Source: Sphingobacteriales bacterium
GTDB lineage: Bacteria > Bacteroidota > Bacteroidia > Chitinophagales > Chitinophagaceae
Reading direction: 5' to 3'
Assembly: GCA_004295245.1 (NCBI GenBank)
Contig: REAR01000089.1
Location: 1-36,145, forward strand
DNA length: 36,145 bases
Under the pieces are notes generated by a model. The model had not been told where the DNA came from and searched no databases. It saw only the letters and a list, made by a program, of their open reading frames with translations. Below, piece by piece: positions 1-36,145 of the stretch. Numbering within the stretch: the first letter of the stretch is position 1; each line of letters opens with the position of its first letter. Both the position numbers and the translations under genes were made by a program.

Positions 1-771
1 GCTGAGCATTTCTGCCAAACGCTCTGGTGTTACTTGTTGCTTGGCATCGCTCCAGGCATTGTCCGGATCAATATGGCTTTCTATCATCAGGCCATCAAAG
101 TCAAGGTCAATGGCTTTTTGAGCGGTCTCTTGTAAAATATCTCTGCGGCCGCAAATATGAGAAGGGTCGTTAATAATCATTAACTCTGGGTTGCGGCGTT
201 TCATTTCAATAGCCAAATGCCACATAGGTGCATTGCGGTATTCAGTATTGCCATAAGAGCTAAAGCCGCGATGTATTAAACCCACTTGCTTAACACCTGC
301 ACGGGCCACACGTTCTACCGCACCACTCCACAATTCCAAATCGGGATTAATAGGATTTTTTATTAAAACAGGTACATCCACACCACGTAATGCATCGGCT
401 ACTTCTTGTACGCTAAAAGGGTTTACTGTAGTACGGGCACCAATCCACAATACATCAACGTCAAAAGTCAATGCATCTTCTACCTGCTTGGCAGTAGCCA
501 CTTCAACGGTAGTAGGTAAGCCGGTAACTGTTTTTGCTTTTTGCAACCAGGGCAATCCTTTGGCACCAATACCTTCAAACATACCGGGTTTGGTACGGGG
601 TTTCCAAATGCCGGCACGCAGCATATCAATTTTTCCGGTAGCCGCTAAGCGCTGAGCGGTAGTTACCAATTGATCTTCCGTTTCGGCACTGCAAGGCCCG
701 CTAATAATAAGCGGTCGCTTTCCCCACGCCGCCTGCACTTTCTCTTTCATGTTTGCTTCAATTGTTTGCAT
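1..771 (-). CDS. DAHP synthase, probably fused to chorismate mutase (partial, C-terminus off the window)
   Basis: First enzyme of the shikimate pathway: condenses phosphoenolpyruvate and erythrose 4-phosphate to DAHP. The 257 visible codons run open to the window edge. Seen: the motif LIISGPCSAE near residues 20-29, then KPRTKPGMFEG, IGARTTVNPF, LIKNPINPD, LIHRGFSSYG and NDPSHICGRRD, which follow the KDO8P-synthase-like (type I beta) DAHP synthase fold in order. In Bacteroidota this type usually carries a C-terminal type II chorismate mutase domain; that part would lie beyond position 1 and is not visible. The start is the first ATG after the upstream repeat; a second Met follows at codon 8. 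It is the last visible gene of the pheA-aminotransferase-tyrA cluster, separated from tyrA by 104 bp holding a copy of the 43-nt dispersed repeat. Confidence 0.93.
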   Translation of the reverse strand, partial: MQTIEANMKEKVQAAWGKRPLIISGPCSAETEDQLVTTAQRLAATGKIDMLRAGIWKPRTKPGMFEGIGAKGLPWLQKAKTVTGLPTTVEVATAKQVEDALTFDVDVLWIGARTTVNPFSVQEVADALRGVDVPVLIKNPINPDLELWSGAVERVARAGVKQVGLIHRGFSSYGNTEYRNAPMWHLAIEMKRRNPELMIINDPSHICGRRDILQETAQKAIDLDFDGLMIESHIDPDNAWSDAKQQVTPERLAEMLS

Positions 772-800
772 GTTGTATTGTTTGTAAAGTTAATTTTTTT

Positions 801-842
801 GTTACCAGCAACCGTTCTTTGTTAAGCATCGTTGCGTCGCAC
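801..842 (-). repeat. 43-nt intergenic repeat, copy 1
   Basis: Read on the minus strand it begins GTGCGACGCAACG and ends GGTAAC, spanning 42 nt. It lies between the tyrA stop and the start of the DAHP synthase gene, so it is probably transcribed inside the operon. Confidence 0.85.
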
Positions 843-875
843 CCTTGTGCCACATAATAATAATTGAACAATTTG

Positions 876-1724
876 TTATTTCAATATTCTCCTTATCTTA
901 TTAGCATTCTCTATCAGCTCCAGCAAATAATCGGCGTTTTCTTTTTCTAAAGAGGCCTTAAACTTTCTCAACTGGCTGATATGTTCGTTCAGCACATCCA
1001 AAATATTCTCCTTGTTCTGCATAAAAATGGGCACCCACATAGCCGGATTACTTTTTGCCAGGCGTACCGTACTTTCAAAGCCACCACCCGCTAATTCAAA
1101 AATGGCATCTTCTTCTCTTTCTTTTTCCAATACAGTATTAGCCAGTGCAAAAGAAGTAATATGAGAAATATGACTTACATACGCTGCATGCACATCATGA
1201 TTAGCTGCATGCATATACACCATATGCATACCCAACTGCCTGTAAATAGTTTCTACCTGCGTCAAAGCATCGGCATCACTTTTTTCTTTTTCGCATATTA
1301 CGCAGGCGCGGCCGGTAAATGCATTTCTTACCGCAGCTTCCGGGCCACTATACTCTGTACCCCACATAGGGTGTGTGGCAACAAACCTGCCACGCATAGG
1401 ATGATTATCTAGCGCTTTACATAATACATTTTTAGTTGAACCGGCATCTACCACTACTTGTTTATCTGTTACAAGGCTCATTATCTGCAGCATGGTGGGC
1501 ACGGTTGTATCAACCGGTATGGCCACATAAATTAAATCGGCTTTCTTAACTGCTTCTTGCAACGGCAATACTTCATCCACTATACCTAACTCTAATGCTT
1601 TTGCAGCACTTGCAGCACTACGGGTTACTCCAATAACATGTTGTACCAGTTCGCGGTCTTTTAAACAAAGACTAAACGATCCGCCAATTAAACCTGTACC
1701 AACTATTGCAACTGTATTAAACAT
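876..1724 (-). CDS. tyrA: prephenate dehydrogenase
   Basis: Oxidatively decarboxylates prephenate to 4-hydroxyphenylpyruvate for tyrosine synthesis. The 282-residue protein opens with an NAD(P)-binding Rossmann motif (VGTGLIGGS, residues 9-17). The THPMWGTEYSG segment matches the HPMAGxExSG signature of the family, and later AYVSHISHI matches the conserved helical region. Length fits a monofunctional TyrA without ACT or chorismate mutase domain. It starts 13 bp after the aminotransferase stop, so translational coupling in one operon is likely. Feedback control by an ACT domain is not apparent, so control may rest on the leader attenuator upstream of pheA and on the DAHP synthase step. Confidence 0.93.
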   Translation of the reverse strand: MFNTVAIVGTGLIGGSFSLCLKDRELVQHVIGVTRSAASAAKALELGIVDEVLPLQEAVKKADLIYVAIPVDTTVPTMLQIMSLVTDKQVVVDAGSTKNVLCKALDNHPMRGRFVATHPMWGTEYSGPEAAVRNAFTGRACVICEKEKSDADALTQVETIYRQLGMHMVYMHAANHDVHAAYVSHISHITSFALANTVLEKEREEDAIFELAGGGFESTVRLAKSNPAMWVPIFMQNKENILDVLNEHISQLRKFKASLEKENADYLLELIENANKIRRILK

Positions 1725-1737
1725 ATATGCTATTGAA

Positions 1738-2898
1738 TCATTTATTCAGATGCGTTTTTATACGCTGTATACTTTCTTCAAATTTTTCTTCGGGGCTGCA
1801 GAGACTTACTCTTACAAAGCCATCGCCGGCATTACCAAATATGCCACCGGGTGTTATAAACACGCCGGCATTGTACAACACAGCATCACTTAACTCAAAC
1901 CCTGTTTTATAGTTGCCGGGGATTTTAGCCCATACAAACATACCGGCCTGATCAGTAGAAAAATCGCAGTGTAACAGCTGCAACAACTCAAATACTTTTT
2001 CTCTCCGTTTAAGATAAACGGCATTCACCCCATCGTACCAATCTTTACCAAGGCCTAGTGCTTTAGCCGCTGCTAATTGCAATGGCAAAAACATACCACT
2101 ATCCATATTACTTTTAAAGCGTAATACCTCTTCTATTCTTTCTTTAGCACCTGCCAATAAACCTACTCTCCAGCCAGCCATATTCTGACTTTTACTTAAT
2201 GAGTTTAATTCTAACACACAGTCTTTTGCTCCTTCCACACTTAGCAAACTCATAGGGTTATCATTCAAAATAAAACTATAGGGGTTATCATGAATAATAA
2301 GAATACTATGTTGCCTACCAAATGCCACTAGTTGGTTAAATAATTCTTTAGTGGGTAATTGCCCTGTAGGCATTTGCGGATAGTTTACAAAAAGCAACTT
2401 CACGTCACTTAAATCAGCTGCAGCCAATGCTGTAAAATCAGGTGCATAGTTATTTGCTTCTTTTAAATCATAGTCTACACAAACACCCCCTGCCAGTTTA
2501 ACAGCACTGCGGTACGTTGGATACCCCGGGTTTGGCACCAGCACTTTATCACCTTCATTTAAATACGTCATGCAGATGTGCATAATACCTTCTTTGCTAC
2601 CAATAAGCGGCAGTATTTCAGTATCTGCATCCAAGCTTACCTGATACCAGTTTTTATACCAATCACTTATTGCCTTACGCAATACCAGAGAGCCCTTGTA
2701 AGACTGGTATGCATGTACATTAGGTTTTGCACTTTCTTCCTGTAATACTTTAATCACCTCTGGGTGTGGTGGTAAATCGGGGCTGCCAATACCTAAATTG
2801 ATAACGGCTTTTCCCTGTTTATTAAGTTCATCAATTTCTCTTAATTTCTGAGAGAAATAATATTCACCAATTCCTTCCAGTCTTTTTGCCGTTTGCAT
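1738..2898 (-). CDS. class I/II PLP-dependent aminotransferase (probable aromatic or prephenate aminotransferase)
   Basis: A fold-type I aminotransferase of 386 residues. The Schiff-base lysine is in SLSKSQNMAGWRVG (Lys236), and PNPGYPTY and HDNPYS are the usual substrate and PLP elements. The position between pheA and tyrA suggests it makes phenylalanine and tyrosine from the keto acids, or acts on prephenate. The sequence also resembles LL-diaminopimelate and alanine aminotransferases, so substrate is inferred from context only. An oddity: the usual NPxNPTG loop reads NYPQMPTGQ, with Met where the PLP-contacting Asn normally sits; I recall similar loops in related Bacteroidota enzymes. It begins 21 bp after the pheA stop. 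Confidence 0.88.
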   Translation of the reverse strand: MQTAKRLEGIGEYYFSQKLREIDELNKQGKAVINLGIGSPDLPPHPEVIKVLQEESAKPNVHAYQSYKGSLVLRKAISDWYKNWYQVSLDADTEILPLIGSKEGIMHICMTYLNEGDKVLVPNPGYPTYRSAVKLAGGVCVDYDLKEANNYAPDFTALAAADLSDVKLLFVNYPQMPTGQLPTKELFNQLVAFGRQHSILIIHDNPYSFILNDNPMSLLSVEGAKDCVLELNSLSKSQNMAGWRVGLLAGAKERIEEVLRFKSNMDSGMFLPLQLAAAKALGLGKDWYDGVNAVYLKRREKVFELLQLLHCDFSTDQAGMFVWAKIPGNYKTGFELSDAVLYNAGVFITPGGIFGNAGDGFVRVSLCSPEEKFEESIQRIKTHLNK

Positions 2899-2919
2899 CT
2901 GCTTCTGGTTAACTGTTTA

Positions 2920-3750
2920 CTATTTTAATTTGCCACTTTTGTAAATGCCATATACTTTTATTTCAACCGTTAATGGGGTAATTAACTGCATTACCTGTTG
3001 AAACTGGTTGATTGTTTCAAATTCCATATCAACATGAAAACTGTATTTAAAATCGCTGCCCGGAATAGGAAAGCTTTGCAATTTGCTGAGGTTAATACCA
3101 CCATCTGCAATTTTAGTAAGTACTCTGGCCAAACTTCCTTTTGAATGATCGGTTACAAAATTTACAGAAGCTTTATCCGCCGCTTTTACAGGCACTACAG
3201 TTTCTTCTCTTTCCAATATCAGAAAGCGGGTGTAATTATTCTTCATGGTTTGTATAGAAGGGGCAATTACATCTAACTTATAAAGTTCTGCTGCCAGTTT
3301 GCTGGCAATGGCTGCAATGTGTTTGCTTTTGTGCTGGTGAATATGGCGTGCACTTAACGCAGTATCTTCTGTTTCTACCAGCTTCCATTTATACTTATCC
3401 AAAAAATCATAGCATTGCTGTAAAGCCATGGTGTGAGAATGTACCTCCCGGATGTCTTGCAGTTGCACCCCAGGATTTACCAGCAAGTTTTGTTTTATCT
3501 GCAAGTACACTTCGCCAGCTATTTTTAGGTTACTTTTTTTAAGCAGGTTATAGTTGGGTAAAATGCTGCCGGCAATAGAATTTTCTATGGCCATTACTGC
3601 ACCATTGCTTTCTTTTTTATTGGAGCCAATTTTTATTACGTCTCTGAAAGTAGCACAAGGTATTACTTCCACCTCTTTACCATGAAACTGCCGGGCAGCC
3701 TCCTGGTGAAAACTTCCTTCATAGCCTTGTATGGTTACTTTCTTTGCCAT
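2920..3750 (-). CDS. pheA: prephenate dehydratase
   Basis: Converts prephenate to phenylpyruvate for phenylalanine synthesis. The 276-residue protein has the catalytic-domain N-terminus (IQGYEGSFHQEAA), the TRF catalytic motif in NNYTRFLIL, and a C-terminal ACT domain from about residue 195. There is no fused chorismate mutase. In the ACT domain the GALA motif reads GSLARVL, but the ESRP motif that binds phenylalanine in many family members is replaced by QSFP, so allosteric feedback may differ from the classical enzyme. First gene of the aromatic operon; its ATG follows directly after an intrinsic terminator and a Phe/Tyr-rich leader ORF, which points to control by attenuation. Confidence 0.94.
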   Translation of the reverse strand: MAKKVTIQGYEGSFHQEAARQFHGKEVEVIPCATFRDVIKIGSNKKESNGAVMAIENSIAGSILPNYNLLKKSNLKIAGEVYLQIKQNLLVNPGVQLQDIREVHSHTMALQQCYDFLDKYKWKLVETEDTALSARHIHQHKSKHIAAIASKLAAELYKLDVIAPSIQTMKNNYTRFLILEREETVVPVKAADKASVNFVTDHSKGSLARVLTKIADGGINLSKLQSFPIPGSDFKYSFHVDMEFETINQFQQVMQLITPLTVEIKVYGIYKSGKLK

Positions 3751-3755
3751 ATTTT

Positions 3756-3790
3756 AAAAAGCAGAATCCCGACCTTTTGGCCGGGATTCT
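3756..3790 (-). terminator. intrinsic terminator of the pheA attenuator
   Basis: On the minus strand AGAATCCCGGCC (3790-3779), loop AAAA, GGTCGGGATTCT (3774-3763) makes a 12-bp stem with one G-U pair, followed by GC and five T. The pheA ATG is five bases further on. The 5' arm segment TCCCGGC (3786-3780) is the exact complement of GCCGGGA (3839-3833) inside the leader ORF, giving a competing antiterminator pairing. Confidence 0.9.
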
Positions 3791-3811
3791 TATGTTGATT
3801 GTTTTATAAAA

Positions 3812-3898
3812 TTATTTGTTCAACAAAAGCAGTCCCGGCTTCATTGTAAAAAAGAAGTAATAAAAATAAAAAAAACCGTATGCTCTTGCTTTGGTCAT
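3812..3898 (-). CDS. Phe/Tyr-rich leader peptide of the aromatic operon (pheL-like)
   Basis: A 28-codon ORF, ATG at 3898 and TAA at 3814-3812. Codons 7-17 read YGFFYFYYFFF: nine consecutive aromatic codons (9-17) and ten aromatics in eleven, using both Phe and Tyr codons. This matches the logic of leader peptides such as enterobacterial PheL, where a ribosome short of charged tRNA stalls on the control codons. Codons 20-22 contain GCCGGGA, which can pair with the 5' arm of the downstream terminator. A weaker pairing between AAAGCA (3892-3887) and TGCTTT (3831-3826) could act as the protecting stem. The operon downstream makes precisely Phe and Tyr. No Shine-Dalgarno is visible, and the promoter -7 box ends four bases before the ATG, so the leader mRNA may be leaderless. 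Function is inferred from layout; translation is untested. Confidence 0.85.
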   Translation of the reverse strand: MTKARAYGFFYFYYFFFTMKPGLLLLNK

Positions 3899-3902
3899 GT
3901 TT

Positions 3903-3933
3903 CAAAAATAAAGACTAATTAGTTCTGTACAAA
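3903..3933 (-). promoter_or_regulatory. Bacteroidota-type promoter of the leader/pheA operon
   Basis: TTTG (3933-3930), 19 nt spacer, TATTTTTG (3910-3903) on the minus strand: an exact match to the -33 TTTG and -7 TAnnTTTG consensus known from Bacteroides, with good spacing. The start site would fall at or within a few bases of the leader ATG. Confidence 0.75.
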
Positions 3934-3991
3934 AAATATTTTTATGCTAATGTGCTGAAATGCGCTACCAGCAAGGTTTAGCTAACGTTTG

Positions 3992-4555
3992 TTACAGCAG
4001 ACGTTTGCTTATTTGCTCATCTAGTTTTTTAAAGAGGTGAAAGGGTCTGTAAATACGCCAATCGTCTGTTTGCATTAACTCAAGGTAGCGGTTCAGGCGG
4101 GCTTTTATAAAATCGTGCTGGGTTTGTTGTGGCATATTTAAAACCACCACCCATCCGTTTTCATCACTTACTTCTTCATACCATTCTTCGTAATAATCTT
4201 TTCCATCACTATGAAAATTTAAAACGTTTTCTGCTATGAGTATGAATTTATTGATGCCCAGAGCGTAAAATTTATCGGTTACTTCCCGCTTCAGTTCCAT
4301 AATATCGTTTTCTATGGCATCATTCCACTCGCCAATCATTTCAATTATCATGTAGTGCTCTTCGTAATCGGCCAGTAACACTTTTATGTAAAGGGTGCGG
4401 CTGCCAAAATCATCCCATTGCGGATGTATGTAATAATTGTAAATGGTTTGAGAAAATTCAAACTCGCTGTACTCACGTCCGTAAAAAGGAGAACGCTCAT
4501 CTTCTTCGCTAATATAAATATGCCGCCAATTGTAAAATGGTTCTATATCCTGCAT
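3992..4555 (-). CDS. conserved hypothetical protein
   Basis: A 187-residue acidic, aromatic-rich protein that I do not recognise as a named family. It has no signal peptide, no membrane segment and no cysteine cluster, so it is probably cytoplasmic. The sequence is rich in Trp, Tyr, Glu and Asp (for example YNWRHIY near the start and YYEEWYEE in the middle) and ends with a basic, helical tail (LDEQISKRLL). The pattern of a conserved start and regular alternation suggests a real, folded protein. It lies alone between the T9SS-protein gene upstream and the aromatic operon's promoter downstream, so context gives no function. Confidence 0.75.
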   Translation of the reverse strand: MQDIEPFYNWRHIYISEEDERSPFYGREYSEFEFSQTIYNYYIHPQWDDFGSRTLYIKVLLADYEEHYMIIEMIGEWNDAIENDIMELKREVTDKFYALGINKFILIAENVLNFHSDGKDYYEEWYEEVSDENGWVVVLNMPQQTQHDFIKARLNRYLELMQTDDWRIYRPFHLFKKLDEQISKRLL

Positions 4556-4620
4556 AAAACAATTAAAAAATTACCGCAGTTTGTAGCTTTTGGCAATTAG
4601 AAAAAAGGTTGCATGCCCAT

Positions 4621-4655
4621 GTACTGATGAAGCTCCGCTTTGCGGGATGAAGTAC
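4621..4655. repeat. small imperfect palindrome beside repeat copy 2
   Basis: GTACT and AGTAC (5 bp) flank an inner CCGC/GCGG pair and a direct repeat GATGAAG/GATGAAG. The segment TTCATCGGCAAAGCG at 7911-7925, beside the diverged repeat copy 3, resembles the reverse complement of its centre, so this may be a second short element associated with the 43-nt family. Confidence 0.35.
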
Positions 4656-4692
4656 AATTGCTACTTGTTGATAGTAGCGTTACAGCTAACAT

Positions 4693-4736
4693 GTGCGACG
4701 CAACGGCTGCTCAATAGCATTACCCCTGCTGGTTAC
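4693..4736 (+). repeat. 43-nt intergenic repeat, copy 2
   Basis: GTGCGACGCAACG to GGTTAC, 44 nt. It contains an inner TGCT-N4-AGCA mini-hairpin that is shared with copy 11. It lies just beyond the terminator of the T9SS-protein gene. Confidence 0.88.
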
Positions 4737-4742
4737 AAAAAT

Positions 4743-4772
4743 AAAAAAAGGTTGCAAGCAAGTTACAACCTT
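4743..4772 (-). terminator. intrinsic terminator of the T9SS-protein gene
   Basis: Minus strand AAGGTTGTAA, loop CTTGC, TTGCAACCTT (10 bp with one T-G pair), followed by a run of T (4747-4743). It lies 31 bp past the stop of the 4804-6003 gene. Confidence 0.8.
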
Positions 4773-4803
4773 AGCCCTGCGACGGCCAAATATTTTTTAT
4801 TGT

Positions 4804-6003
4804 TTATTGAATCATAATTTTATCGGTATATGCATTTTTTCCGGCTGCGTTTATTATTTTAACCAAGTATAGCCCTTTGGCTAAAGTTGCGGGTACTGCT
4901 ACTTCTATTAACTGTTTATTGGTGGTAACATTAATTTGTTTATTTAGTAATTGCCTGCCGCCAAGGTCTGTTACCTGCACCTGATAATTACCGGTCTCGC
5001 GGTTATCAAAACTTACTCTGAACAAGCCTTCTGTTACGGGGTTTGGATAAACGACAATGCGTTGCAATGTTTCTTTTGTTACTGGTTGCTGTACGGGTAT
5101 TTGATTGGGCTGCTGAAAGGCAAAATAGCTACTGGCAAGGTCTGATGCGCTGGCGCCATTGCTGTGTTTTTGTGCTTTCCAGTTTTGCATATCTACTTTA
5201 TAATAACCTTCTGTTGAATTGGCACTGCAAACAATTAATTCTCCCTGTGTATTAATGGCGGCACCATTGGTAGTGTAATTAGCAGGCAGCCCTGTTATGT
5301 TAGCGAGGTAATAAGCTTTACGATCTATTACTGTAACCTTAAATACAGATTGATATGCTGTAATAATATACAAATCTCCATTGGCAGCAGCAATCATATC
5401 GCCGCCCCAACTACTGCAACGATTGTGTATTGAAATTTGTGTTTGAGCGCCGGCATCTTGCAAAGCCCCAAAATCTGTTATAGTTGTTTTTTTACCAGTA
5501 GTAAATTGAAATAAGTGATTGCCATCGTTGGTTAATGCGTACCCATTACCATCGGGCGCCATCGTCATTCGGGTAATATGATTTGCATCGTTTTGCATGT
5601 GTTGATCTGTAAAACCGGGCAAGGGCTGGGTATAAACTTTTAAGGTAGTGTTATTATCATCCATATCTACCCAGCGTATTACAGGCAGGTACATAGGTGC
5701 TATAAAAAGTTTGTTATGCCTTGCATCAAAAGCAGCGGCAGCCATTAAACCAGTATTGCCTGTGGTTGTTACCGGTGCCTCTATTTTGGTTTTAGAAGTT
5801 CCATCATATAACAAAAAAGAAGTTTTAGAACGTTCAAACAAGGGGCGGATTATTTTTCCGGTGCTAACATCTACTTCATTCAGGTTCATCCATAACCGTT
5901 GCTGGCTATCGGCAGTAATAGCAAATGTTTTTCCTTGCTTTTGTGCAGTAGCAGCAGCAAACAACAATAATGCGACAGGTAAAATTTTGTATTTCATAAA
6001 CAA
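4804..6003 (-). CDS. secreted protein with T9SS type A sorting domain
   Basis: A 399-residue exported protein. Residues 1-20 form a Sec signal peptide (hydrophobic core LPVALLLFAAATA, cleavage near AQ). The body shows repeated short beta-strand segments with phrases such as ITADSQQRLWMNL and DGNGYALTNDGNHLFQFT, reminiscent of a beta-propeller of unknown role. The last 80 or so residues are a type A T9SS sorting domain: it opens with VVYPNPV, continues with YQVQVTDLGGRQL and ends with KGLYLVKI and a final DKIMIQ. It is therefore expected to cross the outer membrane through the gliding/T9SS machinery and be released or anchored at the surface. A start at the third codon (second Met) is equally possible. 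No enzymatic motif was recognised. Confidence 0.88.
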   Translation of the reverse strand: MFMKYKILPVALLLFAAATAQKQGKTFAITADSQQRLWMNLNEVDVSTGKIIRPLFERSKTSFLLYDGTSKTKIEAPVTTTGNTGLMAAAAFDARHNKLFIAPMYLPVIRWVDMDDNNTTLKVYTQPLPGFTDQHMQNDANHITRMTMAPDGNGYALTNDGNHLFQFTTGKKTTITDFGALQDAGAQTQISIHNRCSSWGGDMIAAANGDLYIITAYQSVFKVTVIDRKAYYLANITGLPANYTTNGAAINTQGELIVCSANSTEGYYKVDMQNWKAQKHSNGASASDLASSYFAFQQPNQIPVQQPVTKETLQRIVVYPNPVTEGLFRVSFDNRETGNYQVQVTDLGGRQLLNKQINVTTNKQLIEVAVPATLAKGLYLVKIINAAGKNAYTDKIMIQ

Positions 6004-6099
6004 CGTTTTTTGGCTATTAATAAGGCACTAGTAAGTTACCGTTTTTGCGGCTTACCAGCAATTAAAACCCACACATGAAAACTTTTTTGAAAGAAGATT

Positions 6100-6921
6100 T
6101 TACCGGGAGATTAAGAATGCATCTACTGCTTTTTTTACACTGCCGTATTGCAGTAATAGTGTTTTAGCTTTTTCATAATCGGTGAGCGACAACCGCTCCA
6201 TAATCATGCGGGTGCCCCGATCTACCAGCTTGTCATTGGTAAGTTGCATGTTTACCATTTTGTTATCTTCTACACGGCCAATTTGTATCATAACAGCTGT
6301 AGAAATCATATTCAGCACCAACTTTTGTGCAGTGCCACTTTTCATACGGGTGCTGCCGGTTACAAACTCGGGCCCCACTACTACTTCTACCGGATATTCT
6401 GCTGCGGCAGCCAACGGACTACCGGCATTACAGGTTATACAACCAGTAACAATGCCTCTTTTTCTGCATTCATCTAAGGCGCCAATTACGTAGGGGGTAC
6501 TGCCACTGGCGGCAATGCCTATTACCACGTCATTTTCATCTATATGATGTTCTGATAAATCTTCCCATCCTTGCGCTGTACTATCTTCTGCTTTTTCCAC
6601 TGCTTTTTGAATGGCCTGTTCTCCACCAGCAATTAAACCAATTACCAGCCCATATGGCATGCCATAAGTAGGTGGTATTTCGCTGGCATCTAAAATACCC
6701 AAGCGGCCACTGGTGCCTGCACCCATGTAAAACAAACGGCCACCTGCCAGCATTTTATCAATAATAATTGTTACCAACTTTTCTATTTGAGGAATAGCCT
6801 TTTCTACGGCCAGAGGAACCGTCTTATCTTCAGCATTAATGTTATGCAAAATCGCCTCCACACTCATCTTATCCAGGTGCCGGTAATTACTTGTTTGCTC
6901 GGTAACTTTCTCAAATGACAT
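6100..6921 (-). CDS. murQ: N-acetylmuramic acid 6-phosphate etherase
   Basis: Cleaves the lactyl ether of MurNAc-6-phosphate to give GlcNAc-6-phosphate and lactate during cell-wall recycling. The 273-residue protein has the SIS sugar-isomerase fold motif MGAGTSGRLGILDASEIPPTYG, spanning the phosphate-binding loop and the probable catalytic Glu81, and the second conserved stretch FVTGSTRMKSGTAQK. The start MSFEKVTEQTSN fits the family. It begins 9 bp after the stop of the sugar-kinase gene, so the two are almost certainly one transcript: the kinase makes the substrate for MurQ. Both are cytoplasmic. Confidence 0.96.
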   Translation of the reverse strand: MSFEKVTEQTSNYRHLDKMSVEAILHNINAEDKTVPLAVEKAIPQIEKLVTIIIDKMLAGGRLFYMGAGTSGRLGILDASEIPPTYGMPYGLVIGLIAGGEQAIQKAVEKAEDSTAQGWEDLSEHHIDENDVVIGIAASGSTPYVIGALDECRKRGIVTGCITCNAGSPLAAAAEYPVEVVVGPEFVTGSTRMKSGTAQKLVLNMISTAVMIQIGRVEDNKMVNMQLTNDKLVDRGTRMIMERLSLTDYEKAKTLLLQYGSVKKAVDAFLISR

Positions 6922-6930
6922 AGAATCGTT

Positions 6931-7767
6931 TTAGCAATGATAATCTATTAACCCCTCCATGGGATTTTTTAATATTCGGCCCATTTCAAATTCATAGCCA
7001 TTACAAAGTTCTGTAATTACGTCTCTAAACCCCCAGGCTACGCTGCCCACAAAATTGATTGGATATTTCCAGCTCTCAGAATATTTACACAAATGAGTAA
7101 AGAAAAAATCATTCAACCCGTCTTCAATAATATTTTCAACCATGTAATGTCCACGATTTTCTGCTAAAAACAACGAGTAGGTAGCCAGATACCGGTTTGC
7201 CAATGGTTTGCGATATACGTTTTCTAAAATATCAACGGTATCCGTCTTGTATTGGTCGTTAAACTTATAGCGCAGGTCTTCATCAAACGTGCCATATAAA
7301 TAATACTGAATTACTTTTTTCCCTAAGTATGCGCCACTACCCTCATCGCCCAGTACATAACCCAGCCCCGGGCTATTCTTCACAATTTTTTTTCCATTAT
7401 AAAAGCAAGAATTACTACCCGTACCCAAAATACAGGCTATCCCCTTTTTGTGGCCACACAATGCACGTGCCGCAGCCGTTAAATCACTTTCAACGGCCAC
7501 CACGGCACCTGCAAATATTTTTTTTAATGCCCCCTTTATCATTTTTACATTGGCGGGGTTACCACAACCTGTACCATAATAGTACACTGCATCAATAGCA
7601 TATTTTTTTATTGAAGGCAATAGCTCTTTCAATACAATGGTCTGCACCCCTTCACTGTCTAAAAAATAGGGGCTGATACCCTGTGTAAATACAATTTTTT
7701 TGCGCCCATTATTAATAAGGCACCACTCACATTTTGTTGCACCGCTATCGGCTATCAGTATGGCCAT
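6931..7767 (-). CDS. BadF/BadG-type sugar kinase, probable MurNAc/GlcNAc kinase (MurK-like)
   Basis: An ATPase of the BadF/BadG/BcrA/BcrD group with an ASKHA fold. Seen: the phosphate-1 motif LIADSGATKCEW at the N-terminus, CILGTGSNSCFY in the middle and LGYVLGDEGSGAYLG (family signature) near residue 145. The order and length (278 residues) match N-acetylglucosamine/N-acetylmuramic acid kinases. Because murQ follows 9 bp downstream, the likely role is phosphorylating MurNAc to MurNAc-6-P; GlcNAc kinase activity alone is the alternative. An upstream in-frame ATG at 7782 adds five residues, but the ATG at 7767 puts the phosphate motif at the usual distance from the start. Confidence 0.85.
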   Translation of the reverse strand: MAILIADSGATKCEWCLINNGRKKIVFTQGISPYFLDSEGVQTIVLKELLPSIKKYAIDAVYYYGTGCGNPANVKMIKGALKKIFAGAVVAVESDLTAAARALCGHKKGIACILGTGSNSCFYNGKKIVKNSPGLGYVLGDEGSGAYLGKKVIQYYLYGTFDEDLRYKFNDQYKTDTVDILENVYRKPLANRYLATYSLFLAENRGHYMVENIIEDGLNDFFFTHLCKYSESWKYPINFVGSVAWGFRDVITELCNGYEFEMGRILKNPMEGLIDYHC

Positions 7768-7866
7768 AAAAACTAGTTGCAACGAAGTTAATATTCCATT
7801 TTCAAATTAACAGCAGTAAATATTACTACAGCTGTTAACCCTTCAATGTACATATGCAATTATAGG

Positions 7867-7908
7867 GTAACCAGCAGCAACACCTACAGCAACATCGTTG
7901 CTACGCTC
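7867..7908 (-). repeat. 43-nt intergenic repeat, copy 3 (diverged)
   Basis: On the minus strand it reads GAGCGTAGCAACG...GGTTAC over 42 nt. The GCAACG and GGTTAC ends and the spacing are kept, but the GTGCGACGC core has mutated. It lies between the divergent kinase and protease genes. Confidence 0.6.
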
Positions 7909-7943
7909 AGTTCATCGGCAAAGCGCTGTTTATGCATATAAAA

Positions 7944-7975
7944 ATTGTACAACCTGCCCGTATCAACTACTTTTG
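7944..7975 (+). promoter_or_regulatory. Bacteroidota-type promoter of the S41 protease gene
   Basis: TTG (7945-7947), 20 nt, then TACTTTTG (7968-7975), an exact TAnnTTTG -7 match. Transcription would begin near 7980, which rules out an in-frame ATG at 7945 and supports the start at 8014. Confidence 0.7.
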
Positions 7976-8013
7976 CGAAAAGTAATTTATCAGGTTTTAA
8001 AATTGGTTTTAGT

Positions 8014-9612
8014 ATGACAGGTAAAAAATTCAATAGTTGGCTTCCCTTGTTATTTGCTATTGTAATGGTGGTAGGTATGGTACTGGGTTTTAAACTACGA
8101 CAAAAAACCAGCCGGCCAGGCTCTATTTTCAGTACACAAAGCAACTCATCGCTACAAGAAATTTTAGATCTGGTACAATTAAAATATGTGGATACTGTGA
8201 AAGTAGACAGTATAACTGACAGTGCCATTAATGAAATGCTTACCCAACTAGATCCTCACTCTGTTTACATACCAGCCATTACTTTACAAGATGTAAATGA
8301 AGACCTGCAAGGAAATTTTCAAGGTATTGGTGTTGAGTTTAATATTTTTAATGATACTGTTCACGTAATCTCTGTTATGGAAAATGGCCCCAGCCATAAA
8401 GCAGGCTTGCAGGTTGGCGACCGGTTTTTACAAGTAAACGACTCTGGCGTTGCTGGCAACAATATTACCAGTCTTCGCATAAAAAAACTTTTACGAGGCC
8501 CCGGCAATAGCACCGTTGCTATTCAAGTGCTTCGAGACAATGAAAAAAAGCAGTTCAACATTCAACGCGGTATTATTCCAATACCCTCTGTAGATGCTGC
8601 TTATATGGCAAATAAAACTACCGGCTTTATACACATTAATAAGTTTTCTGAGAACACGTATGAAGAGTTTATGAAAAGCCTGGAATTGTTGCAGCAAAAA
8701 GGAATGACGCAGTTAATAGTAGATCTGAGAGATAATGGAGGAGGTATTTTACAAGAAGCAGTAGACATTGCTGATGAATTTTTAGATGCTAATAAACTAA
8801 TTGTTTACACAGAAGGTACGCATCAAAAGCGGCAAGATTATCGCTGCAAACGCGATGGTCTTTTTGAAACCGGCAAACTGGTATTGCTTATTGATGAAGG
8901 CAGTGCTTCTGCCAGTGAAGTTTTAGCCGGTGCATTGCAAGATTGGGACAGAGCTACCATAATTGGCCGCAGAAGTTTTGGAAAAGGACTTGTGCAAGAA
9001 CAATATGACTTAAGCAATGGCGCTGCTTTGCGCCTTACGGTTTCAAGATATTACACCCCATTAGGAAGAAGCATTCAAAAACCCTATGCTAAAGGTGAAG
9101 GTAAAGATGTGTATAGAAATGAAATTGCAGACCGCTATCACAATGGTTCAATGGCGGTGGCAGACAGTAATCATATTACCAATGGCAAAGTATTTAAAAC
9201 ACAAAAAGGCAACATTGTTTACGGAGGTGGTGGTATTATGCCAGATATGTTTGTGCCTGCCGACACCAGCCTGCTGACACCACTGATAAGCAAACTATAT
9301 ATGCATAATACTATCAGCAACTATGCATACCGATATTATATACAAAATAAAAAAGCAATCAGTAACCAGCAAAATGCTAGTACCTTTTTTGCCACTGTAA
9401 CAGCGCAACCAGATTTCTGGAATGGCTTTGTACAATTTGCAGCAACAGATAGTGTAAATGCAAGTGCTTTTACAAATAAAGACAAAGCTTTTGTAAGCCA
9501 ACGGCTGACCGCTTTAATTGCACGGCAGCAATGGCGGAACAACGGTTTTTATGAAGTACTGAATAATAACGATCCCACAGTATTAAAGGCTCTTGATGCG
9601 TTGAGAAAATAA
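8014..9612 (+). CDS. S41 family C-terminal processing protease (CtpA-like)
   Basis: A periplasmic serine protease of 532 residues. An N-terminal signal anchor (about residues 9-27) is followed by the N-terminal helical region, a PDZ domain (about 90-180, with GIGVEFNIFNDTVHVISV and GLQVGDRFLQVN) and the peptidase core. Catalytic residues are visible: Ser301 in GSASASEVLAGAL and Lys324 in SFGKGLVQ, the Ser-Lys dyad of the family. It cleaves proteins near their C-termini and is likely to process or degrade envelope proteins. The start at 8014 is chosen because a promoter ends at 7975 and the signal anchor begins directly after it; a longer frame from 7945 would start upstream of transcription. 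It converges with the TPR gene, with five bases between the stops. Confidence 0.94.
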   Translation: MTGKKFNSWLPLLFAIVMVVGMVLGFKLRQKTSRPGSIFSTQSNSSLQEILDLVQLKYVDTVKVDSITDSAINEMLTQLDPHSVYIPAITLQDVNEDLQGNFQGIGVEFNIFNDTVHVISVMENGPSHKAGLQVGDRFLQVNDSGVAGNNITSLRIKKLLRGPGNSTVAIQVLRDNEKKQFNIQRGIIPIPSVDAAYMANKTTGFIHINKFSENTYEEFMKSLELLQQKGMTQLIVDLRDNGGGILQEAVDIADEFLDANKLIVYTEGTHQKRQDYRCKRDGLFETGKLVLLIDEGSASASEVLAGALQDWDRATIIGRRSFGKGLVQEQYDLSNGAALRLTVSRYYTPLGRSIQKPYAKGEGKDVYRNEIADRYHNGSMAVADSNHITNGKVFKTQKGNIVYGGGGIMPDMFVPADTSLLTPLISKLYMHNTISNYAYRYYIQNKKAISNQQNASTFFATVTAQPDFWNGFVQFAATDSVNASAFTNKDKAFVSQRLTALIARQQWRNNGFYEVLNNNDPTVLKALDALRK

Positions 9613-9617
9613 AACCT

Positions 9618-10373
9618 TTATTTCCATGCTTTCTGTAATTGCTTTGCCTCTTCTTTAATAGGTACATCATCCTGTATCTTAACTGGCATTGCCAATAAAG
9701 TTGTTAATAGCTGGTGGGCTTTCGCTTTTTCATTATTCTTATAATAAGCTTTTGCCAGCTCAAGGTAGTTTAATAAAAAATCGGGGGCTATTTTTTTGCT
9801 TTTTTCATAAAACCGTATAGACTCTTTAAAACTTGCAGCGGGTAACCCTCCATAAAATACTTTTGCTGCTGAGCGTTCAAAACCACTCAGGTTACTTACT
9901 TCATAGTGCCATTTACCAAGCACATGGTAGGGCTTAAAATTGCTGCTATCGTAAAGAACCGCTAACTCAGCATATTTTTTTATATCATTAACGGCTGTAA
10001 TTTTTTCTTTCCCACCCACAACAAGGGCCATCCGCCCCATTGCAACTGCCATTGCAAAATTTGCTTCCGCATTTTTGGGCTCAACTTTTATTGCAGTTTG
10101 GGCATAAATTTTTGCTGCTTTAAAGTAATCTATCTTAGTTTCCTTGGTAAGCTGTCTATTGCCAATAGAACTACACAACTCACTGCATTTATACAATGCC
10201 CTTATATGAGCAGGCTTAATTTTAATTATTTCTTTGTATTTGATAAATGCAGCTTCCTGGTTGGCAGGCTCCAGGCGTTCCGCCTCTTTTAATAAAATAG
10301 CTATATCCGGTTGTGCAAAACCCGGAGCTATTAATAACAATAAGCAACAAAGAATAAGGAGTTTACATTTCAC
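9618..10373 (-). CDS. exported TPR protein resembling eukaryotic RMDN (regulator of microtubule dynamics)
   Basis: A 251-residue protein with a signal peptide (MKCKLLILCCLLLLIAPGFAQ) and helical repeats. The C-terminal half has the string GKWHYEVSNLSGFERSAAKVFYGG, then a phrase on small helices SIRFYEKSKKIAPDF and YLELAKAYYKN; this pattern, a Trp-x-Tyr-Glu-Val helix followed by F/W-E-(R/K) and a glycine turn, is what I know from eukaryotic RMDN1/RMDN3 TPR domains. Function in bacteria is unknown; a periplasmic scaffold is a guess. It starts with GTG at 10373, whose first G is the last base of the folB TAG stop (TAGTG), implying coupled translation. No better ATG lies nearby. Confidence 0.82.
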   Translation of the reverse strand: MKCKLLILCCLLLLIAPGFAQPDIAILLKEAERLEPANQEAAFIKYKEIIKIKPAHIRALYKCSELCSSIGNRQLTKETKIDYFKAAKIYAQTAIKVEPKNAEANFAMAVAMGRMALVVGGKEKITAVNDIKKYAELAVLYDSSNFKPYHVLGKWHYEVSNLSGFERSAAKVFYGGLPAASFKESIRFYEKSKKIAPDFLLNYLELAKAYYKNNEKAKAHQLLTTLLAMPVKIQDDVPIKEEAKQLQKAWK

Positions 10374-10732
10374 TAATCATCAAATTTCTTGTGCAAAGTC
10401 ACCCCCACTTTTCCATTAAAATCTTCAATGGGCGGTTGTAATTTAAAAATAGTAATAATAACCTCTTTTGCAAAAGAATATTCGTGTCTTATTTTTCTGA
10501 TGATACTTTCAGCCACCTCTTCCAGCAAAGGTGTGGGTGCGGCCATTCTTTTTTTTACAATTTTATATAATTCTACGTAGTCTATAACATTTTTAATGTC
10601 GGTGAATTTGATTTTCTTTTCCTCATATTTCACCTGTAAATGCACTTCGTATTCGCTGCCATTAATTTTTTCTTCCTCATAAATGCCATGAAAAGCCTGA
10701 AAACGCAAATCCGCCAATTGTACTGTTAGCAT
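10373..10732 (-). CDS. folB: dihydroneopterin aldolase
   Basis: Folate pathway: cleaves 7,8-dihydroneopterin to 6-hydroxymethyl-dihydropterin and glycolaldehyde. At 119 residues it is the usual size. Motifs seen: RFQAFHGIYEEEK near the N-terminus (the conserved HGxxxxE region), NVIDYVELYKIV, the LLEEVAESI helix and a final strand with KLQPPIEDFNGKVGV. Homo-octameric in known members. The stop TAG overlaps the GTG start of the TPR gene. Its ATG directly abuts the U-run of a 14-bp hairpin, so expression may depend on read-through from trxB or on a start inside that hairpin region. Confidence 0.93.
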   Translation of the reverse strand: MLTVQLADLRFQAFHGIYEEEKINGSEYEVHLQVKYEEKKIKFTDIKNVIDYVELYKIVKKRMAAPTPLLEEVAESIIRKIRHEYSFAKEVIITIFKLQPPIEDFNGKVGVTLHKKFDD

Positions 10733-10769
10733 AAAAAATAAATTCGGGTTAAAGAAACCCGAATTTATT
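10733..10769 (-). terminator. strong hairpin with U-run between trxB and folB
   Basis: AATAAATTCGGGTT (10737-10750) pairs perfectly over 14 bp with AACCCGAATTTATT (10756-10769) around a 5-nt loop. On the minus strand it is followed by TTTT and then directly by the folB ATG. It looks like the trxB terminator, but its position also makes it a possible control element of folB. Confidence 0.82.
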
Positions 10770-10809
10770 GAGAATAGGCAGAACCCAATATTAAATTTTA
10801 GCTATTAGC

Positions 10810-11757
10810 TTACATTACACCTTTTGCCGACAAATAGCGTTCGGCATCCAGCGCAGCCATACAACCACTACCAGCTGCTGTTACTGCCTGGCGATAAATT
10901 TTATCCTGTACATCTCCCGCCGCAAAAACCCCTTCAATATTTGTTTTAGCAGAACCCGGTATCGTTTTAATATAGCCCGCCTCATCCATTTGCAGCCACT
11001 CTTTAAAAATATCGGAGTTGGGCTGGTGGCCAATAGCTACAAAAAAACCACTTACAGGTACTTCTGTTTTTTCACCGGTAACCACATTTTTAATGCGTAC
11101 TTTTTCAACTTTGTTGTCACCAATTACTTCGTCTGTTTCGCTGTTCCAATAAATTTTTATATTAGTCGTATTCTTAACCCTATCCTGCATAACCTTTGAA
11201 GCTTTCATTCCATCTTCTCCTTTTCTTACAATCATATGTACGGTGGTGCAAAGCTTAGAAAGATACACGGCTTCTTCGCAAGCAGTATCGCCGGCGCCTA
11301 CAATGGCCACCTCTTTGTTTCTGAAAAAGAAACCATCACAAACGGCACAAGCGCTTACACCAAACCCATTTAATCTTTGTTCACTTTCTAAACCCAACCA
11401 TTTAGCAGAAGCACCCGTTGCAATAATTACCGCATCCGCTTCTATAATCTTTTCTTCATCAATTGTAACGCTAAAGGGTTGTTTACTAAAATCTACTTCT
11501 GTAGCTAACCCAAAACGGATATCTGCCCCCATGCGCACCGCCTGCTTTTCAAAATGCACCATCATTTCTGGCCCCTGAATACCATCTGCATAACCGGGAT
11601 AATTCTCAACTTCCGTGGTAATGGTTAACTGCCCCCCGGGTTGTATGCCCTGGTATAAAACCGGATGCATATTTGCACGGGCAGCATAAATTGCTGCGGT
11701 ATATCCTGCAGGGCCCGAACCTATAATTAAACAATGTACTTTTTCTGTAGTAGCCAT
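10810..11757 (-). CDS. trxB: thioredoxin-disulfide reductase
   Basis: NADPH-dependent flavoprotein that reduces thioredoxin. The 315-residue protein has the FAD-binding GSGPAGYTAAIYAAR near the start, the redox-active CAVC pair (Cys137 and Cys140) in SACAVCDGFFF, an NADPH-binding GAGDTACEEA and the C-terminal FAD motif EGVFAAGDVQDKIYRQ. All catalytic parts are present; length and order match bacterial low-Mr TrxR. Single gene, apparently ending at the 14-bp hairpin before folB. A -7-like TATTTTTG on the minus strand lies about 27 bases upstream of the ATG, without a clear -33 partner. Confidence 0.97.
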   Translation of the reverse strand: MATTEKVHCLIIGSGPAGYTAAIYAARANMHPVLYQGIQPGGQLTITTEVENYPGYADGIQGPEMMVHFEKQAVRMGADIRFGLATEVDFSKQPFSVTIDEEKIIEADAVIIATGASAKWLGLESEQRLNGFGVSACAVCDGFFFRNKEVAIVGAGDTACEEAVYLSKLCTTVHMIVRKGEDGMKASKVMQDRVKNTTNIKIYWNSETDEVIGDNKVEKVRIKNVVTGEKTEVPVSGFFVAIGHQPNSDIFKEWLQMDEAGYIKTIPGSAKTNIEGVFAAGDVQDKIYRQAVTAAGSGCMAALDAERYLSAKGVM

Positions 11758-11783
11758 AGCTTTCTTAATAAATTTAAAGTTGA

Positions 11784-11791
11784 CAAAAATA
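11784..11791 (-). promoter_or_regulatory. possible -7 element of trxB
   Basis: TATTTTTG on the minus strand matches TAnnTTTG and would give a leader of about 20 nt. No TTG at the expected upstream distance, so support is partial. Confidence 0.4.
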
Positions 11792-11852
11792 ACTGTTACA
11801 CAAATACCATTGTGTAAGATAAATTACATGTGCATAAACAGGCTTGCAATGT

Positions 11853-12734
11853 TTATTTTGGCACCACCAGGGTTTTGTATTGAACGGCATAACCGCCAAA
11901 ATACCCCAGCGCCCCTTTTACATTACTCAGTACTTTGGTTGGAGAAGAAAATGGATTGCCAATACTGGCATAGCTATATTCCATAGTGCGCCAAAAGTCA
12001 TAAGTGGCTTTATCAATATTGCAGAATTTAACGGTTATAGTATCGCCTTTCTCAAAAAACGAAAAATTGTCGCGGTCAATTTCTTCATTCCGGTCGGCCC
12101 CTCTTTCTACATCTATAGAATAAGTTTTTCCGTCAATTATCTGGTCATCAAAAACAGAATTAAGCCCCGGAAAAAAAGGATCCCGGTTTGCTTTTGTATA
12201 ATAGCGAATATAATTACCAAAACCGGGTGGATCTGTTACTTTGGCCGCAAGTATCACCTTATTAGTATCCGGATTATTAGGGGCAGGTCTCCACCAAACT
12301 GAATCTATTTTTTTTACTAAAGCTGGTATAGTTGTAGTACCAGTAATAGTTTGCCCGTTAACCGTTATTGCTAACTCATATTTTTTAGTAAACTCGCCTA
12401 CAAAAGCTGTGGCAAGATTAGCCGAATCAATACTATAATAGTAAATTTTTGCGCCTCCCGTGGTAGTTAAAGAATACTCTTTTAAGGTATGTGTTTTGGT
12501 GCCGTTGTTAACCGTAACTATGGCATTTCTTATAAATGAATTGGCCAGTAGTTCTGGCGTAATCTTTCCAAAATAATCATAGCTATTGCTAAGTAATACA
12601 ATGGGTGGCTGCCCATCTTCAATGGTAGCTTCTACCACTATTGCAGGGGTTGTTTTTTCTACATTAAAACTAACGGCTTTTTCGCATGCCAAAAAAACGG
12701 TAACAATTAATACCAGAATAAGATAACGGTTCAT
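11853..12734 (-). CDS. DUF4249 family lipoprotein
   Basis: A 293-residue outer-membrane-type lipoprotein. The signal LILVLIVTVFLAC ends with Cys16 as lipidation site. The body is beta-rich with the family pattern: an early VVEATIEDGQPPIVLLSNS, then a stretch on NAIVTVNNGTKTHTL, a YELAITVNGQTITGTTTIP strand pair and a C-terminal region FWRTMEYSYASIGNPFSSP. DUF4249 proteins in Bacteroidota often sit near TonB-dependent receptors, but no such gene is adjacent here. Function unknown. The ATG lies only four bases after an exact TAACTTTG -7 box, so its mRNA is probably leaderless or nearly so. Confidence 0.86.
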   Translation of the reverse strand: MNRYLILVLIVTVFLACEKAVSFNVEKTTPAIVVEATIEDGQPPIVLLSNSYDYFGKITPELLANSFIRNAIVTVNNGTKTHTLKEYSLTTTGGAKIYYYSIDSANLATAFVGEFTKKYELAITVNGQTITGTTTIPALVKKIDSVWWRPAPNNPDTNKVILAAKVTDPPGFGNYIRYYTKANRDPFFPGLNSVFDDQIIDGKTYSIDVERGADRNEEIDRDNFSFFEKGDTITVKFCNIDKATYDFWRTMEYSYASIGNPFSSPTKVLSNVKGALGYFGGYAVQYKTLVVPK

Positions 12735-12738
12735 GCTG

Positions 12739-12746
12739 CAAAGTTA
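12739..12746 (-). promoter_or_regulatory. -7 element of the DUF4249 gene, next to the start codon
   Basis: TAACTTTG on the minus strand matches TAnnTTTG and is separated from the ATG at 12734 by only GCAGC-like bases (four). Candidate upstream TTGs lie 15 or 23 nt away, neither ideal. Confidence 0.5.
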
Positions 12747-12833
12747 ATTGTTAGCATATAACAATGAACCAACCCCAATTGTTAAAACCGCTTTTTTTAT
12801 ATACGGCGAGGCTTGAAGCATTGCAGCTAACAG

Positions 12834-12875
12834 GTGCGACGCAACGATGCTGCCCATAGCGATGCGGCTGGTGAC
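12834..12875 (+). repeat. 43-nt intergenic repeat, copy 4
   Basis: GTGCGACGCAACG to GGTGAC, 42 nt, followed at once by the rpoD terminator. It lies between rpoD and the DUF4249 gene. Confidence 0.88.
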
Positions 12876-12879
12876 AAAA

Positions 12880-12908
12880 AAAAGCCCCGGAAAATTTCCG
12901 GGGCTTTT
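12880..12908 (-). terminator. intrinsic terminator of rpoD
   Basis: A 14-bp near-perfect palindrome with core GCCCCGG/CCGGGGC. A run of A on its left side becomes the U-run for minus-strand transcription. It sits 21 bp past the rpoD stop and, lacking strong orientation, could also work from the other side. Confidence 0.85.
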
Positions 12909-12929
12909 ATATAATATGCTTGTTACAAA

Positions 12930-13787
12930 TTAACCTAAATAAGACTTTAAGGCGCTGCTGTAACGGGCTTTTTGTAAACGCTTGATGGCTCTTTCTTTGA
13001 TCTGGCGGATACGCTCTTTAGTAAGATCGTATTTCTGACCAATTTGCTCAATGGTAACACCATTTTCTCCATCCAACCCAAAGTAGGCATTCACAATCTC
13101 AGCTTCACGCGGAGATAATGATTTTAAAACGCGGCGGATTTCGTTGCGCAATGAATCTTTCATCACATCATCATCTGTATCATCACTGCCTTCTAATAAA
13201 TCGCCCATGGCAACATCTTCTGCTTCGTGCACCGGAGCGTCTAATGAAGTATGGCGGGTATTGCTTTGGAAAATATTATTGATTTCCGTTTCACTCATTT
13301 CCAAAATATCTGCCAGCTCTTCGGTAGAGGGCTCACGTTCATGCTCCTGCTCAAAAGCCATATAAGCTTTATTGGCTTTGTTGTAGGTGCCTATTTTGTT
13401 TTGTGGCAAACGCACCAAACGGCCTTGTTCTGCTAAAGCCTGTAAAATGCTCTGACGAATCCACCAAACGGCGTAAGAAATGAATTTAAACCCTTTCGTT
13501 TCATCAAAACGCTGGGCAGCTTTAATTAAACCAAGGTTACCTTCATTAATAAGGTCGCTTAAGCTTAAACCCTGGTGTTGGTATTGTTTTGCAACCGATA
13601 CCACAAAACGAAGGTTGGCCTGTACTAATTTATCTAATGCACGCTGGTCTCCCATCTTAATACGCTGGGCAAGTATGGTCTCCTCTTCAGGAGTGATCAT
13701 AGAAATTTTAGAAATTTCTTGTAAATACTTTTCAACTGCCTGCGAATCCCGGTTGGTGATCTGTGTAGCGATTTTGAGCTGTCTCAT
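12930..13787 (-). CDS. rpoD: primary RNA polymerase sigma factor (sigma-70 family)
   Basis: The housekeeping sigma factor in its short Bacteroidota form, 285 residues, lacking region 1.1. Seen in order: region 1.2 (DSQAVEKYLQEI), region 2 (NLRFVVSVAKQY, DLINEGNLGLIKAA, FDETKGFKFISYAVWWIRQS), region 3 (with RLVRLPQNK before it) and region 4 (VLKSLSPREAEIV, YDLTKERIRQIKERAIKRL, the helix-turn-helix reading the upstream promoter box). This type of sigma recognises the TTTG / TAnnTTTG promoters found elsewhere in the window. It has its own terminator. The 470 bp upstream is non-coding, as suits a complex promoter region. Confidence 0.96.
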   Translation of the reverse strand: MRQLKIATQITNRDSQAVEKYLQEISKISMITPEEETILAQRIKMGDQRALDKLVQANLRFVVSVAKQYQHQGLSLSDLINEGNLGLIKAAQRFDETKGFKFISYAVWWIRQSILQALAEQGRLVRLPQNKIGTYNKANKAYMAFEQEHEREPSTEELADILEMSETEINNIFQSNTRHTSLDAPVHEAEDVAMGDLLEGSDDTDDDVMKDSLRNEIRRVLKSLSPREAEIVNAYFGLDGENGVTIEQIGQKYDLTKERIRQIKERAIKRLQKARYSSALKSYLG

Positions 13788-14257
13788 ATCTTATCTTGAG
13801 TTAATGAATAATCCTGCCGTTAAATAAAAGTGTTTAGCGGGGTACGGGATCAACAGTTGTAAGACAAGGAATGTTCGGGGGAAGTTGCAGCTTTATAAGC
13901 TATTGAGTAGTTAAACCTCAGGTTATCCGTCCAGAACTGCAACAAATGTAATCTGCAATTTTCATAACTCATAGTGTTTATAAAAAAAACTAAGCGCAAA
14001 CTATTGCAGCAGGCCCTTACAAAAGTGAGTATATACCGCATAAAGCGTAATGGCAAGTAAGGTGTAACCAGCTACAGTGCTATGTTTGGGCAGCCGTTGC
14101 GTCGCACACTTGTGCCATTAATACGCTATTGGGCAAAAGGTAACGGGGTTAAAAAAAAATCTTAGCCCCAGTAAAAAAACTTGAGGGAAGTCAAAAAAAA
14201 GGAACAAAAATGCCCGCATTAAAGAATGTCTGCAACAGGCTAAAGCAGTTTTGTTAC
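13788..14257. other. 470-bp non-coding gap upstream of rpoD
   Basis: No supported gene. It holds repeat copy 5 (14064-14107), a 7-bp inverted repeat GTTGCAG (13884-13890) / CTGCAAC (13937-13943), and a small AGCTT-TAT-AAGCT hairpin (13889-13901) within it. These could be a 5' leader structure of rpoD or a small RNA; I see no exact TAnnTTTG box facing rpoD. The half next to the histidine kinase stop is A-rich, with a weak GGGG/CCCC stem around 14155-14177 that may be its terminator. Confidence 0.5.
14064..14107 (-). repeat. 43-nt intergenic repeat, copy 5
   Basis: Minus strand GTGCGACGCAACG to GGTTAC, 44 nt, with the AAGTGTGCG extension of the core seen also in copies 7, 10 and 11 in related forms. 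Confidence 0.87.
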
Positions 14258-16396
14258 TTAAGCCACCTTGCTTAAACGGTGGTATTGCGTAATTTTTGCA
14301 TGTAATTCTTCTGGCCTGAAGGGTTTATGAATAAAGTCCAGAAAGCCTTTTTGCATCAGGTCATCCACCATATTATCATAAACAGCAGCGGTAAAAGCCA
14401 ACACAATAGCCTGAGGTTGTATCTTTTTAATGGTAACTAAAGCAGTGGCCCCATCCATTTCAGGCATTTCCAAATCAAGCAATACAAGGTCAAAATTGCC
14501 TTCTTTAAATTTCTGTACAGCCTCCAGTCCGTTCTTGGCTTCAGTAAGCTCAACACCCCATTTTAATAAAAAACGTCGGGCTACCGATAGGTTAACCGGG
14601 TTGTCTTCTGCTATTAAAATACGTACACCCGTTAAGCTACCCGGCTGCGTGGCTTTATGTTCAGTAATGTATTCTTTACGGTTTTCATTAATGGGCATTT
14701 CAACAGTAAACTGAAAAGCGCTGCCTTTGCCTTCCTGGCTTTCTAAGCGTAGCTCAGAGCCAAAAATATTGATGAGTTTTTTGGTAATAGTTAAACCAAG
14801 GCCAGTGCCACCATATTTACGGGTAGTATTAATATCAGCTTGTGTAAAGCTTTCAAATATTTCTTTATGCTTTGCCGGTGCAATGCCAATGCCCGTATCT
14901 TTTACCAAAAAATGCACGGTTGATTTGCTGCTGGTTGAAAACAATTTACTTACAGAAAAAGTAATGCTGCCACTATGTGTAAACTTAATGGCATTAGACA
15001 ACAGGTTACTTAAAATTTGGTTTAAACGTGTTTCATCAGAAAGGTATTCAGTATCCAAGCGGTCATCAATTTCTGTAATAAACCGCAGCCCCTTTTCTGA
15101 TACTGAGCGGCTGAACTGTGCAATTACTTTCTGCGCAAACTCTTTAATATTTACGGGTGCTGCCGCCAGTTCCAGCTTACCCGCTTCAATTTTATTAAAA
15201 TCCAGAATATCATTTATCAGCACCATCATGTGTTCAGAAGAATACTTCAATACATCCAAATGAGGTTTTTGCGTTTGTAAAAAATCTTCCTGTAACAATA
15301 AATTTGTTGAGCCAATAATTCCATTTAGGGGTGTTCTTAACTCGTGGCTCATATTACTTAAAAACCGTGCCTTCACATGCGCAGCCACTTCTGCTCTTTC
15401 CTTGGCTTTCATTAATTCAAATTCGGCCATCTTAATTTCAGAAATATCAAGAACACTGATTTTTAAATACTGCATTTCTTTGTTTACAAATGGCACTATA
15501 CTTACATAACTATACAACACTTTGTTGCTAGAACTGATGAATGACATCTCTCCCTGCCAATTCTCTAACCCTTCATTAAACCTATTTACTAAGTCGCTAA
15601 ACGATTTCCGGCTACTTTCATGTAGCCATGTTTCGATACTGGTATTTGCAATATACCTGAGCTCAGCCTGCATAACCATTTCTTGTGCCCGTTGATTGCA
15701 GTTGGTTATTTTATGGTTTGCCCGGTCCACAATAAATACGCCATCTAAAGAAGTATTATAAATCGTATCTACAAACTTCTTTTCCTGAAGTATTGCCACT
15801 TCATTGTCTCTGTTTACACGAATGATGGCATAAGAAAAGAAGATGGTTAATACCAACGATAAAGAAAGGTTAGTGGTAAAAAGACGTTCATAAATATGAT
15901 CGGTCATTATTTGCACATCATTGGTATTAGGGCTTATTTTAAGGCAAATAAAAGAGGAGAAAATTGTAATAAGATAAACTACCAGAAACTCAGTAAAATC
16001 TTTTCGGATGTTTACAATAAATGTAAGAATGAGAAAGTATGGAAAATACAGCAAGTACTCAGAAGCCCGCAAACCTTCTACATAGCTCATAACAATGATG
16101 TAAAGATTTACATTCACCACAGAAATTATACGGGCAGCCTCTACTTTCTTTTTTGTATTAAAATAATAGGCCATCCAAAAAATATAGCCAGAAGTAAAAC
16201 TGATTAAAGCACTGATGTAGAGTTTTAAGGAAAAATAAGAAGTTACAGATAACAGGTTAATCATAGAGGCCAGCAGCACAAACTGGCTGAAGCGAATCAT
16301 CTTCTTTTTCTTCTCTTCACTAACCGTATCATCTATACCTGAGTAGATAATATACTGGTAAAAAGACCAGAATTCATGTAATATTTTCTCCTTCAT
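14258..16396 (-). CDS. hybrid sensor histidine kinase with receiver domain
   Basis: A 712-residue membrane kinase. Residues about 35-195 contain six predicted membrane helices with short loops, so it senses through the membrane or from within it. Then a PAS domain (about 205-320), HisKA with the phospho-acceptor His351 in NMSHELRTPLNG, an HATPase domain with N, G1 (DTGIGIAP) and G2 (GGTGLGLTI) boxes (about 455-570), and a C-terminal receiver with Asp641 in LLDLEMPEMDG. A kinase with its own receiver needs an Hpt protein to pass phosphate on; exactly such a gene starts 77 bp away on the other strand, followed by a LytTR regulator. Signal unknown. Confidence 0.95.
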   Translation of the reverse strand: MKEKILHEFWSFYQYIIYSGIDDTVSEEKKKKMIRFSQFVLLASMINLLSVTSYFSLKLYISALISFTSGYIFWMAYYFNTKKKVEAARIISVVNVNLYIIVMSYVEGLRASEYLLYFPYFLILTFIVNIRKDFTEFLVVYLITIFSSFICLKISPNTNDVQIMTDHIYERLFTTNLSLSLVLTIFFSYAIIRVNRDNEVAILQEKKFVDTIYNTSLDGVFIVDRANHKITNCNQRAQEMVMQAELRYIANTSIETWLHESSRKSFSDLVNRFNEGLENWQGEMSFISSSNKVLYSYVSIVPFVNKEMQYLKISVLDISEIKMAEFELMKAKERAEVAAHVKARFLSNMSHELRTPLNGIIGSTNLLLQEDFLQTQKPHLDVLKYSSEHMMVLINDILDFNKIEAGKLELAAAPVNIKEFAQKVIAQFSRSVSEKGLRFITEIDDRLDTEYLSDETRLNQILSNLLSNAIKFTHSGSITFSVSKLFSTSSKSTVHFLVKDTGIGIAPAKHKEIFESFTQADINTTRKYGGTGLGLTITKKLINIFGSELRLESQEGKGSAFQFTVEMPINENRKEYITEHKATQPGSLTGVRILIAEDNPVNLSVARRFLLKWGVELTEAKNGLEAVQKFKEGNFDLVLLDLEMPEMDGATALVTIKKIQPQAIVLAFTAAVYDNMVDDLMQKGFLDFIHKPFRPEELHAKITQYHRLSKVA

Positions 16397-16473
16397 AGAG
16401 TTATTGGATTGTCGGAAATTGGATGCATTGGCATCAATTTTTCACTTAAACGTAAAAAGTCAAGCTCTATTCT

Positions 16474-16872
16474 ATGAACGAGGAACTTTCTAATCAAGAA
16501 TTTAATTTCAGCCCTATATTCGATAGCGCTTTTTTGTACGAGATGTACGAAAATGACTACCAGTATGTTGAAGAAATTTTTAGTACCACCAACGAAGGAT
16601 TTCAGGCTGATTTTGAAGCAATAAAAAAAGCCTTTGATCAACAGGATTTAGCAACTTTAAAAAAAGCCGTACACAAAATGAAACCCGCCATGGGATTTGT
16701 GGGTTTATTAGCGCTACAGGAGCAATGTCAGAATTTTGAACAAGAATGTGCTGCAAAACAAGAGTTTAAAGAAATAATTATCAATTATCATACGTTATTA
16801 GTAGGGTTAACAACAGCAAATGAAAAAATTGCTGAAGAAATTACCCGGCTTCATTCATTCAATAACCTATAA
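16474..16872 (+). CDS. Hpt domain phosphotransfer protein
   Basis: A free-standing histidine phosphotransfer protein, 132 residues. The phospho-accepting His67 lies in the typical helix KKAVHKMKPAMGFVG (HxxKxxxxxxG pattern), and the rest is a helical bundle. It probably shuttles phosphate from Asp641 of the divergent hybrid kinase to the response regulator that starts 13 bases after its stop. The gene begins 77 bp from the kinase start on the opposite strand, so both operons share one short promoter region; I see no exact -7 box there. Confidence 0.9.
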   Translation: MNEELSNQEFNFSPIFDSAFLYEMYENDYQYVEEIFSTTNEGFQADFEAIKKAFDQQDLATLKKAVHKMKPAMGFVGLLALQEQCQNFEQECAAKQEFKEIIINYHTLLVGLTTANEKIAEEITRLHSFNNL

Positions 16873-16885
16873 AGAACCTGGTTCT

Positions 16886-17572
16886 ATGACCTGTGTAATA
16901 GTTGAAGATTTGCAAGTAGCGGCCGATTATTTGGCTCGTTGCTGCGAAAAAAGCGGCGAACTGGAAGTGAAAGGGCATTTCACCAATGTGCAGGAAGCCT
17001 TACCTTACCTGAACCAGGTTACTATTGATTTATTGTTTCTTGATGTAGAAATGCCAGGCGCCAGTGGTTTTGAACTATTAGACCAATTAGCCTACCATCC
17101 CAAAGTAATATTAACCACCTCTAAAACTGAATACGCTTACAACGCTTTTGAATACAAAGTAACCGACTTTCTAAAAAAGCCATTTACTTATCAGCGCTTT
17201 CAGGAAGCCCTACAAAAAGTAAAAGCTGCACAGCCAGAAATTACAGAAGGCAATACAGAAGACGATCATATTTTTATTAAAACAGATGGCAAACTGGTAC
17301 GCCTTCAAAATAATGATATTTTATATATAGAAAGCATGGGCGATTATGTGAAGTTTATAACTGCAGAAAAAAAATACATCACCCACAACACCATGAAAAA
17401 GCTGGAGGAAAAAATAAGTAAAGATCACTTTCTTAAAGTACACCGCTCATACATTGTCAATATTAATAAAATAGCCGACATAAGAGAGAATATGCTATTT
17501 ATTAAAGGCGTTGAAATACCCATCAGTAAAGCCCATAAGGCAGAAGTTCTCAAAAGGTTAAATATTGTGTAG
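16886..17572 (+). CDS. LytTR family response regulator
   Basis: A 228-residue two-domain regulator: receiver (1-120) with phospho-acceptor Asp53 in LLFLDVEMPGASG and the conserved Lys in DFLKKPF, and a LytTR DNA-binding domain (about 128-226) with ILYIESMGDYVKF, HNTMKKLEEKIS and FLKVHRSYIVNI. It binds DNA direct repeats in known relatives and changes transcription when phosphorylated. An in-frame GUG/ATG-type start at 16820 would extend into the hpt gene; the ATG at 16886, giving MTCVIVEDLQ, matches the beginning of receiver domains and leaves 13 bases after the hpt stop. Output half of the phosphorelay. Targets unknown. Confidence 0.94.
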   Translation: MTCVIVEDLQVAADYLARCCEKSGELEVKGHFTNVQEALPYLNQVTIDLLFLDVEMPGASGFELLDQLAYHPKVILTTSKTEYAYNAFEYKVTDFLKKPFTYQRFQEALQKVKAAQPEITEGNTEDDHIFIKTDGKLVRLQNNDILYIESMGDYVKFITAEKKYITHNTMKKLEEKISKDHFLKVHRSYIVNINKIADIRENMLFIKGVEIPISKAHKAEVLKRLNIV

Positions 17573-17908
17573 CTATTTTATCGAAGATTTTTGGTCAAAA
17601 ATCTAAGAAACTATTCTCCAAATCGAAAAAATTATGCGGCCCAGTAAATATTGTCAACATTTGTATCAGCAAGTCACAATATCCACTGAAGCCACAAAAT
17701 CCACCTCTTCAGAATAACCGCAAACCAAATCTTAATCCTATTAAAAAGCAGACCCTTTTAACTATTGGTAACATTGTTCTGAAAAAAGAATCATTATCCA
17801 TTGAAAAAACAACGATCCGCTTCCTTGAAGAAAAACCCGGAAATCATTAAACCGAAATGTCAGTACTTATTGAAGATTAATTACTAAAAGCTCGTCCCGA
17901 AAATTTTT

Positions 17909-17940
17909 AAAATAGCTGTTCTAACCAGAACAGCTATTTT
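17909..17940 (+). terminator. intrinsic terminator facing the phosphorelay operon
   Basis: AAAATAGCTGTTCT, loop AACC, AGAACAGCTATTTT: 14 perfect base pairs ending in TTTT. It lies 336 bp past the LytTR stop, an unusually long distance, so it may serve another short transcript in the gap; it could also work from the minus side. Confidence 0.75.
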
Positions 17941-17951
17941 GCTATATAACA

Positions 17952-17988
17952 AACCCGGCAGTAGTCTCTTACTGCCGGGTTAAAAAAA
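17952..17988 (-). terminator. intrinsic terminator of the DUF4136 gene
   Basis: AACCCGGCAGTA (17952-17963) pairs with TACTGCCGGGTT (17970-17981), 12 bp, loop of six. It lies 44 bp beyond the DUF4136 stop; the U-run after it on the minus strand is poor (TGTTATAT). Confidence 0.6.
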
Positions 17989-18025
17989 GCCTATTGGCTT
18001 ACCTTATATTAACCGTCCCTGATTA

Positions 18026-18601
18026 TTAGTTTTTTGCCACATCAAACTTTCTGAAAATAGAACGTACACTATTTTGTATTTCCTTGTTGGTAATATGGCG
18101 GCTGTTTACTTCTTCTGTCGTCCATCCCTGCCATACGGTTCTATCTGTTTTTGCATCAATCATTGTAATGGTAATAGTACCCTGTTTCACTGGTCGTTCA
18201 CTATTCTCATACCCCACAAATTGAGAGGGGTAATAAATCGTAGTCCATCTTCGTGTGTATGGGTTATATACTAACCTGTTTATCGGTTGGCTGTAAACAG
18301 CATCCCGGTTTTGTTTTACTGTCTTTTCAATCATTAAATCATAATTCAGTAACACATCGGGGTTGTTTTTCACTTGCCGCCAGCCTTCTTTTTCTAATTC
18401 TTTTGTTACCGCATCCATCACCTGTCTTTCAACAAGATCATTGTTGCTTTTTGTATTCTTTACATCCAGCCAGGCAAAATTTTTATAACCGGAAAAGTCA
18501 GCATTCTTATCTTTTTCTATGTGAGTGGCGGTATTACAACTGCTTAGTATAATAAAAGCAGCACTTAGTAAACCCAGCCATTTTGTTGTTACCCTTTTCA
18601 T
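18026..18601 (-). CDS. DUF4136 family lipoprotein
   Basis: A 191-residue lipoprotein: signal peptide LLSAAFIILSSC with lipobox Cys22, then a DUF4136-type domain. Family features seen: an early FSGYKNFAWLDV, the VTKELEKEGWR helix, NPDVLLNYDLMI, and a C-terminal GTITITMIDAKTDRTVWQGW followed by an ISxFRKF-like end. Members are envelope proteins of unknown function in many Gram-negatives. The 5' region carries an 8-bp inverted repeat TCTCGTTT/AAACGAGA (18605-18612 and 18642-18649) within 50 bp of the start, possibly a leader hairpin. Confidence 0.88.
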   Translation of the reverse strand: MKRVTTKWLGLLSAAFIILSSCNTATHIEKDKNADFSGYKNFAWLDVKNTKSNNDLVERQVMDAVTKELEKEGWRQVKNNPDVLLNYDLMIEKTVKQNRDAVYSQPINRLVYNPYTRRWTTIYYPSQFVGYENSERPVKQGTITITMIDAKTDRTVWQGWTTEEVNSRHITNKEIQNSVRSIFRKFDVAKN

Positions 18602-18829
18602 ATTTCTCGTTTTAAAGTTTACTAAACCTCTATTGTATATTAAACGAGATTTTTACCCTAGGGCTTACTAATACTATGTGAAAGTTTATCTAACAAAATG
18701 TGAAGAACTGTTGAAACCGGCATCTCTTCACTATTCAGTCCCGAAGCTTTGGGATTGTGTCACTCACTTGTACAGTAACGCAACATTCAGCCTGTTAAAA
18801 ACTACTGATTACACAAGTACAGACGTAAA

Positions 18830-18851
18830 AAAACCTGCTTACGCAGGCTTT
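18830..18851 (-). terminator. intrinsic terminator of the beta-CASP nuclease gene
   Basis: Minus strand AAAGCCTGC, GTAA tetraloop, GCAGGTTTT: nine pairs including one G-U, then further T. It lies 26 bp after the stop of the 18877-20280 gene. Confidence 0.8.
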
Positions 18852-18876
18852 CAATATTCACTATCATTAATTTATA

Positions 18877-20280
18877 TCAAGCTAACCCAACTTCATAATG
18901 TTGTTCTGGTATTTCAACATCAGCAAACCCCTTATTAATAAGGCGTTGTTTAAACTGCTGCTGCACTTCATATTCACCGTGTACTAAAAATAGTTTCTTA
19001 ACTTTCTTTTCATCCTGGCAACTCAACCATTGGCTTAAATCCTCATAATCTCCATGTGCACTCATACTTCTAATAGATCCTACTGTTGCGTGTACTTCGT
19101 GCAGCACTCCAAAAATCTTTACTTCTTTAGCCCCACGCATTAAACGGCCACCTAATGAATTGGGTTCACAATAACCTGTCATTAATATAGTATTGCGGCT
19201 GTTTTCAATATTGTTGCTTATATGGTGCTTCACACGGCCCGCATCTGCCATACCACTGGCAGAAATAATTACACAGGGTTCATTTCTAAAATTCAGCATC
19301 TTTGACTGATCAACTGTTTTCACATATTTCAATCCACTAAATCCAAAAGGATCATCATCACTCTCTAACACTTTTTGTATGGTCTTATTAAAATACTTAG
19401 GATATTTTTTTACCACCTCAGTAGCTTCCACACTCAACGGACTATCTACAAAATATTCTACTTCCGGCAGTCGTCTTTCTAACTCTAACTGATTTAGTGC
19501 ATATAGTAACTCTTGTGTTCTGCCCACACTAAATGCCGGCACAATTAACTTTCCTTTCTTTTGCACACAGGCCTTTTCTATCCATTGCAATAATAAATCC
19601 GGGGTGGTTACATTCATTTCATGCAGGCTGTTACCATAGGTAGATTCCATAATTATATAATCTGCCTGGTCAAACTCTTCCGGAGATTTTAAAATAACAT
19701 CGCGGTACCTTCCCACATCTCCGCTAAATGTAAGCCTTGTAGTTTTGTCCTGCTCTTTAATACGCAGGTGCACTACGGCACTGCCAATTATATGACCGGC
19801 ATCTGTAAACTTCACTTCAACAAATTCGTCAACAGCAAACCAACTACCATATTCTACTGCATTAAAATGCCCTGCTGCAGCTTTTGCATCTTCTGCGGTG
19901 TATAAAGCTTTCAAATAAGGCAGGCCTTCTGCCACGCGGCGTTTATTTACATATTTTATATCGTCTTCCTGTATTTCAGCAGAATCTTCCAGTAAGATTG
20001 TGGCCAACTCTTTAGTAGCTGGTGTACAATAAATTTTACCGCCAAAGCCATCTTTTACCAGCTTGGGTATTAAACCACTATGGTCAATATGTGCATGACT
20101 TAATATCATTACATCCACTTCTTTGGGATCAAAACCCCATTGACGGTTTAATGCATCTGTTTCTTTGCCCATACCCTGAAACATGCCGCAGTCTAACAGA
20201 TATTTACGGTTATTTTTTAATGTTAATAGATGCTTGCTTCCGGTTACCGTTCTTGCTGCACCATGAAATGCTATTTTCAT
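18877..20280 (-). CDS. metallo-beta-lactamase fold, beta-CASP family ribonuclease-like protein
   Basis: A 467-residue zinc hydrolase. The MBL core starts MKIAFHGAARTVTGSKHLL; the metal motif HxHxDH is SHAHIDHSGLIP (His62, His64, Asp66, His67), and GHIIGSAVVHL and FSGDVGRY supply further ligands. A beta-CASP insertion (about 240-380) contains VPAFSVGRTQELLYAL and ISASGMADAGRVKHHI, and the C-terminal motif HGEYEVQQQFKQRL completes the RNA-specific class found in archaeal/eukaryal CPSF-73-like and bacterial YSH1-like enzymes. Likely an RNA 5'-3' exo- or endonuclease in the cytoplasm; RNA substrate unknown. Cotranscribed with the DUF4442 gene 23 bp upstream. Confidence 0.94.
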   Translation of the reverse strand: MKIAFHGAARTVTGSKHLLTLKNNRKYLLDCGMFQGMGKETDALNRQWGFDPKEVDVMILSHAHIDHSGLIPKLVKDGFGGKIYCTPATKELATILLEDSAEIQEDDIKYVNKRRVAEGLPYLKALYTAEDAKAAAGHFNAVEYGSWFAVDEFVEVKFTDAGHIIGSAVVHLRIKEQDKTTRLTFSGDVGRYRDVILKSPEEFDQADYIIMESTYGNSLHEMNVTTPDLLLQWIEKACVQKKGKLIVPAFSVGRTQELLYALNQLELERRLPEVEYFVDSPLSVEATEVVKKYPKYFNKTIQKVLESDDDPFGFSGLKYVKTVDQSKMLNFRNEPCVIISASGMADAGRVKHHISNNIENSRNTILMTGYCEPNSLGGRLMRGAKEVKIFGVLHEVHATVGSIRSMSAHGDYEDLSQWLSCQDEKKVKKLFLVHGEYEVQQQFKQRLINKGFADVEIPEQHYEVGLA

Positions 20281-20303
20281 ATAGAAGTCATTTTATTTTT
20301 TTA

Positions 20304-20792
20304 TTACGCTGCTTTTGCTTTAAACGACCAGGTGATTTCAAATGCCGCCACTTTTTCACCGGCCTTATTATAACCTGCTGAATGGGCTATAACAGTTTGC
20401 CCTTCTTTAGTATTAATTGCTTTTTCTACGGCTGCTTTAAATGCTGGCCCATCCTGACAAATAAATGTAGTTATACCTGTAGCTTTTTTAAAGTAAGACG
20501 AGTTTACTTGTACTACCAGCATTGATATACCTGGCTTGCTTTTATAAATACATGCAAGCGCTAATGCCCCTGTGCTTAATTCTGCGGCCATACTAAGGCT
20601 TGCAAAATAGGTAGATTTAAAGGGGTTTTGAGTAAGCCATTTAAAAGGCACGGTTACATGGCATTCATTTTCTGTTACCTGCTTTATTCTTATACCAGAA
20701 AAAAAAGCAGCGGGTAATTTCATAAACAGAAACATCCTGAACTTAACAGGATGTTTTAAAATTTTGATGAATTGCTGTGTTTGACTATTCAT
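20304..20792 (-). CDS. DUF4442 hotdog-fold protein, thioesterase-like
   Basis: A 162-residue protein of the DUF4442 / YiiD C-terminal type, with hotdog fold. Typical elements: N-terminal helix FIKILKHPVKFRMFLFMKLP, the AFFSGIRIKQV strand, PFKWLTQNPFKSTYFASL, then the long helix MAAELSTGALALACIY and strands around FICQDG. Members are thought to act on acyl-CoA-like thioesters; activity here is not shown. An in-frame ATG at 20852 would add 20 residues, but that stretch is encoded by repeat copy 6 and reads like no known N-terminus, so the ATG at 20792 is preferred. Confidence 0.85.
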   Translation of the reverse strand: MNSQTQQFIKILKHPVKFRMFLFMKLPAAFFSGIRIKQVTENECHVTVPFKWLTQNPFKSTYFASLSMAAELSTGALALACIYKSKPGISMLVVQVNSSYFKKATGITTFICQDGPAFKAAVEKAINTKEGQTVIAHSAGYNKAGEKVAAFEITWSFKAKAA

Positions 20793-20831
20793 ATTAGTTT
20801 TTATAGCTTGCTTTTGCACTGCTGTTGAAGG

Positions 20832-20874
20832 GTGCGACGCAACAATGCGCAATAGTAGTACTGCTGCCGGTTAC
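20832..20874 (+). repeat. 43-nt intergenic repeat, copy 6
   Basis: GTGCGACGCAACA to GGTTAC, 43 nt. Its right end is directly joined to the stop codon (20875-20877) of the papain-like protease gene, and its left end overlaps a spurious upstream extension of the DUF4442 frame. Confidence 0.88.
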
Positions 20875-22491
20875 CTACTTATTTATTTCTACCACGCAGG
20901 CTACCACCTCGTCATCGTTATTACCTTCAAATGTAAATTGCATAGTGCCTTTACCTGTGGTTGCAAAGCGTACCTTACGATTTTGTGCACTGCCCAACGC
21001 ATTGTTTAAACGTTGGCCATAATCTTGCTGCGGGTTTTGACTGATGCGTTGATTAAGTGCATACCAATCTAAAGGCTGGCGGGTTATGACAACAGCAATA
21101 AGGTCTTTTGCACCTATGCTATCGGGCTCCATACTTTTATCTCTTGGAAACATGCGATAACCGGTAATGCCGCAAAACGGCGAGTACTTTGTTTTAGTGG
21201 CATCTTCTTTTGTGGGGTATGGAAACAGTGTGTAGCTGCTGCCGTCTACATCTTTACCAAAAACATATACATAACACTCGCGGGTGTTTTTTACTTCCAT
21301 TTTGAAGCGGGTGCCTAAGGCTACTTTGCTGGTAGTTGTAAAAACATTGCTGCCTGCAGTACGCAGTGAAATATAATCTTTACCTACTGTTTTTTTACCA
21401 TCGTAAACCACTTGCATTAAACCTACTTCTACATTTAAGGGTGTGTTAGCCGCAACGCCTTGCTTGGGCAATGGATCTACGCCGTATGCTTCTCTTACAT
21501 AATTTTTAAAATCGCCATAGCGTACATAAGCTACCCCATCTACGCCCCACTCCGGGCCCCAGCTATTCATTATCTGAAAAGCTCCTCCATATTTTCTATC
21601 ATCATAACCAATTACACACATGGCATGCCCGCCCATACCCATTTGGCTTTCATCTCCGGCGGCAGGTATCCAAACCTCTTGCCCCATCATAGACTGCATA
21701 AAGCTTTGCCCTACCATCATACCAATTACAACAGGCGCATCTTTAGCAAGATGTTCTTTTATGGCTCTTATATTTAGTTGTTCTGTGCCTTCGTTTGCTG
21801 TTAAGCGGTTAAAGCCGTGAATACGGTGCTGCGCTGCATCTTCAACCAATTGCCGGTCGGGCTGGCGCTGACAATCCTGATCGGTATACGGAAACTTATC
21901 CATTACCACAGAGCCACGTTTAGACATATACTCCATTGCCCGAATGATATAAGAACCCTGACAACCATCTAAACCAATTTGATTGTATAAAAACGCCGGG
22001 CTGAATGCTGTTTGATTGGGATTTTCTCCGCTGCTGGCTGCTTGTGCAATAGTGTGTGCAGCATAAGCACTGCTCCACGCCACACAGCTACCTTGCTGCC
22101 CCTGGTTTTGGCGGGCAGGCGCATAACGCAGTAAAGAAACTGATTCTGGCAACGGGTTTTTTGTATTGTCGTCTGTCAGCGGTTCATACACTGCTGCTTT
22201 GGCAAATTGCTGAGGGTCTAACATGCCGCCGGTAGCTAACCCAGCTAATTGAGAAAGGTTACAACCACCACCCCTGAATACAAAGAAGTATAATAAAGCA
22301 CCCACAATTAAAATAAAAATCCCTCCCTTGCCTCTGAACAATCCTAATAACAATGGCAGTAATTGAAACAAACCACCGCCCCCACCTCCGCCGCCGGGGC
22401 CTACGGGAAAACGACCACCACCGCCACCGCCGCCGCGGTCATCAAATTGTTCTTGTTGATCTTGTTGATCATCGGTCATTCTTACTGGCAT
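20875..22491 (-). CDS. membrane-anchored C1 (papain-like) peptidase with C-terminal DUF4384-like domain
   Basis: A 538-residue protein in three parts. Residues 1-40: acidic, Gln/Asp-rich start, then a poly-glycine tract (two runs of about eight Gly). Residues about 57-73: one membrane helix (IFILIVGALLYFFVF). Residues about 110-340: papain-type protease with Cys136 (GQQGSCVAWS), His289 (GGHAMCVIGYDD) and Asn309 (NSWGPEWG), all catalytic residues in place. The end (about 350-538) is beta-rich, with YVYVFGKDVDGSSYTLFPYP, like DUF4384 domains. The likely topology puts the glycine tail inside and the protease in the periplasm. No propeptide of the classical papain type is visible. The substrate is unknown. 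Confidence 0.88.
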   Translation of the reverse strand: MPVRMTDDQQDQQEQFDDRGGGGGGGRFPVGPGGGGGGGGLFQLLPLLLGLFRGKGGIFILIVGALLYFFVFRGGGCNLSQLAGLATGGMLDPQQFAKAAVYEPLTDDNTKNPLPESVSLLRYAPARQNQGQQGSCVAWSSAYAAHTIAQAASSGENPNQTAFSPAFLYNQIGLDGCQGSYIIRAMEYMSKRGSVVMDKFPYTDQDCQRQPDRQLVEDAAQHRIHGFNRLTANEGTEQLNIRAIKEHLAKDAPVVIGMMVGQSFMQSMMGQEVWIPAAGDESQMGMGGHAMCVIGYDDRKYGGAFQIMNSWGPEWGVDGVAYVRYGDFKNYVREAYGVDPLPKQGVAANTPLNVEVGLMQVVYDGKKTVGKDYISLRTAGSNVFTTTSKVALGTRFKMEVKNTRECYVYVFGKDVDGSSYTLFPYPTKEDATKTKYSPFCGITGYRMFPRDKSMEPDSIGAKDLIAVVITRQPLDWYALNQRISQNPQQDYGQRLNNALGSAQNRKVRFATTGKGTMQFTFEGNNDDEVVACVVEINK

Positions 22492-22558
22492 ACAAAAAAA
22501 TTTTAGTTGGATAAAGCACTACCAAGTTAAGTAAAATGAGTGTACAAGCTTTCAGGCA

Positions 22559-22589
22559 GTTGGGTAATTCATTAAAAGTTTTACCCAAC
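22559..22589. other. 9-bp inverted repeat upstream of the papain-like protease
   Basis: GTTGGGTAA (22559-22567) and TTACCCAAC (22581-22589) are perfect complements around a 13-nt loop, about 70-100 bp before the protease start. It could be an operator or leader hairpin. Nothing else is recognisable in this 211-bp spacer apart from the dipeptidase terminator. Confidence 0.5.
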
Positions 22590-22654
22590 GCCGCTAAAGC
22601 AATTATAAGTTTTAAACAAAGAAACAATGGTTGCATGCACAGAACTGCTTCCAC

Positions 22655-22679
22655 AAAAAAAAGCCGCCTTGTGGCGGCT
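22655..22679 (-). terminator. intrinsic terminator of the M20 dipeptidase locus
   Basis: Minus strand AGCCGCC, ACAA, GGCGGCT: 7-bp GC-rich stem followed by eight T (22662-22655). It is 24 bp past the last stop of the broken dipeptidase. Confidence 0.88.
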
Positions 22680-22702
22680 ATAGCTTAGGTAAAGCAATTA
22701 CT

Positions 22703-23997
22703 TTATACTTCTGCAAAGTATTTATGAAAATAAGGGATGGTTTCAATGCCTTTGTAATAATTGGCCAAATCAAACTTTTCGTTGGGGCTATGCAGGTTAT
22801 CGCTATCCAAACCAAAGCCCATAAAAATTATTTTAAGACCCAGCTCTTTTTCAAATAAAGAACATATTGGAATACTACCACCACCCCGTACCGGAATGGG
22901 CTGTTTGCCAAAAGTAGCCTCAATAGCTTTTGCAGCAGCTTTGTAGCCTTTGCTGTCAATGGGTGTCATATAAGGTTCGCCACCATGGTGTAATTGCGCA
23001 TTTAGCTGCACATACGGTGGTGCTATTTTTTTAAGGTGGTTAATCAGTAAATCGGTAATAGTATGGCTATCCTGATTGGGTACTAGGCGACAACTGATTT
23101 TTGCAAACGCTTTTGATGGCAATACAGTTTTTGCACCTTCACCAGTATATCCACCCCAAATTCCGTTTAACTCTAATGTAGGACGGATACCCGTACGTTC
23201 ATTGGTGGTGTACCCTTTCTCTCCCCATTTCACTAAAAGGTGCGGCTGCCATCAACGCTCTTTCTTCTGGTGTGGCGTTTACAACTGCATCATAAAAACC
23301 GGGTATGGTAATATGGCTATTTTCATCGTGCAGACTTGCAATCATTTTTGCTAAAATAGTAATTGGGTTTGCAACAGCACCGCCATACACACCACTGTGC
23401 AAATCGCGGTTGGGGCCTATTACTTCCACTTCAATATAACTTAAGCCACGTACCCCCACATCCATTGAAGGGGTATCTAAACTTAGCATAGCAGTATCAC
23501 TTATTAATACCACGTCTGGCCAGATTAGGGCTGCCTACTTCTTCTTCTCCTTCAATTAAAAATTTAATATTAGTGGCAAGGCTATCGGTGGTATTCATAA
23601 TTTCTAATGCCTTTATGTGCATGTAAAACTGGCCTTTATCATCACAGCTACCACGGGCAAAAATTTTACCGTCTTTAATTATCGGTTCAAACGGACCACT
23701 CTTCCATAAATTTAAAGGATCTGCGGGCTGCACATCATAGTGCCCATATACCAATACCGTGGGTTTAGCGGGGTCTGTTATTTTTTCTCCGTAAACAATG
23801 GGGTGCCCTTCTGTTGAATAAATAGTAGCTGTATTTGCACCGGCTTTTAGTAACGATGCTTTTACCGCATCTGCACAGCGTTGCATATCTTCTTTATGCT
23901 CGCTGCGGGCACTTACACTGGGAATGCGCAATAAGTCCAGCAGCTCATTTAAAAAACGTTCTTTATTATTTTCCTGATAATCTTTCCAAGCCTGCAT
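22703..23997 (-). pseudogene. M20 family dipeptidase, broken into three frames by two small deletions
   Basis: One dipeptidase/carnosinase-like gene split in three. N-terminal part (23997-23497) holds LLRIPSVSA, metal ligands in YGHYDVQPAD and SCDDKGQ, and EGEEEVGSPN. Middle part (to about 23199) starts in another frame with DVVLISDTAML and has the GPNRDLHSG lid. Final part (to 22703) has WGEKGYTTNERTG, GGSIPI and DSDNLHSPNEKFD. Each junction lacks about a dozen residues expected between PNL and DVVLISD and between PFSE and WGEKGY, and each shifts the frame by the same amount. All metal and catalytic residues remain, so decay is recent, or the assembly has errors here. If intact it would hydrolyse dipeptides in the cytoplasm. 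Confidence 0.85.
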
Positions 23998-24044
23998 AAC
24001 AGTAGTTTTAATTGCAGCGAATATAGTTAGGATTTTATAATTGT

Positions 24045-24088
24045 GTAACCAGCAGCAGATTCTTTATGCAGCTATGGTTGCGTCGCAC
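24045..24088 (-). repeat. 43-nt intergenic repeat, copy 7
   Basis: Minus strand TTGAAGTGTGCGACGCAACC to GGTTAC, 44 nt plus extended core. It lies between the dipeptidase start and the CDF transporter stop. Confidence 0.86.
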
Positions 24089-24115
24089 ACTTCAACATGT
24101 GTTTTTTATGCAGCT

Positions 24116-25105
24116 TTAATCAGTTACCTGGTGCTTTGCGTCTGAAATAACATTTTCAAAAGTCCAGGTAATTTTTTTCTCAAATGTTTGCTTACGAACC
24201 CCACAATCTTTTTTAGTGCAAATAGCACAACTAAAATCTAAACAACCGTCTGAGTGTACAAATAATTCTAAAGCATTACCAAACTCTTGGCGTATAATAG
24301 CGCTTAATTGATCAATTTCTTTGTGTGCTTCGTGCACGTTTAAATACCAGGGCACGGTTAAATGACAATCAACATGCAACTGCCCACCATATTTAATTAC
24401 CCGAAGGTTGTGCAGGTCTATCCAGTTTTCGTTACGCTGTGCATTTAAACTGGTAACCAGTTTTTCTATTAGTTCTTTATCAGCTTCATCCATAATGCCG
24501 GCCAGTGAGCTGCGCAGTATTTTATAGCCCGTATAAATAATAATAAAGGCAAATAAAATTGCTACCACGCTATCAATCCAGTTTAGCTTTGTAAAATAAA
24601 TAAGTGCCAACCCGGCAATTAAACCCAGTGTAGAATAGGTATCGCTTTGTAAATGTTTGCCACTGGCAATAAGCGCCAGCGAATTATTTTTTTGTCCTTT
24701 TTTTATGCTGAAATAGCCCACTGCATAATTTACAGCCGCAGTTATGGCAACCAGTATTATACCATAATCTAGTTTTTGCAGCGGATGCGGGTTTATAAAA
24801 TTGATGATGGCTTCATAAATAATAATGCCCCCTGCCACTACTATTAAGGTGCCTTCTACCGCAGCAGAAACAAACTCTGCCTTACCATGCCCGTACGGAT
24901 GATCAGCATCTCGTGGTTTGGCTGCTACATATAAACTATACAAGCCTACAAAACCTGCAATAACATTGGCTGTGCTTTCTAACGCATCGGTTAGTATAGC
25001 TACAGATTTTGTAAGCAAAAAAGCAACTACTTTAATAATAAACAGCAGCACCGCAACGGTAACCACCAGTTTCTGTATCTTAAAATTTTCTTGTGAAGTT
25101 TGCAA
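24116..25105 (-). CDS. cation diffusion facilitator (CDF) metal transporter
   Basis: A 329-residue inner-membrane metal/proton antiporter. Six membrane helices in the first 220 residues, the DHPYGHGKAE signature after helix 2, HLQSD (HxxxD, helix 5) as metal ligands, and a cytoplasmic C-terminal ferredoxin-like domain (about 225-300). In helix 2 the canonical Asp/Asp pair appears as Glu and Asn (DALESTAN), so metal choice is uncertain (Zn, Fe, Mn or Co). The last 45 residues add a four-cysteine cluster, CLDFSCAICTKKDC, that could bind metal as a sensor. Its role is probably metal efflux. No metal regulator is adjacent. Confidence 0.92.
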   Translation of the reverse strand: MQTSQENFKIQKLVVTVAVLLFIIKVVAFLLTKSVAILTDALESTANVIAGFVGLYSLYVAAKPRDADHPYGHGKAEFVSAAVEGTLIVVAGGIIIYEAIINFINPHPLQKLDYGIILVAITAAVNYAVGYFSIKKGQKNNSLALIASGKHLQSDTYSTLGLIAGLALIYFTKLNWIDSVVAILFAFIIIYTGYKILRSSLAGIMDEADKELIEKLVTSLNAQRNENWIDLHNLRVIKYGGQLHVDCHLTVPWYLNVHEAHKEIDQLSAIIRQEFGNALELFVHSDGCLDFSCAICTKKDCGVRKQTFEKKITWTFENVISDAKHQVTD

Positions 25106-25230
25106 GACAAGCTATTTGGTAAATATTATTAACTGCTAACGGAAATTTTTGTTACACACAATTGAACAGACTATATTGAGCTGCTGTGCTACAACAAGCA
25201 ATTTGTAAAACATTGCGTTGCCGTTGAATG

Positions 25231-25272
25231 GTGCGACGCAACGCTGCTGCCATTGGTACTACTGCTGGCAAC
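25231..25272 (+). repeat. 43-nt intergenic repeat, copy 8
   Basis: GTGCGACGCAACG to GGCAAC, 42 nt, ending six bases before the stop of the M20 amidohydrolase gene. Confidence 0.85.
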
Positions 25273-25278
25273 AAAAAA

Positions 25279-26463
25279 TTACTGTGTTACAACAGTGCTG
25301 CCCAACCATGCCATCATTCCCATTCCAATTTCTATGGCATTTTCATCAATATTAAACGTGGGGGTGTGTACGCCACTGGTAATGCCTTGCGCTTCGTTAC
25401 GTACACCCAGGCGGTAAAAACAGCCGGGTATTACCTGCGAGTAATAACCAAAATCTTCGGCACCCATTCTTAATTCAGTAGTTTCTACATTGGCCGCACC
25501 CATATATTGTTCCGCAAGTATTCTTGCTTTATCATTTAATGCTTCATTGTTAAATACAGTGGGGTAGCCTACGTCAATATGCATTTCTAATTCGGCACCC
25601 ATACCTTCTACCACGCTTTTAGCAATGGTGCGTATTAATTCATGTGCTTTAAACCGCCAGGCTTCATCCATGGCACGAAAAGTACCCATCAGTTTTACTT
25701 CATGCGGAATCACATTTGTAGTATGGCCTCCTTGAAAAGAAGTAACCGATAATACAGAAGCCAGCAACGGATCTCTATTACGGCTGATAACCTGTTGCAG
25801 GGCTATTATAAGATGCGAGGCTATTAAAATGGTATCGGCCGTTAAATGCGGACCGGCTGCATGGCCGCCTTTACTACGAATAGTGAAATACAATTCATCG
25901 GCACTGGCCATTACCTTACCGCCCCTGAAACTTAACTTACCAATAGGCAAGCCGGGGTGCACATGCAAACCAAAAATGCTTTGCGGTTTGGGGTTTTCTA
26001 AAACGCCTTCTTTAATCATAATACTGGCGCCACCGGGGTTGCGTTCTTCACCGGGCTGAAAAATTAATTTCACCGAACCTTCCCATTCATGCTTTAATGC
26101 ATTTAAAATTTTGGCAGCACCCAGCAGCACAGTGGTATGCACATCGTGCCCACAGGCATGCATAATGCCTTTGTTTTTTGACACGTAAGGAACTTTATTT
26201 TCTTCTTCTATAGGCAAGGCATCAATATCTGCTCTTAGTGCTACAATTCGTTTATTGGGGTTCTTTCCTTGTATAAGCCCTACCACACCGGTGGTGGCCA
26301 TGGTTTCAAAAGAAATACCCATGGCAGTTAACTGCTGCTGAATGTATTGGCTGGTTTCAAATTCTTTATAACTCAGTTCCGGGTTTGCATGCAAGTGCTG
26401 TCTTACTGCTATAAAATCTGGAGCGTATTGGCGGGCTAATTCTTTTATTTGTTGCTGCAGCAT
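25279..26463 (-). CDS. M20D family amidohydrolase (hippurate / N-acyl amino acid hydrolase-like)
   Basis: A metallopeptidase-fold amidohydrolase of 394 residues. Metal-binding parts: VALRADIDALPI, MHACGHDVHT (Cys-His-Asp/His), FQPGEERNPGGA and ELRMGAEDFGYYSQ. The lid domain lies between about 185 and 300 (SKGGHAAGPH). Family members deacylate N-acyl amino acids or hippurate; substrate not fixed by sequence. An in-frame start 18 codons upstream (26517) is rejected because the -7 box TATCTTTG at 26502-26495 lies inside that extension; the ATG at 26463, MLQQQIKELARQYA, fits the family. No signal peptide, so cytoplasmic. Confidence 0.93.
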   Translation of the reverse strand: MLQQQIKELARQYAPDFIAVRQHLHANPELSYKEFETSQYIQQQLTAMGISFETMATTGVVGLIQGKNPNKRIVALRADIDALPIEEENKVPYVSKNKGIMHACGHDVHTTVLLGAAKILNALKHEWEGSVKLIFQPGEERNPGGASIMIKEGVLENPKPQSIFGLHVHPGLPIGKLSFRGGKVMASADELYFTIRSKGGHAAGPHLTADTILIASHLIIALQQVISRNRDPLLASVLSVTSFQGGHTTNVIPHEVKLMGTFRAMDEAWRFKAHELIRTIAKSVVEGMGAELEMHIDVGYPTVFNNEALNDKARILAEQYMGAANVETTELRMGAEDFGYYSQVIPGCFYRLGVRNEAQGITSGVHTPTFNIDENAIEIGMGMMAWLGSTVVTQ

Positions 26464-26494
26464 ATTGGCGTGCGTATTAAAAATTTGAATGCGG

Positions 26495-26502
26495 CAAAGA
26501 TA
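26495..26502 (-). promoter_or_regulatory. -7 element of the M20 amidohydrolase gene
   Basis: TATCTTTG on the minus strand matches TAnnTTTG, giving a leader of about 25 nt to the ATG at 26463. A TTG 16 nt upstream is a little close. Confidence 0.5.
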
Positions 26503-26536
26503 ACTACAATAGCACAACCAATAGTGGAATGGTGGT

Positions 26537-26977
26537 TTACTTGTCTCCTTCTGCTTTTTCAGGTTTTACTTCAATTACATCTCTTATAATATTTACCCCC
26601 CGCGGAAATTCTTTTGATAGCATTTTAAAATATTCCTCAGCCTCTTTTCGGTCTTTAAAATTACCCACCTTTAATCTGAAATAAGGAGCCTGGTATAAGA
26701 GGTATGCCTTCAGCTCGGGGTATAACTGGTATACTTTTGTTTTTGCGTTAATAGCTGCTGTGCGATCGCTGGTATTAATAACCTGTATGCGGTAACCCGG
26801 TGCACTACGGCGGGCATCCCGGGTGGTTTCTTCATTAATTTGTGCCTGTTTTTTTACCAGCATATCTAAACGGGCATCTTTATGTACCATAACAGTGGCT
26901 GTATCTGCTTGTGCCTGCAGCCATAAACCCGTTAACAAACCAATAGCCAATATAAAAAAGTGTTTCATGTGCATCAT
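26537..26977 (-). CDS. SPOR domain protein
   Basis: A 146-residue exported protein. N-terminal signal peptide (ILAIGLLTGLWLQAQA), a charged helical linker, then a SPOR domain (about 60-135): PGYRIQVINTSDRTAAINAKTK on one side and YFRLKVGNFKDRKEAEEYFKML on the other, the two-repeat pattern that binds glycan strands lacking stem peptides at division sites. It may therefore localise to septal or recycled peptidoglycan. It has two possible starts (Met1, or Met4). A -7-like TAGCTTTG at 27011-27004 overlaps the deoC stop, so it may have its own promoter as well as transcription from deoC. Confidence 0.87.
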   Translation of the reverse strand: MMHMKHFFILAIGLLTGLWLQAQADTATVMVHKDARLDMLVKKQAQINEETTRDARRSAPGYRIQVINTSDRTAAINAKTKVYQLYPELKAYLLYQAPYFRLKVGNFKDRKEAEEYFKMLSKEFPRGVNIIRDVIEVKPEKAEGDK

Positions 26978-27008
26978 AGTTTTTTCAATGGCAAAATTGT
27001 TGCCAAAG

Positions 27009-27683
27009 CTAATAGTTGTCGCTGTTAAAATCCGGATTGCCCTTTACAATACCTACACTGGCACTGCAACCCAAACGGGTGGCTCCTGCCTCAATCAGTT
27101 CTTTAGCAAATTCATAAGTTCTTATGCCGCCCGATGCTTTAATCTGTACACCAGACGGTAAATGCCGGCGCATCAGTTGCACCGCCGCCACAGTAGCTCC
27201 ATTTTCTGCATAGCCGGTACTGGTCTTCATAAAATCTATTCCTAACGGCCCTAAAAGATGGCAGCAATTAATAATTTCTTCATCTGTTAAGATGCCACTT
27301 TCTATAATCACTTTTAAACGGGCTTGCTTTTTATGCACCACTTCTTTTAACTGATGCACTTCATTACTTATAAAACGCCAATCACCCATGCGCAGTGCTA
27401 TTAAATTAATAACCATATCAATCTCTTCCGCTCCATCTACCAATGCCATAATGGTTTCGGCCATTTTAGCTTCTGTAGCGGCATACCCAAACGGAAAGCC
27501 TACGACCGTTGCCACTTTAACAAGGGTTGGGTTTAATAAAGCCGCTGCCCGCTTTACAAACGGAGGCGGCACGCAAACCGCTGCAAATTCATAGGTAATT
27601 GCTTCAGTACACAACTGTTCTACCTCAGCTAATGTGGTAGTGGGTTTAAGTATCGTATGATCTATATACGCCCCAACATTCAT
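27009..27683 (-). CDS. deoC: deoxyribose-phosphate aldolase
   Basis: Splits 2-deoxyribose-5-phosphate into glyceraldehyde-3-phosphate and acetaldehyde for deoxynucleoside use. The 224-residue TIM-barrel protein begins YIDHTILKPTTT, has VATVVGFPFGY, the Schiff-base lysine in DFMKTSTGYA and the second active lysine in QIKASGGIR. All are in the expected order. An extension to an ATG at 27743 would add 20 residues encoded inside repeat copy 9, so the ATG at 27683 is chosen; it places the conserved YIDHT motif five residues from the start as in relatives. It precedes the SPOR gene by about 31 bp. Confidence 0.95.
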   Translation of the reverse strand: MNVGAYIDHTILKPTTTLAEVEQLCTEAITYEFAAVCVPPPFVKRAAALLNPTLVKVATVVGFPFGYAATEAKMAETIMALVDGAEEIDMVINLIALRMGDWRFISNEVHQLKEVVHKKQARLKVIIESGILTDEEIINCCHLLGPLGIDFMKTSTGYAENGATVAAVQLMRRHLPSGVQIKASGGIRTYEFAKELIEAGATRLGCSASVGIVKGNPDFNSDNY

Positions 27684-27699
27684 GGCAGTGTTATTTTTT

Positions 27700-27743
27700 G
27701 TTACCAGCACCGGTAACTCCGGTTGTGCATTGTTGCGTCGCAC
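27700..27743 (-). repeat. 43-nt intergenic repeat, copy 9
   Basis: Minus strand GTGCGACGCAACA to GGTAAC, 44 nt. It lies upstream of deoC and encodes the false N-terminal extension of its frame. Confidence 0.87.
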
Positions 27744-27833
27744 AATTGTAGCTGTAAACCACTGGTAAGCAGGTATATTTCAAAAAAAAATTTCAATAGC
27801 GAAAATATTACTATTAAATACAAGTAAGATTAT

Positions 27834-27841
27834 TATTTTTG
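27834..27841 (+). promoter_or_regulatory. possible -7 element of the octapeptide-repeat gene
   Basis: TATTTTTG matches TAnnTTTG. It predicts transcription from about 27846, downstream of an in-frame GTG at 27841, and so supports the ATG at 27928. No TTG at the right distance upstream. Confidence 0.4.
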
Positions 27842-27927
27842 TGCATCCACTAGTCAATCAATTCCATGAAATTTCCTGCCCCTTTAAAGCTTGCTTAGCT
27901 TTTAAAAAATCACAAAACAATTGTTTC

Positions 27928-28494
27928 ATGGAGAAGAAATTTACGTTCTTATTCTTACTGTTATTTGCAGCCGGCCTTAGTAAGGCCCAGCATTTAGATG
28001 TAAAACACAGCCCTAAACAAGACATCAACCTGAGTCCTGTTCGCAACCTGGTAATACACCCCAAACACAACCCTGTAATCAACCCTAAGTTTAATTGGAG
28101 TATTAACCCTGTTAAAAATAAAGCCATTAACCCGGATAATATTTTAGCCATTAACCCCTCGGGTAATGCCAATCTAAATCCGCTAATGAATAACGAGTTG
28201 AACCCAATGTTCACCATCAACCTTTCGCCGCGTCATTATAGCTGGAAGGGAATGTTTCTGTTTAATGCAGACGATGAGCATACCGGTTATATAACCGTTT
28301 ACAGTCAGGATTTGTTACTAGAGTTTGACAAAGAATCCAATTGGAATTTCTTTTACATTAAAACCAGTAAAGGCACCTTTAATCGCTTTAATATGGATGG
28401 TAAATGGACGGGAGAGTACATCTGCTCTGATGGAATGGTAGGCTATAATTTATTTGATAAAGGGGGCGAGTTTACCGGCACACATATAAAGTAA
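27928..28494 (+). CDS. secreted protein with octapeptide repeats (unknown function)
   Basis: A 188-residue exported protein. Signal peptide MEKKFTFLFLLLFAAGLSKAQ, then about nine tandem copies of an eight-residue unit, best described as [IL]-[NSH]-P-x-x-N-x-x: LSPVRNLV, IHPKHNPV, INPKFNWS, INPVKNKA, INPDNILA, INPSGNAN, LNPLMNNE, LNPMFTIN. A globular end of about 90 residues follows with alternating strands (GYITVYSQDLLLEF, FNRFNMDGKWTGEYI) and a final GGEFTGTHIK, looking like short Gly/Thr-turn repeats. I do not know a named family. Strict eight-residue spacing suggests a stacked coil or solenoid exposed outside the cell. It converges with the glycosyltransferase gene (three bases between stops). 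Confidence 0.82.
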   Translation: MEKKFTFLFLLLFAAGLSKAQHLDVKHSPKQDINLSPVRNLVIHPKHNPVINPKFNWSINPVKNKAINPDNILAINPSGNANLNPLMNNELNPMFTINLSPRHYSWKGMFLFNADDEHTGYITVYSQDLLLEFDKESNWNFFYIKTSKGTFNRFNMDGKWTGEYICSDGMVGYNLFDKGGEFTGTHIK

Positions 28495-28497
28495 TTG

Positions 28498-29499
28498 TCA
28501 ACCACGGATACGCCGGAGCGCCATTTCGGCTATCAATGGCATATCTTGTTGCCGCATACATTTAAAATGCCCCTTGGGGCATTTTTTTGTGCCATAATTA
28601 CTACAAGGCTGGCAGCTAAGATTGGGCACTATAATATTTTCATACAAGGTTTCGCCTGTCATTTGTTTGCTACCATAATAAGGTTCTACCGCTAATTTAG
28701 GAGAGGTAGCGCCCCAAATGGCCAATACCGGTTTTCTATAAGCACAGGCAATATATTGCAAGCCCGTATCGTGAGAGATGACCAGCTTTGAGCGGCGCAC
28801 CAAATCAGCACTTTCATTTAAACTAAACTTACCACAAGCGTTATATATTTTAACCGGGTCGGCAGCAGCTATAGCATCCCCCGTTTCTTTTTCTTCTTTA
28901 CCACCTAATAAAATAATAGGATGCGTTATCAGCTTGCACAGCTCCTGCAGCTTTTCTTGCGGTAATCGCTTTGTAAAATACGAAGCCCCAATTACCAAAG
29001 CTATATAACCCGCCTGGTGAGAGGTGGGTATATCATTGTCTTTAATACGGCAAGAAGGAGGTATAAAATAATCCAACCCCAGTCCATCATCTTTAACTCC
29101 AAAGCTGGCTACTGTATCCAAACTTCTTTGTGTAATATGCCTTGGTGGCATACGGTTAATGCCCAACCGGGTTAATAAAAATTTCTCAATAGAAAGTTTG
29201 TTGATGGTAAAAGACTGTTTCTTGAGTGCCCGCTTCACTTTGTTAGAACGAATATTGTTGTGCAGGTCTATCACATAATCATAATCTTCCAGTTTCAGTT
29301 GGTCAATTACAGCACCTAAATCTTTATCAAAATAAAAGAAGCGGTCAATATAGGGATTGGCTTCTGTAACAGCTTTAAAAGATTGCTTGGTTAAGAAATG
29401 AATTTCGGCAGTTTGTGCCTGTGTTTTTAAACAACGAAACACCGGTGAGGCCAGCACAATATCTCCAATAGATGAAAAGCGGATGATTAAAAACTTCAT
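28498..29499 (-). CDS. glycosyltransferase family 9 (heptosyltransferase-like)
   Basis: A 333-residue GT-B glycosyltransferase for lipopolysaccharide core. Seen: N-terminal FLIIRFSSIGDIVLASPVFR, the middle DYVIDLHNNIRSNK, the nucleotide-sugar side VIGASYFTKRLPQEKLQEL and the C-terminal ISHDTGLQYIACAYRKPVLAIWG, which match ADP-heptose:LPS heptosyltransferases (WaaC/WaaF group). A Cys-rich end (CQPCSNYGTKKCPKGHFKCM) is common in the family. It sits at the end of a set of minus-strand genes (DedA, MFS, GT9) with 20-30 bp gaps; only the first two lie within ordinary operon distance, so its expression may follow the MFS gene. Confidence 0.92.
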   Translation of the reverse strand: MKFLIIRFSSIGDIVLASPVFRCLKTQAQTAEIHFLTKQSFKAVTEANPYIDRFFYFDKDLGAVIDQLKLEDYDYVIDLHNNIRSNKVKRALKKQSFTINKLSIEKFLLTRLGINRMPPRHITQRSLDTVASFGVKDDGLGLDYFIPPSCRIKDNDIPTSHQAGYIALVIGASYFTKRLPQEKLQELCKLITHPIILLGGKEEKETGDAIAAADPVKIYNACGKFSLNESADLVRRSKLVISHDTGLQYIACAYRKPVLAIWGATSPKLAVEPYYGSKQMTGETLYENIIVPNLSCQPCSNYGTKKCPKGHFKCMRQQDMPLIAEMALRRIRG

Positions 29500-29528
29500 A
29501 GCCTGTTCCGGTTTAATAAACCCATAAA

Positions 29529-30773
29529 TTATTCTTCAATATAATTAAGGTCTTTGTGAAAGGTTTCTTCTGTAAAGTAAGCAGCCACTAATGTAACTGC
29601 AATTACAAGTATACCTGTTACAACGCCACTTTGGGTTAAACTCCAGCCCATTTTTTTCTGAAACACATTTAAAAATAACAAGTTAATAAGTGGTAATGCC
29701 CCGCGAACCATATTAGGGATAGTAGTTGCGGCGGTTGCCCTGAGATTAGTACCAAATTGCTCAGCTCCCATCGTTACAAAAATGGCCCAAAAGCCAGTAC
29801 TAAAGCCAAGAAATGCACAAATAGCATACATTCTTGCATCGCTGTTATTAAATGTTGAAAAGAAAAGAGCCATCGCTATTATTGTTAAACCATAAAAAAG
29901 AAATAATGCTTTTTTACGGCTTTTAAAATACTGACTTACCAACCCTACCAAGATATCGCCAATAGCAATGGCAGCATACGCATACATAATAGCACGGCCA
30001 CTCTCAATGGTAGTTTCTCCGTAAAAATCTTTTGCAAAGCGGTTGCTGAGGTTTACCAATACACCAATTACATACCATGTGGGCAAACCAATTAAAATAG
30101 CCAACACATATTTTTTAAACCGTAGCCGATTATTAAAAAACATTAAAAAATTACCCCTGCTTACATTGGTTTCTTTAATTTGTTTAAACATGCCGCTTTC
30201 TGCCACACTAATACGCAGTAATAATAAAATAATACCCAAGCCACCACCTATTTTATAACACAGGCGCCAATCGTTGGTAAACTTATAAGTAAAGTAAGCA
30301 AACACGGCACCAAATAAACCAATGCCTGCTACTAAAGATGTACCTACCCCTCTTTTATTTTTGGGCAATAGTTCGCTCACCAATGTTATACCCGCCCCCA
30401 ACTCTCCGGCAAGGCCAATGCCTGCCACAAAACGTGCATATGCATATTGATCTACTGTTTGAACATAGCCTGTAATAAAATTAGCTACAGAGTATAAAAG
30501 AATAGAACCAAACAATACACTTAAACGTCCTTTTTTATCTCCTATAGTACCCCATACAATTCCACCAATTAATAAGCCTACCATTTGCCAGTTAATAATT
30601 TTTGTACTGGCCGCTATTGCAGCTTTGGTATCTGTCAGATCAATACCAATTCCTTTCAAACTGGGTTCACGTACAATGGTAAACAGTAACAAATCATAGA
30701 TATCAACAAAATAACCCAGGGCAGCTACTATTACTGCAATATTTAATAGAGAAGGTTGAGCTGATTTATTCAT
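29529..30773 (-). CDS. MFS transporter
   Basis: A 414-residue inner-membrane transporter with twelve predicted helices and the cytoplasmic loop motif GTIGDKKGRLSVLFGS between helices 2 and 3, typical of metabolite:proton symporters. N-terminal FVDIYDLLLFTIV and the ARFVAGIGLAGELGAG helix 4 resemble sugar/organic-acid permeases of the MHS group. Substrate not predictable. Gaps of 21 bp to dedA on the left of transcription and 29 bp to the glycosyltransferase on the right suggest one operon. Confidence 0.9.
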   Translation of the reverse strand: MNKSAQPSLLNIAVIVAALGYFVDIYDLLLFTIVREPSLKGIGIDLTDTKAAIAASTKIINWQMVGLLIGGIVWGTIGDKKGRLSVLFGSILLYSVANFITGYVQTVDQYAYARFVAGIGLAGELGAGITLVSELLPKNKRGVGTSLVAGIGLFGAVFAYFTYKFTNDWRLCYKIGGGLGIILLLLRISVAESGMFKQIKETNVSRGNFLMFFNNRLRFKKYVLAILIGLPTWYVIGVLVNLSNRFAKDFYGETTIESGRAIMYAYAAIAIGDILVGLVSQYFKSRKKALFLFYGLTIIAMALFFSTFNNSDARMYAICAFLGFSTGFWAIFVTMGAEQFGTNLRATAATTIPNMVRGALPLINLLFLNVFQKKMGWSLTQSGVVTGILVIAVTLVAAYFTEETFHKDLNYIEE

Positions 30774-30794
30774 ATAGCATGCAATAGATAAATA

Positions 30795-31490
30795 TTAAGA
30801 TCCTTTTTTCTTTTCTTCCTGGCGGTTTTTTAGCAACTTAAATATAATGGGCAGCGTAGATACCAGCACAATACCCAAAACAATTATTTCCAGGTGCTTG
30901 GTTAAATCAAAATTAAACTGGCTCATAAACAGTTTTTGCAAATAATGCCCTGCGGCAATCATTGAAAAACTCCATGCCACACAACCTACCACATTATAAT
31001 AAGCAAAGCGTTTGTAATCCATTTGTACAATGCCAGCAACAATGGGTGCAAACGTTCTTACAAAAGGTACAAAGCGGGCCACTACAATAGTAAAGCCGCC
31101 ATTCTTCTCATAAAAATCGCGGGCCTGCTGCAAATATTTCTGCTTAAATAAAAAGGTGTCTTTACGGTTGTATAATGCCGGGCCACTTTTGCGGCCAAAC
31201 CAATACCCTACATAATTGCCAATAATGCCGGCAACGGTTACCAGTAATACCACAATCATCATATTAAAAAAGTCACTGCCAGTATCAAACTTCAATCCCT
31301 GCTTTACCATATCGTTGCTGTAAATGCCGGTAACAAATAGCAGCGAGTCTCCGGGTAGAAAAAAACCGGCAAACAAACCTGTTTCGGCAAACACTACAAA
31401 CAATACAAACCAAAGCCCGCCATTTTGAATATACCATTGCGGTTGTAACAAATCCGTAAAATGAAAATCTAACAGAATAAGATCTAACAT
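30795..31490 (-). CDS. DedA family membrane protein
   Basis: A 231-residue DedA (SNARE-associated/VTT) protein. Characteristic stretches: FAETGLFAGFFLPGDSLLF, the conserved GNYVGYWFGRKSG, FYEKNGGFTIVVARFVPFVRTFAPIVAG with its Phe-x-Pro-x-x-Arg motif, and VVGCVAWSFSMIAAG. Members are inner-membrane proteins needed for membrane lipid (undecaprenyl-phosphate) recycling or proton-coupled transport in other bacteria. Basic C-terminus (NRQEEKKKGS) faces the cytoplasm. First gene of the DedA-MFS-GT9 group; upstream lies the inverted repeat pair, which may also affect its promoter. Confidence 0.93.
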   Translation of the reverse strand: MLDLILLDFHFTDLLQPQWYIQNGGLWFVLFVVFAETGLFAGFFLPGDSLLFVTGIYSNDMVKQGLKFDTGSDFFNMMIVVLLVTVAGIIGNYVGYWFGRKSGPALYNRKDTFLFKQKYLQQARDFYEKNGGFTIVVARFVPFVRTFAPIVAGIVQMDYKRFAYYNVVGCVAWSFSMIAAGHYLQKLFMSQFNFDLTKHLEIIVLGIVLVSTLPIIFKLLKNRQEEKKKGS

Positions 31491-31516
31491 ACTTTATTAT
31501 TTATTTATTTTTTACT

Positions 31517-31560
31517 GGTACCAGCCTTTGGTTTTTCATGGGGTCATCGTTGCGTCGCAC
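31517..31560 (-). repeat. 43-nt intergenic repeat, copy 10 (left half of an inverted pair)
   Basis: Minus strand GTGCGACGCAACG to GGTACC, 44 nt. It faces copy 11 head to head; the 17-nt segment 31548-31564 is the exact complement of 31623-31639. Confidence 0.88.
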
Positions 31561-31568
31561 ACTTAAGC

Positions 31569-31605
31569 ATTTGAAATTTGATATTTATGATTTAAAATTT
31601 CAAAT
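31569..31605. other. AT-rich inner palindrome between repeat copies 10 and 11
   Basis: ATTTGAAATTT (31569-31579) and AAATTTCAAAT (31595-31605) are perfect 11-bp complements around a 15-nt loop, nested inside the larger inverted repeat. Confidence 0.7.
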
Positions 31606-31626
31606 CAGAAATTCTACCGTTGAAGT

Positions 31627-31669
31627 GTGCGACGCAACGGTGCTTAATAGCATTACTGCTGCCGGCTAC
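31627..31669 (+). repeat. 43-nt intergenic repeat, copy 11 (right half of the inverted pair)
   Basis: GTGCGACGCAACG to GGCTAC, 43 nt, with TGCT-N4-AGCA mini-hairpin. It ends four bases before the stop codon of the symporter gene. Confidence 0.88.
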
Positions 31670-31673
31670 ATAA

Positions 31674-32933
31674 TTATAACTGTTCTACTGCAGGTTCACT
31701 GCCCTCTTGCAATTCTCCTTCCCACTTGCTTACAACACTGGTGGCAAGTGCATTGCCCAACACATTGGTCATACTTCTAAACATATCGCAAAAATGATCT
31801 ATTGGTAATATTAACGCCACACCGGCTTCTGGTATTTTAAACATGGCGCAAGTGGCCAGCACTACCACTAACGATGCACGGGGCACACCCGCAATACCTT
31901 TACTGGTAAGCATTAATACCAACAGCATGGTTAACTGCGTACCCAAATCTAAATGCACGCCATATGCCTGTGCTATGGCAAGGCTGGCAAAGGTCATATA
32001 CATCATGCTGCCATCTAAATTAAAACTATAGCCCAATGGCAATATAAAAGAAACGATGCGGTCTTTACAACCAAAACGCTCCAGCTCTTCTTTTAATTTT
32101 GGAAACACAGCTTCGCTGCTGGTAGTACTAAAAGCAATTAGCAAGGGGTTGCCAATTCGTTTTAATAGCTCGGGGGTGCGATGTCGTAAAATAAGATACC
32201 CCACGGCAATAAGTACCACCCACAATATGGCAATACCCAATAGAAAATAAGCAAAATAAACCAGGTAGAATTTAAAGATACCCAAACCCTTGGTTGCAAC
32301 TACTGCGGCAATGGCACCAAACACCCCCAGTGGTGCAAAGTTCATTACATAGTTTACCATTTTAAGAATAATGTGCGAGGCCACATCCAATGCTTTAACC
32401 ACCGGCTTTGAATAATCGCCCATGGCAGCGGCGGCTACACCAAATAAGATAGAGAAAATTACAATCTGTAATATTTCGTTGGTGGCCATTGCTTCTATTA
32501 AACTGCGGGGAATGATATGCTCTACAAATTTTTCTAAGGAGAACTCGGTGGTTTTTCCCTGCAAATCTTTTAAGCCACTCATGTCTGCCTGAGAAAGATC
32601 GATGGTTTTTCCGGGCTCAAAAGTATTTACCAGCAGCATACCTATTAATAAGGATATTAATGAAGCAGTAATAAACCAAAGAATGGCTTTGCCACCTACA
32701 CGGCCTACTGCTTTTAAATCGCCCAGCTTGGCAATGCCCACCACAAGCGTACTAAATACCAGCGGGGCAATAATCATTTGCACCAGGCGTATGAATATTT
32801 TGCTGAGGAGTTTTATGCTATTAGAAAAACTCGCAATAAAATCAGGCGAAGCATTAATGTGCACCAAATAGCCCACACCAATACCCAAGGCCATAGCCAG
32901 CAAAATAAACAGGGTTAACTTATTTTTTTTCAT
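31674..32933 (-). CDS. dicarboxylate/amino acid:cation symporter (DAACS family)
   Basis: A 419-residue glutamate/aspartate or C4-dicarboxylate symporter. Family marks: PLVFSTLVVGIAKLGD, the serine-rich ISFSTTSSEAVFPKLKEEL re-entrant loop (with FSTTSSEA), SFNLDGSMMYMT, GIAGVPRASLVVVLA and LILPIDHFCDMFRSMTNVLGNALAT at the end (the DxxRxxxNVxG signature). Eight membrane helices plus two hairpins are expected. Substrate probably glutamate, aspartate or succinate with Na+ or H+. Single gene, ending directly at repeat copy 11. Confidence 0.95.
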   Translation of the reverse strand: MKKNKLTLFILLAMALGIGVGYLVHINASPDFIASFSNSIKLLSKIFIRLVQMIIAPLVFSTLVVGIAKLGDLKAVGRVGGKAILWFITASLISLLIGMLLVNTFEPGKTIDLSQADMSGLKDLQGKTTEFSLEKFVEHIIPRSLIEAMATNEILQIVIFSILFGVAAAAMGDYSKPVVKALDVASHIILKMVNYVMNFAPLGVFGAIAAVVATKGLGIFKFYLVYFAYFLLGIAILWVVLIAVGYLILRHRTPELLKRIGNPLLIAFSTTSSEAVFPKLKEELERFGCKDRIVSFILPLGYSFNLDGSMMYMTFASLAIAQAYGVHLDLGTQLTMLLVLMLTSKGIAGVPRASLVVVLATCAMFKIPEAGVALILPIDHFCDMFRSMTNVLGNALATSVVSKWEGELQEGSEPAVEQL

Positions 32934-33118
32934 TGAGAGTGGTTAAATAATAAGGTTGCAATATAAGTATTAAAGCCTTACAGAAAAGCAGGATATACCT
33001 GCTGTAAAAAACGCCTTTACCACCGGTGAAATCTTTTAGTTTGCTGGTATTACAAAATCCTTATCTTTCCAATTCGTATTATTTTTTTACTATTTATTTG
33101 TTAACCAACAACTACGTT

Positions 33119-34612
33119 ATGAGTTTGTTTCGTAAAAAATCATTGAACGTTTTACTGTCACAAGCGGCTGATTCTGAAAAGGGATTAAAGAAGACCTTAG
33201 GCGCTGTAAACCTGGTAGCATTGGGTATTGGTGCTATTATTGGTGCAGGTCTTTTTGTAAGAACCGCTGCTGCTGCAGGCCAGGCCGCAGGCCCTGGTGT
33301 TACATTATCTTTTATTGTTGCCGCAGTAGGTTGCGCATTTGCAGGTTTGTGTTATGCAGAGTTTGCAGCTATGATACCCATTGCAGGTAGCGCTTATGCC
33401 TACTCTTATGTAACCATGGGCGAATTGGTTGCATGGATTATTGGTTGGGCATTGATTATGGAATACGCTTTGGGTGCTGCCACTGTTTCTATTGCATGGA
33501 GCGAGTACCTGAACAAACTCTTTGACGGACGAATACCGTATGAATGGTGCCACTCCCCTTTTGAAAGTTTTACTGATTCAACGGGTGTTACCCATGCAGG
33601 TATAATGAATGCACCTGCATTAGTAATCTTATTATTGTTAACCTTATTACTTATAAAAGGTACGCAGGAAAGTGCTTTTGTAAATGCCATTATTGTATTT
33701 ATTAAAGTGGCCATTGTAATTTTATTTATTGCCCTGGGCTGGCAGTTTATTAAACCAGAAAATCATACGCCTTATTTCATTCCGGAAGGAACACCTGCTG
33801 TAGTAGACCAGGCGGGTAAAGTAATTGCAGATTATAGCGGATGGAATAAACACGGATGGGGCGGTATACTGGGTGGTGCTGCTATTGTATTTTTTGCCTT
33901 CATTGGTTTTGATGCTGTATCTACTGCAGCACAAGAAGCAAAAAACCCAAAAAGAGATATGCCGATTGGTATCTTAGGTTCACTGGTGGTTTGTACTATT
34001 CTTTATATTCTTTTTGGCCACGTATTAACCGGTGTTGCTAACTGGCAAGATTTTGTTGATCCCGAAAAAGGCCGTGAAGCTTCTGTTGCCTATGCTATTT
34101 CTACTTACATGACAGGGTATAGCTGGTTATCTACAGCTGTAACAGTAGCCATCTTAGCAGGTTTTTCTTCTGTAATATTAGTAATGCTAATGGGCCAAAG
34201 CCGTATTTTCTATACCATGAGTAATGATGGATTAATACCAAAAGCTTTTGGCGATTTGCATCCTAAATTTCAAACGCCTTATAAAGCCAACTGGATATTA
34301 TTTGTTTTTGTAGGTGCATTTGCAGCCTTCGTTCCAGGGCATTTAGCAGGAGACCTGACTTCTTTTGGAACTTTGTTTGCATTTGTATTAGTAAGTGCAG
34401 GTGTTTGGATTATGCGTAAAAAAGAACCTAATACAGAAAGGCCGTTTAAAACACCATTAGTACCAGTTGTTTCAACTTTGGGTGTACTTATTTGTACCGC
34501 CATGATTATAGGGTTAGACACACAAACTTTATTAGTAGCCTTTGGATGGATGGCTATTGGTTTGGTGGTTTACTTCCTCTACAGTAAGAAAAACAGTAAG
34601 CTTAATAAATAA
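33119..34612 (+). CDS. amino acid permease, APC superfamily (cationic amino acid transporter-like)
   Basis: A 497-residue transporter with twelve predicted helices. The first helix carries GIGAIIGAGLFV, the amino acid binding signature of the APC superfamily; then FAGLCYAEFAAMIPIAGSAYAYSYV and GFDAVSTAAQEAKNPKRDMPIGI are standard CAT-type landmarks. A start 31 codons upstream (33026) is possible in frame, but MSLFRKKSLNVLLSQ matches relatives and follows an AT-rich leader. Substrate unknown; relatives take up arginine, lysine or branched-chain amino acids. It ends at a strong terminator. Confidence 0.94.
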   Translation: MSLFRKKSLNVLLSQAADSEKGLKKTLGAVNLVALGIGAIIGAGLFVRTAAAAGQAAGPGVTLSFIVAAVGCAFAGLCYAEFAAMIPIAGSAYAYSYVTMGELVAWIIGWALIMEYALGAATVSIAWSEYLNKLFDGRIPYEWCHSPFESFTDSTGVTHAGIMNAPALVILLLLTLLLIKGTQESAFVNAIIVFIKVAIVILFIALGWQFIKPENHTPYFIPEGTPAVVDQAGKVIADYSGWNKHGWGGILGGAAIVFFAFIGFDAVSTAAQEAKNPKRDMPIGILGSLVVCTILYILFGHVLTGVANWQDFVDPEKGREASVAYAISTYMTGYSWLSTAVTVAILAGFSSVILVMLMGQSRIFYTMSNDGLIPKAFGDLHPKFQTPYKANWILFVFVGAFAAFVPGHLAGDLTSFGTLFAFVLVSAGVWIMRKKEPNTERPFKTPLVPVVSTLGVLICTAMIIGLDTQTLLVAFGWMAIGLVVYFLYSKKNSKLNK

Positions 34613-34632
34613 TTTCATTAGTTTTATTAGCA

Positions 34633-34663
34633 AAAAAACCGCCTTTTAAAAGGGCGGTTTTTT
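34633..34663 (+). terminator. intrinsic terminator of the amino acid permease gene
   Basis: AAAAAACCGCC (34633-34643) pairs with GGCGGTTTTTT (34653-34663) over 11 bp, ending in six T. Confidence 0.9.
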
Positions 34664-34817
34664 GTTTAGCGCCATCTCCTTAAATTTGCCACCCGGCATT
34701 TAGTTACTGCCCTTACACAACAGCTGATGTAATTGCACCACTAAAAACCGATTACTGCAAACGCTGCAATGCTAAAACCAGCAGCCGGTATTTAAAACAA
34801 CTAATAACTACAGATTC

Positions 34818-35540
34818 ATGGGACGGATTTTTGAAGTACGTAAAGCCTCTATGTTTGCCCGCTGGGATAAGATGGCTAAAAACTTTACCCGTATAGGTAA
34901 AGAAATTGTTATTGCCGTAAAAGCTGGTGGACCCGACCCCGGTACCAATGCCGCCTTGCGCCGTTGCTTTCAAAATGCCCGCAGTGTGGGCATGCCTAAA
35001 GACCGCGTGGAAGCTGCTATTAAAAGAGCACAGGGTAAAGAGCTGATTAACTATGATGAAATTTTATACGAAGGGTATGCCCCACACGGTGTAGCCCTGC
35101 TGGTAGAAACGGCTACCGATAACCATGTGCGTACCGTTGCCAATGTAAAAAGCCATTTTAATAAAGGCGGCGGCGCTTTGGGCAACAGCGGTAGTGTGGC
35201 ATTTCAGTTTAAAAAGATGGGCGTGTTTAAACTAAACCCCACCGGTTTAAGTGCCGATGATTTAGAGCTGGAACTGATTGACGCAGGCCTGGAAGAAATG
35301 GGCGAAGGCAGCGCAGAAAATGGAGATACGGTATTGGTATTGCGTTGTGCCTTTGCAGATTTTGGTAACCTGCAAAAAGGATTAGAAGAACGGAATATCC
35401 ACCCCATTAGCGCAGAGCTGGAATGGATACCCACCACTACCGTACCCGTAAACGATGAACAGGCAGAAGACATCAGTAAACTAATTGACAAACTGGAGCA
35501 GGATGATGATGTACAAAAAGTGTTTCATAATATGGGTTAA
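34818..35540 (+). CDS. YebC/PmpR family protein (translation or transcription factor)
   Basis: A 240-residue YebC family member. Full-length landmarks: [25 protein letters not shown] at the start, [46 protein letters not shown]-like stretch, [23 protein letters not shown] and [13 protein letters not shown]. Older annotation calls these DNA-binding regulators; newer work on relatives links them to relief of ribosome stalling, so which role applies is not settled by sequence. A -7-like TAAATTTG lies at 34681-34688, right after the permease terminator, with a TTTG 16 nt upstream; the 5' leader would be about 120 nt. Terminator follows at 35563. Confidence 0.95.
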
Positions 35541-35562
35541 TCAACTCTTTAACTTTTAAAAT

Positions 35563-35588
35563 AAAAGGCGGGCCTAACCCCGCCTTTT
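35563..35588 (+). terminator. intrinsic terminator of yebC
   Basis: AAAAGGCGGG, loop CCTAAC, CCCGCCTTTT, then TG: 10 perfect pairs ending in T-run, 22 bp after the yebC stop and 14 bp before the next ATG. Confidence 0.88.
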
Positions 35589-35602
35589 TGTTTCTTTGCA
35601 AC

Positions 35603-36145
35603 ATGCCCGCTATTACCATTTCTTACCAGCAATTAGCTGCGTTTACAAAAAATATTTTTTTGCAAATTGGCTGTTCAGAAGAACATGCCACTACCGCTAC
35701 TGAAACACTTTTAAGTGCAGATCTCCGCGGTATCGACTCGCATGGCGTGGCCCGCCTGAGTGGTTATGTGCGCTTGTGGGAAGCCAAGAGAGTAAATGCC
35801 ACACCCCATATTAAAGTAGTGCACGAAACACCTTCTACCGCCGTGGTGGATGGAGACAGCGGACTGGGCCTGGTGGTGGCCCCCTTTGCTATGAAAATAG
35901 CCATTGAAAAAGCCGCTAATGTAGGCACTGGCTGGGTAAGCGTTTGTAATAGCAATCATTTTGGTATTGCCGGTTACCATGCCATGATGGCTCTAGAAAA
36001 AGATATGATTGGTATGGCAATGACCAATGCCAGTGCCCTGGTGGCACCTACCTTTTCTACTGAGCGCATGCTGGGCACCAACCCTATTTGTGTGGCCATA
36101 CCTGCTGGTAAGCAACCCGCTTTTGTGGCCGACCTTGCCACCACC
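35603..36145 (+). CDS. malate/L-lactate dehydrogenase family (Ldh_2) oxidoreductase, partial
   Basis: The N-terminal 181 codons of a NAD(P)-dependent 2-hydroxyacid or imine reductase of the Ldh_2 / YlbC-ComC type, open to the window edge. Seen: a helical N-terminus, LSADLRGIDSHGVARLSGYV (family signature around residues 37-56, with catalytic His), VVDGDSGLGLVVAPFAM, VSVCNSNHFGIAGYHA (active-site His), and TNASALVAPTFSTERMLGTNP (coenzyme side). The substrate cannot be fixed: malate, sulfolactate, ureidoglycolate and imino acids are all used in the family. Starts 14 bp past the yebC terminator. Confidence 0.93.
   Translation, partial: MPAITISYQQLAAFTKNIFLQIGCSEEHATTATETLLSADLRGIDSHGVARLSGYVRLWEAKRVNATPHIKVVHETPSTAVVDGDSGLGLVVAPFAMKIAIEKAANVGTGWVSVCNSNHFGIAGYHAMMALEKDMIGMAMTNASALVAPTFSTERMLGTNPICVAIPAGKQPAFVADLATT

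Follow-up and report, generated by a model that had tools for sequence, protein, structure and literature searches.

The region directly upstream of pheA in the window (the whole 36,145-nucleotide stretch of Chitinophagaceae DNA analyzed here) very probably encodes a transcription attenuator of the ribosome-mediated kind that acts on the pheA-aminotransferase-tyrA-DAHP synthase operon and would read charged tRNA-Phe and tRNA-Tyr jointly. This reading, proposed earlier from the sequence alone, is supported by a conserved open reading frame (ORF) rich in aromatic codons, by mutually exclusive helices that covary among homologous loci, and by a position ahead of genes of the aromatic pathway. We infer ribosome stalling, transcription termination, and a response to starvation from these features.

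The four genes lie on the minus strand, 3′ of the leader, in the order pheA, aminotransferase, tyrA, and DAHP synthase, and the operon described in the sequence-only reading was borne out by Pfam and NCBIfam matches. pheA encodes a prephenate dehydratase (2920 to 3750; PF00800 PDT; E = 8.6 × 10−58) and is followed by a class I/II aminotransferase gene (1738 to 2898; PF00155; E = 6.3 × 10−56), by tyrA, encoding prephenate dehydrogenase (876 to 1724; PF02153 and PF20463; NCBIfam NF006307 above cut-off), and by a DAHP synthase gene that is truncated by the window edge (1 to 771; PF00793; E = 2 × 10−38). The top NCBIfam models for the aminotransferase were those of LL-diaminopimelate aminotransferase, below cut-off, despite the aromatic operon setting. 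The attenuator region sits on the minus strand between pheA (3750 to 2920) and an upstream gene (3992 to 4555, minus strand), whose 187-residue product had no Pfam or NCBIfam match at an E value of 0.001. A HisG family match, sought in connection with a possible sister attenuator, was absent from the window's own genome (96% complete), which suggests an incomplete histidine pathway or an assembly gap in that genome.

The leader peptide ORF comprises 28 codons (3812 to 3898, minus strand; MTKARAYGFFYFYYFFFTMKPGLLLLNK). Its regulatory codons 9 to 17 (3848 to 3874, minus strand) are nine consecutive aromatic codons, Phe Phe Tyr Phe Tyr Tyr Phe Phe Phe, exactly as had been read before. Among 1,000 dinucleotide shuffles of the 310 nt ending 10 nt inside pheA, none reached nine aromatic codons out of nine. 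Each of 78 leaders (the window and 77 loci) contained at least two Phe and at least two Tyr codons, with mean contents of 5.8 Phe and 3.6 Tyr. The length of the ORF was similar across loci, and the order and number of Phe and Tyr codons differed. The motif GCTTTTGTTRA was kept, yet one group of leaders translates it as MLLL and a second as FC-stop; its retention across differing frames points to selection on the RNA. The residues PG recur after the aromatic run, and the CCGGGA pairing segment dictates them. No NCBIfam model matched the leader ORF.

Downstream of the aromatic run, the leader can form two helices that share one strand. The intrinsic terminator, formed by segments 3 and 4 (3763 to 3790, minus strand), has 12 pairs (one G-U) and an AAAA loop, is followed by GCTTTTTAAA, and ends 12 nt ahead of the pheA ATG; the 12-bp stem with a T run before pheA was thus found as the sequence-only reading had stated. 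Segment 2, the 5′ side of the antiterminator, lies within the leader ORF (3820 to 3839, minus strand) and forms 7 + 6 pairs with segment 3 (3780 to 3798, minus strand), which is common to antiterminator and terminator. Its first half, GCCGGGA (3839 to 3833; the last base of codon 20 and codons 21 and 22), is the exact complement of TCCCGGC in segment 3 (3786 to 3780), as already noticed from the sequence. A second half, TGTTGA (3825 to 3820) opposite TCAACA (3798 to 3793), had been overlooked.

Both helices were supported by covariation in alignment A1, which contains 61 elements obtained from 77 by reduction at 90% identity. L030, whose start codon is not ATG, and L042 and L065, which are cut by contig ends, were left out before these counts; L074 was left out of the alignment, its hairpin being visible. 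For the terminator, 96.9% of cells were paired, with double changes in 5 of 10 pairs; for the antiterminator, 87.9% were paired, with double changes in 10 of 13 pairs (0 of 500 shuffles for each; 61 elements). On each of five measures, terminator and antiterminator alike scored above every one of the 500 shuffles, and they also beat slid versions of themselves in cells paired and in covariation score; in further pair types, the antiterminator was not above its slid control (19 versus 20 at a slide of −3). All column pairs were scanned for runs of 3 or more (80% paired; no fewer than 40 sequences). Three helices had at least 15 double-change cells, namely, the terminator stem, GCCGGGA/TCCCGGC, and TGTTG/CAACA, ahead of a runner-up with 11. 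The stem core was followed by a T-rich tail (at least 7 T in 12 nt) in 58 of 61 elements. RNAalifold run on the alignment predicted the terminator as the sole structure. On the pheA tree, pair changes numbered 4 + 3 for columns 87-122 and 8 + 6 for columns 69-144, numbers so small that the sign test is powerless.

The cores of segments 2, 3, and 4 also varied in concert among 15 hand-picked elements. The sets observed included GAGGAT/ATCCTC/GAGGAT, GATCGGGT/ACCCGATC/GATCGGGT, AGCGGGAT/ATCCCGCT/GGCGGGAT, GGCAGGA/TCCTGCC/GGYGGGA (GGTGGGA), and CAGGGAC/GTCCCTG/CAGGGGC (segments 2/3/4, respectively). In this check L174 was matched on the opposite, palindromic strand, and L182 kept only 4 consecutive 3:4 pairs of the chosen motif. 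The placement of the antiterminator segment inside the leader ORF, one of the unusual points of the sequence-only reading, is borne out by its covariation with the terminator arm. That reading had also called for a comparison of homologous upstream regions. An aromatic run was conserved in 78 of 80 loci and compensatory changes were found in both helices (0 of 500 shuffles), so that neither a missing aromatic ORF nor a stem devoid of covariation was what the comparison returned.

The predicted fold of the full-length window leader contains a further hairpin that was absent from the sequence-only reading. Here, the start of the leader pairs with segment 2 and the Phe/Tyr run lies in the loop; the 5′ side of this 1:2 hairpin, segment 1, occupies 3890 to 3881 and 3878 to 3872 in the minimum free energy fold (3872 to 3890, minus strand). 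For the window leader RNA, the folding energy was −39.3 kcal/mol (z = −5.0), and none of 200 shuffles folded as well. At least half of the 1:2 pairs were present in the predicted full-leader fold of 32 of 61 elements. In A1, 1:2 pairing reached 72.1%, compared to 45 to 48% in slid versions, and column covariation was not above that of shuffles. The duplex of segments 1 and 2 was more stable between own partners (−14.7 kcal/mol) than between swapped partners (−12.5 kcal/mol; 0 of 5,000 permutations), a difference from which relatedness is not removed; with shuffled letters, the value was −8.1, versus −14.7 for own partners. We consider the 1:2 hairpin less certain than the antiterminator and terminator helices.

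The predicted folds agree in part with the attenuation scheme. In the full leader, the terminator was predicted in 57 of 61 elements. When the transcript was folded without a ribosome and cut off 5′ of segment 4, the antiterminator core was predicted in 51 of 61 elements and the 1:2 hairpin in 2 of 61; because the antiterminator is favored over the 1:2 hairpin in this partial transcript, basal termination without translation would need a kinetic explanation. With the 5′ part masked and segment 4 absent, the antiterminator core was predicted in 53 of 61 elements. With the 5′ part masked and the rest complete, the terminator was still predicted in 49 of 61, so that read-through would need co-transcriptional folding.

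The spacing of codons and segments was measured across the elements. The median distance to the segment 2 core was 35 nt from the first Phe codon and 41 nt from the first Tyr codon (counted from codon 6 on), and the last aromatic codon lay a median of 11 nt 5′ of this core. The stop codon lay a median of 22 nt past the segment 2 core (range, −9 to 25) and 9 nt past its basal half. Given generally known ribosome footprint sizes, a ribosome that has reached the stop codon would in most cases sit over the distal half of segment 2. In loci L150, L152, and L153 of family f41, the leader stop codon comes right after segment 2 or overlaps it (AGCCGGGACTGA), which would place segment 2 under a ribosome that terminates there; the stop codon of L162 lies just 5′ of segment 2.

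Under the proposed mechanism, RNA polymerase would transcribe the leader while a ribosome starts at the AUG near the 5′ end and translates the Phe/Tyr run. When Phe and Tyr are plentiful, the ribosome would reach the stop codon, and segment 2 would be masked or would pair again with segment 1. With segment 2 unavailable, segments 3 and 4 would form the terminator, and transcription would end before pheA. When Phe or Tyr is short, the ribosome would stall early in the run, leaving segment 2 free some 35 to 40 nt ahead. With segment 4 still to be transcribed, free segment 2 would pair with segment 3, no terminator would form, and the operon would be transcribed.

A promoter-like sequence of the Bacteroidota type precedes the leader (3903 to 3933, minus strand). 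It consists of TTTG (3933 to 3930), a 19-nt spacer, and TATTTTTG (3910 to 3903), which on rereading matched the earlier description, and a gap of 4 nt separates TATTTTTG from the leader ATG. Of 76 testable elements, 62 had an exact TAnnTTTG box no more than 30 nt 5′ of the leader ATG, and its spacing to the ATG was 4 to 10 nt in 59 of these 62; the background frequency was 222 of 14,467 38-nt windows (1.5%), and 4 of 228 windows farther upstream contained the box. Transcription is expected to start a few nucleotides past a TAnnTTTG box, so that with the box this close to the ATG the 5′ untranslated region of the leader mRNA would be only a few nucleotides long. The transcript is thus predicted to start on the leader ATG or a few bases away from it, making the leader gene leaderless or nearly so, a point that the sequence-only reading had not mentioned. 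In class loci outside the family, the box was found in 12 of 24, at 16 to 33 nt from the leader ATG; at this distance, the near-leaderless start seems limited to the family. According to the portion of PMC9723704 drawn on here, leaderless mRNAs make up 5.5% in Flavobacterium psychrophilum. The trpL leader mRNA of Sinorhizobium meliloti, a tryptophan attenuator of the Alphaproteobacteria, is described as beginning at its ATG (PMC7298713, in excerpt), whereas the ATG 5′ end is only predicted here.

We then consider how widely the element is distributed. pheA homologues were taken from named contigs as the best 80 of 115 stretches encoding a relative, and these 80 loci belong mostly to Chitinophagaceae or to metagenome-assembled genomes (MAGs) labeled Bacteroidetes or Bacteroidota. 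An aromatic leader ORF preceded pheA in 78 of them (77 with ATG; L030 with another start), and the contigs of the two remaining loci have only 48 and 160 nt of sequence ahead of the pheA match. Wherever the sequence extended 3 kb or more past the pheA start (71 loci), pheA, aminotransferase, and tyrA followed in order on one strand; L158 was left out of the operon-order and codon-content analyses. In one MAG (JAPLEO), pheA is found on two contigs, L060 and L076, behind similar aromatic leaders, which may reflect a mixture of strains.

A covariance model of the element (R1) gave one match below an E value of 1 × 10−3 in the window's genome. Across the family, R1 matched 248 of 394 genomes, pheA was found in 275, and both were found in 246 (246/275). 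In a 147-genome sample, the element lay directly before pheA in 92 of 93 genomes having both, at a distance of −5 to 176 nt. pheA was downstream in all of the best 58 loci at E ≤ 1 × 10−3 (family and class together); three elements apart from pheA lie outside this set. Every R1 match at E ≤ 1 × 10−3 whose downstream genes were read was followed by genes of the aromatic pathway. There were 29 family genomes with pheA and without an R1 match, and the 10 from the first sample were examined: in 7, an ORF with at least six aromatic codons in nine lay within 500 nt, and 3 had no aromatic leader. In the class sample, R1 matched 34 of 395 genomes, including further families of the class, and an aromatic leader was present in 24 of the 24 class loci read outside the family (from 28 such matches). 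With the query used, pheA was found in 39 of 149 class genomes; an ATG-started aromatic leader was present in 12 of 29 class pheA loci, with 0.1 expected, and absent in 17 (2 of the 29 come from the family, and the window's own locus was left out). In the phylum sample, R1 matched 25 of 296 genomes, three of them outside the class.

Next to the conserved RNA, the codons of the leader appear to vary with the genes that follow. Leaders linked to pheA had a mean Tyr fraction of 0.39 (standard deviation, 0.09; n = 95 distinct leaders). Three family elements apart from pheA had Tyr fractions of 1.0, 0.71, and 0.62, values reached by 0, 1, and 1 of the 95, respectively. In G213 (99% complete; L185/L204), pheA was not detected, and tyrA immediately follows the element; ORFs farther downstream were read as a helicase gene and DAHP synthase. 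The leader of this element, MTQYSKYYYWYYLNRITG, has 0 Phe, 6 Tyr, and 1 Trp. One further genome of this genus was searched and had no R1 match. In G219 (90% complete), pheA was likewise not detected, and the element precedes aminotransferase-tyrA with 2 Phe and 5 Tyr codons. G194 (83% complete; L184/L187) has kept the element before aminotransferase-tyrA (3 Phe, 5 Tyr), and its pheA lies on a separate contig without an aromatic leader. Among the pheA-linked leaders, L072 (2 Phe, 7 Tyr) reaches the Tyr richness of two of these three elements. Three further genomes with lower pheA scores (G586, G609, and G627), suspected of carrying the element apart from pheA, proved to be ordinary pheA-linked cases.

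Outside the class, in genus g360 (L198/G923, L196/G1030, and L203/G1048), DAHP synthase is the gene immediately downstream of the element, and in two of the three loci the element follows tyrA. All three g360 leaders, MINLKKATTTSFYFYWFYFTGRGWLL for example, combine Phe and Tyr with two Trp, compared to Trp counts of 0, 0, 1, 0, and 0 among five pheA-linked leaders from the family to which g360 belongs. In the window's family set, Trp was present in 9 of 78 pheA-linked leaders, with two in L005. Codon content thus appears to track operon content; the cases and lineages are few, and each differs in the direction that codon-based sensing predicts, which backs the earlier claim that one switch would answer to two amino acids. 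The broader proposal has, in our judgment, an even chance of being correct: a retunable, Bacteroidota-wide attenuator in which one RNA chassis is kept and the leader codons are rewritten on operon rearrangement, with Phe and Tyr before pheA-aminotransferase-tyrA, Tyr alone where tyrA leads without pheA, and Phe, Tyr, and Trp before DAHP synthase, the leader gene being leaderless or nearly so in Chitinophagaceae. If so, one switch would answer to two and, in some genomes, apparently to one or three aromatic amino acids, and its natural variants could tie codon identity to regulatory specificity.

The Rfam search called for by the sequence-only reading was carried out with Rfam 15, and no family reached threshold in the window and ten homologous loci (eleven sequences), T-box and riboswitch families included. 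In the window, RF01859 (Phe_leader) scored below gathering (21.0 versus 55 bits; E = 0.26), a lax search gave sub-threshold matches throughout, and Bacteroid-trp (RF01692), which we take to be a tryptophan leader, was not among the matches up to an E value of 5 in positions 3700 to 3990. The enterobacterial leaders pheL (RF01859), trpL, hisL, and leuL likewise combine a short ORF carrying regulatory codons, alternative 2:3 and 3:4 hairpins, and a terminator before the operon. However, pheL is known as a reader of Phe only, whereas the window leader mixes Phe and Tyr codons, holds segment 2 inside the ORF, has its ORF near the predicted 5′ end, and would control a four-gene operon for both Phe and Tyr. 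One attenuator reading several amino acids is known from thrL (Thr/Ile) and ilvL (Ile/Val/Leu) of enterobacteria; here, the amino acids and the phylum are different, and the mix apparently shifts with the operon. The type of mechanism is classical, and what is new is a phylum-wide family, a two-amino-acid sensor with apparent retuning, and a leader gene predicted to be nearly leaderless.

The literature bearing on these points is cited from excerpts. The general scheme of ribosome-mediated attenuation followed here is that of PMC2659441, whose excerpt also lists a Shewanella aroF "attenuator sensing tyr-tRNA". In PMC9723704, the one paper among those drawn on here to name a 5′ element at a Bacteroidota pheA, a conserved, structured 5′ element without an Rfam hit is reported upstream of pheA in F. 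psychrophilum and Flavobacteriaceae, and, separately, strong clues are reported for leader-peptide attenuation upstream of amino acid biosynthesis operons. This element shares phylum and position with ours; the excerpt gives no leader sequence, alternative pairing, or statement on Phe and Tyr, and the two are likened by description only. As to whether the leader had already been described in the phylum, which the sequence-only reading could not say, there is thus partial prior notice, and the open-licence literature, as far as the excerpts extend, yielded no account of the Phe/Tyr leader, of its alternative pairing, or of its retuning. PMC2864571 lists, among cis-regulatory candidates, Bacteroid-trp (RF01692, Bacteroidetes) and an actinobacterial "pheA" motif; the latter bears the same gene name, belongs to a different phylum, and is tabulated without an Rfam number. 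Small ORFs in long 5′ untranslated regions of Bacteroides thetaiotaomicron are described as reminiscent of leader-peptide leaders (PMC7366714), and older comparative work on attenuation is cited in PMC1262725 and PMC4833913. Within the literature found, amino acid operon control is little documented for this phylum, for which the element offers a concrete, comparatively supported attenuator; the covariance model is usable to annotate such leader genes.

Other explanations of the conserved leader have to be weighed against attenuation. The aromatic peptide itself might stall the ribosome, possibly sensing a free metabolite, and TnaC-like systems provide a precedent for such nascent-peptide arrest. 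The stretch is indeed hydrophobic and rich in aromatic residues, and the PG residues after it recur; however, the order and number of Phe and Tyr vary, PG is imposed by the CCGGGA pairing segment, and the frame differs over the next conserved stretch of RNA. Nor does arrest by the peptide predict that codon content changes with operon content, few as those cases are, and we consider this explanation unlikely. Slightly less likely still is purely translational control, in which the hairpin would hide the pheA start and the leader would unmask it, with no termination of transcription. Such a role would suit the 41 of 77 elements, the window's included, whose hairpin ends no more than 20 nt from the start of the pheA match, but the distance is 21 to 60 nt in 4 of 77 and more than 60 nt in 32 of 77, up to 193 nt, and the T-rich tails behind the stem in 58 of 61 elements also argue against it.

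Attenuation by translation of the Phe/Tyr codons also accounts for the data better than the idea of a working, trans-acting small protein encoded beside an unrelated terminator, which we regard as very improbable: the ORF is conserved at a similar length, but its C terminus differs in length and reading frame where the nucleotide sequence is kept, covariation links segment 2 to the terminator arm, and an NCBIfam match is absent. The lowest probability of all, close to negligible, goes to a ligand-binding riboswitch or T-box accompanied by a chance aromatic ORF. A long, covarying, structured leader is what such an RNA would look like; however, neither the window nor the ten homologous loci had an Rfam match at the gathering threshold, the column-pair scan returned no further covarying helix of comparable strength, and the aromatic run is not expected by chance (0 of 1,000 shuffles). 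A chance ORF next to an unrelated terminator is likewise rejected, given these shuffles and the covariation between segment 2 and the terminator arm.
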